Of a stretch of 64,000 nt of DNA, positions 1-64,000 are shown one piece after another; position 1 is the first letter of the stretch, and every line of letters begins with the position of its first letter. A program made the position numbers and the translations under genes. The DNA lies in contig NZ_JACCFO010000001.1 of the NCBI RefSeq assembly GCF_013410565.1, positions 1,984,001 to 2,048,000 of the forward strand. The letters are read 5' to 3'. The notes beneath the pieces were generated by a model, which worked only from the letters and a program-made list of their open reading frames with translations, searched no databases and was not told where the DNA came from. Origin of the DNA: Streptomonospora nanhaiensis (GTDB taxonomy: Bacteria > Actinomycetota > Actinomycetes > Streptosporangiales > Streptosporangiaceae).

Positions 1-108
1 CAGCGCGGCCACCTGGGCGGGCCGCAGGTCGAGGGCGCCCTCGGGATCGGGGATGATCACGAAGTCGTTCTCGGTGCCATGGCCCTTGGCGAATCGCATG
101 GAGATCAT
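1..108 (-). CDS. dapF: Diaminopimelate epimerase, N-terminal part (cut by window edge)
   Basis: Only the first 36 codons are present; the gene runs off the left edge. The product would interconvert LL- and meso-diaminopimelate for peptidoglycan and lysine synthesis in the cytoplasm. The visible N-terminus reads [16 protein letters not shown], matching the start of DapF, where the Asn of the GxxNDF motif binds substrate. Two starts are possible, ATG at 108 or the internal ATG at 99 (MRFAKG, the more usual family start); neither has a strong ribosome site. It is divergent from miaA, the usual neighbour order in actinomycetes. Confidence 0.85.
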
Positions 109-199
109 CTTAGGAGCAGCCGGGCCCGATCACGGCCACCGCCGGACCGCTGCCACACTGGAGGGGCGGGCGAGGACGACGCGTGAGGAGGTCCGCGAC

Positions 200-1183
200 A
201 TGGCAGCGCGATCCGCGAGCGCGGCGGGCGGCCCCCCGGTGGTCGCCGTCGTGGGGCCCACCGCGGCCGGGAAGTCCGACCTCGCCGTCGAACTGGCACT
301 GCGGCTGGGCGCCCGCGAGGGCGCCGCCGAGATCATCAACGCCGACTCCATGCAGCTCTACCGGGGCATGGACATCGGCACCGCCAAGCTCACCCTCCGG
401 GAGCGGCGGGGCGTGCCCCACCACCTCCTCGACATCTGGGACGTCACCCGCGCCGCCAACGTCGCCGAGTACCAGGAGCTGGCGCGCGCCCTCATCGACG
501 ACCTGCGCGGGCGCGGCGCCGTGCCCGTCCTGGTCGGCGGGTCGGGGCTGTACGTGCGCGCCGCGCTGGACGAGCTGGACTTCCCCGGCACCGACCCCGC
601 CGTGCGGGCGCGGCTGGAGGAGGAGCTGGCGCGCGGCGGGCCCGCGCCCCTGCACGCCCGGCTGGCCGAGCGCGACCCCGAGGCCGCCCGCGCGATCCTG
701 CCCGGCAACGGGCGGCGCATCGTGCGCGCGCTGGAGGTGATCGAGCTGACCGGGCGGCCGTTCACGGCCACCCTGCCCGAGCACACCTCGCACTACCCCT
801 GCGTGCAGATCGGCCTGCGCGTGCCGCGCCCGCTGCTGGACGAGCGCATCGAGGAGCGCGTGGCGCGGATGTGGCGGGCCGGGCTGGTGGAGGAGGTCCG
901 CGCGCTGCGCGGCGGCGGCCTCGCCGAGGGGCGCACCGCCTCGCGCGCGCTGGGCTACGCCCAGGTGCTGCGGTTCCTGGCCGGGGAGTGCACCGAGGAC
1001 GAGGCCCGCGAGGACACCGTCCGGGCCACCCGCCGCTTCGCCCGCCGCCAGGAGTCCTGGTTCCGCCGCGACCCCCGTGTCCACTGGCTCGACCACGACG
1101 GCCCCGGCCTCATCGAGCACTCGATGGACCTGGTGCGCGCGGCCTGGTCCGACCGCGCAGGGGCGGGCGGCGCACGCGGCTAG
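200..1183 (+). CDS. miaA: tRNA dimethylallyltransferase MiaA
   Basis: The enzyme transfers a dimethylallyl group to N6 of A37 in tRNAs reading UNN codons, making i6A, which MiaB (further along the window) then methylthiolates. The 327-residue product is normal for the family. Visible motifs are the P-loop GPTAAGKS at residues 19-26, DSMQLYRGMDIGTAK around 49-63, GGSGLYVRA, NGRRIVRALEVIELTGRPF, and the C-terminal RRFARRQESWFRRD tRNA-contact segment. The open frame extends upstream to 53, but the ATG at 200 is preceded by GAGGAGG at 186-191, and homology starts just after it, so 200 is preferred. Confidence 0.95.
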   Translation: MAARSASAAGGPPVVAVVGPTAAGKSDLAVELALRLGAREGAAEIINADSMQLYRGMDIGTAKLTLRERRGVPHHLLDIWDVTRAANVAEYQELARALIDDLRGRGAVPVLVGGSGLYVRAALDELDFPGTDPAVRARLEEELARGGPAPLHARLAERDPEAARAILPGNGRRIVRALEVIELTGRPFTATLPEHTSHYPCVQIGLRVPRPLLDERIEERVARMWRAGLVEEVRALRGGGLAEGRTASRALGYAQVLRFLAGECTEDEAREDTVRATRRFARRQESWFRRDPRVHWLDHDGPGLIEHSMDLVRAAWSDRAGAGGARG

Positions 1184-1576
1184 GCCGCCAGACCAGGGCG
1201 CAACCGCGCCCGCCCGCAGCAGGCGGCGCACGCGTGGGCACCCCGCTCGGGGCGCGGCCACCGCCGCGCTCGCGCCGCGCGCGTTCCAGCGGGAGTGGAA
1301 CCGCCCGGCTGGCCGGGCCGCGTTCGGCCGTGCGCGTCTCCGCTGAGCGCCCTGGGCGCCGGTCCGGTCCTCGGGCGGCGGCCGGCCGGCCGTGCCGGGC
1401 AGGCGCCGCCGTCGCGGCACGGCACGGCCGGTGCCAGGTGAGCGGCCGGGTGCAAAGGCCCGTCGGCGGCGCCGTCCGCGCTCGCCCCACCGACGGCTGC
1501 CACGTGTTTCGGCCTGTTTGCATCCACTTTGCCGACGTGCCGAATGCGCCGAGTAGAACACGGGTACGACGCCGCC
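1184..1576. other. Gene-free gap between miaA and the VOC gene
   Basis: No convincing gene is seen in these 393 bases. Open frames here are short or are extensions of neighbouring shadows and lack ribosome sites. The last 70 bases are relatively AT-richer and probably hold the promoter for the VOC gene, but no clear -35/-10 pair was recognised. Confidence 0.5.
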
Positions 1577-2359
1577 ATGACGACTGCGGAGGAGTACCCG
1601 GCCGGCGCCCCGTGCTGGATGGACCTGTCCGTGCCCGACCTGGACCGCGCCCGGCGGTTCTACGGCGGGGTCCTCGGCTGGGAGTTCGACGACCTCCCCT
1701 ACTCCGTGGCCGCCCTGGACGGCCGCCGCGTCGCGGGGCTCTCCCAGCGCTGGGGCCCCGACCCCGAGACCGCGCGCTCCGCAGCGTGGACCGTCTACCT
1801 GGCCACCCACGGCCTGGAGGGCACGCTCCGCGCCATCACCGAGGCCGGCGGCAGGGCGCTGGGAGTGCCGCAGGACATCGGCGACCTCGGCGCCATGGCC
1901 CTCGCCCGCGACCCCACGGGCACCGCGTTCGGGTTATGGGAGCCCGGCACCCTGCGCGGGGCCGAGGCGTTCGGCGAGCCCGGGGCACCGGTGTGGTCGG
2001 AGGTCACCAGCGACGACCTGGACGCCGCCAGCGCCTTCCTGGTGCGCGTGTTCGGCTACGAGCCCGAGCGGCTGCCCGGCTACGACTTCGTGACCCTCTA
2101 CAGCGGCGGCACTCCGGTGTGCGGGGTCTACGGCGGGGGCGACCGCCGCCCCAGCCAGGGCCTTGCCGCGTGGCTCACCTACTTCGCGGTGCGCAGCGCC
2201 GACGACGCCGCCGCGCTGGCCCACGGCTCCGGCGGCACGGTGGTGGCCCCGCCCGCCGACTCCCCCTACGGCCGCTGGTGCCTGCTGGCCGACCCCTTCG
2301 GCGCCCGCTTCGCGGCCGTCGAGCCCGTTGAGCGGTCCGGGCCGGGCCAAGCCCGCTGA
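1577..2359 (+). CDS. Two-domain VOC (glyoxalase-fold) family protein
   Basis: The 260-residue product has two tandem vicinal-oxygen-chelate domains, roughly residues 8-125 and 135-255. Each begins with the typical pattern, PCWMDLSVPDLDRARRFYGGVLGWEF for the first and PVWSEVTSDDLDAASAFLVRVFGYE for the second. This layout is common in an actinobacterial group often labelled glyoxalase or hydroxylase; the substrate is unknown. The frame is open from 1529, but the homology starts shortly after the ATG at 1577, so that start was chosen; its ribosome site is weak. It stands alone, not obviously in an operon. Confidence 0.8.
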   Translation: MTTAEEYPAGAPCWMDLSVPDLDRARRFYGGVLGWEFDDLPYSVAALDGRRVAGLSQRWGPDPETARSAAWTVYLATHGLEGTLRAITEAGGRALGVPQDIGDLGAMALARDPTGTAFGLWEPGTLRGAEAFGEPGAPVWSEVTSDDLDAASAFLVRVFGYEPERLPGYDFVTLYSGGTPVCGVYGGGDRRPSQGLAAWLTYFAVRSADDAAALAHGSGGTVVAPPADSPYGRWCLLADPFGARFAAVEPVERSGPGQAR

Positions 2360-2776
2360 CCGCGCCCGGCGCGGGCGGTCTCCGGGGCTGCCGACCGGCC
2401 CGCCGCCGTGGGGCCGCCCCGCCGAGCGTCCGGCCGGGCGTCCCGGCACGGACCGCGGCGGGCATCCTGGCGCCCGGGCCGCCTCCGGGCGGGAGCGCGG
2501 CCCTGCCGAGGGCGCGTTCGGCCGATACGCGCCCTCGTGGGCGGACCCGGCCGGGGAGTCCCCCTTCCGCCGCGTTCCACGCGCCCACAGCGGGCGGACC
2601 TCGCGAGGCCGGGTCGCCGGGACCGGCCGTGGGGAGCCGCCCCAGCCCGCTCCTGGGCCGTGCGGGAGCGGCACCGGGCTCTCGCTGCCCTGTGGTCGAC
2701 GGGAGGGCGTCCTCGGTTCACACGCGTGTGTTGTCCGCACGGACATGCGGAGGCTCCCCGGAGGACGGGGAACCCC
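2360..2776. other. Gene-free gap after the VOC gene
   Basis: These 417 bases lie between two convergent genes. Several overlapping open frames exist in all directions, but all have the Arg/Pro/Ala-rich composition of GC-rich shadow frames and none has a ribosome site or recognisable motif. I see no stable terminator hairpin that stands out from the background. Confidence 0.5.
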
Positions 2777-3526
2777 CTACGGCCGGTCCCCGCCCACCGC
2801 GCCGTCGGCGGCCGGGGGCGCCGCGCGCCCGGCCACGGTCCACACCGCCACGAAGTAGCCCACCCCATAAGGCGCCTCGTGCGCCAGCAGTTCGCCGCGC
2901 GCGCCGTACCCCGCGGGCAGGGCGCGGGCGGCGCCCGCCAGCACCTGCCAGGCGGGCCGCCCCTGGGCCAGCAGCCGCTCGGCCGTGCGCGGCTCCAGCC
3001 GCGCCAGCGCGTCGGCGTCGGCCGCCGCCAGCGCCGCGGCGACCGCGCCGTCGAAGGCGGGCGCCTCGGGGTCGGCGGGCGCCGGGGCCGCATCGCCGTT
3101 GCGCGCGCTGCCGTCCCCCATCACCAGTAGCGCCACCCGCCGCCCGGCCTCGGCCAGTGCGGCGCCGCGGGCCAGGCAGCGCCCGGGGCCGGCGGCGGCG
3201 TCCACCTCCGCGTACCGGTCGGGGCGCACGCCCGCGCGCTCGGCCAGCCACCGCCCCACCGTCAGCGACAGCGGCAGCACCGGCTCCCCCTCCCCCACCC
3301 GCAGGTCCACCCCGTAGTCGGCGAACCCGCCGCCGGCCGCGGCCGGGTGGTCGCGGTCGCGCCCGCCCGCGCCCACGACCGCGAGCACGTCGGGGCCGGA
3401 CGCGGCCAGGGCGGCCACGGCGCGGTCGCAGGCGGCCCGCAGCACGGCGAGTTCGCCGGCGGCACCGGCCGCGACCTGGGGCACGAGCAGCGGCGGGTGG
3501 GGGCACACGGCGGCGGCGATCAGCAC
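2777..3526 (-). CDS. Class III extradiol dioxygenase subunit B-like protein
   Basis: The 249-residue product resembles the LigB fold of class III extradiol ring-cleavage dioxygenases. The N-terminus MLIAAAVCPHPPLLVPQ carries the early PHPPL motif used for metal binding in that superfamily, and LLVMGDGSARNG and APYGVGYFVAVW resemble later conserved blocks. A gene of this group typically sits between miaA and miaB in actinomycetes, so this is a conserved core neighbour of unknown substrate rather than an aromatic-degradation gene. It ends convergent with the VOC gene and is divergent from the TetR gene. Confidence 0.8.
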   Translation of the reverse strand: MLIAAAVCPHPPLLVPQVAAGAAGELAVLRAACDRAVAALAASGPDVLAVVGAGGRDRDHPAAAGGGFADYGVDLRVGEGEPVLPLSLTVGRWLAERAGVRPDRYAEVDAAAGPGRCLARGAALAEAGRRVALLVMGDGSARNGDAAPAPADPEAPAFDGAVAAALAAADADALARLEPRTAERLLAQGRPAWQVLAGAARALPAGYGARGELLAHEAPYGVGYFVAVWTVAGRAAPPAADGAVGGDRP

Positions 3527-3612
3527 ACCGGCAGGCTACCCGCCGGCCCTTGACGGCTTCCTAACACCGGGTGCCCTGCCGCCGCCCGCGCTGCGGATCT
3601 ACCGTGACTTCA

Positions 3613-3635
3613 TGACCGGATTTGAAATCCGGTCA
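3613..3635. promoter_or_regulatory. Perfect 23-bp palindrome, likely TetR operator
   Basis: The arms are TGACCGGATTT and its exact complement AAATCCGGTCA around a single central G. The site lies about 70 bases upstream of the TetR start at 3704 and is AT-rich for this genome. Such a near-perfect inverted repeat just in front of a TetR gene is the classic autoregulatory operator. It could also control the divergent dioxygenase-like gene that starts at 3526. Confidence 0.8.
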
Positions 3636-3703
3636 AACAGTCACCGCGTCCGGTCGCACCGGACCCCGTCAGCATCCGAACCCGAGACAGGAGCCATCCG
3701 CCC

Positions 3704-4462
3704 GTGACATGGCACGCCCAGGACAGCCCGGACCGCCCCGCCCCCGAGGCGGCCGTCGACGAACGCGAGGCCCGCGCCGAGCGCATCCTCGCCGCCGCCG
3801 GGGAACTCCTCGTCTCCCTGGGCTACCGCCGCGTCACGGTCGAGGACGTCGCCCGCCGCGCCGACATCGGCAAAGGCACCGTCTACCTGCACTTCCGCAC
3901 CAAGGAACTGCTGTTCCTCTCGGTGGTCATGCGGGCGCAGGCGGACATGGTCCGGCGCATCGTCGACGGCGTCCGCGCCGACCCGCTGCAGGTGCGGCCC
4001 TCCCACCTGGCCCGCACCTCCTACCTGCTGGTCCACGAGGACCCCGTGCTGCGCGCCGTGCTGCTGGGCGACCCCGACACCCTGGGCTCCCTGGCCCGCG
4101 GCGGCGCCAGGCACCTGCGAGGGCTGATGGACCTGCGCCGCGACACCATGCGGGACTACTTCGCGGTGCTGAGCGACCACGGCGTCCTGCGCGGCGACCT
4201 GCCGCTGGACTCCCAACTCATGCTCTACCTGCACGTCTTCACCGGATACTTCCTGGCCGAGCCGCTCACCACGGTGTTCTTCCCCGACCCCGGGCCCGTA
4301 GCCGAGCGGGCCGACCTCCTCGCCCACGCCCTGCGCACCTCGCTGGAGGCCGCCCCGGACGACCCCGGCCCCGCCCGCGCGGCCGCGCCCCACGTCGTCG
4401 CCGTGTTCGACCGGGTGCTGGCCGCGCTGCGCACCGAACTCGCCAACCAGAAGCTCACCTGA
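3704..4462 (+). CDS. TetR/AcrR family transcriptional regulator
   Basis: The 252-residue product has the N-terminal TetR helix-turn-helix (RRVTVEDVARRADIGKGTVYLHFRTKELLF, residues about 42-72) followed by an all-helical ligand-binding domain. Start is GTG at 3704 with GACAGGAG about 10 bases upstream. The 23-bp palindrome at 3613-3635 is its probable operator. The stop at 4462 is 20 bases before the P450 start, so the two are almost certainly cotranscribed and the repressor likely senses a P450 substrate or product. The ligand cannot be told from sequence. Confidence 0.9.
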   Translation: MTWHAQDSPDRPAPEAAVDEREARAERILAAAGELLVSLGYRRVTVEDVARRADIGKGTVYLHFRTKELLFLSVVMRAQADMVRRIVDGVRADPLQVRPSHLARTSYLLVHEDPVLRAVLLGDPDTLGSLARGGARHLRGLMDLRRDTMRDYFAVLSDHGVLRGDLPLDSQLMLYLHVFTGYFLAEPLTTVFFPDPGPVAERADLLAHALRTSLEAAPDDPGPARAAAPHVVAVFDRVLAALRTELANQKLT

Positions 4463-4482
4463 CACCGCCCGAGGAGGGCCCC

Positions 4483-5766
4483 ATGACCGCACCGGCCCAG
4501 CACAACCCCGCCGACACCCCCGCGGACTCCCCCGCCGTGAGCCTGCTCGACCCCGAACTCCTCACCGACCCCTACACCGGGTTCGGCCGGCTTCGCGAGG
4601 AGGCCCCCGTCGAGCGCGTGCGCCACCTCGACGGCAGCACGATGTGGCTGGTGACCCGGCAGGACGACGTCCGCACGGTGCTGGACGACCCCCGGTTCGT
4701 CAACGACCCCGCCCGCATCGAGAACGGCCCCGGCGACATGCGCGCCACCATGCTCGCCTCGGTCGGGATCCCCGAGGACTACATCCCCTACATCGCCGAC
4801 ACGATCCTGGACTCCGACCCGCCCGACCACACCCGGCTGCGCAAGCTGGTCTCACGCGCCTTCACCGTGCGCCGCGTCAACGAACTGCGCCCCCGCGTCG
4901 AGGAGATCACCGCCGACCTGCTCGACCGGCTGCCCGGGGCCGCCGGCGACGACGGCGCCGTGGACCTGATCGAGCACTTCGCCTACCCGCTGCCCATCAC
5001 CGTCATCTGCGAGATGGTCGGCGTGCCCGAGGCCGACCGCCCGCTGTGGCGCGACTGGGGCACCCGGATGATGGGCCTGGACCCCGCGAGAATGGCCTCG
5101 GCCTTCCGCGAGATGATCGACCACATCCACGCCATGGTGGCCGAGCGCCGCGCCCGGCCGGCCGACGCCCTGCTCGACGCGCTCATCGCCGTGCGCGACG
5201 ACGACGGCGACCGGCTCACCGAGACCGAGCTGGTCACCATGGTGCTCACCCTGGTCATCGCCGGGCACGAGACCACCGCCCACCTCATCGGCAACGGCAC
5301 GCACGCGCTGCTGACCCACCCCGAGCAGGCCCGCCTGCTGCGCGAGGACCCCGGCCTGGCGCCGCGCGCCGTGCACGAGCTGATGCGCTGGTGCGGCCCG
5401 GTGCTGTTCACCCGGCCCCGCTGGGCCGCCGAGGACGTCGACCTCGGCGGCACCCTGATCCGCAAGGGCCAGGGGGTCGAGGCGGTGCTGGTCTCGGCCA
5501 ACCACGACCCCCGCCACTACACCGAGCCCGAGCGGCTGGACATCACCCGCACCTACGACACGCGCGGCGAGCACCACCTGGGGTTCGGCCACGGCCTGCA
5601 CTACTGCCTGGGCGCGGCACTGGCCCGCCAGGAGGGCGAGGTGGCGTTCACCCAGCTGCTGGGCCGCTTCCCCGGGCTGGCGCTGGCCGTGCCCGAGGAC
5701 CAGGCGCGCTGGATGCCGCGCCCGGGGCTGCGCCGCCTGGTGGAGCTGCCGGTGCGCCTGGGCTGA
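4483..5766 (+). CDS. Cytochrome P450, bacterial class I type
   Basis: The 427-residue product is a soluble haem-thiolate monooxygenase. The I-helix oxygen-activation motif AGHETT is near residues 259-264, the K-helix ExxR is E299-R302, and the haem loop FGHGLHYCLG places the axial cysteine at residue 375. It resembles the CYP107/CYP105-like actinobacterial P450s; the substrate is unknown. GAGGAGGG at 4471-4478 supports the ATG at 4483. No ferredoxin or reductase gene is adjacent, so redox partners must be encoded elsewhere. Regulation by the upstream TetR is likely. Confidence 0.95.
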   Translation: MTAPAQHNPADTPADSPAVSLLDPELLTDPYTGFGRLREEAPVERVRHLDGSTMWLVTRQDDVRTVLDDPRFVNDPARIENGPGDMRATMLASVGIPEDYIPYIADTILDSDPPDHTRLRKLVSRAFTVRRVNELRPRVEEITADLLDRLPGAAGDDGAVDLIEHFAYPLPITVICEMVGVPEADRPLWRDWGTRMMGLDPARMASAFREMIDHIHAMVAERRARPADALLDALIAVRDDDGDRLTETELVTMVLTLVIAGHETTAHLIGNGTHALLTHPEQARLLREDPGLAPRAVHELMRWCGPVLFTRPRWAAEDVDLGGTLIRKGQGVEAVLVSANHDPRHYTEPERLDITRTYDTRGEHHLGFGHGLHYCLGAALARQEGEVAFTQLLGRFPGLALAVPEDQARWMPRPGLRRLVELPVRLG

Positions 5767-6098
5767 CACCGGCCGGGCCGCCGGAACCGCCCACCGGACG
5801 CGGGCACGCCCGGCGCGGCGGGGCCGGCGGCCCTTCCCCGATCACCGGTGCGCGCGGCGCCCCCGGCCCGCACCCGCGGCCCGGAGCGGGCGCCCCGGAC
5901 CGCTCGCGCGGAGTAAGGTCGAAGGCATGGAGTCCTGCCCAGCGCCGCTCTCCGTTCCCCGGACCCGTGTGGGCCGCCGCTGCCGATGGGAGACACCCCA
6001 CCCGCAGGTCGGGGCCCCGCCGCCGGCCACCCGGACCGGTGCGCGCTGCCGGCTGCGGCCGGGCGGCACGCACCGCAGGCGCCGGTGAGCGCCCGCCG
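5767..6098. other. Gene-free gap between P450 and miaB
   Basis: The two flanking genes converge here. A 59-codon frame from an ATG at 5932 exists but has the composition of a shadow frame and no ribosome site, so it is not called. No clear terminator was singled out. Confidence 0.45.
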
Positions 6099-7589
6099 CT
6101 AGTCGATCGCGCAGCCGTCGGCCGCCGCGGGCAGCGGCTCGGGCACACCTACCTTGGGCATGCCCAGCAGCACCCCCGGCGCCTGCGGCGCGCGGCCGTT
6201 GCGCGCGGCCCAGGCGTCGCCGGCCCGGGTGGGCCGAACCGCGCGCACCCCGGAGTCGGCCACCAGGTGGTGCGGGGCGGCGTAGGTGACCTCGACCGTG
6301 GCGAGGTCGCCGGGCCGCAGCCGCTGTGCCGCGGAGTCGTCGACGGCGAAGTGCACCAGCCGGTTGTCGGGGGCGCGCCCCGACAGCCGCCGGCGCTCGC
6401 CGTCCTTGCGGCCCTCGCCCTCGGCCACCAGCAGCTCGACCTCGCGGCCCACCAGCTTCTGGTTCTCCTCCCAGGAAATGCGCTCCTGGAGTTCCAGCAG
6501 CCGCTCGTAGCGCTCCTGCACGACCTCCTTGGGCAGCTGGTCGGGCATGTCGGCGGCGGGGGTGCCCGGCCGCTTGGAGTACTGGAAGGTGAACGCCGCC
6601 GCGAAGCGGGCCTCGCGCACGACCTCCAGGGTCTCGGTGAAGTCGGCCTCGGTCTCGCCGGGGAACCCGACGATGATGTCGGTGGTGATGGCGGCCTCGG
6701 GCATGGCCTCGCGGACCTTGGCCAGGATGCCGAGGTAGCGTTCGCGCCGGTAGGAGCGGCGCATGGCCTTGAGCACCCGGCTGGAGCCCGACTGGAGCGG
6801 CATGTGCAGCTGCGGCATGACGTTGGGGGTCTCGGCCATGGCCTCGATGACGTCGTCGGTGAAGTCGCGCGGGTGGGGCGAGGTGAACCGCACGCGCTCC
6901 AGCCCCTCGACCTCGCCGCAGGCGCGCAGCAGCTTGGAGAACGCCTGCCGGTCGCCGAACTCGCTGCCGTAGGCGTTGACGTTCTGGCCCAGCAGCGTGA
7001 CCTCGGCGACGCCCTCGGCCACCAGCGCCCGCACCTCGGCCAGGATGTCGCCGGGGCGGCGGTCCTTCTCCTTGCCGCGCAGCGAGGGCACGATGCAGAA
7101 CGTGCAGGTGTTGTTGCAGCCCACCGAGATGGCCACCCACGCGGCGTAGGCGGACTCGCGGCGGCTGGGCAGGGTGGAGGGGAACGCCGAGAGCGACTCC
7201 TCGATCTCGACCTGGGCCTCGCGCTGGACGCGGGCGCGCTCCAGCAGCACCGGCAGCGAGCCGATGTTGTGGGTGCCGAACACGACGTCGACCCAGGGGG
7301 CGCGGCGCACGATCTCGCCGCGGTCCTTCTGCGCCAGGCAGCCGCCCACGGCGATCTGCATGCCCGGATGGGAGTCCTTGACCGGGCGCAGGTGCCCGAG
7401 GTTGCCATACAGGCGGTTGTCGGCGTTCTCGCGCACCGCGCAGGTGTTGAACACGACGACGTCGGCGGTGGTGCCCTCGGCTGCGCGCGCGTAGCCCGCG
7501 TCCTCCAGCAGGCCGGACAGCCGCTCGGAGTCGTGGACGTTCATCTGGCAGCCGTAGGTGCGGACTTCGTAGGTACGGCTCTGGCTCAC
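6099..7589 (-). CDS. miaB: tRNA-2-methylthio-N6-dimethylallyladenosine synthase
   Basis: This radical SAM methylthiotransferase converts i6A37, made by MiaA, to ms2i6A37. The 496-residue product has the UPF0004 domain with its first cysteine in [13 protein letters not shown], the radical SAM cluster motif in [17 protein letters not shown] (CxxxCxxC, around residues 155-170), and a C-terminal TRAM domain ([18 protein letters not shown]). Start is GTG at 7589. RimO, its paralogue acting on ribosomal protein S12, is also in this window at 36664-38103; MiaB is distinguished by the QMN motif and by location in the miaA-recA neighbourhood. Confidence 0.95.
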
Positions 7590-7618
7590 CGTTCCAGGCT
7601 AGTGGCTGCCACCGACCG

Positions 7619-7662
7619 CCCGGGGCGCGCGGTGCGGCCCGCGCCGCGCCGCACGCCCCGGG
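7619..7662 (-). terminator. Hairpin terminator of the TRAP operon
   Basis: CCCGGGGCG (7619-7627) pairs exactly with CGCCCCGGG (7654-7662), with a smaller inner stem TGCGG/CCGCA. It begins six bases beyond the stop of the TRAP permease and ends that operon before miaB. No U-run follows, as is usual in GC-rich actinomycetes. Confidence 0.55.
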
Positions 7663-7668
7663 GCCGGA

Positions 7669-9969
7669 TCAGTTCGCCGCGGGGGCCGCCGGGGCCGCCG
7701 CGGGCGCGGCCTGCGCGCGGCCGCCGCGGCCGGCCCAGTACTGCCAGGCGAACAGCGCGGCGCCGATCACGAACCCGGCGAGGTCGCCCTGCCAGCTGGC
7801 GTGCAGCAGCGCCAGGCCGCCCAGGGCCGCCACGATCCGCAGCACCCAGTTGATGTCGGTGTTCAGGTGGCCCACGACCGCGACACCGACCAGGACGATG
7901 CCCAGCACCGCCGTGAGGAAGACCCACGTGCCCTCGACCCAGCCGGTCTCCTGCAGCAGCAGCTGCGGGGAGAACACGAACATGTAGGGCACCACGAAGC
8001 CCGACACCGCGATCCGCACCGAGTACACGCCCGTCATGATCGGGTTGCCGCCGGAGATGCCCGCGGCGGCGTAGGCCGCCAGGCACACCGGCGGGGTGAT
8101 GTCGGCCATCACCCCGAAGTAGTAGACGAACATGTGCGCCATCAGCAGCATCGCCACGGTCGGCTCGGCCAGGTCGGCCTGCAGGATCGCGATGATCGCC
8201 GGCGCCGCCAGGGTGGCGGTGATGACGTAGTTGGCGGTGGTCGGCACGCCGATGCCCAGGATCAGGCAGGCCAGCATCGACAGCAGCAGCGTGCAGAACA
8301 GCAGGCTCTGGGTGGGGTCGAGCAGCCCGAAGGTGATGAGCTGGAGTCCCGGCGAGAGCACGTTTTCGGCCAGGTTCACCAGGCCGCCGCTCAGCCGCAG
8401 GCCCAGCCCGGTCAGGGTGATGACGCCCGCGATGATGCCGGCCGCCGCGCACGCGATGATGATCGGCAGGGCCACGCGCGTGGCGTCGACCAGGCCGTCC
8501 AGCAGCGTCCACAGCGTCAGCCTGTCGTCCATGCCGCGCCAGCGGCGCAGGGCCAGGGCGACCAGCTGGGCCAGCAGGTTCACGCCGACGGTCAGCGCGA
8601 TGGCGCCCATCGCCGAGCGGATCGGCGAGAAGCCCAGCGAGAGCAGGACGAACAGGCCGATGATCGGCACCAGCAGGTAGCCCTTGGTGGCCATCAGCAT
8701 CCGCACGTTGGGCAGCAGCTCGCGTGGGACGCCCCGAATGCCCAGTTTCTTGGCGTCGTAGTGCACCACCACGAACTGGGCGATGAAGAACAGCGCCGCC
8801 GGAACGATCGCCGCCTGCATGATCTGCAGGTAGGGCACGCCGGTGAACTCGATCATGATGAACGCCGCCGCGCCCATCACCGGAGGCGCGATCTGCCCGC
8901 CGGTGGAGGAGGCCGCCTCCACCGCGCCCGCGTAGTTGGCGTGGTAGCCCGAGCGCTTCATCATCGGGATGGTGAACGCGCCGTTGCTGACGGTGTTGGC
9001 CACCGAGCTTCCGGTGATGGTGCCCGAGAACGCGCTCGTCACCACCGCGACCTTGGCCGTGCCGCCCGTGGTGCCGCCGGTCAGGCCCAGCGCGAGGTCG
9101 GTGAAGAACCGCTCCATGCCGGTGCGGGCCAGCATCGCCGAGAAGATCAGGAACAGGAAGATGAACGTCGAGGAGATCGCCAGGGGGGTGCCGAACACGC
9201 CCTCGGTGCCCAGGAACAGCGTGGAGACGATCCGGTCGATGCTGTAGCCGCTGTGGTGCAGGAACCCGGGCAGGAACGGGCCGAAGAACGCGTAGGCCAG
9301 CATCAGCCCGGCCAGGATCACCAGCGCCGCGCCCAGGGTGCGCTGGGCCGCCACCAGCACCAGCAGCAGGCCCACCGTGCCCACCGCCACGTACACGGGG
9401 TTGATCACGCCCACCGAGCTGACGATGTCCTCGTAGGCGAAGAACAGGAACAGGCCCGAGCCGGCCCCCAGCAGGGCCAGCAGCACGTCGGCGGCGGGCA
9501 TGCCCATCGGCTGCCAGGGCACGTACCGCGCGGCCTGCACCAGGGCCAGGATCCCCGCGCCGGGCGCCCACACGTACCAGTCGGCGATGCCTTCGACCTG
9601 CACGTAGACGATCAGCCCGATCCCCGCGGCGATCAGCCCCCAGCCGTACCAGCGCTGCCGCCGCGTGTCCTGGGGGGACGAGGGGTAGAGCAGGAACACC
9701 AGGCCCAGGCCCAGCGCCAGGTGGAAGGAGCGCTGCTGGAGGCCGGGCAGGGTGCCGAAGTAGCCGGTGTAGAGGTGGAACAGGGAGAGCACCAGGCCCA
9801 CGGCGAAGATCGTCCAGCGCCACACGGCGCGGATGTCGCGGCGGGTGCCGGCGGTCTCCTCGGCCAGGTTGTGGCCCTCGAGTTCGGCGACCTCCTTCTG
9901 CAGCTCGATGTCGCTGAAGTCGTCGGCGCCCTTCTCCGGCGGCGCCGTCGACGGCGGATCCGTCGTCAT
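7669..9969 (-). CDS. TAXI-type TRAP transporter, fused 4TM/12TM permease
   Basis: The 766-residue membrane protein fuses the small and large TRAP permease subunits into one chain, as in the TAXI subfamily. After a hydrophilic N-terminus of about 50 residues there are many hydrophobic segments; conserved pieces include GGTTGGTAKVAVVTSAFSGTITGSSVAN and EAASSTGGQIAPPVMGAAAF of the DctM-like core. It would use an ion gradient to import an organic acid or amino acid delivered by the binding protein encoded upstream (10590-11582). A DUF1850 gene lies between them, which is a common arrangement in this family. Substrate is not determinable. Confidence 0.92.
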   Translation of the reverse strand: MTTDPPSTAPPEKGADDFSDIELQKEVAELEGHNLAEETAGTRRDIRAVWRWTIFAVGLVLSLFHLYTGYFGTLPGLQQRSFHLALGLGLVFLLYPSSPQDTRRQRWYGWGLIAAGIGLIVYVQVEGIADWYVWAPGAGILALVQAARYVPWQPMGMPAADVLLALLGAGSGLFLFFAYEDIVSSVGVINPVYVAVGTVGLLLVLVAAQRTLGAALVILAGLMLAYAFFGPFLPGFLHHSGYSIDRIVSTLFLGTEGVFGTPLAISSTFIFLFLIFSAMLARTGMERFFTDLALGLTGGTTGGTAKVAVVTSAFSGTITGSSVANTVSNGAFTIPMMKRSGYHANYAGAVEAASSTGGQIAPPVMGAAAFIMIEFTGVPYLQIMQAAIVPAALFFIAQFVVVHYDAKKLGIRGVPRELLPNVRMLMATKGYLLVPIIGLFVLLSLGFSPIRSAMGAIALTVGVNLLAQLVALALRRWRGMDDRLTLWTLLDGLVDATRVALPIIIACAAAGIIAGVITLTGLGLRLSGGLVNLAENVLSPGLQLITFGLLDPTQSLLFCTLLLSMLACLILGIGVPTTANYVITATLAAPAIIAILQADLAEPTVAMLLMAHMFVYYFGVMADITPPVCLAAYAAAGISGGNPIMTGVYSVRIAVSGFVVPYMFVFSPQLLLQETGWVEGTWVFLTAVLGIVLVGVAVVGHLNTDINWVLRIVAALGGLALLHASWQGDLAGFVIGAALFAWQYWAGRGGRAQAAPAAAPAAPAAN

Positions 9970-10021
9970 CGCCCATCCCTTTCTTGTCGCCGCGGACCGC
10001 GTCGCGGCCCGCGCCCGCTGT

Positions 10022-10720
10022 TCACGGCCAGGAACCCGGGGCGCCCTGGACGCTCCACTCCACCCGCGTGCCGCGCTCCACCACGTCCAGCAGCCGCAGC
10101 CGCCGCCCGTCGGGGAAGGTGAGGACGTGGTCGACCCGGGGGCCGCCCACCATCTGCTGCACCCGGTCCAGCGGCCGGTTGTGGTGCAGCACCCGGTAGC
10201 CCTCGTCGGTGCGCAGGAAGGTCGTGGTGACCGAGCCGATGCGCTCGGGGCCGGCGGGCAGGTTCGCGCCGAAGGTGTCGAAGCGCATCTCGGCCATGGC
10301 CAGGCGGCCCGGCGGCGCGACGGCGAACACCTCCTCCACCGGCCGCTTGCTCACCGAGTGGGTGTGGCGCAGCACCACGTGCTCGCCCACCGCCACGGGG
10401 TGGGCGTGGACCACCCGGCCCGCGTCCATGTCGGTCACCACGAAGCGCAGCCGGCGGCCGGGCGCGGCGGCGCCGGGGGCCGCCGCCACCGCGGCGGCGA
10501 CAGCGGCCCCCGCGAGCGCGCGCAGGACGCGGCGGCGCCCGGGACCCCGCCCGCGCGCCGCCGCCTGGGCGCCGGCCGCGCCGTACGCCTTACTCGCCGA
10601 GGACGCCCTCTTCCTCGTAGTAGCGCTCCGCGCCGGGGTGGAGCTGGACCGGGCCCTGGCTCTCCACGGCGGTGTCGAGCTGGATCTGGTTGCCGACGTC
10701 GTGCCCGATGTCGCCGGCAC
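10022..10720 (-). CDS. DUF1850 domain protein of TAXI-TRAP operon (start uncertain)
   Basis: The C-terminal 150 residues match DUF1850, with the hallmark HTHSVSKRPVEEVF following a signal-like segment RRRVLRALAGAAVAAAVAAAP. Such proteins accompany TAXI-TRAP transporters and are thought to be secreted or membrane-anchored helpers of unknown role. The start is a problem: no ATG, GTG or TTG lies between the end of the upstream gene (10590) and the signal-like segment. The only open start is ATG at 10720, which would overlap the upstream gene by 131 bases and give an unlikely N-terminus. A non-standard start or a sequence error near 10590 is possible. Translation is probably coupled to the upstream gene. 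Confidence 0.7.
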   Translation of the reverse strand: MPATSGTTSATRSSSTPPWRARARSSSTPARSATTRKRASSASKAYGAAGAQAAARGRGPGRRRVLRALAGAAVAAAVAAAPGAAAPGRRLRFVVTDMDAGRVVHAHPVAVGEHVVLRHTHSVSKRPVEEVFAVAPPGRLAMAEMRFDTFGANLPAGPERIGSVTTTFLRTDEGYRVLHHNRPLDRVQQMVGGPRVDHVLTFPDGRRLRLLDVVERGTRVEWSVQGAPGSWP

Positions 10721-11582
10721 CCTCGTACAGCTCCTTGACCAGGTTGTAGGCCGTCTCCTCGTCGAGGTCGGCGGTGGTGTAGAGCGCGGCCCAGTTGGTG
10801 ACGGTCTCGGCGGCCTCGGTCTGGCCGTTGTAGGTGTCGGCCTCGATCGTCATGGCGCTGTAGCTGGGGTTGTCCTCCATGAGCTGGTCCAGGCCGTCGC
10901 CGGTGATGTCGACCAGCCGGATGTCGGTCTGGGTGGCAACCTGCTCGATGGAGCCGGCCGGCAGCGCCAGGATGGCGAAGGCGGCGTCGGTCTGGCCGTC
11001 GCCGAGCTTGGTGGCGGCCTCCTCGAAGGTGCTGTCGAACGCCTCGATGTCGTCCAGGCTCATGCCGTAGGCGTCGAGGATCTGCTCGGCGGCGACGGCG
11101 GTGCCGCTGCCGGGCGGGCCGATGTCGACGCGCTTGCCCTCCAGGTCCTCGATGGTCTCGATTCCGGAGTCGGCGGTGGTGACGATCTGCAGCACCTCGG
11201 GGTAGACATTGCCGAGGAAACGCACGTTGTCGGGGTTGGACAGCGGGTCGTCGGCGAATTCCGCGCCGCCTTCGACGGCGCTGGCGGCGACGCCGTTGAT
11301 GGCCATCACCAATTCGTTCTCGCCCTGGTCCAGAAGCCGCATGTTCTCCACCGAGGCGCCGCTGGCCTGGGTGCTGACGTTGACGCCCTCGATGTTCTGC
11401 GACCAGATCTCGGCGATTTCGCCGCCCAGCGGGTAGTAGGTGCCCCCGGTGCTGCCCGTGGCCATGCTCAGCTCGCCTCCGGCGCCCGCGTCGCCGACAC
11501 CGCAGCCGCCGAGCGCGATCACACCCGCCGCCGCTGCCGCCGAAACGGCGGTAAGTCGCCTGCTCGTGGGTCTGGTCCTCAT
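10590..11582 (-). CDS. TAXI family TRAP solute-binding lipoprotein
   Basis: The 330-residue product is the extracellular binding protein of the TRAP operon. The N-terminus MRTRPTSRR is followed by a hydrophobic stretch and the lipobox LGGC, giving a lipid-anchored mature protein at about residue 26. The mature part begins LSMATGSTGGTYYPLGGEIAEIW, the signature of the TAXI family. Start ATG at 11582 has AAAGGA about 9 bases upstream; upstream in-frame starts lack this. It is the first gene of the operon with DUF1850 and the fused permease. Confidence 0.92.
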   Translation of the reverse strand: MRTRPTSRRLTAVSAAAAAGVIALGGCGVGDAGAGGELSMATGSTGGTYYPLGGEIAEIWSQNIEGVNVSTQASGASVENMRLLDQGENELVMAINGVAASAVEGGAEFADDPLSNPDNVRFLGNVYPEVLQIVTTADSGIETIEDLEGKRVDIGPPGSGTAVAAEQILDAYGMSLDDIEAFDSTFEEAATKLGDGQTDAAFAILALPAGSIEQVATQTDIRLVDITGDGLDQLMEDNPSYSAMTIEADTYNGQTEAAETVTNWAALYTTADLDEETAYNLVKELYEGAGDIGHDVGNQIQLDTAVESQGPVQLHPGAERYYEEEGVLGE

Positions 11583-11889
11583 TGCGCGTCCTTTCCGCAA
11601 GGGCGCCGCGCCGGGGGTTGCCCGGCGAGGCCCACTGAAGTGCCTAAGGCGGATTCCGGCCCGGAACATTGGCTGGACTATAGACAGCGTGTCGGTACTG
11701 CGGCGCTCCGCGCGCATTACAAGTAGGGAACGAATAAGCCGTGGTCGCGATGTGCCACACAACGCCTACTTTCGGCGCTATTGCGGTCGTGGGGGGCCGG
11801 AAGAGCGCTCCGGCGCTACTGCGCGCAGCCGCACATACCACTAAGGTCGACATGTCGTTCCATAAGCCCACAGAGTGCAAAGTTTCCTC
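11583..11889. other. Divergent promoter region, TAXI operon / S9 peptidase
   Basis: These 307 bases separate two divergent genes and are AT-richer than their surroundings (for example 11655-11735), consistent with two promoters. I could not assign a confident -35/-10 pair or a palindromic operator on either strand. Confidence 0.5.
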
Positions 11890-14091
11890 ATGACCGACCG
11901 CGTGACGGCCCCCTACGGCGCCTGGCCATCGCCGATCGCTGCCAGCGACGTCTCCCGAGGTGAGCGGCTGCTGGGCTCCCCCAGCGTCATCGGCGCGCAC
12001 ACCTGGTGGGAGGAGTCCCGACCCGAGGAGGGCGGGCGCACCACCGTCATGCACCGGGGCGCCGACGGCACCGTCGCCGAACTCCTCGCCGCCCCCTGGG
12101 ACGCCCACACCCGCGTCCACGAGTACGGCGGGCGGTCCTACCTGCCCGTGCCCCGGCGCGACGACAAGGCCATCACCCGCTACGGGGTCGTCTTCAGCAA
12201 CCTCGACGACCAGCGGCTCTACCTCCTGGAGCCCGGGGCGGCCGCCCCCCGGCCCATCAGCCCCGAGCCGCACGCCCCCGCCGCGCTGCGCTACGCCGAC
12301 TTCGCGCTCAGCCCCGACGGCAAGCGGGTGATCTGCGTGCGCGAAAGCCACCCCGAGCCCGCCGCCGGAGGCGCGGCGGCCCGGCCCCGGCGCGCCATCG
12401 TGTCGCTGCCGCTGTCGGGGCGCGCCGCCGAGGACCCCGGCGCCGTCACCGAACTCGTCTCCGGCGCCGACTTCTACGCCTGGCCCACGCCCTCCCCCGA
12501 CGGGCGGCACCTGGTGTGGGTGTCGTGGAACCACCCGCGCATGCCCTGGGACGGCACCGAACTGCGGGTCGGCACGCTCGCCGACGGCGCCGTCAGCAAC
12601 GTCTACACGCTCAAGGGCGGCATCAACGAGTCGGTGCTGGCGCCCGTCTGGCGCGACGACAGCACCGTCTCGTTCGTGTCGGACTGGCCGGGCTGGTGGA
12701 ACCTCTACGAGATCGGGCTCACCGGGCCGGCCATCGCGCTCTACCCGGCCGAGGAGGAGTTCGCCCACGGGTTCACCCGCCTGGGCGACCGGCCCTACAC
12801 CCGCCTCGCCGACGGCCGCCTGGTCGCCCTGTCGGGCCACGCCGACCTCACCCCCGGCGTCTACGACCCCGCCACCGCCGAACTCACCCCGCTGGACACC
12901 GGCCGCGAGGGCCTGACCAGCTGGCTGACGCTGGAGAGCGACGGCGACACCGTGGTGGGACTGGCCGGCGGGCCGCGCACGCCGCTGAGCCTGGTGCGGC
13001 TCGACCCCCGCACCGGGCGCACCGAGGTGCTGCGCCGAGCCGCCGAAAACCTGCCCGACCCCGGCTACCTGCCCGAGCCGCGCGCCATCACCGTCAGCGG
13101 GCGCTACGGCGCGGCCGTGCACGCCACCGTGTACCCGCCCACCCACCCCGGCGTCGAGGGCGAGGGCCCCGCGCCGTACGTGGTGTGGGCGCACGGCGGC
13201 CCGGTCGGCAAGGCCCTGGGGCTGCTCGACCTCGCCAAGGCGTTCTACACCAGCCGCGGGATCGGGATCCTCGACGTCAACTACGGCGGGTCGGTCGGAT
13301 TCGGCCGCACCTACCGCGAACGGCTGCACGGCCAGTGGGGCGTGGTGGACGTCGAGGACGTCACCGCGGCCGCGCGGGCCCTGGTGGAGCAGGGCGCCGC
13401 CGACCCCGAGCGGCTGGCCGTGCGCGGCAACAGCGCCGGCGGCCTGACCACCCTGCTGGCGCTCACCGGCGACACCTTCGCCTGCGGCACCTCGGCCTGG
13501 GGCGTGACCGACCTGCTGCGGCTGGCGGGGGAGACCCACGACTTCGAGTCGCGCTACCTCGACGGCCTGGTCGGGCCGCTGCCGGGGTACGCGGCCACCT
13601 ACCGCGAGCGCTCGCCCATCGACCGCGCCGACGAACTGGTCCGGCCGGTGCTGCTCCTGCAGGGATCGGCCGACCCGGTGGTGCCCGCCAACCAGGCCCA
13701 CGCGCTGGCGGCGAGCCTGTCCGAGCGGGGCATCCGGCACGCGCTCATCGAGTTCGAGGGCGAGGGCCACGGCCTGCGCGCCGCCGACAACCGGCGCAGG
13801 GCACTGGAGGCGGAACTGGCCTTCTACGGGGAGGTCTTCGGCTTCACCCCCGAGGGGGCGGCGCCGATCGCGCTGAGCACCGACTACGCCCCGGTGCGGG
13901 TGGGCGCGGCGAGCTCGGCCGGCGGCGCGGCCGGCGCGGAGGCCGCCCACGCCCCCGAGGGGGAAACCGACCTGGACCTGGTGGCCGAGCCGCTGCCGCC
14001 GCTCGACGCGCACGAGCCCCGTGCGGACGCGCAGAGGGCGGAGACACCGGGGCGGGGGCTGCCGGCGGGGCAGGAGCACGGCGAGGGGTGA
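11890..14091 (+). CDS. S9 family prolyl oligopeptidase-like serine peptidase
   Basis: The 733-residue product has an N-terminal beta-propeller region (about 1-390) and a C-terminal alpha/beta-hydrolase domain. The nucleophile serine is in RGNSAGGLTT, the acid in LLLQGSADPVVPANQ, and the histidine in FEGEGHGLR, in that order, as in dipeptidyl/acylaminoacyl peptidases. No signal peptide is present, so it is probably cytosolic. The last 75 or so residues form an Ala/Glu/Pro-rich tail that looks disordered and is not part of the usual fold. ATG at 11890 was preferred to GTG at 11875 because family members begin near MTDR. Confidence 0.92.
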   Translation: MTDRVTAPYGAWPSPIAASDVSRGERLLGSPSVIGAHTWWEESRPEEGGRTTVMHRGADGTVAELLAAPWDAHTRVHEYGGRSYLPVPRRDDKAITRYGVVFSNLDDQRLYLLEPGAAAPRPISPEPHAPAALRYADFALSPDGKRVICVRESHPEPAAGGAAARPRRAIVSLPLSGRAAEDPGAVTELVSGADFYAWPTPSPDGRHLVWVSWNHPRMPWDGTELRVGTLADGAVSNVYTLKGGINESVLAPVWRDDSTVSFVSDWPGWWNLYEIGLTGPAIALYPAEEEFAHGFTRLGDRPYTRLADGRLVALSGHADLTPGVYDPATAELTPLDTGREGLTSWLTLESDGDTVVGLAGGPRTPLSLVRLDPRTGRTEVLRRAAENLPDPGYLPEPRAITVSGRYGAAVHATVYPPTHPGVEGEGPAPYVVWAHGGPVGKALGLLDLAKAFYTSRGIGILDVNYGGSVGFGRTYRERLHGQWGVVDVEDVTAAARALVEQGAADPERLAVRGNSAGGLTTLLALTGDTFACGTSAWGVTDLLRLAGETHDFESRYLDGLVGPLPGYAATYRERSPIDRADELVRPVLLLQGSADPVVPANQAHALAASLSERGIRHALIEFEGEGHGLRAADNRRRALEAELAFYGEVFGFTPEGAAPIALSTDYAPVRVGAASSAGGAAGAEAAHAPEGETDLDLVAEPLPPLDAHEPRADAQRAETPGRGLPAGQEHGEG

Positions 14092-14246
14092 CCGGCGCGC
14101 GAGAGCGCAGGGCCCGCCGGCGGCGGGCGGACACGGAGGCGGTGGTTCATCCCGGTGCGTGGGGATATGGACCTCGCGATCTTGGCGGGCTATCGTGAGC
14201 CGGTCTCCCCCACCCCCGCCCTCCCCCCGCAGTGGAAAGCGGTGCC

Positions 14247-15134
14247 ATGACGGAAAAACGCGACCCGGAAGCCGCCAGGCGGAGAAGCGAGAACATCCGC
14301 CACGGCGCCCAGCGAGGGGCTCTGGCCGCGGGTGCGGCCGCGGTCGCCCTCGGCGCGGGCGTCGCCCTCAACGACGGATCGGACCTTCCGCCGCCCAAGT
14401 CCGAACTTCGCGTCGCCTACGCTTAGGCGGCGCAATCGGCCCGGGACGTCAGCGGCTCGCTCCGGGAGTTCATCGACACGCTCCCCGCCGACCGGCAGAC
14501 CTCGTTCTGGGTGCGGAGGAACGCGGCACAGGCCCCCGGCCGCCACGAAGGCCAGGACCCCGGCCTCAACAACAGCAGGATCAACAGCACCGGGTAACTC
14601 CGCCACCGAACTCTTCTACATCAGGTCGGGACGCCTCGGCGAACGCGCGGTCGAGATCAACCGCGCGCTCACCACCGCGGAACTGGACGTGCAGGCCTAC
14701 ACCAAGGGCGCGTACAAGGCGAAGGGCGGCGACCACGTCACCCCAAGAACCCGGACGACGCCACCCTGGAACGGTTCGGCGCCTTCCTCCACGACTCCGC
14801 CGACCGCGTGAAGGCGCCCATGGGCGCGGCCAAGGACTTCCCCGCGACGGACGCCGCCCGCCCGGCCGGCCGGGCCGCGCTGGAGAGGTTGCAGGCCGCG
14901 GCGAACCTGTTCCCCACCAGGGAGCACATCGACGCCGGCGTCGTCTGGGACACCCGGAACAACCTGCCGGCCGTCAAGACCGCGGACACCAACCGCGCCC
15001 TGGGCCCGCGGCTGTCCCCCACCCTGGCCGCCGCGAAGTCCGCGCAGCGGACACCGCACTCGGCCGACACCCGAGCGGCCACGGCACCCCGGACCGCGAC
15101 CACCAGGGCCGTCGGCGGCGCGGCCGCGCTCTAG
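14247..15134 (+). pseudogene. Frame-broken gene P1, homologous to P2 at 15854-16604
   Basis: Reading from ATG 14247 gives a short polar start, one hydrophobic segment (ALAAGAAAVALGAGVAL) and then an in-frame TAG at 14424. The same frame continues sensibly (SARDVSGSLREFIDTLPADRQ) to TAA at 14595. The next homologous block (NSATELFYIRSGRLGERAVEINRAL) is one base ahead, so one base appears inserted near 14594. Near 14745, in a run of four C, one base appears missing, after which the original frame resumes (LERFGAFLHDSADRVKAP) to the stop at 15134. The rebuilt protein is about 295 residues, membrane-anchored and helical, of unknown function. It aligns along its length with P2, which supports a real gene that has decayed, or sequence errors. 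Confidence 0.7.
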
Positions 15135-15141
15135 TCCCCCG

Positions 15142-15169
15142 CCCCGGGGCGCCGCGCGGCGCCCCGGGG
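15142..15169 (+). terminator. Strong hairpin after broken gene P1
   Basis: CCCCGGGGCGCC (15142-15153) pairs perfectly with GGCGCCCCGGGG (15158-15169) around a GCGC loop, starting eight bases after the P1 stop. Its retention suggests P1 was once a normal transcription unit. It may also serve the converging small gene at 15271-15611. Confidence 0.65.
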
Positions 15170-15270
15170 ATACGGCTCCCGCTCGCACCGCGCCCTTCCG
15201 CCGCCGGCGAGCACACCGGCGAACCCGCGCCCGCCGGACCCGCGCCCGTCCCCTGACGTGCCCGGCGGTG

Positions 15271-15611
15271 TCAGTGCAGGCCGCGGCGCCTCCCGCGCCG
15301 CTCCGGGAGGCGGGCGGCGGCCGGCGCACCGCGCCCGCTCGCCCGAGCCCGCCGGCCCCGCCGCACCTCGTCCAGGCCGACGCCGCGGTCCCGGCCGGCC
15401 TCGGCGGCCGCGGCGCCGTCTCCCCCGCCCAGGGCGGTAGTGATCGCGTGGCGCAGCCGGCTCATCTCCGCCACGTCCGCACGGATCCGGCTGGTGCCCC
15501 GGGACATCGCCATGTGGGTGTCGTGCTCGCGCCGGAACGCCGCCTGCCTGCCACCCATCACCACCGCTTCGCGGCCTCGCTCAGCGGCGGGAACTCGATG
15601 TCGAACGCCAT
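15271..15611 (-). pseudogene. Small gene split into a 17-codon and a 95-codon frame
   Basis: An ATG at 15611 has a strong AAGGGGG ribosome site and opens a 17-residue frame, MAFDIEFPPLSEAAKRW, that stops at 15558. The stop overlaps a second start (TGATG), opening a 95-residue frame to 15271 that begins MGGRQAAFRREHDTHMAMSRG and ends in an Arg/Ala-rich tail. Either this is one roughly 113-residue gene that has lost a base near 15561, or a leader peptide translationally coupled to a second small protein. I recognise no family. It lies in the same orientation as P2 and may share its transcript. Confidence 0.5.
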
Positions 15612-15853
15612 TGCGGCCCCCTTCTCGTCGCAGCCGGGCCGCGCGGCGGTGCCGGGGGACCGCGCCGCCACCCGAGGAGGATCATGGCGCCTGCGCGCCG
15701 AGGAGGCAAGGGCGGCGGCGCCCCGCGCTGCCCCGGACGGCGGCGTCAGGACCCCCGAACCGCGCACCTGCGAGCAGGCGGGGGCCGGGCGCGGTGAGAG
15801 CGGGAGGGCCTTCCGCGCCGCCGCGCGGCAGGGCGCGTGTCGCCAGAGCGGCC

Positions 15854-16604
15854 CTAGAGCGCCCGGCCGTTCGCCGGGCCGGGGCGCGGCGCCGGGGTGC
15901 GCCGAGCCGGGGCGGTGCGGCCCTGGCGCGCGGCGGTGAGGCGGCCCGGAGTCAGCGGCGCGCCGGCCGCCTTGGTGGCGGCCTGCTGCTCCGCCTCGCG
16001 CTGGGCCGCGCCGATCTCCGCCGTGGACGGAAACGCACGCGCGGCCCGCCGCAGCTCGTCCGCCGACGCGTCGGCCGCCGCCTCGCGAGGCGTGCCCCGG
16101 TGGGCGGCCGACAGCCGGCCGGCCGACCGGTCCATCCGGTCGACCCCCTCCCGGGCGGCGCGCAGGAAGTCGCCCACGTCCTTGGGGGTCAGCCGGTTGA
16201 CGTCGTCGGGCAGGGTCTGCCCGCGCTCGGCCGCCGTGAAGCCCGCGCCGGCTCCCGCGAGCGCCGCCTCCGTCTTCCGCAGGCCCTTGTCGATGTCGGC
16301 GAGGCTCTCCCCGAGCCGCCCGTAGCGCCGGTAGGCGGCATCCACCAGAGGAGTCGTTCAGGTGGGTGGCACCCGGGGTGGTGCGCCCGCTGAGACCCGT
16401 GAGCCGATGGGCGGCGGCGACGTCCAGGTTCCGCACGGCGGTCTGCGCGCGAAACGCGGTGTCGGCGAGCGCGCCCTGGGACCACTTCGCGGGTTCGGGG
16501 GCCGATTCGAGTTTGACGGCACCGGTCACGACCGATCCCACCGCCACCGCGCCGATGCCGACCTTCTCCCAGGTCTTCAGACCGCTCGGCTTCTTCGCCG
16601 CCAT
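15854..16604 (-). pseudogene. Frame-broken gene P2, homologous to P1
   Basis: ATG at 16604 has AAAGGAG six bases upstream and opens MAAKKPSGLKTWEKVG followed by a hydrophobic helix and a helical region. At about 16350 the coding sense moves one base ahead, with TCC T CTG GTG GAT where one T appears extra, and continues as DAAYRRYGRLGESLADIDKGLRKTEAAL to the stop at 15854. P1 and P2 align at the helix, at YGRLGESxxxI/SGRLGERxxxI, and at RAARAFPSTAEI/QAAANLFPTREHI. The rebuilt protein is about 249 residues with a Pro/Arg-rich tail. The function is unknown; a membrane-anchored helical protein is all that can be said. Confidence 0.7.
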
Positions 16605-16916
16605 GCACCGCTCCTTTGCGGACAACAGTCGTCACCCACCTGCCCGTGGGCGGCCCCCACCGTAGCGGGGACCGGCGCGCCGGCACCAGGGGACCGCCGC
16701 GGGGCGGGTGGGGCGGCGCCGCCGGACCCGCCCACCGCGCGGTGCCGCCGCCGCGCGGCCCAGGACCAGAGCCGGGGCGAAGGCCGCGGAGCCGAGCGTG
16801 CGCGTGTCCGCGCGCTCGCCGAAGGCCCCGGCGCACCGAGGGCCGTTCAGGCGGCGGGGCCGCGCGAAGCAGCGCGGGTGCGCCGGGCGCGGACCCGACC
16901 GCGCGGGCGCGGTGGC
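16605..16916. other. Gene-free gap between recX and P2
   Basis: These 312 bases follow the recX stop and precede P2, all on the minus strand. Part must hold the P2 promoter. Only short GC-rich repeats and shadow frames are visible; no clear terminator for recX with a usable loop was found. Confidence 0.45.
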
Positions 16917-17495
16917 CTATCCGGCCTCGGGGTCGGGCAGGTCGAGTTCGTCGCCCTCGGCTTCCATCTCCTCGCGGACCACGCGGTAGGCCAGGCCCGA
17001 CGAGTAGCCCTTGCGCGCCAGCATGCCCAGGGTGCGCCGCGCGCGAGCGGCGGGATCGTGGCCCCGCGTGGAGGCGAGCTTGCGGCGCACCAGTCGGCGG
17101 GCGGTCTCCTCCTCCTGGTCGGGGCTGAGGTCGTCCACGGCCTCGCGGACGGTCTCCTCGGCCACGCCGCGCTGCCGCAGCTCGGCCGCGAGCGCGCGGC
17201 GGCCCAGCCCGCGCCCGGCGTGGCGGGAGTCGACCCAGGCGTCGGCGAAGGCGGCGTCGTCGATGATGCCGACTTCGCTGAAGCGGCTGAGCACGGACTC
17301 CGCGACGTCGTCGTCGATCCCCCGGCGCCGCAGCGCCTGGGCGAGCTGGGCCCGCGTGCGGGGAGCCGAGGTCAGCAGGCGCAGGCAGATGCCGCGCGCC
17401 TTGGCCTCGGGGTCCTCCTCCGCCGCGGGCCCCCCGCCCGCCCAGGTGCCGGAGCCGGCCGCGAGGGGGTCGTCGCCTCCGCGCGGATCAGGCAT
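16917..17495 (-). CDS. recX: Regulatory protein RecX
   Basis: RecX binds the RecA filament and limits its ATPase and recombinase activity. The 192-residue product has a short Gly/Asp-rich N-terminus and three RecX-type helical repeats, with typical motifs [43 protein letters not shown] and [29 protein letters not shown]. The ATG at 17495 overlaps the last eight bases of recA, so translation is coupled and expression should follow recA during SOS. A longer upstream frame exists inside recA but is Arg/Pro-rich shadow. Confidence 0.93.
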
Positions 17496-19770
17496 CCGTG
17501 CTCGGAGCGGCCTTGGTGCGCGCGGTCCGCTTGGCGGGCGCGGCGGCGGAGTCGGCCGCCGACGCCGCGGTGTCCTTGGCACCCGTGTCCTTGGCCGCCT
17601 CGGCCTTGGAGTCGGCAGGCGGCGCCCCGGCGGAGTCGTCGCCGGAGGCCCCGGGCACGCCCAGCTTCTCCTTGATCTTCTTCTCGATCTCGTTGGCCAT
17701 GTCGACGTTCTCGCGCAGGAAGTTCCGCGCGTTCTCCTTGCCCTGGCCCAACTGGGTGCCCTCGTAGGTGTACCAGGCACCGGACTTGCGCACGACGCCC
17801 TGCTCCACCCCGAGGTCGATCAGCCCGCCCTCGCGCGAGACGCCGACCCCGTAGAGGATGTCGAACTCCGCCTGCTTGAACGGCGGCGCGACCTTGTTCT
17901 TCACGACCTTGACCCGGGTCCGGTTGCCGACCGCGTCGGTACCGTCCTTCAACGTCTCGATCCGCCGGACGTCCAGCCGCACCGAGGCGTAGAACTTCAG
18001 CGCCCGGCCACCTGTGGTGGTTTCGGGGCTGTTGTGGACCATGACACCGTCCACGAAGTAGTTGTGGCTGCCTTCGACCTCGATGTCGAACCGGCGCATG
18101 CTGCGGGTGACCGGCTTGTCGTGGATGTCGAGGATGGGCGCCGCGACGAGCTTCTCCTGCGGCTCGGCGAACTCGGGCTCGACGGCGCACCGACCGCGGA
18201 AGCGAGGCAGCAACTTGTAGTCCATCGACTCGTGGACGTAGGGCGCGACGATCTCCTGGAAGCGCGCCGAGGCCGCCGTGGTGAAGCGGATGAACGCCTT
18301 GCGGGCGGATCCGCGCAGGGCCAGGCTGACGTCGAGGCCGTGGGTGTCGCGCAGGTACTCGACCAGCCGCTGGCGGGAGCCGGGGCTCATCGCCTCGACG
18401 CAGATCTCGATGCGGCCGCTGCCGCCCTCGGTCCGGGCCTGCACTCCCTTGGAGCGCAGGGTGAAGGAGCCGTCGTCCATGTACCAGACGGCCAGGGCCA
18501 GCGGGGTCAGCGACTTCAGGAACTCCCAGGTGAAGTGCTTCTTGCCGTCGCCGAAGTAGACGACCTCGCGGAGTTCGCTCAACTCCGGGAGCGGCGTGAA
18601 GTCGGCGAAGACGGCGCCCTTGGCGTTGGTGGTGCGGGAGTGCCCGATGTTGGCCAGGAGGGAGGTCTTCCACTCGAGGTAGGGCTCCTGCGCGGCGCCG
18701 TGCCCCATACGGAAGCGCACTCCGGTGCGTCCCCGGCGGTTGGGCGAGAGGTTGCCGTCGCCCATGATGGATCCGAAGACGATCTGGCGCTGCTGCTCGC
18801 TCAGGCGGTGGGTCTCGGTGGTCAGCACGCGGTCGCCCACCATGAGCTCGCCCGCCTCGCGCCATCCGCCGGGCGTGCGCACCAGGTGGTTGGGTGTGGC
18901 GGCGAACTGCGCCCGGCCGTTCTTTCCGGACTTGGCGACGGTGAACTGCAGGAAGAGGTCGGCGTTGCCGTTGTCGAACCAGTTGACGATCCTGCGCGGC
19001 ACGATCTTGTCGAGGTCGGGGTCGTAGGACATGACCTCGACGTCCATGCGCTGGTTGACGATCTTTCCGATTTTCTCCTGCGTTCCGTCGGCCAGGGTGA
19101 CCCGGGTGCCGTAGGACATGCACCCGAACATGACGCCGACCTTTTCCCGCAACTGGTTGATGAAAATCGCGGTGGTACCGGTCTGGTGCAGCGCACCGGC
19201 GATCTTGCGGAGGGCCTGGGACATCAGGCGGGCCTGGAGGCCGACGTGGCTGTCGCCCATCTCGCCCTCGATCTCGGCGCGCGGCACGAGGGCTGCCACG
19301 GAGTCGACCACCAGGATGGAGACCGCGCCGGAGCGGATCAGCATGTCGGCGATCTCCAGCGCCTGCTCGCCGGTGTCGGGCTGGGAAAGCAGGAGTTCGT
19401 CGGTGTCGACGCCGATTTTCTTCGCGTATTCCGGGTCGAGCGCGTGCTCGGCGTCAATGAACGCGGCGATTCCGCCAAGGCGCTGGGCATTGGCCACCGC
19501 GTGCAATGCCACGGTGGTTTTACCGCTCGATTCCGGTCCGTAAATCTCTACAATTCGCCCACGCGGAATTCCGCCGATTCCCAATGCGATATCCAGGGAA
19601 ATCGCCCCGGTGGGGATGGACTCGATCGGGGGGCGGTTGTCATCGCCTAGGCGCATGACGGAGCCCTTGCCGAACTGGCGCTCGATCTGCGCGAGCGCGG
19701 TTTCGAGAGCCTTCTCTCGGTCAGCAGCAGCCACGGGGAACCCCTGTTGGGTCGACGTCTTCTTCTTCAT
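17488..19770 (-). CDS. recA: RecA recombinase precursor containing an intein
   Basis: The 760-residue precursor consists of the RecA N-part (residues 1-216), an intein (217-580) and the RecA C-part (581-760). RecA pairs homologous DNA and triggers LexA self-cleavage. Walker [10 protein letters not shown] is at residues 78-86, and the Walker B region is [10 protein letters not shown]. The intein splits the conserved MFG/SPETTT junction next to DNA-binding loop L2, so no active RecA exists before splicing. After removal the protein would be 396 residues, longer than E. coli RecA because of an Ala/Lys-rich C-terminal tail. Start ATG at 19770 gives the usual MKKK-type N-terminus. A LexA box lies at 19959-19974, and recX follows with an 8-base overlap. 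Confidence 0.97.
18031..19122 (-). mobile_element. RecA intein with LAGLIDADG homing endonuclease
   Basis: The 364-residue intein starts with Cys ([13 protein letters not shown], block A), has the block B motif [11 protein letters not shown], and ends with block [22 protein letters not shown] followed by extein Ser, so all splicing residues are intact. Two endonuclease motifs, [12 protein letters not shown] and [13 protein letters not shown], keep their acidic residues, so the homing nuclease is probably active. From memory, the insertion point and sequence closely resemble the M. leprae RecA intein and differ from the M. tuberculosis one, which sits further downstream at the SPPFKQ junction. 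Confidence 0.95.
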
Positions 19771-20206
19771 GTTGAGAGCGACGCTACGCGGTCGTGAGGA
19801 CAATCCTCGACCGGGTCCGCGCTCCTGTGGACAACCGCCGCGGCCGGTGCGCGGCTGCGGAGGTCGTGGTCGCTCGCGGACGCCCGACCAGCGGGGCGTC
19901 GTGGTCCGCCGGAGGCCGATGAGACACATCACCGGCCCCGGATTCACCACCAGCCTACCCGAACCTCTGTTCGATCGCGTGTTTTCCCCACCTTCGCGGG
20001 CGGGTCGGGGGCGGGGCGGACGGTGGCCGGGGAGCGGATGTCGCCGCAGATCAGGCCGGTGGTACGGCGGAACCGGCGGATACCCGGCGGAACGGCGCGA
20101 TCGGGTGCGGCGGGTGCGGGCGGCGGCCCGCCCGCGCGGGGCGGCGCGGGTCCGCCCGCCCTTCTCGGACGCACCGGCGGCGGGCGGCGGCGCGCTGGGG
20201 CGGGTG
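19771..20206. other. recA upstream region
   Basis: These 436 bases between the DUF3046 gene and recA contain the LexA box at 19959-19974 and presumably the recA promoter. Apart from that, only GC-rich sequence without a supportable gene is seen. The long untranslated leader (about 190 bases from the LexA box to the ATG) is typical of actinobacterial recA genes. Confidence 0.6.
19959..19974. promoter_or_regulatory. LexA (SOS) box of recA
   Basis: The sequence CCGAAC-CTCT-GTTCGA matches the actinobacterial/Bacillus SOS consensus TCGAAC-N4-GTTCGA at 11 of 12 positions. It lies about 190 bases upstream of the recA start and in front of the recA-recX operon, where a LexA site is expected. Confidence 0.85.
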
Positions 20207-20401
20207 TCAGCGCGCGGCCGCCGGAAGGTCGAAGGTGTCGCACACGGCGCGCCAGACCTCCTTGGCGCTGACGCCGTCGGCCAGCGCCTGCTGGACCGTC
20301 CGCGACCCCAGGCCCTCGATGACGTGGTCGCGCGCGAGGCTGTCGGCGTAGGGCTCGCCGAACTGCTCGTACATGCGCTGCCAGAATTGCGAGATTCTCA
20401 T
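20207..20401 (-). CDS. DUF3046 domain protein
   Basis: This 64-residue protein begins [21 protein letters not shown] and matches the small actinobacterial DUF3046 family in length and sequence. Members are nearly always encoded immediately upstream of recA, as here, on the same strand, but their role is unknown. ATG at 20401 was chosen since family members start MR; a GTG two codons upstream at 20407 is an alternative. The GTGGGG just upstream is a poor match to a ribosome site at very short spacing. Confidence 0.85.
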
Positions 20402-20637
20402 CCCCACCAGTATCGACGCCCGCGCAAGCGCTCGCGCCGTACCCGCCGCGCCGCCCCGCGCGGCCCCGCCGCGCCGCCTTCCCGGCCCCTCCCCCGCCTC
20501 CCGGCCTCCCCGTGCCGGCGGCCCCTCCCCGGCCTCCCGGCTCCGCGCCCGCCCTCTCCCGCCCGCCCCATCCCGGCCTCCGCCGCGCGCGGCACCGGTT
20601 CACCGGTTTCGTCGGTGCCGCGTTGCAGACTGGGCCC

Positions 20638-23600
20638 ATGGTGTCGACTCCCCAACCCCGCGGCCGCGGCGGCGCGGCCGGCGGCGACCCGCCGGCCCGG
20701 TTCTCCCCCGCCACGCGCGCCTGGTTCCGCGCCGCGTTCCCCGCCGGGGCCACGCCGGCGCAGGCCGGGGCCTGGGAGGCCATCGCCAAGGGCGACAACA
20801 CCCTGGTGGTGGCGCCCACGGGTTCGGGCAAGACCCTGTCGGCGTTCCTGTGGGCGCTGGACCGCCTGGCGGCCGAGCCGGTGCCCGACGACCGCGCGCT
20901 GCGCTGCCGGGTGCTCTACGTCTCGCCGCTCAAGGCGCTGGCCGCCGACATCGAGCGCAACCTGCGGGCGCCGCTCTCGGGCATCCGCCGCGCCGCCGAG
21001 CAGGCCGGCGCCCCCGTTCCCGCGCTGACGGTGGGCGTGCGCACCGGCGACACCCCCGCGAACGAGCGCCGCGCCCTGGCCACGGCGCCGCCGGACATCC
21101 TCATCACCACCCCCGAGTCCCTGTTCCTGGTCCTCACCTCCCAGGCCCGCGCCGGGCTGCGCGGGGTGCGCACCGTCATCGTCGACGAGGTCCACGCGCT
21201 GGCGGGCACCAAGCGCGGCGCGCACCTGGCGCTCAGCCTGGAGCGGCTGGACGCCCTGCTGGAGCGCCCCGCGCAGCGCATCGGCCTGTCGGCCACGGTG
21301 CGCCCGCACGACGAGGTCGCGCGGTTCCTCGGCGGCCCCCGGCCGGCCACGGTGGTGGCGCCGCCGAGCGCCCCGTCGATCGACGTCCGCATCGCCGTCC
21401 CGGTCGAGGACATGACCGAACTGGAGGCGTCGGTGGCGCCCGCGCGCGCCGACGACCGCGCCGCCAAGGCCCGCACCTCCATCTGGCCGCACGTCGAGGA
21501 GAAGGTCCTCGACCTGGTCGAGGCGCACCGCTCCTCCATCGTGTTCTGCAACTCCCGGCGGGTGGCCGAGCGGCTGTGCGCCCGGCTGAACGAGCTGGCG
21601 GCGGAGCGGCGCGCCCTCGACCGCGGGGACCGCCCCGACACCGGCGGCGCGGCCGGCGGCCCGCCCGGCGCGCCTTCCCTCGCGCCGGGCGGGCCGCCGG
21701 TGCCGCGCCTGTCCCCGGCCGAGGTGATGGCCGAGGCCGGGCAGACCTACGGGGTCGAGGCGGGTGTGGTGGCGCGGGCCCACCACGGCTCGGTGTCCAA
21801 GAGCGAGCGCGCGCGCATCGAGGACGACCTCAAGTCCGGCCGGCTGCCGTGCGTGGTGGCCACCTCCAGCCTGGAGTTGGGCATCGACATGGGCGCGGTC
21901 GACCTGGTGGTGCAGGTGGAGTCGCCGCCGTCGGTGGCCAGCGGCCTGCAGCGGGTGGGCCGCGCCGGGCACCAGGTGGGCGAGGTCTCGCGCGGGGTGC
22001 TGTTCCCGAAGTTCCGCGGCGACCTGCTGACCTCGGCGGTGGTGGTGGAGCGCATGCGTGCGGGCGCCATCGAGGCGCTGCGGATGCCGCTGAACCCGCT
22101 GGACGTCCTGGCCCAGCAGGTGGTGGCCATGGCCGCGATGGACGAGTGGCGGGTGGCCGACCTCGCCGCCCTGGTGCGGCGGGCCGCGCCGTTCGCCACC
22201 CTGCCCGACTCCGCGCTGTCGGGCGTGCTGGACATGCTGTCGGGCCGCTACCCCTCCGACGAGTTCGCGGAGCTGCGGCCGCGCCTGGTGTGGGACCGCG
22301 ACGCCGGCGGCGCGGGCTCGGGCGGCACGGTGTCGGGCCGCCCGGGGGCGCAGCGGCTGGCGGTGACCAGCGGCGGCACCATCCCCGACCGCGGCACCTA
22401 CGCGGTGCACCTGGCGGGCGGCGGGGCGGGCGCCCCCACGCGGGTGGGCGAACTCGACGAGGAGATGGTCTACGGGTCCCGGGTGGGCGACGTCTTCGTG
22501 CTGGGCGCCAGCGCCTGGCGCATCGAGAACATCACGGCCGACCGCGTGCTGGTGTCCCCCGCGCCGGGGCGTCCGGGCCGGCTGCCGTTCTGGAAGGCCG
22601 ACGCGCTGGGCCGCCCGGCGGAGCTGGGCCGGGCCATCGGGGCGCTGGCCCGCGAGCTGGGCGGCATGGACACTCCCGACGCGCTGAGGCGCGCCGCCGC
22701 GGCCGGCCTGGACGACTGGGCGGCGGCCAACCTGGTGGGGTACCTGGCCGAGCAGGAGGAGTCCACCGGCCGGGTGCCCGACGAACGCACCATCGTGGTG
22801 GAGCGGTTCCGCGACGAGCTGGGCGACTGGCGGGCGGTGGTGCACTCCCCGCTGGGCGCGCGGGTGCACGCGCCGTGGGCGCTGGTGATCGGCGCGCGGC
22901 TGCGGGAGCGCTACGGCCTGGACGCCCAGGTGGTGCACGGCGACGACGGCATCGTCGTGCGGCTGCCCGATGTCGAGGACTCCCCTGATGCTGGCGGCGA
23001 CACCGGGGCGGCGGGTGGCGGGCGCCGGCCGCGCGCGGCGGGGGCCGGGGGCCTGGCGGAGTCGCTGGTCGTGGCGCCTGATGATGTCGAGGACGCGGTC
23101 ACCGCCGAGCTGGGCGGTTCGGCGCTGTTCGCGGCGCGGTTCCGGGAGTGCGCCGCGCGGGCGCTGCTGCTGCCGCGCCGCCGCCCGGGGCGGCGGATGC
23201 CGCTGTGGCAGCAGCGGCAGCGCTCGGCGCAGCTGCTGTCGGTGGCGGGGCGCTTCGGGTCGTTCCCGATCGTGCTGGAGGCGGTGCGCGAGTGCCTGCG
23301 CGACGTGTTCGACGTGGGCGGGCTGGCCGAGCTGATGGCCGACATCCGGGCGCGGCGGGTGCGGGTGGTCGAGGTCGAGACCCCGCGCGCCTCGCCGTTC
23401 GCCCAGTCGCTGCTGATGGGCTACACGGCGGCGTTCCTGTACGAGGGCGACGCCCCGCTGGCGGAGCTGCGCGCCCAGGCGCTGACCCTGGACTCCGGCC
23501 TGCTGGCGGAGCTGCTGGGCCAGGCCGACCTGCGCGAACTGCTCGACTCCGCGGTGGTGGCCGAGTACGACTCCTGGCTGCAGCGGCTGGCGCCCGAGCG

Positions 23601-25503
23601 CCGGGTGGACCCCGCATCGGGCCGCGAGGGCGCCGCCGACCTGCTGCGGGAGCTGGGGCCGCTGTCCACGCGCGAGGCCGGTGAGCGCGGGGTGGCGCCC
23701 GAGGCGCTGGCGGAGCTGGCGGCGGCGCGGCGCGCGATCGAGGTCCGTGTGGCGGGCGAGGTCCGGTGGGCGGCGGTCGAGGACGCCGCGCGGCTGCGCG
23801 ACGGCGCGGGCGTGGAGCTGCCGGACTGGCTGGCGGCGGCCGGGCGCGGTGGCGCGGGTGCGGGTTGGGAGGGCGGCGGCGACCCGGGTGTGCCCGGCGG
23901 CGCGGCTTTCGCGGGCGCGGCCGAGGTGTTCGCGGCGCCGGTGGCCGACCCGCTGGGCGACCTGGTGTCGCGCTACGCGCGCACGCACGGGCCGTTCCGC
24001 GCCGACGACGCGGCCGCCCGGCTGGGGGTGGAGCGCGGGCGCGTGGTCGAGGCGCTGCGCCGGCTGGCCGGCACCGGGCGGGTCGTGGAGGGCGAGTTCC
24101 GTCCCGGCGGGCGGGGCACCGAGTGGTGCGACGCCGACGTCCTGCGGGCGCTCCGGCGGCGCTCGGTGGCGCGGCTGCGCCGTGAGGTCGAACCGGTGCC
24201 GCAGCGGGCCCTGGGGCGGTTCGTGCCGGCGTGGCAGCACGTGGCTGCGCTGGGGGCGGGCCCCGCGCCGCGGGGCGGCGGGCGGCGGCTGCGCGGCCCC
24301 GACGCGGTGTACTCGGCGGTGGAGTCGCTGCGGGGCGCGCCGGTGCCCGCCTCGGCGCTGGAGTCGCTGGTGCTGCCGGCGCGGGTCGAGGGCTACTCCC
24401 CGCCGCTGCTGGACGAGCTGACCCACGCCGGCGAGGTCCTGTGGGCGGGGGCGGGCCCGATGTCCGGCAACGACGGCTGGGTGTGCCTGGTCACCGCCGA
24501 CGAGGCGGCGGCCCTGCTGCCCGAGCCCGCCGACGACGATGCCGCCGGCTCCTCCGCCGCTCCGGCGCGCGCGGCGGTGCTGGCGGCGCTGCGCGAGGGC
24601 GGCGCGCTGTTCTTCCGCGACATCGCCGACCGGGTGGCGCGGGCCGAGGGCGCGGCGGCGGTCTCCGATGCCGCGATCGTGGCGGCGCTGTGGGACCTGG
24701 TGTGGTCGGGCCGGGTGGGCAACGACTCGGTGGCACCGCTGCGGGCACTGCTGGGCGCGGGCGGCACCGCGCACCGCAGCCGGTCGCGGCGCCCGGTCAT
24801 GCCCACGCGCACGGGGCCGCCCACGGCGGCGGGCCGGTGGTGGCTGCTGCCGGAGCGCGAACCCGACCCCACCCGCCGCCTGGCTGCGGGCACGGCGGCA
24901 CTGCTGGACCGCTACGGGGTGGTCACGCGGGGGGCGGTGGTGGCCGAGCAGGTGCGGCGGGGCGACCGCCGCCGCGCGGGCGGCGCGGGCGGGTTCAGCG
25001 CGGTCTACCCGGTGCTGCGCGGGTTCGAGGAGGCGGGCCGGGCGCGGCGCGGCTACTTCGTGGACGGCCTGGGCGCGGCGCAGTTCGCGCTGCCCGGGGC
25101 GGTCGACCGGCTGCGGGGCATGGCCGAGGGCGCGGGTGAGCCGCCGCTGGTGCTGGCGGCCGCCGACCCGGCGAACGTCTACGGCGCGGCGCTGCCGTGG
25201 CCGCCGGCGTCCGACACGTCGGGCCGCCCGGGCCGCAAGGCGGGCGCCCTGGTGGTGCTGGACGACGGCGCGCTGACCCTGTACCTGGAGCGCGGCGGCC
25301 GCTCGGCGCTGACCTTCGGGTCGCCGCAGCACGCCCTGAACCGCGCGGCACGGGCCCTGGCCGACACGGTCCAGGCGGGCGGCGTCGAATCCCTGACCGT
25401 CGAACGCGCCGACGGCGCCCCGGTGTTCGGCACCCCCCTCGACACCGCCCTGTCCGAGGCGGGCTTCCACGCCACCCCCAAGGGCCTCCGCCTACGCCGT
25501 TGA
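20638..25503 (+). CDS. lhr: Lhr family ATP-dependent DNA helicase
   Basis: The 1621-residue product is a large superfamily 2 helicase of the Lhr type, implicated in DNA repair and linked in mycobacteria to mitomycin C response. Walker A APTGSGKT is at residues 59-66 and the DEVH box near 183-186; ATTSLELGID-like TSSLELGIDMGAVDLVVQ and QRVGRAGHQ mark the second RecA domain. The C-terminal half (from about residue 870) is the Lhr-specific extension with winged-helix repeats. Several Gly/Ala-rich inserts (around 335-365, 780-800) look like linkers. ATG at 20638 was chosen because the frame upstream is Pro/Arg-rich. Confidence 0.93.
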   Translation: MVSTPQPRGRGGAAGGDPPARFSPATRAWFRAAFPAGATPAQAGAWEAIAKGDNTLVVAPTGSGKTLSAFLWALDRLAAEPVPDDRALRCRVLYVSPLKALAADIERNLRAPLSGIRRAAEQAGAPVPALTVGVRTGDTPANERRALATAPPDILITTPESLFLVLTSQARAGLRGVRTVIVDEVHALAGTKRGAHLALSLERLDALLERPAQRIGLSATVRPHDEVARFLGGPRPATVVAPPSAPSIDVRIAVPVEDMTELEASVAPARADDRAAKARTSIWPHVEEKVLDLVEAHRSSIVFCNSRRVAERLCARLNELAAERRALDRGDRPDTGGAAGGPPGAPSLAPGGPPVPRLSPAEVMAEAGQTYGVEAGVVARAHHGSVSKSERARIEDDLKSGRLPCVVATSSLELGIDMGAVDLVVQVESPPSVASGLQRVGRAGHQVGEVSRGVLFPKFRGDLLTSAVVVERMRAGAIEALRMPLNPLDVLAQQVVAMAAMDEWRVADLAALVRRAAPFATLPDSALSGVLDMLSGRYPSDEFAELRPRLVWDRDAGGAGSGGTVSGRPGAQRLAVTSGGTIPDRGTYAVHLAGGGAGAPTRVGELDEEMVYGSRVGDVFVLGASAWRIENITADRVLVSPAPGRPGRLPFWKADALGRPAELGRAIGALARELGGMDTPDALRRAAAAGLDDWAAANLVGYLAEQEESTGRVPDERTIVVERFRDELGDWRAVVHSPLGARVHAPWALVIGARLRERYGLDAQVVHGDDGIVVRLPDVEDSPDAGGDTGAAGGGRRPRAAGAGGLAESLVVAPDDVEDAVTAELGGSALFAARFRECAARALLLPRRRPGRRMPLWQQRQRSAQLLSVAGRFGSFPIVLEAVRECLRDVFDVGGLAELMADIRARRVRVVEVETPRASPFAQSLLMGYTAAFLYEGDAPLAELRAQALTLDSGLLAELLGQADLRELLDSAVVAEYDSWLQRLAPERRVDPASGREGAADLLRELGPLSTREAGERGVAPEALAELAAARRAIEVRVAGEVRWAAVEDAARLRDGAGVELPDWLAAAGRGGAGAGWEGGGDPGVPGGAAFAGAAEVFAAPVADPLGDLVSRYARTHGPFRADDAAARLGVERGRVVEALRRLAGTGRVVEGEFRPGGRGTEWCDADVLRALRRRSVARLRREVEPVPQRALGRFVPAWQHVAALGAGPAPRGGGRRLRGPDAVYSAVESLRGAPVPASALESLVLPARVEGYSPPLLDELTHAGEVLWAGAGPMSGNDGWVCLVTADEAAALLPEPADDDAAGSSAAPARAAVLAALREGGALFFRDIADRVARAEGAAAVSDAAIVAALWDLVWSGRVGNDSVAPLRALLGAGGTAHRSRSRRPVMPTRTGPPTAAGRWWLLPEREPDPTRRLAAGTAALLDRYGVVTRGAVVAEQVRRGDRRRAGGAGGFSAVYPVLRGFEEAGRARRGYFVDGLGAAQFALPGAVDRLRGMAEGAGEPPLVLAAADPANVYGAALPWPPASDTSGRPGRKAGALVVLDDGALTLYLERGGRSALTFGSPQHALNRAARALADTVQAGGVESLTVERADGAPVFGTPLDTALSEAGFHATPKGLRLRR

Positions 25504-25506
25504 ACT

Positions 25507-25545
25507 AGGGAGGCGGGTGGCCGCGACCACAGGTCCAACCTCCCT
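25507..25545 (+). terminator. Candidate lhr terminator hairpin
   Basis: AGGGAGG (25507-25513) pairs with CCTCCCT (25539-25545), with an inner GTGG/CCAC stem. It starts right after the lhr stop codon at 25503. Confidence 0.45.
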
Positions 25546-25668
25546 CGGGCACACCTTCAGAGGCCCGAGGATGCCGAAGAGGGCGGAGCCGCTACCGCCC
25601 TCCCGCCGAATGGAGTACACGGAGTCGAAAACGCCGCTCCCGCACGGCAACACCCCAGGTGAAGAAGG

Positions 25669-25696
25669 GTGCTCCCCGCGCACGCGGGGATGGGGG
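25669..25696. CRISPR. Solitary type I-E-like CRISPR repeat
   Basis: One 28-base unit starting GTGCTCCCCGCGCACGCG and continuing GGGATGGGGG contains the CCCCGCG-CA-CGCGGGG hairpin and the GGGGATG end that characterise type I-E repeats of actinomycetes. There is no second copy 60-62 bases away on either side, and no cas genes occur in the window, so this is an orphan repeat rather than an array. Confidence 0.5.
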
Positions 25697-25849
25697 TGAG
25701 TGGCGCAGGCTGTCGGCGGCGAAAGCAACCGGGTGGCGTCTACTCGACTGCGCCCTGCCCTTATGCGTGGGCGCGCTCGCTTCTCGATCGGCTCGCCCCT
25801 TAGCCCGCGTCCGGCCCGCAGTGCCCTCGGACCGCCTCCCGGAGCCCGC

Positions 25850-26296
25850 CTACGGCGGGGCCGGGCGGGATGCCGGGGGTTTGGGAGTGGGGTCGTCGCC
25901 TTCGGGGGCGGTCTTTTCTGACGGCGCTTCTGGCGGTGCTTCAGGCGGCGTTTCGGGGAGCTGCGGGTAGGCGGCGCGGCGGCAGGTGGGGCAGGTGCGG
26001 GTGGCGATGGGTGTGGCGGTGCCGCAGTAGACGCAGTGGCACGTCTCGGCGGACCCCTCGTCTGATGTGGCCTCCTCCACCGGAACCCACTCCACGCGGA
26101 TCTCCGACCGGGAGTTGAACTTGCGCGGCAGGGGCTTGGCGCAGCGCCAGCAGTCGGCGAGGAAGCCCCGGTCGGCGTTGACCATCGCCTGGCAGTTGGG
26201 GCAGTAGGCGAACCACAGCAGCGCGTGGCCGTCGTCGCCGGCGGGTACGGCGACGCGGGGCCCGTGCACCGCTCTGCCCCGCTCGACGTTGTCCAT
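25850..26296 (-). CDS. Zinc-ribbon protein of unknown function
   Basis: The 148-residue product has four CxxC pairs: CPNC and CWRC within the first 60 residues, and CVYC and CPTC around residues 85-110. They can form two zinc ribbons. The rest is an acidic, Pro/Glu-rich tail (PETPPEAPPEAPSEK) that is likely disordered. I do not recognise a named family; nucleic-acid binding or a protein-protein adaptor role is possible. ATG at 26296 begins MDNVERGRAVHG; longer upstream frames are shadows of the next gene. It is divergent from the acetyltransferase gene. Confidence 0.75.
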   Translation of the reverse strand: MDNVERGRAVHGPRVAVPAGDDGHALLWFAYCPNCQAMVNADRGFLADCWRCAKPLPRKFNSRSEIRVEWVPVEEATSDEGSAETCHCVYCGTATPIATRTCPTCRRAAYPQLPETPPEAPPEAPSEKTAPEGDDPTPKPPASRPAPP

Positions 26297-26438
26297 GGCG
26301 CCGAAGCGTACCGAAGATCCGGTCCGCGCCGCAGATGAACCCCGTTGTGTCCCCCTGGGAAATCCGATCGCGTCCACCGCCTGGGCGACGGCATCATGGC
26401 GGGTGTCCGTCCGCCGCGCCGACTCTCTGGGACCGCCG

Positions 26439-26951
26439 ATGCCCGACCTCCCCGCCGTGCCGATCCGCCCGCTGCTGCCCGGGGACGTCGACGACGTGGT
26501 GGCGGTGAGCCTGGCCGCCGACACCCTGTTCGCCGAGGCCGGGCTGGTGCTGCCGCCCGACGACCCCCGCGCGATGCTGCGGGAGGCGCGCTGGGTGCTG
26601 GTGGCGCACTCCCCCGTCCGGGGCCTGGCGGCGCTGACCGTGCTGGACGGCGCGGCGCACCTGGAGCAGCTCGCCGTCCACCCCGCGCACGGGCGGCGCG
26701 GGGTGGGGTCGGCGCTGCTGGAGGCCGCGTGCGCGTTCGCGCGCGACCGGGGGTTCGCCGCGATGACGCTGACGACCTTCCGCGACCTGGCGTGGAACGC
26801 GCCCTGGTACGCGCGGCGCGGATTCGCGGAGTGGCCGCGCGAGCGGTGGGGGCCGCAGCTGCGGGCGCAGTGGCGGGCCGAGGAGGAGGCGGGGATCGTA
26901 GTGGCGCCGCGCATCGCGATGCGGCGCGAGCTGGGCGGCGCCCCGGCCTGA
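26439..26951 (+). CDS. GNAT family N-acetyltransferase
   Basis: The 170-residue product has a GNAT fold. The acetyl-CoA-binding motif A is LEQLAVHPAHGRRGVGSALLEAA (around residues 75-97), and the C-terminal NAPWYARRGFAEW is the usual motif B region. The substrate is unknown. ATG at 26439 matches the start of similarity (MPDLPAVPIRPLLPGD); an upstream frame extension overlaps the divergent zinc-ribbon gene and is rejected. No ribosome site is obvious. Confidence 0.85.
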   Translation: MPDLPAVPIRPLLPGDVDDVVAVSLAADTLFAEAGLVLPPDDPRAMLREARWVLVAHSPVRGLAALTVLDGAAHLEQLAVHPAHGRRGVGSALLEAACAFARDRGFAAMTLTTFRDLAWNAPWYARRGFAEWPRERWGPQLRAQWRAEEEAGIVVAPRIAMRRELGGAPA

Positions 26952-27204
26952 CCCCGCCCGCACCGCAGCCGCGCCGCCCCGCACGCGGCCCGGCCCGACC
27001 CCCCGCGCTCAGCGCAGGCGCCGCCAGCACGGCGGTCCGGCCTGGCCCCGCCCTCGCCGCAACCGCCGCACCCACGCGGCGCCCGCCCGTCCCGTCCGGC
27101 CCCGGGGCCTGACCCGCCGCGCCCTGCGCCGTCGAGCCCCGCCCAGGCGCGCGGGCACCACCGCCCGCCGCCCGGGGTCCCCTCCCCGACCGGCGGGCCG
27201 CCGG

Positions 27205-28419
27205 CTACCCCACCGTCGAGTCGAACACGTCCTCGCGCGCGTGCTGGAGGGCGCGCAGCAGGGCGCCGCGCAGGACGGGCGACTCCACGCGGCCCACTCC
27301 GACCTGGGGGGCGTTGGGCCCTATGCGGGCCGTGGCCCGGGCGACCCGGCCGGCGAGGTTGTCGCCGCCGCCCTGGGCGACCTCCCCGCCCAGCACCACC
27401 AGCCCCGGGTCCAGCACCACGCACACCGCCGCCACGCCCCGGGCGATGCGCTCGGCCAGCTCGTCCAGGAACGCGTCGCCCTCGGCGCCGGCCGCGCACG
27501 CCGCCGCCAGCAGTTCGCCCACGTCCTTGCCGGTGAACCCGTGGCCCTCCCCCAGCGCGCGGATCTCCTGGGCGCCCACCAGCGCCTGGAACCCGTGGGC
27601 GATGGTGGGCTGGTCGCGGGTGCGGCGCAGCGAGTGGTAGTCGCCGGGCAGTCCGACGTCGCCGGGCAGGGGCGCGCCCGGCACCGGCAGGTAGCCGATC
27701 TCGCCGGCCCCGCCGGTGACACCGGTGTGGATGCGGTCGTCCAGCATGATCGCCATGCCGACCCCGCCGCCCTTGCCCAGCCAGATGAGGACGAAGTCGG
27801 AGACGTCCTCGGCGGCCCCCTCGGCGTGCTCGGCCAGGGCGGCGAGGTTCACGTCGTTCTCGATGCGCACGAACGGCCCGAGGTCGGCGCGCAGCGCCTG
27901 GAAGGCGCCTTCCAGCCAGGTGTGCAGGTCGAACGAGAACCGCACCCCGCCGGTGCGCGGGTCGACGACACCGGGGGTGCCGATCGTGGCGCCGCTGAGC
28001 CGGTCCAGCGGCACCTCGCAGCGCCGCAGCAGGTCCATGACGGCGGCGTGCACGCGCTCGCCGGGGTCGCCGGTCTCGGCGGGGTCGACGGTGAAGTCGC
28101 CGATGACCTGCCCGGTGATGTCGGCGACGGCGCCGGTGACCTCGTCGGCGCGCACGTCCAGGGCCAGGGCGTAGGCGCTGGAGGGCACCACGGCGTAGAG
28201 CGCGGCGTTGGGCCCGCGCCCGCCGGCCTGGCTGCCGACGACGTGCACCAGCTGGCGCTCCTCCAGTCGGGCCAGCAGCTGCGACGCCGTCACCTTGGAC
28301 AGGCCGGTCTCCTGGCCCAACTGGGTGCGCGTCAGCGGTCCCGACGCCAGCAGAAGCTCCAGGGCGGCCCGGTCGTTGAGTTGGCGCAGCAGGCGTGGAG
28401 TCCCCGGACGTCGAGACAT
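27205..28419 (-). CDS. ROK family transcriptional regulator
   Basis: The 404-residue product has an N-terminal winged helix (TRTQLGQETGLSKVTASQLLARLEER, about 30-55) and a sugar-kinase-like ROK domain with GTPGVVDPRTG, IENDVNLAALAEH and GGAGEIGYLPV. The usual cysteine-rich zinc motif of ROK proteins is absent, replaced by PLPGDVGLPGDYHSL, so it is a regulator lacking that site and probably not a kinase. It is divergent from the sugar ABC operon that it most likely represses. ATG at 28419 was preferred; ATG at 28446 is possible but would place the start codon inside the AT-rich operator-like sequence. Confidence 0.9.
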   Translation of the reverse strand: MSRRPGTPRLLRQLNDRAALELLLASGPLTRTQLGQETGLSKVTASQLLARLEERQLVHVVGSQAGGRGPNAALYAVVPSSAYALALDVRADEVTGAVADITGQVIGDFTVDPAETGDPGERVHAAVMDLLRRCEVPLDRLSGATIGTPGVVDPRTGGVRFSFDLHTWLEGAFQALRADLGPFVRIENDVNLAALAEHAEGAAEDVSDFVLIWLGKGGGVGMAIMLDDRIHTGVTGGAGEIGYLPVPGAPLPGDVGLPGDYHSLRRTRDQPTIAHGFQALVGAQEIRALGEGHGFTGKDVGELLAAACAAGAEGDAFLDELAERIARGVAAVCVVLDPGLVVLGGEVAQGGGDNLAGRVARATARIGPNAPQVGVGRVESPVLRGALLRALQHAREDVFDSTVG

Positions 28420-28445
28420 AACCGTGACACCCCGTTCTCTATTCA

Positions 28446-28471
28446 TTAGGAAAGTTTCTTGTTAGTTTAAC
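28446..28471. promoter_or_regulatory. AT-rich double palindrome, candidate ROK operator
   Basis: Two short dyads lie side by side: GAAAGTTTC (28450-28458) and GTTAGTTTAAC (28461-28471), preceded by TTAG. This is an AT-rich island in GC-rich DNA. It sits between the divergent ROK gene and ABC operon and resembles the TTAG/TTTC-type sites bound by ROK repressors, so it is a candidate operator for both. Confidence 0.55.
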
Positions 28472-28690
28472 GGCCGATCCGGACCGGCGCCGCACCGGCG
28501 CCCTCTCAAGGCCCTTCCGGCGGCGCGCCGGGCGGGGCGGACCGACCACAGGTGCCATCCCAGCACACCCCTGCACACCCCTCGAACCGACGACGAAGCC
28601 CGCACCGCGCTTGCAGCCGACCCGGAGATGTACGGGGGCGTCTTCTCGACGCAACGTCGCGCGTGGCGACGCGTGAAGGGAGTTACCAGC

Positions 28691-29983
28691 ATGAGATCCC
28701 TGAAGACCGCAACCGTGACGACGGCGGTGCTGCTGGCCGCAGCCGCCTGCGGCCAGGGCGGCTCGGGAGGCGGCACCGACCCCTCCGAGGCGCCCGAGAG
28801 CCTGACCGTGTGGGTCATGGGCACCGCCAACGACCCGCTCAAGGAGTACTTCGACACCGTCGAGCAGCGCTACCAGGAGACCTACCCCGACACCGCCGTC
28901 GAGGTCGAGTTCATCTCCTGGCCCGACGCCCAGCAGTCCATCAACAACGCGCTGGCCGGCGGCGACGCCCCCGACGTCCTGGAGGTCGGCAACGACCAGG
29001 TCGCCAACTGGGCCGCCCAGGGCGCCCTCATGGACATCACCTCCCACACCGAGGAGTGGGCGGCGGTCGGCGAGATGGACCAGGCCGCCGTGGAGTACGG
29101 CACCTACGAGGGCGCCCAGTACGGCATCCCGTGGTTCTCGGGCGTGCGCACGCTCTACTACCGCGCCGACTGGCTGGAGGACATCGGCATGGAGCCGCCC
29201 ACCACCTGGGACGAACTGGTGGAGGTCGCCAAGGCCATCGAGGACGAGAAGGGCGTCCCCGGCTTCGCCGCCCCCACCGACTTCACCAACGGCATCGCCA
29301 GCTTCATCTGGAGCAACGGCGGCGAGATCGCCACGATGGAGGGCGACTCCTGGGAGGGGCGGCTCACCTCCCCCGAGACCCAGGAGGCCATCGAGTTCTA
29401 CGCCGGCCTGACCACCGAGGAGGAGGTCTCCCCCCAGTCCTACGTCGGTGAGAACGAGCTCGTCCCGTTGGCCGACATGGCCAACGGCGAGGTCGGCATG
29501 TACATCGACGGCGGCTGGGCGCTGACCTCCATGGAGGAGCAGGCCGAGGACCCGGCCGTGCTGGAGGAGATCGGCGCCGCGCCCATCCCCGGCGCCGAGG
29601 GCATCGCCCCGGCGTTCGCCGGCGGCTCCGCGCTCACCGTCTTCGCCACCACCGAGCACCCCGACTTCGCGTTCGAACTGCTCAAGGTGATGGGCGACCA
29701 GGAGGGCGGCAAGGGCTACGCCGACGCCGCCGGCTACTTCCCGGCCTACCCCGAGATGCTCGACGACGAGTCCTACCAGTCCGACCCGGTCACCGCGGCC
29801 GCCGCCGAGCAGATGCGCAACACCAAGTTCTTCCCGACCACGCCGAACTGGAACGCCGCCGACCAGGACGGCAAGATCCTGCCCGGCGCGGTGCTGGACA
29901 TCGTCCGCGGCGAGGACCCCGACGAGGTCCTGCGGGCCGCCAACGAGGAGCTGACCGAGGTCCTCAACGAGCCCGTCGAGTAG
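28691..29983 (+). CDS. Sugar ABC transporter substrate-binding lipoprotein
   Basis: The 430-residue product is an extracellular family 1 solute-binding protein. The signal peptide ends in the lipobox AAAC (TTAVLLAAAACGQ), then a Gly/Ser linker, then the binding fold starting LTVWVMGTANDPLKEYFDTV. WPDAQQSINNALAGGDAPDVLEVGN is the characteristic early signature. ATG at 28691 follows GAAGGGAG at 28675-28682; upstream in-frame starts lack this. It heads an operon with two permeases and a GH3 hydrolase. A stem-loop after its stop probably raises its mRNA level over the permeases. An amino-sugar or chito-oligosaccharide ligand is inferred from the downstream enzyme. Confidence 0.93.
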   Translation: MRSLKTATVTTAVLLAAAACGQGGSGGGTDPSEAPESLTVWVMGTANDPLKEYFDTVEQRYQETYPDTAVEVEFISWPDAQQSINNALAGGDAPDVLEVGNDQVANWAAQGALMDITSHTEEWAAVGEMDQAAVEYGTYEGAQYGIPWFSGVRTLYYRADWLEDIGMEPPTTWDELVEVAKAIEDEKGVPGFAAPTDFTNGIASFIWSNGGEIATMEGDSWEGRLTSPETQEAIEFYAGLTTEEEVSPQSYVGENELVPLADMANGEVGMYIDGGWALTSMEEQAEDPAVLEEIGAAPIPGAEGIAPAFAGGSALTVFATTEHPDFAFELLKVMGDQEGGKGYADAAGYFPAYPEMLDDESYQSDPVTAAAAEQMRNTKFFPTTPNWNAADQDGKILPGAVLDIVRGEDPDEVLRAANEELTEVLNEPVE

Positions 29984-29998
29984 CCCGACCCTCCGACC

Positions 29999-30037
29999 GG
30001 CCGGGGCGGCGCCCCCACCCCTCACGCCGCCCCGGCC
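29999..30037 (+). terminator. Intercistronic hairpin between binding protein and permease
   Basis: GGCCGGGGCGGCG (29999-30011) pairs perfectly with CGCCGCCCCGGCC (30025-30037) around a 13-base loop. It lies inside the operon, after the binding-protein gene. Such hairpins act as attenuators or mRNA stabilisers, so that more binding protein than permease is made. Confidence 0.65.
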
Positions 30038-30075
30038 CCACGAACCGGTCCTCGACCCGATTGCGAAGTCCCGCC

Positions 30076-31071
30076 ATGGCACAGACCGCCGAAGCCGTAC
30101 GAGGCCAGAGCCCGCCGGCGCCGCCGCCCCCCGGGCCGCCCACCCCGCCCCGGCCGCGCCGCCGCAAGATCCCCACCCCCTACCTGCTGATCGCCCCCGC
30201 CCTGGTGCTGCTGGTCCTGGTCCAGCTCGGACCGATCCTGCAGATGGTGTGGAACTCGCTGCACAGCTACACCGTCCGCCACCTGCTGCCCACCGCTCCG
30301 GCGCCCGAGTGGAACAGCTTCGCCCACTACGCCACGCTGCTCTCCGACGCCGAGTTCTGGATGATCCTGCGCAACACCGTGGTGGTGTGCGCGCTCATGG
30401 TCGGCGTCACCATGGTCCTGGGCACCGCCGTGGGCAACCTGCTGCACCGGCTGCCGCGCTGGTTCTCGGTGACCGTCTCGATCGGGATGATGCTGGCCTG
30501 GGCCACCCCCGCCATCAGCGCCTCGCTGGTGTTCCGGTGGCTTTTCCTGCCCGAGCGCGGCCTGGCCAACGTGGCGCTGGACCGGCTGCCCGACTGGCTG
30601 GTGGGCGGCGGCTGGCTCGACTACAACTGGTTCCTGGAGCCGGTGCCGCTGTTCACCGTGCTGATCCTGGTGATCGTGTGGCAGTCGTTCCCGTTCGTCG
30701 CGGTGTCGGTGCTGGCCGGCCTCAAGAGCATCCCCGACGAGCTGTACGAGGCCGCGCGGGTGGACGGCGCGGGCGGCTGGCGGTCGTTCTGGAGCATCAC
30801 GTTCCCGATGCTGCGCCCGCTGTTCGCGCTGCTGCTGGTGCTGCAGATCATCTGGGACCTGCGGGTGTTCACCCAGCTCTACATCCTGGCCAACAGCTTC
30901 CAGAACAAGTCGGTGTACCTGCTGTCCTACTACATCTACCAGCAGGGGTTCTCGGCCAGCCCGGCCAACTACGGCATGGGCTCGGCCATCGCGGTGGTCA
31001 TGACGGTCATGATCCTCGCCGTCACCGCCTACTACCTGCGCATCATGATCCGCCAGGGGGAGACCCGATGA
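30076..31071 (+). CDS. Sugar ABC transporter permease (MalF type)
   Basis: The 331-residue inner-membrane protein has a Pro-rich cytoplasmic N-terminus and about six membrane segments. The EAA loop that contacts the ATPase is ELYEAARVDGAGGWRSFWSITFPML. It pairs with the next permease, whose start overlaps its stop (ATGA at 31068-31071). No ATPase gene is in the operon; in many actinomycetes a shared ATPase (MsiK) energises such carriers. ATG at 30076 gives MAQTAEAV; a TTG at 30061 is an alternative. Confidence 0.92.
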   Translation: MAQTAEAVRGQSPPAPPPPGPPTPPRPRRRKIPTPYLLIAPALVLLVLVQLGPILQMVWNSLHSYTVRHLLPTAPAPEWNSFAHYATLLSDAEFWMILRNTVVVCALMVGVTMVLGTAVGNLLHRLPRWFSVTVSIGMMLAWATPAISASLVFRWLFLPERGLANVALDRLPDWLVGGGWLDYNWFLEPVPLFTVLILVIVWQSFPFVAVSVLAGLKSIPDELYEAARVDGAGGWRSFWSITFPMLRPLFALLLVLQIIWDLRVFTQLYILANSFQNKSVYLLSYYIYQQGFSASPANYGMGSAIAVVMTVMILAVTAYYLRIMIRQGETR

Positions 31072-31997
31072 CCGCGACGACGACCGCCCGCGCCTCCGGA
31101 GCCGCCCGCGCGCCGCGCCGGCGCCGCACCCCGCCGCCGGTGCTGGCGCGCCGCGCCGGCGCCTACGCCGCCGGCGCCGCCGTGCTGGTGTTCTCGGTGT
31201 TCCCCGTCTACTGGATGGTGGCCACCGCGTTCAAGCCGGTCGGCGAGATCTTCTCCAAGGACGTGCGGCTGTTCCCGGGCAGCCTGACGCTGGAGCACTT
31301 CGACCGGGTGATCAACGGCGAACTGATCCCCGGCGTCAACTTCTGGGAGTTCCTGGGCAACAGCCTGCTGGTGACCCTGGGCTCGGTGGCGGCCGGCGCG
31401 CTGCTGTCGCTGCTGGCGGCCGTGGCGGTGGCCCGCTTCCGGTTCAAGATGCGCACCGCCTTCATCATGGTGCTGATGGTGATCCAGATGGTGCCCTGCG
31501 AGGCGCTGATCATCTCCATCTTCATCAACTTCCGCCGCCTGCAGGACGCCTCGGGCGTGCAGATGCTGGGCAACCTCACCGGCATCCTCATCGTCTACAC
31601 CGCGTTCTCCCTGCCCATCACGATCATGATGCTGCGCGGGTTCGTCGCCGCGGTGCCCCGCGAGCTGGAGGAGGCCGCCGCCATCGACGGCGCCGGCCCC
31701 TGGACGGTGTTCTGGCGGATCCTGATGCCGCTGGTGGCGCCGGGCCTGGTGGCCGCCAGCATCTTCGCCTTCATCACCGCCTGGAACGAGTTCATCGTCG
31801 CGCTGACGTTCCTGGGACGCAGCACCGAGGAGTACACGCTGCCGCTGACACTGTCCTACTACTTCGGCCGCTTCGGCACCGAGTGGGGCGCGATCATGGC
31901 CGCCTCCACCCTGCTCACCCTCCCGGTGATGGCGTTCTTCCTGTTCGTCCAGCGCCGTATGGTCTCGGGTCTGACCATGGGCGCGGTCAAGGGCTGA
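31068..31997 (+). CDS. Sugar ABC transporter permease (MalG type)
   Basis: The 309-residue membrane protein is the second permease of the carrier. Its first membrane helix (AAGAAVLVFSVFPVYWMVATAFKP) and EAA loop (ELEEAAAIDGAGPWTVFWRILMPLV) are typical of the MalG-like subunit of carbohydrate transporters. The start overlaps the preceding permease by four bases, implying coupled translation and equal amounts. Long frames upstream in this register are shadows of the first permease. Confidence 0.93.
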   Translation: MTATTTARASGAARAPRRRRTPPPVLARRAGAYAAGAAVLVFSVFPVYWMVATAFKPVGEIFSKDVRLFPGSLTLEHFDRVINGELIPGVNFWEFLGNSLLVTLGSVAAGALLSLLAAVAVARFRFKMRTAFIMVLMVIQMVPCEALIISIFINFRRLQDASGVQMLGNLTGILIVYTAFSLPITIMMLRGFVAAVPRELEEAAAIDGAGPWTVFWRILMPLVAPGLVAASIFAFITAWNEFIVALTFLGRSTEEYTLPLTLSYYFGRFGTEWGAIMAASTLLTLPVMAFFLFVQRRMVSGLTMGAVKG

Positions 31998-32113
31998 GCC
32001 GCTCCGGCCCCCGCCGCAGCCCGCCCCGCGTGCCGCGCCCCGCCCCGGGCGCGGCGCGCCCGCGCCCGCCCACCCTGCGCGGTCGTCCCCTCACCCCATT
32101 GAACGGAGTCCCC

Positions 32114-33565
32114 ATGCCCGCAGATCCGCAGCTCGATCGCCTCGCCAACGCGACGCTGCTGGTGCCCTTCGAGTCCTACGACGCGCCGCGCTGGGTGCTC
32201 GACGGGCTCGCCGAGGGCGTGGCCGGCGTCTGCCTGTTCCACAACAACATCGCCGACGCCGAGCAGGTGACCGCGCTGAACCGGCGCCTGGCCGAGGCCG
32301 CCGACTCCCCGCTGGTGTCGCTGGACGAGGAGGGCGGCGACGTCACCCGCATCGGCCAGCGCGAGGGCAGCGGCTACCCGGGCAACGCGGCGCTGGGCGC
32401 CGTGGACGACCCCGAGCTGACGCGGGCCGTGCACCGCTCGCTGGGCGCCGAGCTGAGCGAACTGGGCTTCACCCTGGACCTCGCGCCCTCGGCCGACGTC
32501 AACACCGTGGCCGAGAACCCGGGGATCGGCACCCGGTCCTTCGGCGCCGACCCCGAACTGGTGGCCCGCCACACCGCCGCCGCGGTCGCGGGGCTCCAGG
32601 AGGGCGGGGTGGCCGCCTGCGCCAAGCACTTCCCCGGCCACGGCGCCACCCACCAGGACTCCCACACCGAGCTGCCGGTGGTCGACGCCGACCGCGACCT
32701 GCTGTTCGCGCGGGAGCTGCTGCCCTTCCGGGCGGCGGTCCAGGAGGGGGTGCAGGCGGTCCTGACCGCCCACATCCGGCTGCCCCTGCTGGGCCTGACC
32801 GGCGCGGCGACGCTGGCGCCCAGCGTCGTCAACGGGCTGCTGCGCACCGAACTGGGCTTCACCGGTACGGTCATCACCGACGCCCTGGACATGGCCGGGG
32901 TCAGCGCCCGCATCGGGATCCCCGAGGCGGCGGTGCGGGCGCTGAGCGCCGGGTGCGACCTGCTGTGCCTGGGCCGGTTCGTCTACGCCGACCAGGTGGC
33001 GGCCATCCGGTCGGCGATCACCGCCGCCGTGGCCGAAGGCCGCCTCAGCGGAGAGCGGCTGGAGGAGGCCGCCGAGCGGACGGCGCGGCTGCGCGCCTGG
33101 ACCGCCCGCCGCCCGCGCGGCGCCCGGGTGGCCGACATCGGGCTGGAGTCCGCGCGGCGGGCCGTGCGGGTGCAGGGCGCGGTGCCGGCGCTGCGCGACC
33201 CGGTGGTGGTGGAGATCGACGCCCCGCCGGGTATCGCCGTGGGCGAGGTGCCGTGGGGCCTGGCGCCGTGGTTCCCGGGCACCGAGCGGCTGGACGCCGA
33301 GGCGGCGGCCCCCGAGCGGGTGCTGGCCTCGGCCCAGGGCCGGAGCCTGGTGGTGGTGGTGCGCGACGCCCACCGCTACCCCGCCACGCGGGCGCTGGTG
33401 GCCGAGCTGTGCCGGGCGCGCCCCGACGCCGTGGTGGTCGAGATGGGCCTGCCGGCCTGGCGGCCCGAGTGCGCCGCCTACATCAGCACCTACGGCGCGG
33501 CCCGGGTCAACGGGCAGAGCGCGGCGGAGGTGCTGGGAGCGTCCGCCGGGGCGTCGGTAGTCTGA
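32114..33565 (+). CDS. Glycoside hydrolase family 3, NagZ-type beta-N-acetylhexosaminidase
   Basis: The 483-residue product has a GH3 TIM-barrel with the NagZ signature KHFPGHGATHQDSH (around residues 175-190), whose His-Asp dyad is the unusual general acid of bacterial NagZ enzymes. The nucleophile is expected in VITDALDMAGVS. No signal peptide is seen, so it probably cleaves imported N-acetylglucosamine-containing sugars in the cytoplasm, either chito-oligosaccharides or muropeptide fragments. A C-terminal region of about 140 residues resembles the second GH3 domain. It ends the ROK-regulated ABC operon, 116 bases after the second permease. Confidence 0.88.
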   Translation: MPADPQLDRLANATLLVPFESYDAPRWVLDGLAEGVAGVCLFHNNIADAEQVTALNRRLAEAADSPLVSLDEEGGDVTRIGQREGSGYPGNAALGAVDDPELTRAVHRSLGAELSELGFTLDLAPSADVNTVAENPGIGTRSFGADPELVARHTAAAVAGLQEGGVAACAKHFPGHGATHQDSHTELPVVDADRDLLFARELLPFRAAVQEGVQAVLTAHIRLPLLGLTGAATLAPSVVNGLLRTELGFTGTVITDALDMAGVSARIGIPEAAVRALSAGCDLLCLGRFVYADQVAAIRSAITAAVAEGRLSGERLEEAAERTARLRAWTARRPRGARVADIGLESARRAVRVQGAVPALRDPVVVEIDAPPGIAVGEVPWGLAPWFPGTERLDAEAAAPERVLASAQGRSLVVVVRDAHRYPATRALVAELCRARPDAVVVEMGLPAWRPECAAYISTYGAARVNGQSAAEVLGASAGASVV

Positions 33566-33576
33566 AGGGGTCCCCG

Positions 33577-33604
33577 CGCGGGCGCACCCCCGGGGGCGCC
33601 CGCG
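33577..33604 (+). terminator. Terminator of the sugar operon
   Basis: CGCGGGCGC (33577-33585) pairs with GCGCCCGCG (33596-33604) around an 11-base loop, starting 12 bases after the GH3 stop codon. Confidence 0.6.
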
Positions 33605-33724
33605 GCCCGGCCCCGTCCCCGCACCCGTTCCCGGCCGCACCGGTAGGAGAAGTACAGATGCAGGTCACCGCCCCGCGTGTGCCACACGTTCGCCCCGCTG
33701 ACGCGGCCGTCCCAGCCGTCACGG

Positions 33725-33730
33725 CATAAT
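33725..33730 (+). promoter_or_regulatory. -10 element of a likely leaderless Rrf2 transcript
   Basis: CATAAT ends seven bases before the ATG at 33737, so the transcript would begin at or next to the start codon. No ribosome site is present upstream of that ATG, which agrees with leaderless translation. No convincing -35 is seen. Confidence 0.5.
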
Positions 33731-33736
33731 CGCAGC

Positions 33737-34189
33737 ATGCGCCTTTCTGCCCGGGTCGACTACGCGTTGCGTGCCGCGGCCGAACTCGCCGCCGCCAGTG
33801 GCGGTCCGGTTACGGCCGAACAGCTGGCGCGCGCCCAGGCCATCCCCGGAAAGTTCCTGGAGAACATCCTCACCCAGCTGCGCCGCGCGGGCCTGGTGCG
33901 CAGCCAGCGCGGCCCGGTGGGGGGCTACTGGCTGGCCCGCTCCCCCTCCGACATCTCCCTGGCCGACGTCATCCGCGCCGTCGACGGCCCGCTGGCCAAC
34001 GTCCGCGGCGAGCGCCCCGAGCACGTCGACTACGACGGCGCGGCCCGCAGCCTGCAGCAGGTGTGGATCGCGCTGCGCGCCAGCGAGCGCTCGATCCTGG
34101 AGAGCGTGACCCTGGAGGACGTCTCGACCGGGCGGCTGCCGGCCACGGTGCGCACCCTGGCCGAGGACCCCGACGCCTGGGCGAGCTGA
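33737..34189 (+). CDS. Rrf2 family transcriptional regulator (no Fe-S cysteines)
   Basis: The 150-residue product has the Rrf2 winged helix beginning MRLSARVDYALRAAAELA and the typical wing GPVGGYWLARSPSDISLADVIRAVDGP. It contains no cysteine at all, so unlike IscR or NsrR it cannot bind an iron-sulphur cluster through Cys and must sense something else or nothing. ATG at 33737 is the family start and the gene seems to be leaderless. It ends convergent with dps. Target genes are unknown. Confidence 0.9.
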   Translation: MRLSARVDYALRAAAELAAASGGPVTAEQLARAQAIPGKFLENILTQLRRAGLVRSQRGPVGGYWLARSPSDISLADVIRAVDGPLANVRGERPEHVDYDGAARSLQQVWIALRASERSILESVTLEDVSTGRLPATVRTLAEDPDAWAS

Positions 34190-34229
34190 CCCCCACCAGC
34201 AGCGCATCTGCGCCCATCCCCGCACACCG

Positions 34230-34260
34230 CGACGCCGGCGGCGCGCGGCCGCCGGCGTCG
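34230..34260. terminator. Bidirectional terminator between rrf2-type gene and dps
   Basis: CGACGCCGGCGGC (34230-34242) pairs perfectly with GCCGCCGGCGTCG (34248-34260) around a 5-base loop. It sits between two convergent stop codons. Confidence 0.7.
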
Positions 34261-34318
34261 GCGAGGTCGTTCGGGCCCGGCGCGGGCGCCCGCCCGCGAC
34301 CCGCCTTCGGGCGGTGCC

Positions 34319-34795
34319 TCAGCGCATGGCCTCGAACATCCAGTGCTGCTGCTCCAGGTCCTCGGCCGCGGCGATGAGCTGGTCCTGGGTGACGGGGTCG
34401 GGCTCCTCGGTGGCGGCGATGCGCTCGCGGAACCTGCGCACCACCCCGGCCAGGGCGTCGGTGACCACCGCGATCACCTTGTCGTCCTGGAGGTAGCCGG
34501 GGTCCGGCTGGGAGATCTGGGTGTCGGCGGCGACCTTCGTGGAGCGCCCGTCGGGGTTGACGCCGATGGCGACCGCGCGCTCGGCGAGCACGTCGGTGTG
34601 GTTGCGCGCCACCTCGACCAGTTCGTCGAGCTGAAGGTGCACCGACCGGAACGAGCGCCCGATGACGTTCCAGTGCGCCTGCTTGGCCAGCAGGGACAGG
34701 TCGATCAGGTCGACCACGGCGCCCTGCAGCGCCTCACCGGTGGTCTTCCGGGCGTTGTCGTCAAGCGGTCCGTGGATCTTCTGCATAACGTTCAT
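34319..34795 (-). CDS. dps: Dps/ferritin-like DNA-protection protein
   Basis: The 158-residue product is a Dps-type miniferritin that oxidises and stores iron and protects DNA. The ferroxidase region LLAKQAHWNVIGRSFRSVHLQLDEL has the His and the downstream Asp/Glu residues that form the inter-subunit centre. The N-terminus is short, without a Lys-rich DNA-binding tail. ATG at 34795 is preceded by GGGGG. It is a single-gene unit between an Rrf2 regulator and clgR. Confidence 0.92.
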   Translation of the reverse strand: MNVMQKIHGPLDDNARKTTGEALQGAVVDLIDLSLLAKQAHWNVIGRSFRSVHLQLDELVEVARNHTDVLAERAVAIGVNPDGRSTKVAADTQISQPDPGYLQDDKVIAVVTDALAGVVRRFRERIAATEEPDPVTQDQLIAAAEDLEQQHWMFEAMR

Positions 34796-35033
34796 CCCCC
34801 GATGTGCCGTTTGCGTTTCCAGGGGTCACCTGCCCGACATAACGGGCGGGAAACACGGGCGGCGGGGGCCGGGCGGCCGCACCGGGGGCGCGGCGCCGGG
34901 CCGGCCGCCGCGCCGGAAAAGCGCGGCGCCGGCCGCTCGGGGTAGTTGAGCGGCCGGCGTCGTCGCCGTGTGTATGCGGCCCGCGGGGCGGCGGGCCGGT
35001 GTTGGAGCAGGGTGTGCCGGGCGGCGGGCGGTG

Positions 35034-35393
35034 CTACACGCCCACCATGTCCACGACGTCGGGAACGCGGTCGGGCACCGAGTCGATACCCAGGCGGTCG
35101 GGGGAGGGCACGGAGTCGGCCGGAACCGATCCGCTGAGCAGCGCGGCCTCCTGCAGTTCGGCGAGAGCGAGCTGGTCGGCGACCTCACGCAGCACCTGAG
35201 AGAGCGGAACGCCCAGGGCGCCGCAGATCGAGGAGAGCAGCTCGGAGGACGCCTCCTTCTGCCCGCGCTCGACCTCGGACAAGTACCCCAACGAAACCCG
35301 AGCATCGGCCGACACCTCGCGGAGGGTGCGGCCCTGTCGCTGCCGAAGCCGCCGTAGCACGTCACCAAGTAGGTGACGAAGCAGGACCATCAT
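35034..35393 (-). CDS. clgR: XRE-type regulator, ClgR
   Basis: The 119-residue protein has a Cro/XRE helix-turn-helix ([43 protein letters not shown], about 20-65). It is clearly of the ClgR type, the activator of clp protease genes in actinomycetes, and has the same place next to cinA and pgsA as Rv2745c in M. tuberculosis. The C-terminus ends in hydrophobic residues (DVVDMVGV), and ClgR proteins are known to be turned over by Clp through their C-terminal end. GGGAGGG precedes the ATG at 35393. Confidence 0.88.
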
Positions 35394-35551
35394 TCGCGCT
35401 CCCTCCCACCGGTAGCGACCTTCATAAAAAACACCGTACCTGTCCTAGGCCCGATCGTCGCACCTCACGCCGTGCTGTTCGCTGGAGGGGTAACACGATC
35501 TTGGTGTCGGTTTGTTCCCCGGAAACCCCGGTTGGAACGGCGGTGGGGCCG

Positions 35552-36073
35552 TTATTTGCCCGTGATGACCGCCACCTCGGCGGCCAGGAGGGAAAGGGCC
35601 TGTTCAGTGGTGGAGTAGCGGATGGCCGCCCGGTCGCCGGTGAGACGCAGTTCGCACACCCGTCCGCTGCCGCCGGGACCGGCGACCGCCGCGAACACGG
35701 TGCCCACGGCCCGCCCGTCCTGCGGCTCGGGCCCGGCCACCCCGGTGACGGCGAGGCCGAATGTGGCCGCGAGGTTTAGCCGGGCTCCCTCGGCCATGGC
35801 CGCCGCGACCTCGGGGTGCACGGCGCCGTGCGCCTCCAGCAGGTCGCGCGGCACCCCCAGCAGGGCGGCCTTGAGGTCGGTGGCGTAGGCCACCACCCCG
35901 CCCCGGTAGGTGGCCGAGGCGCCGGGCACCGCGGTGAGGGTGGCGCCGATCAGTCCGCCGGTGAGCGACTCGGCGGTGGCCGCGGTGGCGCCGAGCGCGG
36001 CGAGCGCGGCGAGCGCGCGGTGCGCCGCCGCTGCGGCCGCGACACCGGGACCGGTGGGCCGGGGAGCGTCCAC
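35552..36073 (-). CDS. cinA: CinA C-terminal domain protein (nicotinamide-nucleotide amidohydrolase-like)
   Basis: The 173-residue product contains only the C-terminal CinA/PncC domain, which in characterised members deamidates nicotinamide mononucleotide. Typical blocks are TAATAESLTGGLIGATLTAVPGAS, YRGGVVAYATDLKAALLGV and GLAVTGVAGPEPQDGRAVGTVF. The start is GTG at 36073, directly abutting the TAG of pgsA with no spacer, so translation is coupled. This rimO-pgsA-cinA-clgR order is conserved in actinomycetes. Confidence 0.92.
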   Translation of the reverse strand: MDAPRPTGPGVAAAAAAHRALAALAALGATAATAESLTGGLIGATLTAVPGASATYRGGVVAYATDLKAALLGVPRDLLEAHGAVHPEVAAAMAEGARLNLAATFGLAVTGVAGPEPQDGRAVGTVFAAVAGPGGSGRVCELRLTGDRAAIRYSTTEQALSLLAAEVAVITGK

Positions 36074-36667
36074 CTAGGCCGCCGGTCCGGGGGTGTGGTC
36101 GCGGCGGCGCAGCCGCAGCGCCTGCACCACGTAGTCGCCGCCGGTCCACAGGGTGACCACCAGCGCGGCGGCCATGACCACGTGGGCCACGACGGTCAGC
36201 GGCTCGGGCAGCGGGAACAGGTAGACAGAGATCGCCACGACCTGCAGCACGGTCTTGAGCTTGCCGCCGCGGCTGGCCGGGATCACGCCGTGGCGGATCA
36301 CCGCGAACCGCAGCGCGGTCACGCCCCACTCGCGCACCAGGATCGCGATGGTCACCCACCACCACAGCTCACCCAGCAGGGAGAGCACGACCAGCGCGGC
36401 GCCGGTGAGGGCCTTGTCGGCGATGGGGTCGGCGATCTTGCCGAAGTCGGTGACGAGGTTGCGCCGCCGGGCGATCTCGCCGTCGACGCGGTCGGTGATG
36501 GCGGCCACCACGAACACCGCGAAGGCCGCGAACCGCCAGGCGGGGTGCTCCAGGAACATGAACACCACGAACAGCGGCACCATCACCAGCCGGGTGATGG
36601 TCAGGATGTTGGCGATGTTCCACAGCGGGACGGGCGGGGGCGCCGGCGCGGGCTCGCCGGTGCTCAT
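36074..36667 (-). CDS. pgsA: CDP-diacylglycerol-glycerol-3-phosphate 3-phosphatidyltransferase
   Basis: The 197-residue membrane enzyme makes phosphatidylglycerol phosphate. The CDP-alcohol phosphotransferase signature D-x2-DG-x2-AR-x8-G-x3-D-x3-D is complete in [27 protein letters not shown], and four to five hydrophobic segments are present. The ATG at 36667 overlaps the rimO stop (ATGA), and its stop abuts cinA, so the three form one tightly packed operon. Assignment to PgsA rather than another CDP-alcohol transferase rests on the neighbourhood. Confidence 0.9.
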
Positions 36668-38103
36668 CGCGCCTCCGCACGGTCGGCGGCGGCCTCGGCG
36701 ACCAGGTCGGCGCCCAGCGCCTCGGTGACCGTGGCCGGCACGATGTCGCCCACGCGCAGGCCGCTGCCGTGCACCACGGTGCTGCCGTCGACCTCGGGGG
36801 CCTGGTGGGCGGCGCGGCCCTCGTAGGCGCCGCCGCCCAGGTCGGTCTCGATGAGGACGTCGACCGTGGAGCCGACGCGCTCCTCGGATCGTTGCGCCAT
36901 GAGTTCCTCCGCTAGCCGGTTGAGCCGGTCGACCCGCTCGCCGACGGTGTCCTCGGGGAGCTTGCCGGAGTAGGTGGCCGCCTCGGTGCCCTCCTCGTCG
37001 GAGTAGCCGAAGACGCCGATGGCGTCGAGCCGGGCCTCCTCCAGGAACGCCACCAGTTCGGCGTAGTCCTGCTCGGTCTCTCCGGGGAAACCGACGATGA
37101 AGTTGGAGCGAACACCCGCCTCGGGAGCCGCCGCGCGCACGGTCGCCAGCAGCTCCAGGAACCGCTCGCGGTCGCCGAAGCGGCGCATCCGGCGCAGCAG
37201 CGGGCCGCTGGCGTGCTGGAACGACAGGTCGAAGTAGGGCACCACGCCGGGGGTGCCGGTGAGGACCTCCACCAGGCCGGGCCGGGTCTCGGCGGGCTGG
37301 AGGTAGCTGACGCGCACCCGCTCGATGCCCTCGACCCCGGCCAGGCGCGGCAGCAGCTTCTCCAGGGCGCGCAGGTCGCCCAGGTCCTTGCCGTAGGAGG
37401 TGGAGTTCTCACTGACGAGGAACAGTTCGCGCACGCCCTGTCCGGCCAGCCACTCGGCCTCGCGCACGACGTCGTCGGGGTGGCGCGAGATGTAGGCGCC
37501 GCGGAAGGCGGGGATGGCGCAGAAGGTGCAGCGGCGGTCGCAGCCCGAGGCGATCTTCAGGTTGGCCACGGGGCCGCCGGTGAGGCGGCGGCGCGGCACG
37601 CGCGGGCTCGAGGCGGGCGCCACGCCCTCGGGCAGCGGCTCGATGGCGGCGTGGCCGGGCACGTGGGTGCCGTGGCCGCCGCGGCGCTCCACCGGCGAGA
37701 TCGGCAGCAGGGTGCGGCGGTCGCGCGGGTCGTGGGGGGTGAGCGGGCGGCCGTTGAGGACGTCGTCCAGCCGCTCGGAGATGTGGGTGTAGTCGTCGAA
37801 CCCGATGACCTGGGCCTCGGGCAGGGCCTTGGCCAGCTCCGAGCCGTAGCGCTCGGCCATGCACCCGGCGGCCACGACCTTGGTGCCGTCCTCGGCGGAG
37901 CTGAGCAGGGCCTCGATGGAGTCCTGCTTGGCGGCGTCGATGAACCCGCAGGTGTTGACCACCACGACGTCGGCCTTCTCACCGCCCTCGCCGTCGACGA
38001 GGTCCCAGCCGCCGGCGGCGAGCCGGCCGGCCAGCTCTTCGGAGTCGACTTCGTTGCGGGCGCAGCCGAGGGTGACGAGTGAGACTTTACGGCGCGATGA
38101 CAT
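36664..38103 (-). CDS. rimO: Ribosomal protein S12 methylthiotransferase RimO
   Basis: This radical SAM enzyme adds a methylthio group to an aspartate of ribosomal protein S12. The 479-residue product has the UPF0004 domain starting [18 protein letters not shown], the radical SAM motif [18 protein letters not shown], and a TRAM domain at the C-terminus. The LGCARNxVDSE motif separates RimO from MiaB. ATG at 38103 follows GGAAG; a TTG three codons earlier (38112) is possible. An insertion of about 50 residues before the radical SAM motif ([17 protein letters not shown]) is typical of actinobacterial RimO. Confidence 0.94.
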
Positions 38104-38227
38104 GGCTTCCAAGGGGCTTGAGGAGATCGGGGCGCGTGGTACGGCGGGGTGCCGCGCCCTTACCAGGGTAGAACCTCGGCCCGAGGGCTTGGGCCCGGCC
38201 GGCGCCTCCGCCGGGCCCGCGGGGGCC

Positions 38228-38258
38228 GGCGGCGGGGGCGGCCGGCGCCCCCGCCGCC
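38228..38258 (-). terminator. Terminator of the rodZ-like gene
   Basis: GGCGGCGGGGGC (38228-38239) pairs with GCCCCCGCCGCC (38247-38258) around a 7-base loop, immediately after the stop codon at 38260 of the rodZ-like gene on the minus strand. Confidence 0.65.
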
Positions 38259-38259
38259 G

Positions 38260-39393
38260 TCAGACCAGGTCGACGGCCGCGTAGCGGACGTCGGCCACCC
38301 GGCCGGTGTCGCCCAGCGGGCCCCGGTCCTCGCCGTTCACCCGGACGTGCAGCGCCGAGGCCCGGCCCGCGTGCAGCCGCAGCTCGTCGGGGTGGGCGAA
38401 GGTCCGCACGTGGCCCCGCTCCATGATCCCGGTGAAGTGGTCGCGGCCGTCGGGGCCGGTGACGCGCACCCACACGCGGTCGGTGGCGGCGAGGGTGAGG
38501 CGGACCTCCTCGGCCTTGCGCTCGGCGGCCACGACCGCGCTGAGGCCGCCGGCGCGGCCCTGCGCCGCCGCGGCCTGGCCGCCGGGGCGGGCGACGACGG
38601 CCCCGGCCGCGCGCTCGCGGGAGTCCTCGTCGGGCCAGGCGCGCACGGCCGCGAAGATCGCGGCCCCGGCCAGGGCGGCCACCACCAGCAGCGGCCAGGA
38701 GCGGCGTGCGGCGGCGGCGACGGCGGCGGGCAGCGCGAGGATCCGGCCGCCCCGGCGGCGGCGCGGGGCGTCCTCGGCGGCCGGCGCGCCGGCCTCGGCG
38801 GGGCCGGCGGAGTCGGGCCGCGGTGCGGCGGAGCCGGCGGCTCGGGCGGGGGCGGGGTGCGGCGCCGCGCCCGGCTCCGCCGCGCCGCCGTCGCCGCCCG
38901 CGGCGCCCCGGCGGGCCCGCCCGGCGCCGGAGGCCGCGACGGCGGCCTCGGTGTCCCGAGGGCCGCGCGGGGCGGGCACCGCGGCCTGGGGCGCGGCCGT
39001 CGGCGCCTCGGCGGCGGGTGCGGCGCGCTCCTCGGCGCGCTCGCGGGCGCCCTCCTTGGCGCGCTCCTCGGCGGCGTCTCCGGCCGCCGAGGACCGCCCG
39101 GTGGGGTGCACCGTGCCGGTCGTCACGGGCGCGCCGGTGAACGCGGGGGCCATGGAGCCGCGGGCGTGCTCGCGGTCGAACTCCTCGATCAGCGGGCCGG
39201 GGTCGAGCCCGAGTTCGCGGCACACCGACCGGATGTGCCCGCGCGCGTAGAAGTCGCCGCCGCAGACGCGGAAGTCGTCGCCCTCCATCCCCGCGAGCAC
39301 CGGCTGCCGGATGCAGGTCCGCGCGCTCAGATCGGCGAGGGAGTACCCGAGGTCTTCGCGGGCAGCGGCGAGGGTCTGGCCGATCGTCGTCAT
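38260..39393 (-). CDS. RodZ-like membrane protein (HTH, TM, DUF4115)
   Basis: The 377-residue product has a cytoplasmic XRE-like domain (IGQTLAAAREDLGYSLADLSARTCIRQPVLAGME), a 130-residue Ala/Pro/Glu-rich linker, one membrane segment (SWPLLVVAALAGAAIFAAV, about 242-260) and an extracellular DUF4115 domain (VRLTLAATDRVWVRVTGPDG). That is the RodZ layout; RodZ organises the cytoskeleton in rod-shaped cells. The position between ftsK and rimO is conserved in actinomycetes. A ribosome site GGAAGGGG precedes ATG 39393. Function in a filamentous or MreB-poor host is inference only. Confidence 0.85.
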   Translation of the reverse strand: MTTIGQTLAAAREDLGYSLADLSARTCIRQPVLAGMEGDDFRVCGGDFYARGHIRSVCRELGLDPGPLIEEFDREHARGSMAPAFTGAPVTTGTVHPTGRSSAAGDAAEERAKEGARERAEERAAPAAEAPTAAPQAAVPAPRGPRDTEAAVAASGAGRARRGAAGGDGGAAEPGAAPHPAPARAAGSAAPRPDSAGPAEAGAPAAEDAPRRRRGGRILALPAAVAAAARRSWPLLVVAALAGAAIFAAVRAWPDEDSRERAAGAVVARPGGQAAAAQGRAGGLSAVVAAERKAEEVRLTLAATDRVWVRVTGPDGRDHFTGIMERGHVRTFAHPDELRLHAGRASALHVRVNGEDRGPLGDTGRVADVRYAAVDLV

Positions 39394-39671
39394 ATCCGCC
39401 CCTTCCCAGGGTGGGGGTAGGCCGCGGGGCCGGACGCCGCAGGCACGGCCGGGCGAACCCCGGCGCGCGGACCTCCGCCGCTGGCACCGCAGAGTAGGTC
39501 TTCAACCACTGTGGGTGCCTCTGCCGAAAAGGGCACCGCGCCACACCCCATGAACCGGTGAAAACTCGGTCAACGCCATTAACACCGGCAACGCGGCCGA
39601 GCACACGGCAAACCGGGCGAAATCGCGGAGCCCCCGGCGCGGCGCCGGAGGGTCCGCCCGCGCCACCGGCC

Positions 39672-42194
39672 TCAGCCCTGGGCCCCGCGCACCTCGGCGA
39701 GCACGCCGGGCAGGTCCTCGGGCTTGACCAGCACGTCGCGCGCCTTGGAGCCCTCGCTGGGGCCGACCACGTCGCGGCTCTCCATGAGGTCCATCAGCCG
39801 CCCGGCCTTGGCGAAGCCCACGCGCAGCTTGCGCTGCAGCATCGACGTGGAGCCGAACTGGGTGGTGACCACCAGCTCGATGGCCTGCAGCAGCAGGTCC
39901 AGGTCCTCGCCGACCTCCTCGTCGATCTCCTTCTTCTTGGCCTCGGCGGTGCCGACGTCCTCGCGGTAGGTGGGCTCGGCCTGCTTCTTGCAGTGCTCGA
40001 CGATGGCCCGGATCTCCTTCTCGGTGACCCAGGCGTTCTGCAGCCGGATGGGCTTGCCCGCGCCCATCGGCAGGAACAGCGCGTCGCCCTTGCCGACCAG
40101 CTTCTCGGCGCCGGGCTGGTCGAGGATGACGCGGCTGTCGGAGAGGCTGGAGGTGGCGAACGCCAGCCGCGAGGGCACGTTGGCCTTGATCAGGCCGGTG
40201 ACCACGTCGACGCTGGGCCGCTGGGTGGCCAGCACCAGGTGGATGCCCGCGGCGCGGGCCAGCTGGGTGATGCGCACGATCGCGTCCTCGACGTCGCGCG
40301 GCGCCACCATCATCAGGTCGGCCAGCTCGTCGACGATCACCAGCAGGTAGGGGTAGGGCTCGTAGACCCGCTCGCTGCCGGGCGGGGCCTTCAGCTCGCC
40401 GGCGCGCACGGCGGCGTTGAAGTCGTCGATGTGCCGGAAGCCCGAGGCGGCGAGGTCGTCGTAGCGGCGGTCCATCTCGCCCACGACCCACTGGAGCGCG
40501 TCGGCGGCCTTCTTGGGGCTGGTGATGATCGGCGTGATGAGGTGGGGGATGCCCTCGTACATCGTCAGCTCGACCCGCTTGGGGTCGACCAGGATGAGGC
40601 GGACCTCGTCGGGGGTGGCCCGCATCATGATCGAGGTGATGAGCCCGTTGATGCAGGTCGACTTGCCCGCGCCGGTGGCGCCGGCCACCAGCACGTGGGG
40701 CATCTTGGCGAGGTTGGCCACCACGGTGGAGCCCTCGATGTCCTTGCCCAGGCCCACGAGCATGGGGTGGTCGTCGGAGGTGGCCGGGGCCGAGCGCAGC
40801 ACGTCGCCGAGGCTGACGATGTCCTTGTCGGCGTTGGGGATCTCCACGCCGATGGCGGACTTGCCGGGAATGGGCGACTGGATGCGCACGTCGGCGCTCT
40901 TGACCGCCAGCGAGATGTTCTTGGTGAGCGCGGTGACCTTCTCGACCTTCACGGCCGGTCCCAGCTCGATCTCGTAGCGGGTGACCGTGGGGCCGCGGGT
41001 GAACCCGGTGACCTCGGCGTCGATGTTGAACTGCTCCAGCACCCCGGTGAGCGCCTCGACGACGGTGTCGTTGGCCTTGGTGCGCGGCTTGGGCGGCGTG
41101 CCGGGCTTGAGCATGGTGGAGGCGGGCAGCTCGTAGTCGCCGTCGACCACGCGCGGCGGGATCGAGAGCTGCTCGGCGGACTCCGGCGGCGGGGTGGGGT
41201 CAGGCGGGGGCGGCGCGGGGGCGGCCTCGGCGGCGGCCACCACGGGGGTGTCGTAGGGGCGCTCGTGGTCGCCGGCGACCCCGGTGTCGGCCTCGGCGTC
41301 CGCGGGCGCCGGGCGCGGTTTGCGGCGCCGCCGGGGCTTGGGCGTGTCGTCCTCGGCGGGCGGGTTGAGGATGTCCACACCGGCGTGCGGGCCGGAGTCG
41401 GGCTCCATGAGGCCGCCGAAGAGCTGCCGCAGCCGCTCGGGGATGCGGTAGACGGGGGTGGCGGTGACCACCAGCAGCCCGAAGATCAGCAGCATGGCCA
41501 GCAGCACGCCGGTGACCCAGGGGGTGACCAGCAGGCTCAGCGGCCCGGAGGCGGCGAACCCGATGATCCCGCCGGCCTCGCGCACCGCCTGGGGGTCCTC
41601 GGCCGGCCAGGGGATGCCGTGGCCGATGTGGATGAGCCCGAGCAGGCCCACCAGCAGCGAGGCGGCGCCGATGAACAGCCGGCCCACGTCGGTCTGGCCG
41701 GTGCCGGGGGTGCGCATCAGCCGCCAGGCGAACGGCAGGAACAGCAGCGGCAGCACGGGCGAGAAGGTGCCGAACGCGCCGACCACGACCAGGCGGGTGA
41801 GGCGCGGCAGCGGGCCCTCGGTGTCCCACCACACGGCGGCGGCGATCAGCAGGCCCAGCGCGAGCAGCACCAGGCCGAAGCCGTCGCGGCGGAGGTCGGG
41901 GTCGAGGTCGCGGGCGCTGCGGCCGGCGGCGCGCGCCAAGCCCCCCACGGTGTGCGCGAGCAGCCGCCACACCAGCAGCAGCACCCGGCCGATCCACACG
42001 AACAGCAGGGCGATGGGGCCCTCGGAGGCGGCGCCGGCCCGGGAGGGGGCGGGGCGCTTGGCCGCGGGGGCACGGCCGCGCTGGGCGGAGGAGCCGGAGG
42101 GACGGCGGGCCGGCGCCTTCTTCCGGCCGGAGCCGCCGCCCCGGGACGCGCCGCCGCCGGATCCTTGAGGGGTCTTGGGCGCACGGGTGGCCAT
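39672..42194 (-). CDS. ftsK: DNA translocase FtsK/SpoIIIE
   Basis: The 840-residue product pumps chromosomal DNA through the division septum. It has a basic Ala/Arg/Lys-rich N-terminus, four hydrophobic segments between about 55 and 250, an acidic/Pro-rich linker, and the motor domain with Walker A VAGATGAGKSTCINGL, Walker B PYLLVIVDELADLMMV and the C-terminal winged-helix gamma domain (TSMLQRKLRVGFAKAGRLMDLM) that reads DNA orientation signals. ATG at 42194 gives MATRAPKTPQG; extension upstream is unsupported. Confidence 0.96.
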   Translation of the reverse strand: MATRAPKTPQGSGGGASRGGGSGRKKAPARRPSGSSAQRGRAPAAKRPAPSRAGAASEGPIALLFVWIGRVLLLVWRLLAHTVGGLARAAGRSARDLDPDLRRDGFGLVLLALGLLIAAAVWWDTEGPLPRLTRLVVVGAFGTFSPVLPLLFLPFAWRLMRTPGTGQTDVGRLFIGAASLLVGLLGLIHIGHGIPWPAEDPQAVREAGGIIGFAASGPLSLLVTPWVTGVLLAMLLIFGLLVVTATPVYRIPERLRQLFGGLMEPDSGPHAGVDILNPPAEDDTPKPRRRRKPRPAPADAEADTGVAGDHERPYDTPVVAAAEAAPAPPPPDPTPPPESAEQLSIPPRVVDGDYELPASTMLKPGTPPKPRTKANDTVVEALTGVLEQFNIDAEVTGFTRGPTVTRYEIELGPAVKVEKVTALTKNISLAVKSADVRIQSPIPGKSAIGVEIPNADKDIVSLGDVLRSAPATSDDHPMLVGLGKDIEGSTVVANLAKMPHVLVAGATGAGKSTCINGLITSIMMRATPDEVRLILVDPKRVELTMYEGIPHLITPIITSPKKAADALQWVVGEMDRRYDDLAASGFRHIDDFNAAVRAGELKAPPGSERVYEPYPYLLVIVDELADLMMVAPRDVEDAIVRITQLARAAGIHLVLATQRPSVDVVTGLIKANVPSRLAFATSSLSDSRVILDQPGAEKLVGKGDALFLPMGAGKPIRLQNAWVTEKEIRAIVEHCKKQAEPTYREDVGTAEAKKKEIDEEVGEDLDLLLQAIELVVTTQFGSTSMLQRKLRVGFAKAGRLMDLMESRDVVGPSEGSKARDVLVKPEDLPGVLAEVRGAQG

Positions 42195-42261
42195 GGTGGG
42201 CACCCTACTAGGGTGCGGCACGGCCGCCGAGCAGGCCCGCCCCGGCGTGTCGGGCACGGCG

Positions 42262-42291
42262 GCGCCCCGGCGCGCCGCCGGCCCGGGGCGC
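42262..42291 (-). terminator. Terminator after RNase J gene
   Basis: GCGCCCCGG (42262-42270) pairs with CCGGGGCGC (42283-42291) around a 12-base loop, just past the stop at 42295 on the minus strand, ending the dapA-rnj unit before ftsK. Confidence 0.55.
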
Positions 42292-42294
42292 GGG

Positions 42295-43980
42295 CTAGAT
42301 CTCGACGATCACCGGGACGATCATCGGCCGGCGCCGGTAGGTCTCGTTGACCCAGCGGCCCACCCCGCGCCGCACCAGCTGGCGCAGCTGGGTGGGGTCG
42401 GTGATGCCGTCGGAGGCGGCCCGCTCCAGGGACTCCTGGATCTTGGGGATGACCTCGTCGTAGGCGTCGGCGTCGATGCCCGCGCCCCGCGTGTGGATCT
42501 CGGGCTCGCCGACGATCTTGCCGGAGGTGGAGTCCACGGCCACGATGACCGAGATGAACCCCTCCTCGCCGAGGATGCGGCGGTCCTTGAGCGCGGACTC
42601 GGTGACGTCGCCCACCGAGGCGCCGTCGACGTAGACGTAGCCGGCCTGGACCTTGCCGGTGATGCGGGCGCGGCCCTTGTGCAGGTCGACCACCACGCCG
42701 TCCTCGGCCAGCACGATGCGGTCGCGCTCCAGGCCGGTGAGGGCGGCGATGTTGGCGTGGGCGCGCATGTGCCGCCACTCGCCGTGGACCGGCATGAAGT
42801 TGCGCGGGCGCACCATGTTGTGGACGTAGAGCAGCTCGCCGGCCGAGGCGTGGCCCGAGACGTGCACCAGCGCGTTGCCCTTGTGCACGACCTTGGCGCC
42901 CCACCGGGTCAGCCCGTTGATGACCCGGTTGACCGAGGTCTCGTTGCCGGGGATGAGCGAGGACGCCAGCAGGACGGTGTCGCCCTCCTCGATGCGGATC
43001 TGGTGGTCGCGGTTGGCCATGCGGGTCAGCGCCGACATCGGCTCGCCCTGGGAGCCCGTGGAGACCAGCACGGCCTCGTCGGGGCGCAGGTCGTCGAGGT
43101 TCTTGACGTCGACCAGCAGGTCGCCGGGCACGGTGAGGTAGCCCAGGTCGCGCGCGATGTTCATGTTGCGCACCATGGAGCGGCCCACGAAGGCGACCTT
43201 GCGGCCGTGGGCCTTGGCGGCGTCCAGGACCTGCTGGACGCGGTGCACGTGGGAGGCGAAGCAGGCCACGATGATGCGCTGGCCGGCGTCGTCGAAGACC
43301 TTGTCGATGACCGGCGAGATGTCGCGCTCGCTGGTGACGAACCCGGGGACCTCGGCGTTGGTGGAGTCGGCCAGCAGCAGGTCGACGCCCTCGGCGCCCA
43401 GGCGGGCGAACCCGGCGAGGTCGGTGAGGCGGCCGTCCAGCGGCAACTGGTCCATTTTGAAGTCGCCGGTGTGCAGCAGGGTGCCCGCACCTGTGCGCAC
43501 CGCCACGGCCAGCGCGTCGGGTATGGAGTGGTTGACCGCCAGGAACTCCAGGTCGAAGGGGCCGAACGAGCGCCGGTCGCCCTCCTCGACCTGGACGGTC
43601 TCGGGCTTGATGCGGTGCTCGCCGAGCTTGGCCGACAGCAGCGCCAGGGTCAGGCGCGAGCCCACCAGCGGGATGTCGGCGCGCTCGCGCAGCAGGAACG
43701 GCACAGCCCCGATGTGGTCCTCGTGCCCGTGGGTGAGCACGAGGGCCGCAACGTCGTCGAGCCGGTCCCGGATGTAGTCGAAGTCGGGCAGGATGAGATC
43801 GACCCCGGGCTGCTCCTCCTCGGGGAAGAGCACCCCGCAGTCGATGATCAGCAGCTTGCCCGCGTACTCGAAGACGGTCATGTTGCGGCCGATCTCGCCG
43901 AGGCCGCCCAGCGGCACCACGCGCAGGGTGTCGGCGGTCAGCGGCGGCGGCGGGCCGAGTTCGGGGTGCGGATGGCTCAT
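42295..43980 (-). CDS. rnj: Ribonuclease J
   Basis: The 561-residue metallo-beta-lactamase/beta-CASP nuclease degrades and matures RNA, with both endo- and 5'-3' exonuclease activity in the family. The zinc motif THGHEDHIG is around residues 86-94, further metal ligands lie in LLHTGDFKMD, and the beta-CASP region includes STNAEVPG and VSTGSQGEPMSAL. The C-terminal domain is present, so length is normal. The ATG at 43980 overlaps the dapA stop (ATGA), a pairing conserved in actinomycetes. Confidence 0.95.
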   Translation of the reverse strand: MSHPHPELGPPPPLTADTLRVVPLGGLGEIGRNMTVFEYAGKLLIIDCGVLFPEEEQPGVDLILPDFDYIRDRLDDVAALVLTHGHEDHIGAVPFLLRERADIPLVGSRLTLALLSAKLGEHRIKPETVQVEEGDRRSFGPFDLEFLAVNHSIPDALAVAVRTGAGTLLHTGDFKMDQLPLDGRLTDLAGFARLGAEGVDLLLADSTNAEVPGFVTSERDISPVIDKVFDDAGQRIIVACFASHVHRVQQVLDAAKAHGRKVAFVGRSMVRNMNIARDLGYLTVPGDLLVDVKNLDDLRPDEAVLVSTGSQGEPMSALTRMANRDHQIRIEEGDTVLLASSLIPGNETSVNRVINGLTRWGAKVVHKGNALVHVSGHASAGELLYVHNMVRPRNFMPVHGEWRHMRAHANIAALTGLERDRIVLAEDGVVVDLHKGRARITGKVQAGYVYVDGASVGDVTESALKDRRILGEEGFISVIVAVDSTSGKIVGEPEIHTRGAGIDADAYDEVIPKIQESLERAASDGITDPTQLRQLVRRGVGRWVNETYRRRPMIVPVIVEI

Positions 43981-44954
43981 GCGGATCCCTCCGTCAGGCG
44001 TTCCACGCCCACCACGCTGGCGGGCACGGCCTGGTGGGGGGCGAGGCCGATGGGTCCCTTGACTCCGGCGGCCGCGAGGTCCTCGCGCAGCAGCGCCTGG
44101 AGTTCGATGGAGGCGTCGGCCAGCGGCGTGCGCACGGGGCCGCCGGGCAGGCCGAACATGTTCAGCACCGCCTTGGTCGTGATGACCCCCTGGGTGCGGA
44201 AGATGCCCGTGTAGACGGGGGTGAGGCGGCGGTGGATGGCGAGCGCGCGGTGGACGTCGCCGGACTCGTAGGCGTCGATCATGTCGTGCAGGTCGGCCCC
44301 GACGATGTGGCCCACGACGCTGACGAATCCCGAGGCGCCCACCGACAGCAGCGGCAGGTTGAGGATGTCGGTGCCGCAGTAGTAGGCGAGGTCGGTGCGC
44401 TCCATCACCCAGGAGCTGGCGCCGAGGTCGTCCTTGGCGTCCTTGTTGGCGACGATGCGCGGGTGCTCGGCCAGGCGGACGAGGGTCTCCGACGCGATCG
44501 GGGTGCCGGTGCGGCCGGGGATGTCGTACAGCATCACCGGCAGGTCGGTGGAGTCGGCGATCGCCGTGAAGTGGCGGATCAGCCCCTCCTGGGGCGGCTT
44601 GTTGTAGTACGGGGTCACCAGGAGCAGCCCGTGCGCGCCCGCGCGCGCGGCCGACTCGGCGAGGTGGATGCTGTGCCGGGTGTCGTTGGTGCCCACACCG
44701 GCGACGACGACGGCGCGGTCGCCGACCGCCTCCAGCACGGCGCGCAGCAACCGGTCCTTCTCGTCGTCGCTGGTGGTCGGCGACTCGCCCGTGGTGCCGC
44801 TGATGATGAGGCCGTCATTGCGCTGCTCGTCGACCAGATAGGTGGCGAGTCGGGCGGCTCCGTCGTAGTCGACGTCGCCGTTCTCGCGCATCGGCGTGAC
44901 CATTGCGGTCAGCATCCGGCCGAAAGGAGCGCTCGGTGTAGTGCTGCCTGACAT
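43977..44954 (-). CDS. dapA: 4-hydroxy-tetrahydrodipicolinate synthase
   Basis: DapA condenses pyruvate with aspartate semialdehyde at the start of the diaminopimelate/lysine branch. The 325-residue product is a TIM barrel with GTTGESPTTSDDE (pyruvate-site Thr), GLLLVTPYYNKPPQEG (conserved Tyr) and the Schiff-base lysine in IVANKDAKDD. The ATG at 44954 begins MSGSTTPSAPFGRML; an open extension upstream to 45287 is not supported by similarity. It is cotranscribed with RNase J through a four-base overlap. dapB lies about 5 kb away, beyond inserted genes. Confidence 0.94.
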   Translation of the reverse strand: MSGSTTPSAPFGRMLTAMVTPMRENGDVDYDGAARLATYLVDEQRNDGLIISGTTGESPTTSDDEKDRLLRAVLEAVGDRAVVVAGVGTNDTRHSIHLAESAARAGAHGLLLVTPYYNKPPQEGLIRHFTAIADSTDLPVMLYDIPGRTGTPIASETLVRLAEHPRIVANKDAKDDLGASSWVMERTDLAYYCGTDILNLPLLSVGASGFVSVVGHIVGADLHDMIDAYESGDVHRALAIHRRLTPVYTGIFRTQGVITTKAVLNMFGLPGGPVRTPLADASIELQALLREDLAAAGVKGPIGLAPHQAVPASVVGVERLTEGSA

Positions 44955-45085
44955 AGGGAAAACGTACCGCGCCAGGACCCCACCTGCGCCCATGCGGCCC
45001 CGTCGAAGCGGATTTTCCGGGCTTTGCGCCACCTTCCGGCCGTTCCGGCGTGTCCTGCGGGGCACCGGTCGGCGTTGTTGTGATC

Positions 45086-45115
45086 TTGACTCCCGAGTGA
45101 GGCGCATACCACACT
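45086..45115 (+). promoter_or_regulatory. Candidate promoter of the fatty acid transporter gene
   Basis: TTGACT (45086-45091), an 18-base spacer and CACACT (45110-45115, followed by TCC) resemble a vegetative promoter. The same TTGAC-N18-CACACTTCC layout appears before the aquaporin gene at 49061, also about 100 bases ahead of the start codon. Confidence 0.45.
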
Positions 45116-45216
45116 TCCAGCGCGCACCGGGGTGACCTCGGCGTTTTCGCGCCGCGGCGCACCCGCGGCCGCCCCGGCGCGCGCTCCCCCGCTCCCCCGC
45201 ACCCCTGGAGGGCCCG

Positions 45217-46602
45217 ATGCGCCGGATCGGCAACGCCCTGGCCGGGTTCAGCACCCGCTGGATCCCCGACGCCTTCGTCTTCGCCATCGCCCTGACGGTG
45301 GCGGTCTACCTGCTCGCCCTCGGCCTGACCGACCACGGCCCCGTCGCGCTCGTCGACGACTGGTACGCCGGGTTCTGGGGGCTGCTGGAGTTCGCCATGC
45401 AGATGTCGCTGGTCCTGGTGACCGGCTACGCGCTGGCGTCCTCTCCCCCGGCGCGGCGCGGCATCCGCGCCCTGGCCCGCCTGCCGCGCGGACCGCGCTC
45501 GGCCTACGCCCTCACCACGCTCGGCGCCACCCTGCTGGGGATCGTCCACTGGGGCCTGGGGCTCATCGCGGGCGCGCTGCTGGCCGTGGAGGTCGCGCGC
45601 TCCTGCCGCGAACGCGGGATCAAGGTGCACTTCCCGCTGCTGGCCGCGGGCGGCTACACCGGCCTGATGGTCTGGCACAGCGGGCTGTCGGGGTCGGCCC
45701 CGCTGCTGGTCAACACCCCCGGCCACTTCCTGGAGGACCAGATCGGGGTGGTGCCCCTGACCGAGACCCTGTTCCAGCCGTTCAACCTGGTGTTCCTCGC
45801 GGTGATGATCGTCGGCGCGCCGCTGCTGGTGCTGGGCATGCACCCGCGCGCCGAGGAGGCCGAGGAGATCGCCGAGGAGGACGGGGACGACGGGGACGAC
45901 GGGGACGCCAGGGACACAGCCGCCCGCGAGGGCGCCGGGCAGGGCGGCCCGCGCCCGGCGGAGCCCGTGCGGCGGGCCCCGGCCGAGCGCCTCATGCACA
46001 GCCGGATCCCGGTGTACACGGTGGTTCTGGCGGGCCTGGTCTACCTCGTGCCCGAACTGGTGCGCAGCGGGATCGTGGGCATGGACCTCAACCTGCTCAA
46101 CTTCACGTTCCTGATGCTGGGCCTGGCCCTGCACGGCACGCTGGCCGGCTACGCCGCCGCCGCGGCCGAGGGCGCCCGCAACGCGTCCTCGGTCATCGTC
46201 CAGTTCCCCTTCTACGCCGGGATCATGGGGATCATGGAGCACTCGGGGCTGCTGGCCGCGGTCGCCGAGTGGTTCGTGTCGTTCTCGACGCCGTTCACCT
46301 ACCCCTTCTGGGCGCTGATGAGCGCCTGCCTGGTGAACCTGGCGGTGCCCTCGGGCGGCGGGCAGTGGGCGGTGCAGGGCCCGATCGTGCTCAGCGCGAC
46401 CCAGCAGCTGGGGCTGGACACGGGCGTGGGCGTGATGGCCGTGGCCATGGGCGACCAGCTCACCAACGGCGTGCAGCCGTTCTGGGCGCTGCCGCTGCTG
46501 GCGCTGACGCGGCTGCGCGCGGGCGCGGTGCTGGGCTACAGCGCCGTGGTGATGGCCTTCGCGATCACCGTCGCGGCGCTGTGCATCACGTTCCTGTCCT
46601 AG
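45217..46602 (+). CDS. Short-chain fatty acid transporter (AtoE family)
   Basis: The 461-residue polytopic membrane protein matches the AtoE/TIGR00366 family of short-chain fatty acid carriers. Conserved segments include HWGLGLIAGALLAVEVAR, GGYTGLMVWHSGLSGSAPLL and the C-terminal NLAVPSGGGQWAVQGPIV and MGDQLTNGVQPFWALPLL. A hydrophilic loop around residues 209-255 is acidic and contains short GACGGGGAC DNA repeats (EDGDDGDDGD). GGAGGG precedes the ATG at 45217. It stands alone, without acetoacetate-CoA genes nearby, so the substrate is inferred from family only. Confidence 0.88.
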   Translation: MRRIGNALAGFSTRWIPDAFVFAIALTVAVYLLALGLTDHGPVALVDDWYAGFWGLLEFAMQMSLVLVTGYALASSPPARRGIRALARLPRGPRSAYALTTLGATLLGIVHWGLGLIAGALLAVEVARSCRERGIKVHFPLLAAGGYTGLMVWHSGLSGSAPLLVNTPGHFLEDQIGVVPLTETLFQPFNLVFLAVMIVGAPLLVLGMHPRAEEAEEIAEEDGDDGDDGDARDTAAREGAGQGGPRPAEPVRRAPAERLMHSRIPVYTVVLAGLVYLVPELVRSGIVGMDLNLLNFTFLMLGLALHGTLAGYAAAAAEGARNASSVIVQFPFYAGIMGIMEHSGLLAAVAEWFVSFSTPFTYPFWALMSACLVNLAVPSGGGQWAVQGPIVLSATQQLGLDTGVGVMAVAMGDQLTNGVQPFWALPLLALTRLRAGAVLGYSAVVMAFAITVAALCITFLS

Positions 46603-46629
46603 GGGCCCCGCGCGCCCGGACCGGGCGCG

Positions 46630-46659
46630 GCGGCGGAGCGGCCGCGGCCGCTCCGCCGC
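46630..46659. terminator. 30-base perfect palindrome between convergent genes
   Basis: The 30 bases 46630-46659 are a perfect palindrome with arms GCGGCGGAGCGGCCG and its complement. It lies between the stops of the fatty acid transporter (46602) and the holin-like gene (46680), where a bidirectional terminator is expected. Confidence 0.65.
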
Positions 46660-46679
46660 ACGGGCGGGCTCCGGCGGCG

Positions 46680-47060
46680 CTAGTCGTCGCTGTCGCCCGG
46701 CAGCAGGAGGCTGAGCAGCCAGCTCACGACGGCGACCACGATGGCGCCCAGCAGCGCCGGCCAGAAGCCGTCGATCGTGAACGGCAGGTCCAGCGCACCG
46801 GCGATCCACGCGGTGAGCAGGAGCAGCAGCGCGTTGACGACCAGGGCGATCAGGCCGAGGGTGAGGACGTAGAACGCGCAGCCGACCGTTTTGACGATGG
46901 GCTTGATGACCGCGTTGACCAGGCCGAAGATCGCGCCGAGGGCGACGTAGACGAGGATCGTCTGGGTGGGCGACTCGGTCTGGACGTCGAGCCCCTCGAT
47001 CAGGAAGACGGCCGCCCAGATGGCGACGGCGTTGATGAAGATTCTCAGGATGATGCTCAC
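46680..47060 (-). CDS. Small four-helix membrane protein, phage holin family IV-like
   Basis: The 126-residue product has four membrane segments: FINAVAIWAAVFLIEG, TILVYVALGAIFGLVNAVI, AFYVLTLGLIALVVNALLLLLTAWIAG and LLGAIVVAVVSWLLSLLL. It matches the widespread membrane family (PF04020) annotated as phage holin superfamily IV, for which no holin function is shown in most bacteria. No phage genes are nearby, so the name should not be read as evidence of a prophage. The short acidic C-terminus is GDSDD. Confidence 0.82.
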   Translation of the reverse strand: MSIILRIFINAVAIWAAVFLIEGLDVQTESPTQTILVYVALGAIFGLVNAVIKPIVKTVGCAFYVLTLGLIALVVNALLLLLTAWIAGALDLPFTIDGFWPALLGAIVVAVVSWLLSLLLPGDSDD

Positions 47061-47306
47061 GCCCTCGATGCTGCCACGACCCGGGTACCGCGCGCATGCC
47101 GCGCCGGCGCATTGCGGGTATTTCCCGGGTCCTCACCGATACCGCTTCAGGGGCGCGGGCGCGGCATGCGGGGCGCCTGCCGCCCGGCGCGCGCGGCGCG
47201 GCGTTTGGCGCCGCGGGCCGCACCTGGGAGCATGCAGGGCACACCGCGCCCCGGCGGGCGCGGCCAGGAGCAGGTGACCAGCGGATCGAGCGGATAGGGC
47301 CGCCCC

Positions 47307-47849
47307 GTGTCGACAGAGCGCTTTGTCAGGTCCGCCCGCGAGGCGGACATCCCCACCGTCGTGGACGTCCAGGTTGCGGCCTGGCGGTCGATGTACGGCC
47401 CGCTGCTGCCCGAGGCCGTCCTGGCCGAGATCGGCGGGCAGGAGGCCGCGGCCCGGTTCCGCGAGCAGTGGCTGGCGGCCGTGCGGACCCCGCCGACCTC
47501 GCGGCACCGGCTGCTGGTGGCCACCGACCACCGCGCGGTGGTGGGGTTCGCCGCGGTCGGCCCGGCCGAGGACCCCGACCGCTGGCCGGGGACCGACGCC
47601 GAGGTCTACGCGCTGCACGTGCACCCCGACCACGTCGGCGCCGGGCACGGCAGCCGGCTGCTCAACGCGGCGGTGGACCACCTGGTGGACGACGGCTTCG
47701 GGCTGGCGGTGCTGTGGGTGCTGGAGCCGCCCAACCCGCTGCGCTCCTTCGCCGAGGCGGCGGGCTGGCGCCCCGACGGCGCCACGCGCGAACTCGACCT
47801 GGGCGCGCCGCTGCCGATGGTGCGCCTGCACGCCGCGATCGGCGGGTGA
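47307..47849 (+). CDS. GNAT family N-acetyltransferase
   Basis: The 180-residue product carries the GNAT acetyl-CoA motif in EVYALHVHPDHVGAGHGSRLLNAAV (around residues 93-117) and a C-terminal APEAAGW-like motif, SFAEAAGWRPDGATREL, typical of the group. The N-terminus VRSAREADIPTVVDVQVAAWRSMY is the standard first strand and helix. The substrate is unknown. Start is GTG at 47307. It is alone between a membrane protein gene and menA. Confidence 0.88.
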   Translation: MSTERFVRSAREADIPTVVDVQVAAWRSMYGPLLPEAVLAEIGGQEAAARFREQWLAAVRTPPTSRHRLLVATDHRAVVGFAAVGPAEDPDRWPGTDAEVYALHVHPDHVGAGHGSRLLNAAVDHLVDDGFGLAVLWVLEPPNPLRSFAEAAGWRPDGATRELDLGAPLPMVRLHAAIGG

Positions 47850-47974
47850 CCCGGCCGCCCGATGGGCGGCGCCGCGCGGCCGGTCCCGGCCCCGCCCCCG
47901 GGCGGCGCTACCGTTGAGGGCGTCCCGGGCAGCGAGGCCCGGGGCAGCGGCGTCGGAGGAAAGAGGACCAGCGC

Positions 47975-48856
47975 GTGGCCACGGTCAGCGAATGGGTCGC
48001 GGGGGCGCGTCCGCGCACCCTGCCCAATTCGATCGTCCCGGTTGCGGTGGGCACCGGGGTCGCCCTCGGCGCGGGCTCCGCCGTGTGGTGGAAGGCCCTG
48101 CTGGCGATGGGTGTCGCCCTGGCCCTGCAGGTGGGTGTCAACTACGCCAACGACTACAGCGACGGCGTCCGGGGCACCGACAACGAGCGGCGTGTGGGCC
48201 CCACCCGCCTGACGGCGGCCCGCCTGGCGGCCCCGCGGCGGGTGTTCACGGCGGCGTGGGTGTGCTTCGCGGTGGCGGCCGTGCTGGGCCTGGTGCTGGC
48301 GGTCACCACGGCGCTGTGGCTGGTCCTGGTGGGCGCGGTGGCGATCGTGGCCGCCTGGTTCTACACCGGCGGCAGCCGCCCCTACGGCTACCACGGCCTG
48401 GGCGAGGTGTCGGTGTTCGTGTTCTTCGGCCTGGTCGCCGTGGTGGGCACGGTGTTCGTGCAGATGGAGGCCGTCCCGTGGCAGGGGTGGGTGGCCGCCG
48501 TCCCGGTGGGCCTGCTGTCGTGCTCGGTGCTGGTCATCAACAACCTGCGCGACATCCACACCGACGCCGCCACCGGCAAGAACACCCTGGCGGTGCGCCT
48601 GGGCGAGCGGAACACCCGCCGCCTCTACGTCGGGTGCGTCGTGGCCGCCTTCGTGTCCGCGCTGGCCACGGCGGCGGCCGGGTGGTGGGCCGCCCTGGTG
48701 CTGCTGGCCGCGCCGCTGGCGGTGCCGCCGGTGCGCCGGGTGGTCACCGGGCAGGTCGGCCGCGACCTCGTCCTGGGGCTGGGCGAGACCGGGAAGCTGC
48801 AACTGGCCTTCGGTGTGCTGTTCACGGCGGGCCTGGCGCTGGGCGCGCTGGGGTAG
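47975..48856 (+). CDS. menA: 1,4-dihydroxy-2-naphthoate polyprenyltransferase
   Basis: MenA attaches the isoprenoid tail to 1,4-dihydroxy-2-naphthoate in menaquinone synthesis. The 293-residue UbiA-family protein has about eight to nine membrane segments and both Asp-rich prenyl-diphosphate motifs: VNYANDYSDGVRGTD (about 53-67) and INNLRDIHTDAATGKNTLAVRLG (about 188-210). Start is GTG at 47975 with GGAGGAAAGAGG upstream. No other men genes are in the window. It is followed by a strong terminator. Confidence 0.93.
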   Translation: MATVSEWVAGARPRTLPNSIVPVAVGTGVALGAGSAVWWKALLAMGVALALQVGVNYANDYSDGVRGTDNERRVGPTRLTAARLAAPRRVFTAAWVCFAVAAVLGLVLAVTTALWLVLVGAVAIVAAWFYTGGSRPYGYHGLGEVSVFVFFGLVAVVGTVFVQMEAVPWQGWVAAVPVGLLSCSVLVINNLRDIHTDAATGKNTLAVRLGERNTRRLYVGCVVAAFVSALATAAAGWWAALVLLAAPLAVPPVRRVVTGQVGRDLVLGLGETGKLQLAFGVLFTAGLALGALG

Positions 48857-48871
48857 CCGCCCGGCGGCGGC

Positions 48872-48901
48872 CGGGGGCCGGGGCGTGCGCCCCGGCCCCC
48901 G
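48872..48901 (+). terminator. menA terminator hairpin
   Basis: CGGGGGCCGGGGC (48872-48884) pairs perfectly with GCCCCGGCCCCCG (48889-48901) around GTGC, 15 bases after the menA stop codon, and is followed by GTTGCG. Confidence 0.75.
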
Positions 48902-49060
48902 TTGCGTCGGGGGGCCTACGGGCGCGGCACCGCGAGCGCCCTTCGGGCGGCGGATCTCGGGGTCCGCGGAGGCGGCGCGCGCGAAGTCGCCGGTTTGGCC
49001 GTCTCTGTCTTCGGAAATGTGCACTGCGTCGGATTGACCCAAGCATCGTCACCTTCGCGG

Positions 49061-49090
49061 TTGACAGCGATCAGAGAGCTGGATCACACT
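49061..49090 (+). promoter_or_regulatory. Candidate promoter of the aquaporin gene
   Basis: TTGACA (49061-49066), an 18-base spacer and CACACT (49085-49090, followed by TCC). The -35 is consensus; the -10 is weak but its sequence and spacing repeat exactly those of the candidate promoter at 45086-45115. Confidence 0.45.
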
Positions 49091-49208
49091 TCCTGCACAT
49101 CGCATATCGCCGTACACCGTCCGCAATCCCCCCGTTCCGGCGCCGCGCGCCGGGGCACCCCCGAGGCCGTGCGGGCCCCGGGAAGCACTCGTCACGGTGG
49201 AGGTCCGC

Positions 49209-49958
49209 ATGGTTTACCTGGCCGAGTTCGTCGGAACGGCGATTTTGACGCTGCTGGGCTGCGGCGTCGTCGCCGGCGTCACCCTGGCGCGGTCCAAGGC
49301 CGAGGGCAGCGGCTGGATCGTCATCACGTTCGGCTGGGGCCTCGCCGTGACGGTCGCCGTCTACGTGGTCGGCCAGTACAGCGGCGCGCACATCAACCCG
49401 GCGGTCACCTTCGCCATGGCCTCCATCGGCGAACTGGGCTGGGCGCAGGTGCCCGGCTACATCGCGGCCCAACTGCTGGGCGCGTTCTTCGGCGCGGTGC
49501 TGGCCTGGGTGGTCTACCTGCCGCACTGGCGGGTCACCGAGGACCCGGTGGTCAAGCTGGGGGTGTTCAGCACCATCCCCGCCGTGCGCAGCATCGCCGC
49601 CAACTTCGCCACCGAGGTGATCGGCACCTTCCTGCTGATCTTCGGCATCCTGGGCATCAACGCCAACATGAACCCGATCGGCGCCGGCGGCGGCGGGCTG
49701 CAGGACCTGTTCGGCACCGGGTTCGCGCCGCTGCTGGTGGGCTTCCTCGTCCTGGCGATCGGCCTGTCCCTGGGCGGGCCCACCGGCTACGCCATCAACC
49801 CGGCGCGCGACCTGGGCCCGCGCATCGCCCACGCGGTGCTGCCCATCCCCGGCAAGGGGTCCTCGGACTGGTCCTACTCCTGGGTGCCGATCGTGGCGCC
49901 GATCGTCGGCGCGGTCCTGGCGGCGCAGGTCTACGTGCTGCTGGGGTTCGAGGTCTGA
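49209..49958 (+). CDS. MIP family channel (glycerol facilitator/aquaporin)
   Basis: The 249-residue protein forms a six-helix pore with two half-helices bearing NPA motifs: SGAHINPAVTFAMA and TGYAINPARDLGPR. The Asp after the second NPA (NPARD) is characteristic of glycerol-conducting members rather than strict water channels. GGTGGAGG sits just before the ATG at 49209; a GTG inside that ribosome site at 49197 is therefore unlikely to be the start. No glycerol kinase or dehydrogenase gene is adjacent. Confidence 0.93.
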   Translation: MVYLAEFVGTAILTLLGCGVVAGVTLARSKAEGSGWIVITFGWGLAVTVAVYVVGQYSGAHINPAVTFAMASIGELGWAQVPGYIAAQLLGAFFGAVLAWVVYLPHWRVTEDPVVKLGVFSTIPAVRSIAANFATEVIGTFLLIFGILGINANMNPIGAGGGGLQDLFGTGFAPLLVGFLVLAIGLSLGGPTGYAINPARDLGPRIAHAVLPIPGKGSSDWSYSWVPIVAPIVGAVLAAQVYVLLGFEV

Positions 49959-49964
49959 GGCGGC

Positions 49965-50005
49965 GCCCGCCGGGGCCCGCGCGCGGCGTGCGGGCCCCGG
50001 CGGGC
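49965..50005. terminator. Bidirectional terminator, aquaporin/dapB
   Basis: GCCCGCCGGGGCCCGC (49965-49980) pairs perfectly over 16 bases with GCGGGCCCCGGCGGGC (49990-50005) around a 9-base loop, between two convergent stop codons (49958 and 50018). Confidence 0.78.
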
Positions 50006-50017
50006 GGCCCAGGCCGC

Positions 50018-51812
<1,795 letters not shown>

Positions 51813-51827
51813 CGGCTCCCCCGTTGC

Positions 51828-52571
51828 TCAGTCGACCGCGCTGATGCCGGTCAGGCGGTATCCGTCCCGGTCGGCGGTGACCAGGGTCCGGTCGGGCACC
51901 CGCCGCCAGGCGGGGTCGTCGTCGAGGGGTTCGGAGGCCAGCCACACGCCGCCGCAGCCGTGGCGGACGTAGAGGGTGTCGCCTGCGGCGGTGGCGGCCA
52001 GGCGGCGGCCGTCGGCGGCCAGCAGGTTGTAGCGCCCGGCGGAGCAGGCGCGGGCCTCGCGCGCCACGCGGGCCAGCGCCGCGCCCAGCTCCTCCCCCGC
52101 CCGCCACAGCCGCACGGCGGCGGCGAACAGCGGCGCGGAGTCCACGGGGGTGCGGGCGTCGAGCACGCCGCGCGGCAGCGGGTGGCCCAGCCGCGCGGCC
52201 AGCTCCTCGTGGTCGGCCGCCGCGCCGTTGTGGGAGAACAGCCGGCTGTCGGCGCGGAACGGCTGGGCGCATGACTCGTCGGTGCCGAAGCCGGGCGTCG
52301 CGTCGCGCACGGCGGCGACCAGGCACGTGGTGGTGAGCGCCTGGGCTGCGTCGGCGAAGGAGGCGTCGGCCCAGATCGGCATGGCCCGCCGGTAGCGCAG
52401 CGGGCCGGTGCGGCCCGGGACGTACCAGCCCACGCCGAACCCGTCGGCGTTGACGGTGCCGTGGCGCTGCTCGCGCGGCGCGTAGGACTGGGTGAGCAGC
52501 GAGGCGGGCGATGCGTAGACCAGGTCGTGCAGCGTGCGGGGGGCGCCGAGGTAGGCGAGGTGGCGGCACAT
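51828..52571 (-). CDS. egtC: Gamma-glutamyl-hercynylcysteine S-oxide amidohydrolase EgtC
   Basis: EgtC removes the glutamyl group from the EgtB product. The 247-residue protein is a class II glutamine amidotransferase-type Ntn hydrolase: the N-terminus MCRHLAYLG exposes the catalytic Cys2 after Met removal, and NADGFGVGWY and FSHNGA are typical of the fold. Start at ATG 52571 is fixed by this cysteine; the upstream open frame is shadow. It lies between egtB and egtD in the usual order. Confidence 0.93.
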   Translation of the reverse strand: MCRHLAYLGAPRTLHDLVYASPASLLTQSYAPREQRHGTVNADGFGVGWYVPGRTGPLRYRRAMPIWADASFADAAQALTTTCLVAAVRDATPGFGTDESCAQPFRADSRLFSHNGAAADHEELAARLGHPLPRGVLDARTPVDSAPLFAAAVRLWRAGEELGAALARVAREARACSAGRYNLLAADGRRLAATAAGDTLYVRHGCGGVWLASEPLDDDPAWRRVPDRTLVTADRDGYRLTGISAVD

Positions 52572-52629
52572 CAGGCGGCCGCCTCCCGTACCCGCCGGCG
52601 CGCCCCGTCGCGGGTGCGGCGGACGGCCC

Positions 52630-54030
52630 TCACCGGCCGCCTCCGCGGCGCCCGCCCTCGTCGGGGTCGGCGTCGCGCGCGCACCGGAACCCGCTGAAGA
52701 TCTGCCGGCGGATGGGGTGGTCCCAGTTGCGGAACGTGGCGCGGACGGCGGTGGGGTGGGTGGCCCAGGAGCCGCCGCGCAGCACCTTGTAGTCGCCGCC
52801 GAAGAACACCTCGGAGTACTCCCGGTAGGGGAACGCGGCAAAGCCCGGGTAGCCGGTGAAGTCGGTGGCGGTCCACTCCCACACGTCGCCGAGCATCTGC
52901 AGCGCGCCGCAGGGCGCCGCGCCGTCGGGGAAGGCCCCGGCCGGGGCGGGGCGCAGCAGGCGCTGGCCCAGGTTGGCGTGGCGCGGGGCGGGATCGGCGT
53001 CGCCCCATGGGTGGCGGCGGGAGGCGCCGGTGGCGGGGTCGTGGCGCGCCGCCTTCTCCCACTCGGCCTCGGTGGGCAGCCGCTTGCCCGCCCAGCGGGC
53101 GTGCGCCTCGGCCTCGTAGTAGCACACGTGCTGCACCGGCTCCTCGGGCGGCAGCGGCTCCACGCGGCCCATGCGTCGGCGCAGCCAGCCGCCGCCGGTG
53201 TCGCGGATCCAGAAGGCGGGGGCGCGCTTGCCCGAGCGGGTGCGCCACTCCCAGCCCCGCGGGCTCCACCAGCGGGGGTCGTCGTAGCCGCCGTCGGCGA
53301 TGAAGTCCAGGTGGGCGGCGTTGGTCACGGCGGCGGTGTCGATGCGGAAGGCGGGCAGGTCGACGGTGTGGGCGGGCCGCTCGTTGTCATAGGCCCAGGG
53401 GTCGTCGTCGGTGCCCATGGTGAAGGGCCCGGCCTCGACCAGCACCTCGGCCGGGCGGCGGGTGTCGGGGGCGGGCCGGGGCGGCGGCGCGGTGAGGCCG
53501 GGCAGCACGGGGCGGCCGCGCCGCAGCTGGTGGGTGGCCAGCATGGTCTCGTCGTGCTGGTGCTCGTGCTGGATCACCATGTGGTAGACGAACCCGCCGT
53601 CGAGCAGCGGGGCGCCGGAGTCGAACCGGGCGCGCTCCAGGGCGTCGAGCACCCGGGCGCGCACCCGCGCGTTGTAGTCGCGGGCCTCGCGCGGGGTGAG
53701 CAGCGGGAGGCTGACGCGCTCGGCGCGCGGGTTCTCGAAGGCGTCGTAGAGGACGTCGATGTCGGGCCGCAGCGCCTCGCCTCCGGCGGCGGCGCGCACC
53801 AGCCACTGCTCCTCGTAGTTGCCGACGTGGGCGAGGTCCCACACCAGCGGCGACATCAGCGGCGAGTGCTGGGCCAGCAGCTCGTCCTCGTCCAGGGCCT
53901 CCAGGGTGAGGGCGACGCTGCGGCGGCGCCCGTGGTCGAGTTCGGCGGCGATGCGGGTGCGCAGCCGCTCGCCGGCGGCGCCGTCGGCGACGGCCGGCGG
54001 GCGGGCGGGTTCGGGCGTGGGCCGGGTCAT
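52630..54030 (-). CDS. egtB: Ergothioneine-forming sulfoxide synthase EgtB
   Basis: EgtB is a non-haem iron enzyme that couples hercynine with gamma-glutamylcysteine and oxygen. The 466-residue product has a DinB-like N-terminal domain with the iron ligands in WDLAHVGNYEEQW and HMVIQHEHQHDETM (HxxxH type), followed by a formylglycine-generating-enzyme-like domain (FTMGTDDDPWAYDNERPAHTV, RLPTEAEWEKAARHD, VLRGGSWATHP). AGGAGGAGA precedes ATG 54030. The order egtA-egtB-egtC-egtD matches the mycobacterial cluster. Confidence 0.95.
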   Translation of the reverse strand: MTRPTPEPARPPAVADGAAGERLRTRIAAELDHGRRRSVALTLEALDEDELLAQHSPLMSPLVWDLAHVGNYEEQWLVRAAAGGEALRPDIDVLYDAFENPRAERVSLPLLTPREARDYNARVRARVLDALERARFDSGAPLLDGGFVYHMVIQHEHQHDETMLATHQLRRGRPVLPGLTAPPPRPAPDTRRPAEVLVEAGPFTMGTDDDPWAYDNERPAHTVDLPAFRIDTAAVTNAAHLDFIADGGYDDPRWWSPRGWEWRTRSGKRAPAFWIRDTGGGWLRRRMGRVEPLPPEEPVQHVCYYEAEAHARWAGKRLPTEAEWEKAARHDPATGASRRHPWGDADPAPRHANLGQRLLRPAPAGAFPDGAAPCGALQMLGDVWEWTATDFTGYPGFAAFPYREYSEVFFGGDYKVLRGGSWATHPTAVRATFRNWDHPIRRQIFSGFRCARDADPDEGGRRGGGR

Positions 54031-54157
54031 GTGGTCTCCTCCTCTTCCGCCGCGGCGCGCTGCGGGCGCGGCGGTGCCGGGTCTCGGGGTGCGGGCGGGG
54101 CGCCGCGGGAGCGGCGGGTCCGGGCCCGCGGGCCTCGCGCGGCCGGCGCTCCGGCGG

Positions 54158-55351
54158 TCAGGCCGCCGGCGCCAGGTGGTGCAGGTCGGCGGGGCAGCGG
54201 CCGCGCTCCACGAAGCGCTCCCGGTAGTCCTCCACCGCGCCCGCCAGGCCGGCCTCGTCCATGCGCTCCAGCGCCGCGCTCGCGGCGGCGAAGCAGGTGC
54301 GGGCGCAGGCGGCCAGCTCGGGGTCTGCCAGGGCCAGGGCGGCGGCGCGCCGCCACAGCCCGGCGCCGCCGCCCAGCCGCTCGGTGGCCTCGGCGGCGGT
54401 GTCGGCCGCCGCGGGGTCGTCGAGCAGCGCGGCGGCCACGGCGATGGGCACCGCCAGCCAGCGCGCGGGCAGGGCGTCGATCATCCGCAGCTCCAGCCAG
54501 CCGCGCGGGCGCACCGGCGGGAACAGCGTGCTGAGGTGGTAGGCGAGGTCCTCGCGGGTGGGCCGGCGGCGGTGGCGGCACGCCAGCCAGTCGCCGAACG
54601 CCAGCCCGGGGTCGACCTCCCAGGGCCCGTGGTCGGCCCGGATGGTCATCAGCCGCGCCCGCAGCGCGTAGGCGGTCCAGGCGGCGACCGGGTCGCCGCG
54701 GCCCGGCGCGCGGGTGCGGGAGGGGTCGATGCCCTCCCACACCGCCCACCGGCTGGAGCGCCAGCCGGTGGCGCGGCCCCGGTGGACCGGGGAGTTGGCG
54801 AAGGCCGCCACCAGGAGCGGCCCCAGCCGGTGGGCCAGCCGCCAGCGCCGTGCGGCGTCGGCGGCGTCGGCGCCGATGTCCAGGCACACCTGAAGTGACG
54901 CGGTGCTGCACATCATCAGGCGGCCGGTGGCGCACCCGGCGGAGTCGAAGTAGCGCTCCATGGCGGCGTAGCGCGGCTGGGCGAGCTGGCGCACGGGCGG
55001 GCGCCGGGGGTCCAGGCCGACCCCCACCAGGCGCAGGCCGGCGGCGCTCAGGTGGCGGGCGATGTGGTCGGTGTCGGCGGCGAGGGCGGCGTAGGCGGCC
55101 CCGGGGCCGGGGAGGGGCGGCGAGCTCAGCTCAAGCTGCCCTCCGGGTTCGAAGGTGACGGCGCTCCCGCCGGGCGGCGGCCCGGCCTGGGCGACGGCGG
55201 TCGAGACGGTGCGGATGGGAACGGGTGCGCCTGGGCGGGCGGGGTCGGTGACCAGCCATTCGGCTTCGGCGCCGACGCGGCCGGGCGGCCCGGTCTTGAA
55301 GCAGACGCCGTTGATGTAGTCGTGCACGTCGGACTCGGTGAGGTAGCTCAA
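54158..55351 (-). CDS. egtA: Glutamate-cysteine ligase EgtA
   Basis: EgtA makes gamma-glutamylcysteine, the sulphur donor for EgtB. The 397-residue product belongs to the GCS2-like ligases; RVGAEAEWLV near residue 30, TFEPGGQLELSS near 67-78 and the LMMCSTASLQVCLDIG and WLELRMIDALP segments are conserved in EgtA. The best start is TTG at 55351 (MSYLTESDVHDYING), with GAGGAGA six bases upstream; no ATG fits the conserved N-terminus. It is the first gene of the egt operon, 127 bases before egtB. Confidence 0.9.
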   Translation of the reverse strand: MSYLTESDVHDYINGVCFKTGPPGRVGAEAEWLVTDPARPGAPVPIRTVSTAVAQAGPPPGGSAVTFEPGGQLELSSPPLPGPGAAYAALAADTDHIARHLSAAGLRLVGVGLDPRRPPVRQLAQPRYAAMERYFDSAGCATGRLMMCSTASLQVCLDIGADAADAARRWRLAHRLGPLLVAAFANSPVHRGRATGWRSSRWAVWEGIDPSRTRAPGRGDPVAAWTAYALRARLMTIRADHGPWEVDPGLAFGDWLACRHRRRPTREDLAYHLSTLFPPVRPRGWLELRMIDALPARWLAVPIAVAAALLDDPAAADTAAEATERLGGGAGLWRRAAALALADPELAACARTCFAAASAALERMDEAGLAGAVEDYRERFVERGRCPADLHHLAPAA

Positions 55352-55526
55352 GGCCGTCTCCTCGCTCGGCGGAGCTGACGTAGCTCTACCCCTGCCCGGT
55401 ACCGGCCGCCGCCGAACCCCCCGGGCGGCACGGCGGCGCGAACGCGGCGGGAAATTCACCCGGCGCCGACGCGAACACGGGGCGGCCGTGGGCCGCGCCT
55501 TACCCGGGCCCCGCCCGCGCTCGGGC

Positions 55527-56018
55527 TCAGGCCAGGGGCGCCTGGTACCACTCCGAGGCCAGGGACAGGCCCGAGCGCCACAGGAACGCCCGCTTGTGCG
55601 TGTCGTGGCCGCCGCTCTCCACCACCATGCGCACCGCGCCCCGCGCGGCCAGGCGCGGCCGGGCCGCCTCGACCAGCGCGGTGCCGCTGACCCACCAGTC
55701 GCGGGGGTCGGCCACCCAGAAGTCCTCGACGTAGGCCAGGGGCCCGCCGGGCGCGTAGACCTCGGCGGAGGGCCCCGGGACGGCCAGCAGGCAGCCGCTG
55801 AGGCGGGGGCCGCGCCGGGCCGCCAGGACCAGCGCCCGCGGGTCGGCCACCAGGCGGGCCACCCGCGCGCGGTGGCGGTCGCGCGCGTCGGGCGCGGGGT
55901 CCCAGAACCCCGGCGCGTGCGGCCGGTAGGCGGCGCGCCGCTCCTCGGCCAGCGCCACGATCGCCTCGATGTCGCCGGGGTGCGCCTCACGCACCTCGGG
56001 CCGCTCCTGGGATGCCAT
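55527..56018 (-). CDS. GNAT-like acetyltransferase
   Basis: The 163-residue product has a GNAT-like fold: REAHPGDIEAIVALAEERRAAY at the N-terminus and LAYVEDFWVADPRDWWVSGTALVEAARPRLAARG as the central strand and cofactor loop. The cofactor loop lacks the usual RxxGxG/A pattern, so activity is uncertain. GAAAGAGG lies just ahead of the ATG at 56018. It precedes the egt operon on the same strand with a gap of about 175 bases and may be independent of it. The substrate is unknown. Confidence 0.72.
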   Translation of the reverse strand: MASQERPEVREAHPGDIEAIVALAEERRAAYRPHAPGFWDPAPDARDRHRARVARLVADPRALVLAARRGPRLSGCLLAVPGPSAEVYAPGGPLAYVEDFWVADPRDWWVSGTALVEAARPRLAARGAVRMVVESGGHDTHKRAFLWRSGLSLASEWYQAPLA

Positions 56019-56208
56019 GTCGTCCTCTTTCCCACCCCGGGCGCGCGGCGGCGCCCGGCGCCGCGCGGTAGACCGGCCTTCGCCCGGGCAGCGGTCGGGC
56101 GCGGGCTTCGGGCGCCCGCTCCCCCGGCGGGGTCCGCGTGCCCCGGTGCGCCCGGACCCGATGCAAGTGATACGACGGTGCAGGAAACCACACAAGGGGG
56201 TACCCGGC

Positions 56209-58200
56209 ATGACGTCACCCGACCTGCCGTCCGCGGATCCGGCCGACCTGCGCCGGCTGCTGGACGGCCGCTGGGCGCACATCCGCGACCTGGCCCGCCG
56301 CCACCTGCGGGGCGAGCGGTTCCGCCCGGTGTTCGGCCTGGGCGTGGAGGAGCACCGCGAGCGCGTGCTCGGCCAGCTCAAGGAGATCGCGGCCACCGAG
56401 ATGTCGTCCTACGGCTTCTCCGGCGACCACGGCGGCGCCGACGACGTCGGCGGCTCGGTGGTGGCCTTCGAGATGCTGGTGTGCGACCTGTCGCTCATGG
56501 TGAAGGTGGGCGTGCAGTGGGGGCTGTTCGGCGGCGCCGTGCAGGCCCTGGGCACCGAGCGCCACCACGCCGAGTTCCTGCCGGGGATCATGTCGCTGGA
56601 GATCCCCGGCTGCTTCGCCATGACCGAGACCGGGCACGGCTCCGACGTCCAGCGGCTGCGCACCACCGCCGAGTACGACCCCGCCACCGGCGAGTTCGTG
56701 GTCACCACCCCTGACGACGCCGCGCGCAAGGACTACATCGGCAACGCCGCCCGCGACGGCCGCTACGCGGTGGTGTTCGCCCAGCTGCGCACCCGGGGCG
56801 AGGGCCACGGCGTGCACGCCCTGCTGGTGCCGATCCGCGACGCCGGGGGCCGCCCCCTGCCCGGGGTCCGCATCGAGGACTGCGGCCCCAAGGCCGGCCT
56901 CAACGGGGTGGACAACGGGCGGCTGTGGTTCGACCGGGTGCGCGTGCCGCGCGAGGCCCTGCTCAACCGCTACGGCGACGTCGCCCCCGACGGCACCTAC
57001 TCCAGCCCCATCGAGAGCCCCAACCGGCGGTTCTTCACCATGCTGGGCACCCTGGTGCGCGGGCGCATCAGCGTGGCCGGCGGCGCCGGAAGCGCCACCA
57101 AGGCCGCGCTGGCCATCGCCGTGAAGTACGCCGAGGCGCGCCGCCAGTTCGACCGCCCCGGCTCCGGCGAGGAGGTGCGGCTGCTGGACTACCGCGCCCA
57201 CCAGCGCCGGCTGCTGCCCGCCCTGGCGCGCACCTACGCCCTGCACTTCGCCCAGGAGGAGCTGGTCTCCACCCTGCACGACCGGCACAGCGGCGAGGGC
57301 CTGCACGACGAGCACGGGCAGCGGGAGCTGGAGGCGCGCGCGGCCGGGCTCAAGGCCGTGGCCACCTGGCACGCCACCCGCACGATCCAGACCTGCCGGG
57401 AGGCGTGCGGCGGCGCGGGCTACCTGGCCGAGAACCGGCTGCCCCAGCTCAAGGCCGACACCGACGTGTTCACCACCTTCGAGGGCGACAACACGGTGCT
57501 GCTGCAGCTGGTGGCCAAGGGCCTGCTGACCAACTACCGCCAGGAGTTCGGCGACCTGGACCCCATGGGCATGGCGCGGTTCGCGGCCGGGCAGTTCCTC
57601 GGCGCGGTCATCGAGCGCACGGCCGCGCGGTCGCTGATCGAGCGGCTGGTCAGCGCGGCGCCGGGGCGCGGCGACGCCTCCGACCTGCGCGACCGGGGCT
57701 GGCAGCTGAAGGTGCTGGAGGACCGCGAGCGCCACGTCCTGGACGGCCTGGCCAGGCGGCTGCGCAGGGCGTCGGCCGGCGGCGACGCGTTCGCGGTGTT
57801 CAACGACGCCCAGGACCACGTGCTGGCCGCCGGGCGGGCCCACATCGACCGGATCGTGCTGGAGGCGTTCGTCGCCGGGATCGACCGCTGCCCCGAGGGC
57901 GGCACGAAGGCGCTGCTGGACAAGGTGTGCGACCTGTACGTGCTGTCGGTGATCGAGGAGGACCGCGCCTGGTTCCTGGAGCACGAGCGGCTGACCGCCA
58001 CGCGCGCCAAGACGGTCACCCAGGAGGTCAACCGGCTGTGCCGGGAGCTGCGGCCGCACGCCGAGACGCTGGTGGACGCGTTCGGGCTGGCCGACGAGTG
58101 GCTGGCGGCGCCGATCGCGCTGGGCGCCGAGGCCGCCCGCCAGGAGGCCCAGCGCGCCCACGCGGCCGGGCGCGCGGACGAGGCGGCCCCAACCGGCTGA
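56209..58200 (+). CDS. Acyl-CoA oxidase/dehydrogenase family protein
   Basis: The 663-residue flavoprotein is of the acyl-CoA oxidase length class rather than the 380-residue dehydrogenases. FAMTETGHGSDVQRLRTTAEYD is the FAD/substrate motif, ARRQFDRPG the mid-domain motif, and TTFEGDNTVLLQLVAKGLL contains the catalytic glutamate. It would oxidise acyl-CoA at the alpha-beta position in fatty acid degradation. ATG at 56209 follows AAGGGGG; the open frame upstream is unsupported. It is divergent from an acetyltransferase and convergent with phosphoketolase. Confidence 0.9.
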   Translation: MTSPDLPSADPADLRRLLDGRWAHIRDLARRHLRGERFRPVFGLGVEEHRERVLGQLKEIAATEMSSYGFSGDHGGADDVGGSVVAFEMLVCDLSLMVKVGVQWGLFGGAVQALGTERHHAEFLPGIMSLEIPGCFAMTETGHGSDVQRLRTTAEYDPATGEFVVTTPDDAARKDYIGNAARDGRYAVVFAQLRTRGEGHGVHALLVPIRDAGGRPLPGVRIEDCGPKAGLNGVDNGRLWFDRVRVPREALLNRYGDVAPDGTYSSPIESPNRRFFTMLGTLVRGRISVAGGAGSATKAALAIAVKYAEARRQFDRPGSGEEVRLLDYRAHQRRLLPALARTYALHFAQEELVSTLHDRHSGEGLHDEHGQRELEARAAGLKAVATWHATRTIQTCREACGGAGYLAENRLPQLKADTDVFTTFEGDNTVLLQLVAKGLLTNYRQEFGDLDPMGMARFAAGQFLGAVIERTAARSLIERLVSAAPGRGDASDLRDRGWQLKVLEDRERHVLDGLARRLRRASAGGDAFAVFNDAQDHVLAAGRAHIDRIVLEAFVAGIDRCPEGGTKALLDKVCDLYVLSVIEEDRAWFLEHERLTATRAKTVTQEVNRLCRELRPHAETLVDAFGLADEWLAAPIALGAEAARQEAQRAHAAGRADEAAPTG

Positions 58201-58207
58201 TGCGCGG

Positions 58208-58248
58208 CGGCTCCGGGCCGTCCCGTCCGGCGGGGCGGCCCGGAGCCG
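58208..58248. terminator. Bidirectional terminator, acyl-CoA oxidase/phosphoketolase
   Basis: CGGCTCCGGGCCG (58208-58220) pairs perfectly with CGGCCCGGAGCCG (58236-58248) around a 15-base loop, between convergent stops at 58200 and 58253. Confidence 0.72.
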
Positions 58249-58252
58249 GGTG

Positions 58253-60658
58253 TCAGGGCGTCCAGCGCCATTCGCGGATGTCGGGCGCGTCGTCGCCGTG
58301 CTCGCGGGTGTAGGCGCGGCAGCGCAGCCGCTCGTTCTGCATGCGCTGGCGCAGGTGCGCGGCCCGCACGTCCAGCCCGGGGACGTGGTCGATGACGTCC
58401 ATGACCAGGTGGAAGCGGTCGAGGTCGTTGAGCATCACCATGTCGAAGGGGGTCGTGGTGGTGCCCTCCTCCTTGTAGCCGCGCACGTGCAGGTTGGCGT
58501 GGCCGTTGCGGCGGTAGGTCAGCCGGTGGATCAGCCACGGGTAGCCGTGGAAGGCGAAGATCACCGGCTTGTCGACGGTGAACAGCGCGTCGAAGGCGCT
58601 GTGCGGCAGCCCGTGCGGGTGCTCCTCGGCGGGCTGCAGGCGCATGAGGTCCACGACGTTGACCACCCGCACCCGCAGCTCGGGCAGGTGCTCGCGCAGC
58701 AGCTTGGCCGCGGCCAGGGTCTCGGCCGTGGGCACGTCCCCGGCGCAGGCCAGGACCACGTCGGGCTCCACGCCGGCGTCGGTGCTGGCCCACTCCCAGA
58801 TGCCCAGGCCGCGGGTGTTGTGCGCGATGGCCTCGTCCATGGTCAGGTAGTCGAGGTTGGGCTGCTTGCCGGCGATCACCACGTTGACGTAGTCGCGGGA
58901 GCGCAGGCAGTGGTCGGCCACCGACAGCAGGGTGTTGGTGTCCGGCGGCAGGTAGACGCGGATGATCTCCGGCTTCTTGTTGACCACGTGGTCGATGAAG
59001 CCGGGGTCCTGGTGGCTGAACCCGTTGTGGTCCTGGCGCCACACGTGCGAGCTGAGCAGGTAGTTCAGCGAGGCGACGGGGCGGCGCCAGGGCAGCGCGC
59101 GCGAGACCTTGAGCCACTTGGCGTGCTGGTTGAACATCGAGTCCACGATGTGGATGAACGCCTCGTAGCTGTTGAACAGGCCGTGGCGGCCGGTGAGCAG
59201 GTAGCCCTCCAGCCAGCCCTGGCACAGGTGCTCGCTGAGGGCCTCCATCACCCGGCCGTCGGGGGCCACGCCGTCGTCGGTGGGCAGCCGGGCCATGTCC
59301 CAGGCGCGGCCGGTGGCCTCGAAGACGGCGCCCAGCCGGTTGGAGGCGGTCTCGTCGGGGCCCATGATGCGGAACGTGCGGGGGTTGCGCCGCATGACGT
59401 CGCGCAGGTAGCCGCCGAGCACGCGCGTGGCCTCGGTGGCGGCCGAGCCCGGGCGCTCCACGTCGACGGCGTAGTCGCGGAAGTCGGGCAGGGTGAGGTC
59501 CTTGAGCAGCAGGCCGCCGTTGGCGTGCGGGCTGGCGCTGATGCGGCGGTCGCCGGCGGGTACGACGGCCGTGGTCTCGGCCATGGGCGCGCCGCGCTCG
59601 TCGAACAGCTCCTCGGGGCGGTAGGAGCGCAGCCACTCCTCCAGTTGGCGCCGGTGGGCGGGGTTGGCGCGCACCTCGGAGAGCGGTACCTGGTGGGCGC
59701 GCCAGGTGTTCTCCACAGGGATGCCGTCGACCTCGCCGGGTCCGGTCCAGCCCTTGGGGCTGCGCAGCACGATCATCGGCCAGCGCGCCTCGATGTGCCG
59801 GCGGTCGCCGTCGGGGCCGCCCCCGGAGCGGGCGCGCCGCCGGATGGCGGCGATGTCGTCCAGGCAGCGGTCCAGGGCGTGGGCCATGTGCTGGTGCATG
59901 GTGGCGGGGTCGTCGCCGGAGACGATGTAGGGCCGGTGGCCGAAGCCCTCAAGCATCGCCACGAGGTCGCCTTCGGGCATGCGGGCGAGCACGGTGGGGC
60001 CGGCGATCTTGTAGCCGTTGAGGTGCAGGATCGGCAGCACGGCGCCGTCGCGGCGGGGGTCGGCGAAGCGGTGGGCCATCCAGCTTCCGGCCAGCGGGCC
60101 GGTCTCGGCCTCCCCGTCGCCCACGACCGCCGCCACGACCAGGTCGGGGTTGTCGAAGGCGGCCCCGTAGGCGTGGGAGAGGGCGTAGCCGAGTTCGCCG
60201 CCCTCGTGGATGGAGCCGGGGGTCTCGGGCGCGACGTGGCTGGGCACGCCGCCGGGGAAGGAGAACTGCCGGAACAGCCGCCGCATGCCTTCGGCGTCCC
60301 GGGTGATCTCGGGGTAGACCTCGGAGTAGGTGCCGTCCAGCCACGCGGTGGCCACGGCGGCGGGCCCGCCGTGCCCGGGGCCCACGATCCACATCATCTC
60401 CGTGCCGCGCCGCCGCACCTGCCGGGAGAGGTGGGCGTAGACGAAGTTCAGTCCCGGGGTGGTGCCCCAGTGGCCGAGCAGCCGGGGCTTGATGTGCTCG
60501 GGCCGGAGGGGTTCGCGCAGCAGCGGGTTGGCCAGCAGGTAGATCTGCCCGACGGAGAGGTAGTTGGCGGCCCGCCAGTACCGGTCCACCCGCCGCAGTT
60601 CGAGGTCGCTGAGCGCCGGCACGGTCGCGAGGCCGGTCGTGGTGGTGGTGTGCGTCAT
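58253..60658 (-). CDS. xfp: Xylulose-5-phosphate/fructose-6-phosphate phosphoketolase
   Basis: The enzyme splits xylulose-5-phosphate (and often fructose-6-phosphate) with phosphate to acetyl phosphate and a shorter sugar phosphate, using thiamine diphosphate. The 801-residue length is normal. Conserved parts include [49 protein letters not shown], the cofactor motif [11 protein letters not shown], and [17 protein letters not shown] in the second domain. ATG at 60658 follows AGGGGGAAG. No acetate kinase gene is adjacent. Confidence 0.95.
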
Positions 60659-61025
60659 GAGCTTCCCCCTCGCAAAGCGCGACGACCCGGCGTCCCGCAC
60701 CGGCCGGGCCGCTGCTCCCCTACCCGGGAGGCGGTGGGTTATGGGGGCGGCGGCGGGGAGACTCAGGCGAATCCGCGCCGGACGCCGCGAAGCGTGTGCG
60801 CGCCCCAGACCACGGGGCCGAGGTGCCGATGAAGACCTGAACGCCGCGGGAGCGGGGGACGGTACGGAATCGAGAACGCGGGCCGCCCCCGCCCACGCGG
60901 GTGGAACTCCGGTCCGTTGGACGAAATTCCGCAATTCCGCAGGTGCGCGCATTGGCCTCCGAAAAAGGCGCAGGTCGTGAATGCGGCCGCGGAACAGCAC
61001 GGCGTCATTGGATCATGACACCCCG

Positions 61026-61054
61026 TTGACACCGGCGTAACGGTCACGTAAGTT
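61026..61054 (+). promoter_or_regulatory. Promoter of the pectate lyase gene
   Basis: TTGACA (61026-61031), a 17-base spacer and TAAGTT (61049-61054). The -35 is consensus. The LacI-type operator begins nine bases after the -10, at about the transcription start, well placed to block it. Confidence 0.55.
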
Positions 61055-61062
61055 TCGGACCA

Positions 61063-61080
61063 TTGGAAAGCGCTTCCCAA
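61063..61080. promoter_or_regulatory. LacI-family operator before pectate lyase
   Basis: TTGGAAAGCGCTTCCCAA is an 18-base palindrome with one mismatched pair and the central AGCGCT typical of LacI/GalR repressor sites such as those of CebR or CcpA. It overlaps the expected transcription start of the pectate lyase gene. No LacI-family gene is in the window. Confidence 0.7.
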
Positions 61081-61276
61081 GACCTCACCCCAGGAGGTCT
61101 CGCACCGCCGGCCGCGGCGTTTCCCCACTTCGGCGGGTGCCTTCGGGCAACCGCCGGTACCCGCGGCCCTCCCACGGCGGGGCGCCCCTCGGGCCCCCGC
61201 CCTCCAGCAGCCCGCCGCGCGGGCACGACTCCTTGACTCGCCGGCCCGGTGGGCCGGTCCCCCACTAGGAGATCTG

Positions 61277-62239
61277 ATGCGTACGAACAGCGAGAAAACC
61301 CTTACCCGCCGGTCCCTCGGCGCCTTCGTCGCCCTCGGCGCGGGCGCCGTGCTCATCGCGGGCACGCTGGCCACCCCCGCCTCCGCGCAGGCCGTGGGCT
61401 CGCCCGAGGGCTGGGCGAGCATGAACGGCGGCACGACCGGCGGCGCCGGCGGCGCCACCGTGACCGTCAGCAGCGCCGGCGCCCTGGTCGACGCCATGGC
61501 CAGCGACGGCCCCCTGACGATCCAGGTGCAGGGCACCATCGAACTCGACGGCATGAACGACGTCACCAGCGACAAGACCGTGATCGGCCTCGACGGCGCC
61601 GAGATCACCGGCGGCGGCCTGGACATCGACGACGCCCACAACGTCATCGTGCAGAACATCGCGTTCTCCGACTGGGGCGACGACGCCATCAACGTCCAGG
61701 ACGGGTCCACCAACGTCTGGATCGACCACAACAGCTTCACCAACGGCAACGACGGCGCCGTGGACGTCAAGCGGGAGTCCGACTACGTGACGATCTCGTG
61801 GAACCACGTCTTCGACCACGAGAAGTCCATGCTGCTGGGCCACTCCGACGGCCACACCGCCGACCGGGGCAACCTGCGGGTGACCTACCACCACAACTAC
61901 TTCGACGGCTCGGACAGCCGCCACCCGCGCGTGCGGTTCGGCGACGGCGTGCACGTCTACAACAACTACTACCGCGACAACGCCGAGTACGGCGTGGCCT
62001 CCACCATGGACGCCGGCGTGCTGGTCGAGAACAACTACTTCGAGAACGTCGACAACCCCACCCACGTGGGCTACGCCGACTCCGACCCCGGCCGCATCGA
62101 GGCCCGAGGCAACGTCCTGGACGGCTCCGGCGCGCTGGAGACCGCCGGCTCCGTCCCCGAGCCGCCCTACTCCTACGACCTGGACAACGCCGCGAACGTC
62201 CCCGGCATCGTCTCGGGCGGGGCGGGCCCGACCCTGTAG
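61277..62239 (+). CDS. Secreted pectate lyase (PL1 family)
   Basis: The 320-residue protein is a right-handed beta-helix polysaccharide lyase that cleaves polygalacturonate. The signal peptide (TLTRRSLGAFVALGAGAVLIAGTLATPASAQA) has twin arginines and may use the Tat pathway, with cleavage after ASA near residue 38. Family 1 motifs are the WIDHNSF block, SMLLGHSDG and SRHPRVRFGDGVHVYNNYY, which include the calcium- and substrate-binding residues. No carbohydrate-binding module is attached. The upstream operator suggests repression by a LacI-type sensor of pectin-derived or other sugars. Confidence 0.93.
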   Translation: MRTNSEKTLTRRSLGAFVALGAGAVLIAGTLATPASAQAVGSPEGWASMNGGTTGGAGGATVTVSSAGALVDAMASDGPLTIQVQGTIELDGMNDVTSDKTVIGLDGAEITGGGLDIDDAHNVIVQNIAFSDWGDDAINVQDGSTNVWIDHNSFTNGNDGAVDVKRESDYVTISWNHVFDHEKSMLLGHSDGHTADRGNLRVTYHHNYFDGSDSRHPRVRFGDGVHVYNNYYRDNAEYGVASTMDAGVLVENNYFENVDNPTHVGYADSDPGRIEARGNVLDGSGALETAGSVPEPPYSYDLDNAANVPGIVSGGAGPTL

Positions 62240-62254
62240 CCCTCCCCCTCGCCT

Positions 62255-62287
62255 CCCGAGGGGCGCGGCGCGCCCGCGCCCCTCGGG
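62255..62287. terminator. Terminator between pectate lyase and TetR gene
   Basis: CCCGAGGGGCGCG (62255-62267) pairs perfectly with CGCGCCCCTCGGG (62275-62287) around a 7-base loop, 15 bases past the pectate lyase stop and just before the convergent TetR stop. Confidence 0.75.
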
Positions 62288-62299
62288 TAAGCGCTTACC
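62286..62299. promoter_or_regulatory. Second LacI-type palindrome, in a convergent gap
   Basis: GGTAAGCGCTTACC is a perfect 14-base palindrome with the same AAGCGCTT centre as the operator at 61063-61080. It has no loop, so it is not a terminator stem. It lies between the stops of two convergent genes, an unusual site for an operator. Confidence 0.5.
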
Positions 62300-62301
62300 G
62301 T

Positions 62302-62916
62302 CTACCCCGGCTCCCCCAGCTCCTTGGCCACCATTCGCGCCCACTGCCGCACGATGCGCCCGCGCCGGGCGCTGTCGTCGGTGAGCAGGTCGGCCAGGCC
62401 CAGTCCGCGCGCGAGGTCCAAAGTGGCCTGCACGGTCTCGCGCACGCCGGGCCGCGACTCGTCGGCGCCCAGCAGCTCCACCGCCACCCGGTGCGCCTCG
62501 CGGCCGACGTGCTCCTCCAGCGGCAGCACGTGCTCGCGCAGCGCGGGGTCGCCCGCCGCCGCGGCCCACAGCTGCACGGCGGCGTCGAACTCGGTGCCGT
62601 TGTAGGTGGCGACCAGCATCTCCACGGCGGCCTCGATCCGGCCCGGCCCCTCGGGCAGGCGGGCCCCGCACCGGCGCAGCTCCGCCAGCCGCGCGCCGCT
62701 CATGTAGCGCAGCGCCTCGGTGAGCAGGTGCTCGCGGGTGCCGAAGTGGTGCTGGGCCGCGCCGCGCGAGACCCCGGCGCGCTCGGCCACCGCGCCCAGC
62801 GTGCTGGCGCTCACGCCGGTCTCGGCCAGGCACTCCACGGCCGCCTCCAGCAGCCGCTGTCGGGTGGCGCGGCTGCGCCGCTGCTGCGGCTCTCTGGCCG
62901 GTGCCCTGGTCTCCAT
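62302..62916 (-). CDS. TetR/AcrR family transcriptional regulator
   Basis: The 204-residue product has a TetR helix-turn-helix (STLGAVAERAGVSRGAAQHHFGTREHLLTEAL, about 37-68) after a basic N-terminus (EPQQRRSRATRQRLLEAAVECL). The C-terminal helical domain would bind an unknown ligand. The wing-helix sequence with AAQHHFG resembles regulators next to acyl-CoA metabolism genes, but none is adjacent here. It is convergent with the pectate lyase gene, and its target is not evident. Confidence 0.88.
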   Translation of the reverse strand: METRAPAREPQQRRSRATRQRLLEAAVECLAETGVSASTLGAVAERAGVSRGAAQHHFGTREHLLTEALRYMSGARLAELRRCGARLPEGPGRIEAAVEMLVATYNGTEFDAAVQLWAAAAGDPALREHVLPLEEHVGREAHRVAVELLGADESRPGVRETVQATLDLARGLGLADLLTDDSARRGRIVRQWARMVAKELGEPG

Positions 62917-63043
62917 GTCGGCACCGCCCCCGGTCCGCCCGCGACTCCTGGCCGGGTCGTGCGGGAGAGGTCCCCGGACCCGGCGTCAGGGGCATGCTAG
63001 AGCACGTCCGGGCACTGCGTCACCGCCCGGACGCGGCGCGGCG

Positions 63044-63622
63044 TCAGTTGGCGGGGCGCACGACGGGGCGGTGCACGACCTCGTCGATGACGGTCAGCGT
63101 CTGGGTGGCGGTGACGCCCGGCAGCGCCTGGAGCCGGGTGAGGATGAGGTCGCGCAGCTGGTTGGTGTCGGCCACGCGGACCAGCAGCACGATGTCGGCC
63201 GAGCCCACCACGTACCAGCAGTACTCGATCTCGGGGTAGGACGACAGGATCTCGCGGTTGGCCCGCCAGTCGGGCTGGCTGCCCGAGATCAGCACCAGCG
63301 CGGTGACCCCCAGCCCCATGCGCGCGTGGTCGGTGACCACCGAGTAGCCGCGGATGACGCCCTCGTCGGTCAGGCGCTTGATGCGGTTGTAGGCGGTGGC
63401 GCGCGAGACGTTGGCCATGGCCGCGATCTCGGTGATGCCGGTGCGGGCGTCCTCGGCCAGTGCGCCGATGATGATCTCGTCCACGGCGTCGGGCAGCCGC
63501 GCGCCGCGGGCGCGCGGGCGGTCGGGGTCGTCGCCGCCTGCCGCAAAGCGCGGCGGCCTCCGGCGCTCGGCCTCGGCCGCGCCCTCTCTGCGGTCGGTGT
63601 CCTGCCACTGCCCGTCGGCCAT
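63044..63622 (-). CDS. Lrp/AsnC family transcriptional regulator
   Basis: The 192-residue product has an Asp/Arg-rich, probably disordered N-terminus of about 45 residues, then the Lrp winged helix (VDEIIIGALAEDARTGITEIAAMANVSRATAYNRIKRLTDEGVI) and the C-terminal amino-acid-sensing domain (TALVLISGSQ, YCWYVVGSADIVLLVRV). ATG at 63622 was chosen because GGGGAG lies eight bases upstream; the frame is open to ATG 63697, but a -10-like GATAAT ends two bases before that codon. It is divergent from the gene entering at 63829. Confidence 0.88.
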   Translation of the reverse strand: MADGQWQDTDRREGAAEAERRRPPRFAAGGDDPDRPRARGARLPDAVDEIIIGALAEDARTGITEIAAMANVSRATAYNRIKRLTDEGVIRGYSVVTDHARMGLGVTALVLISGSQPDWRANREILSSYPEIEYCWYVVGSADIVLLVRVADTNQLRDLILTRLQALPGVTATQTLTVIDEVVHRPVVRPAN

Positions 63623-63700
63623 ACCCGTTGCTCCCCGGGGGTCTCGGTCGAAGGACGGTCGGGCGGGGTCGACCATCGGCTTCGCCTGCTTTGTCATTGA

Positions 63701-63712
63701 TTATCGAGATAA
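63701..63712. promoter_or_regulatory. Short AT-rich dyad upstream of the Lrp-type gene
   Basis: TTATC-GA-GATAA forms a 12-base dyad in an AT-rich patch between the Lrp/AsnC gene and the divergent gene at 63829. On the minus strand it overlaps a GATAAT -10-like element. Lrp-type regulators often repress their own promoters, so this is a candidate autoregulatory site. Confidence 0.4.
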
Positions 63713-63828
63713 GGGCGGCGGCAGCGCCACCCGATCCGCGAACGCGCCCCTCGGCCCGGCGCCGCCGTGCGATCTAGCATGGGTCTCAGGCGCGCGGCGC
63801 ACCCGCGCGGCTACCGCTAGGAGGCCCG

Positions 63829-64000
63829 ATGCCCGTCCCCCCGTCGGTCCGCGAACGAGCCCGCGGCTTCCTGCCGGCCGGGGCCGAGATCCGCTACATC
63901 TTCCCGGCGTCGTGGAACGAGTCGATGTTCTTCGTCTTCGTGGTGACCGATTCGGCCATCACGGTGCTGCTGAACAGGTTCTGGAGCCGCACCCGCCCCA
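63829..64000 (+). CDS. Unknown protein, N-terminal part (cut by window edge)
   Basis: Only the first 57 codons are present. TAGGAGG precedes the ATG at 63829, so this is a real start. The visible part, MPVPPSVRERARGFLPAGAE then IRYIFPASW and a hydrophobic strand (MFFVFVVTDSAITVLL), resembles small actinobacterial proteins with a PH-like fold of unknown role. No function can be assigned. Confidence 0.6.
   Translation, partial: MPVPPSVRERARGFLPAGAEIRYIFPASWNESMFFVFVVTDSAITVLLNRFWSRTRP

Follow-up and report, generated by a model that had tools for sequence, protein, structure and literature searches.

The 64,000-nucleotide stretch of Streptomonospora nanhaiensis DNA analysed here (the window) carries recA on its minus strand, in an open frame that runs from 19950 down to 17488. 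Translation probably starts at an ATG at 19770, which places recA with its intein at 17488–19770; a GTG start at 19734–19732 is possible. The gene is split by a 364-residue intein that occupies exactly 18031–19122 on the minus strand (Cys1 to Asn364, residues 218–581 of the recA translation), and lies between MFG and SPE of RecA, the position of the RecA-b allele. It separates an N-extein ending in KVGVMFG (19123–19770, minus strand) from a C-extein that includes the stop codon (17488–18030, minus strand). The ligated RecA would have 396 residues counted from the ATG, or 384 from the GTG. Both the split at MFG/SPETTT by an intein of this length and the 396-residue product had been claimed in the original prediction, and both are borne out. 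A frame containing recX lies downstream of recA (16917–17780, minus strand), and a large ATP-dependent helicase adjoins recA on the plus strand (20512–25503, NF007284 match above cut-off). Over window positions 1–64000, ARAGORN reported no tRNA genes, and no Rfam family reached its gathering score.

The residues needed for splicing in a class 1 intein are present. These are Cys1, the N-terminal nucleophile of the RecA-b intein; TPNH at intein residues 76–79 (18886–18897), which shows the TxxH pattern and which we take to be splicing block B; and a C-terminal VHN (residues 362–364, 18031–18039) followed by Ser+1, encoded by AGC (18028–18030). The putative LAGLIDADG homing endonuclease domain (PF03161, 18259–18789) contains the motifs GSIMGDGN (residues 117–124, 18751–18774) and WYMDDGSF (residues 213–220, 18463–18486), all of these features being on the minus strand. 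The splice residues and the two motifs had been described as intact, and each was found in the translation. Pfam matched RecA in the recA translation (E = 4e-135) and LAGLIDADG_2 (PF03161) in the intein (E = 1.6e-38), with Intein_splicing at E = 1.7e-5, under that family's own cut-off. Of the NCBIfam models, intein_Nterm scored 44.2 bits against a cut-off of 24.5 and intein_Cterm 26.2 against 15.6, and the equivalog "intein-containing recombinase RecA" scored 612, under its cut-off of 1024. Across the 6.28 Mb host genome, no other intein_Nterm match reached E ≤ 0.001. Because the intein is free of stop codons, chance is excluded.

We take MFG|S to be the insertion site of the M. leprae RecA intein; the MFG|S allele supports the M. 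leprae-type insertion point of the original prediction. The site of the M. tuberculosis RecA intein, PI-MtuI, is different, presumably KNK|C. The length of 364 residues is nearly identical to that of the M. leprae-type RecA intein, given as 365 aa in a table that lists 440 for PI-MtuI (PMC8861304). The window copy differs from the M. leprae intein in its host, Streptomonospora, and in belonging to a Nocardiopsidaceae branch by sequence.

The structure of the intein was modelled with AlphaFold2 from an 18-row alignment (pLDDT 91.6, pTM 0.84). Comparison of the whole chain with the PDB showed resemblance to the endonuclease-bearing inteins TliVMA, PI-PfuI and VMA1. The splicing part superposed on Mtu RecA intein chains at 1.3–1.8 Å over 102–109 columns, and the predicted splicing fold is that of the solved PI-MtuI splicing domain (e.g. 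2in0; 36% identity over 102 columns). Taken alone, the modelled endonuclease part found its best fold matches in the solved LAGLIDADG endonucleases I-SceI and I-WcaI (target TM about 0.70, 3.8–5.7 Å over 205–227 columns), although sequence identity to these is only 18–20% and the window endonuclease is embedded in an intein. The predicted architecture is a Hint splicing fold broken by an endonuclease domain, that of a full-length class 1 intein.

The two motifs carry the acidic residues of LAGLIDADG homing endonucleases: in the 18-row alignment, Asp122 of the first and Asp216 of the second are invariant, and conservation of Asp217, also in the second, is 90% or more. For the M. leprae enzyme, Asp122 and Asp193 are reportedly important. 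Asp192 of the window intein would presumably be the counterpart of the latter, and it is absent from the conserved columns of this alignment. Between the window and its sister species (G040), the endonuclease part has accumulated 7 non-synonymous and 31 synonymous changes (dN/dS 0.065). The original prediction had called the endonuclease apparently active, which the intact motifs, the confidently predicted fold and this ratio support; a low dN/dS over a short time is no proof of activity. The ratio rises with distance, to 0.22 for the window and G018 and 0.26 for the window and G026. An endonuclease that is already dead, with splicing alone maintained, would account for values of 0.22 in the pairs window–G018 and G088–G113 that exceed those of the exteins (0.08 and 0.12). 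We consider this unlikely, given the full length of 364 residues, the intact motifs with their two invariant aspartates, and the low ratio against the sister species.

With a working intein, RecA would be made as a precursor from which the intein excises itself, joining MFG to SPETTT to give ordinary RecA. In recA alleles that lack the intein, the I-SceI-like LAGLIDADG endonuclease would cleave this site, and repair of the break would copy in the intein along with very little flanking sequence. Since RecA would repair the break by which the intein spreads, a RecA intein would have to splice for its own homing in that cell.

To describe the distribution of the intein, we counted matches that covered the full 364 positions and had E values of 1.7e-143 or lower in sampled genomes of the host's order. 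The b intein was present in 41 of 297 genomes, in recA in every case. The closest named relative of the window copy was in Streptomonospora mangrovi (98% identity over the intein). A collection scan gave 56 loci, the partial loci L055 and L056 being left out, and a RecA frame spans the intein in 54 of them (L053 is cut by a contig end). The b allele is spread over many actinobacterial orders, and also occurs in MAGs titled Pyrinomonadaceae (L051) and Armatimonadetes (L053, L054), at the same RecA site and with 41–43% identity. The window copy itself is unremarkable, a well-preserved example of a known family in a new host. Within the genus, six genomes were compared: the window has the b intein and an empty site in the P-loop, G026 has the b intein only, and G074 has neither intein.

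Trees were built for the exteins (58 sequences) and for the b inteins (57). In the latter tree, the nearest neighbours of the window copy are S. mangrovi, G026 and Actinorugispora, followed by Nocardiopsis, all within Nocardiopsidaceae; the mycobacterial copies group with Nocardiaceae, apart from it. For the window's subtype the intein and extein trees broadly agree. Synonymous divergence of the intein is close to that of the exteins: dS between the window and G018 is 0.533 for the splicing part, 0.597 for the endonuclease and 0.503 for the extein, and between the window and G040 it is 0.138, 0.225 and 0.132, respectively. The last endonuclease value, which exceeds that of the extein, counts against vertical descent. 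We conclude that the window copy was probably inherited vertically within Nocardiopsidaceae.

The original prediction had held that presence outside mycobacteria implies horizontal movement. For the window copy this was not borne out, considering the many orders in which the intein occurs, the grouping in Nocardiopsidaceae and the dS values, and the proposed comparison of intein and extein trees likewise argues against recent transfer. Recent acquisition from mycobacteria or another distant group could be read from the 70–73% identity of same-site inteins in Mycobacteriaceae (L017, L022, L049) and from the crossing of families by a second subtype, described below. The tree placement and the dS values disfavour such an import, since the window copy does not group with mycobacterial copies against the RecA tree, and we regard it as highly improbable.

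Subtype II, a group that we named after the tree was seen, comprises inteins of 368–369 residues from Actinomadura (L031), Streptomyces (L034), Micromonospora (L036) and Streptomonospora (L037, L102). It forms a 100/100 clade in the intein tree, and the same hosts as one extein clade were rejected (p-AU 7.6e-69). On this phylogenetic evidence, transfer across families is real for subtype II. Because of subtype II, the inteins of family members do not form one clade (rejected in the 57-row intein tree, p-AU 0.006), which confines vertical descent to the window's subtype. All Streptomonospora inteins as a single clade were also rejected (p 0.014), and their exteins as one clade were not (p 0.24). 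For the pair G087–G047, dS of the two intein parts is 1.2 and 4.4 (saturated), compared with 0.43 for the extein, which suggests that the b inteins of these two genomes arrived separately. The first 20 residues of the b intein of G026 (L103:4207–5298) resemble subtype II, with an identity of 0.95 to G087 and 0.70 to the window, and most of the rest resembles subtype I. Together with dS values against the window of 1.26 for the splicing part and 0.52 for the endonuclease, this suggests that the G026 intein is a chimera of the two subtypes.

The codon of the serine that follows the intein was examined across the order, AGY and TCN serine codons not being interchangeable by one silent change. Ser+1 is AGY in 41 of 41 b-bearing recA genes (39 of 39 parsed by script and two read separately) and in 24 of 89 sampled b-less genes. 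The b-less sample consists of G074, 29 of the 30 best-scoring loci, 53 hand-chosen from a listing, and six with P or a inteins; L113 (Asn at +1), L058 (a duplicate) and L199 (not recA) were left out. The association gives a Fisher p of 6.8e-17, a value that ignores kinship. Among 12 conserved RecA serine columns, seven never vary in codon class, and Ser+1 is the only one of the five varying columns that shows the association. Kinship was addressed with independent pairs on a DNA tree from which the 25 codons flanking the site on each side had been removed. In 200 pairings of the 19 independent pairs that differ in intein presence, on average 12.1 differed in codon the same way, 0.0 the opposite way and 6.9 not at all (median p 0.0005 in a sign test). 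On a protein tree, in which fewer branches were supported, 7 pairs were available and the median p was 0.06. Codon and intein thus appear together on independent branches, which suggests a footprint of repeated homing.

At the level of the class, 345 genomes were sampled. The 17 b-bearing genomes outside the order comprise 6 AGY, 10 TCN and one unreadable codon, and the empty sites there, exact-pattern matches assigned to recA by pattern alone, comprise 25 AGY and 154 TCN (p 0.025); 115 of the 345 genomes gave neither the empty-site pattern nor the intein. Without family f6, an exclusion decided after the data were seen, the AGY counts are 6 of 9 against 19 of 157 (p 0.0004). Family f6 alone has AGY in 0 of 7 b-bearing and 6 of 22 empty sites. 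Together with the class-wide counts, f6 indicates that the codon follows intein lineage rather than intein presence as such. Among the named loci, AGY is found in 13 of 13 from Streptosporangiales and 0 of 7 from Mycobacteriales.

Our preferred reading is that AGY arises as a short flank copied at homing. A broad copied flank was looked for in b-bearing recA genes by cross-genus pairs, and no 10-codon bin had a clear excess of identity (−0.06 to +0.03); a clear increase was confined to the +1 codon, and codon −6 (Val or Ile) showed a smaller one. For this reason a target preference, in which TCN alleles resist this endonuclease clade and only AGY alleles are invaded, is also conceivable, and the AGY lineages that lack the intein (24 of 89) would fit it. 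Codons ending in A or T, however, cluster within 8 codons of the site in two of the 7 loci tested, L012 (6 of 16, p 0.0004) and L034 (4 of 16, p 0.009); the cluster is weak in L036 (p 0.06) and there is none in L031, L037, L004 or L001. Furthermore, L034, from Streptomyces regalis, has AGC, while 32 of 32 sampled genomes of group f20/g79 (Streptomyces by inference) have TCN and none AGY. On balance target preference seems possible, if somewhat doubtful. A bolder proposal combines a serine codon that acts as a heritable homing switch, with TCN immune in the AGY-associated clades, and RecA as a hub for inteins at three sites (P-loop, b and a), each homing separately and each gained and lost independently of the others. 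We offer it as speculation and consider it unlikely; if it were true, synonymous recA sequence would decide which species a selfish element can enter.

Taken together, the locus very likely holds a full-length, probably working RecA-b intein that descended vertically within Nocardiopsidaceae and belongs to a family repeatedly gained and lost in the order, beside separate inteins at two other RecA sites. These wider recA intein dynamics are of more interest than the window copy.

We also considered the consequences for the SOS response. A LexA homologue is encoded in the host genome, and upstream of recA, on the minus strand, lie an SOS-box-like site, GAACAGAGGTTC (19961–19972), and the sequence TTGTC-N12-TANNNT (19781–19803), presumably a RecA-NDp-like promoter element of the PafBC type. 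The former is the same in 6 of 6 genus members and the latter is found in all 6. The upstream scan covered 22 loci, in seven of which no start was found; in nine other loci with a start, the GAAC-N4-GTTC site occurs in 7 and the RecA-NDp-like element in 3. There were 13 WYL-domain matches, the candidates for PafB and PafC. It is a fair inference that SOS induction would depend on splicing, as originally proposed. Elements of the RecA-NDp type act without RecA, so that induction of recA itself need not wait for splicing, whereas LexA cleavage would.

Conditional splicing could have been retained because it regulates RecA and the SOS response. RecA stands on top of that response, the LexA homologue and SOS-box-like site are present, and conditional splicing is described for mycobacterial DnaB (PMC6195587) and P. 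horikoshii RadA (PMC5790916). Against this, the presence of the intein is patchy, with the recA of one of six genus members intein-free, a pattern more readily explained by a mobile element than by a switch that the cell requires. The promoter also has its second element, which as noted would act without RecA. We therefore consider a regulatory role very unlikely.

A second intein site splits the Walker A loop at GPESSGK|T, after Lys and before Thr. It holds a 433-residue intein (the P intein) in three of the six genus genomes (G040, G047 and G087), and is empty in the window (GK|T, AAA|ACC; 19516–19521, minus strand). Inteins of 430–434 residues at GK|T also occur at L002:1306–2604, L037:1306–2604, L102:3529–4827 and other loci, where the gene often contains a b intein as well. 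Among the inteins scanned, the endonuclease belongs to PF14528 in the two P inteins and to another family, PF03161, in the three b inteins. Both inteins are present in 8 of the 54 named loci. Among the 297 genomes of the order, the P intein occurs in 16, of which 12 also have b and 4 do not; b alone occurs in 29, and 252 lack both.

The closest relative found for the window carries P and b, and the window b only. P-intein dS among G040, G047 and G087 is 0.38–0.53, and extein dS for the same pairs 0.43–0.50, which fits a P intein that was inherited vertically within the genus and lost on the window's branch. Alternatively, G040 may have gained its P intein from a congener.

Three further proposals concerning this site were rejected. 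That P and b travel together was suggested by the presence of b in 12 of 16 P-bearing against 29 of 281 P-less genomes (Fisher 1.2e-8); on independent branches no link was evident (9 pairs, median p 0.63), so that shared ancestry is sufficient. A replaced tract around the empty site was not supported. Over the first 330 aligned RecA codons, 31 positions distinguish the window from G040, and 15 of these fall in codons 58–102; the scan gave p 0.002 with differences placed on third positions, 0.06 among genus-variable sites and 0.21 for 30 codons on each side of the P site. The AAA lysine codon as a mark of escape was dropped: in a first set of rows it is found at the P site in 7 of 49 that lack the P intein and 0 of 9 that carry it, and in a second set in 3 of 108 and 0 of 4, respectively, and AAA makes up 165 of 3554 lysine codons in these recA frames.

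The genus forms a natural series of no intein, b only, and P-loop plus b. Combined with the serine-codon marker, it offers a way to test how neighbouring inteins in an actinobacterial repair gene are gained, are lost and interfere with one another. Several inteins in one replication or repair gene are known from M. smegmatis DnaB, with two inteins, one of them at the P-loop (PMC6195587), and from Haloarchaea MCM, also with two (PMC10643990); recA relatives of the window copy resemble these, although the gene differs and the window copy itself holds one intein. No P-loop intein in RecA and no two-intein RecA was found in the literature searched, which was mostly non-subscription and included passages of PMC5050341, PMC8529194, PMC8861304, PMC6195587 and PMC10643990; this is weak evidence of absence.

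Two loci from the searches stand apart from these series. The RecA of a Nocardioidaceae MAG (L015) has a b intein and a second intein at KNK|C, which we take to be the M. tuberculosis-type site. A full-length relative with 30% identity to the window intein (L199, in G221) lies in an RNA-ligase-like protein, not RecA, where the insertion motif, read by eye, is KLDG|S.
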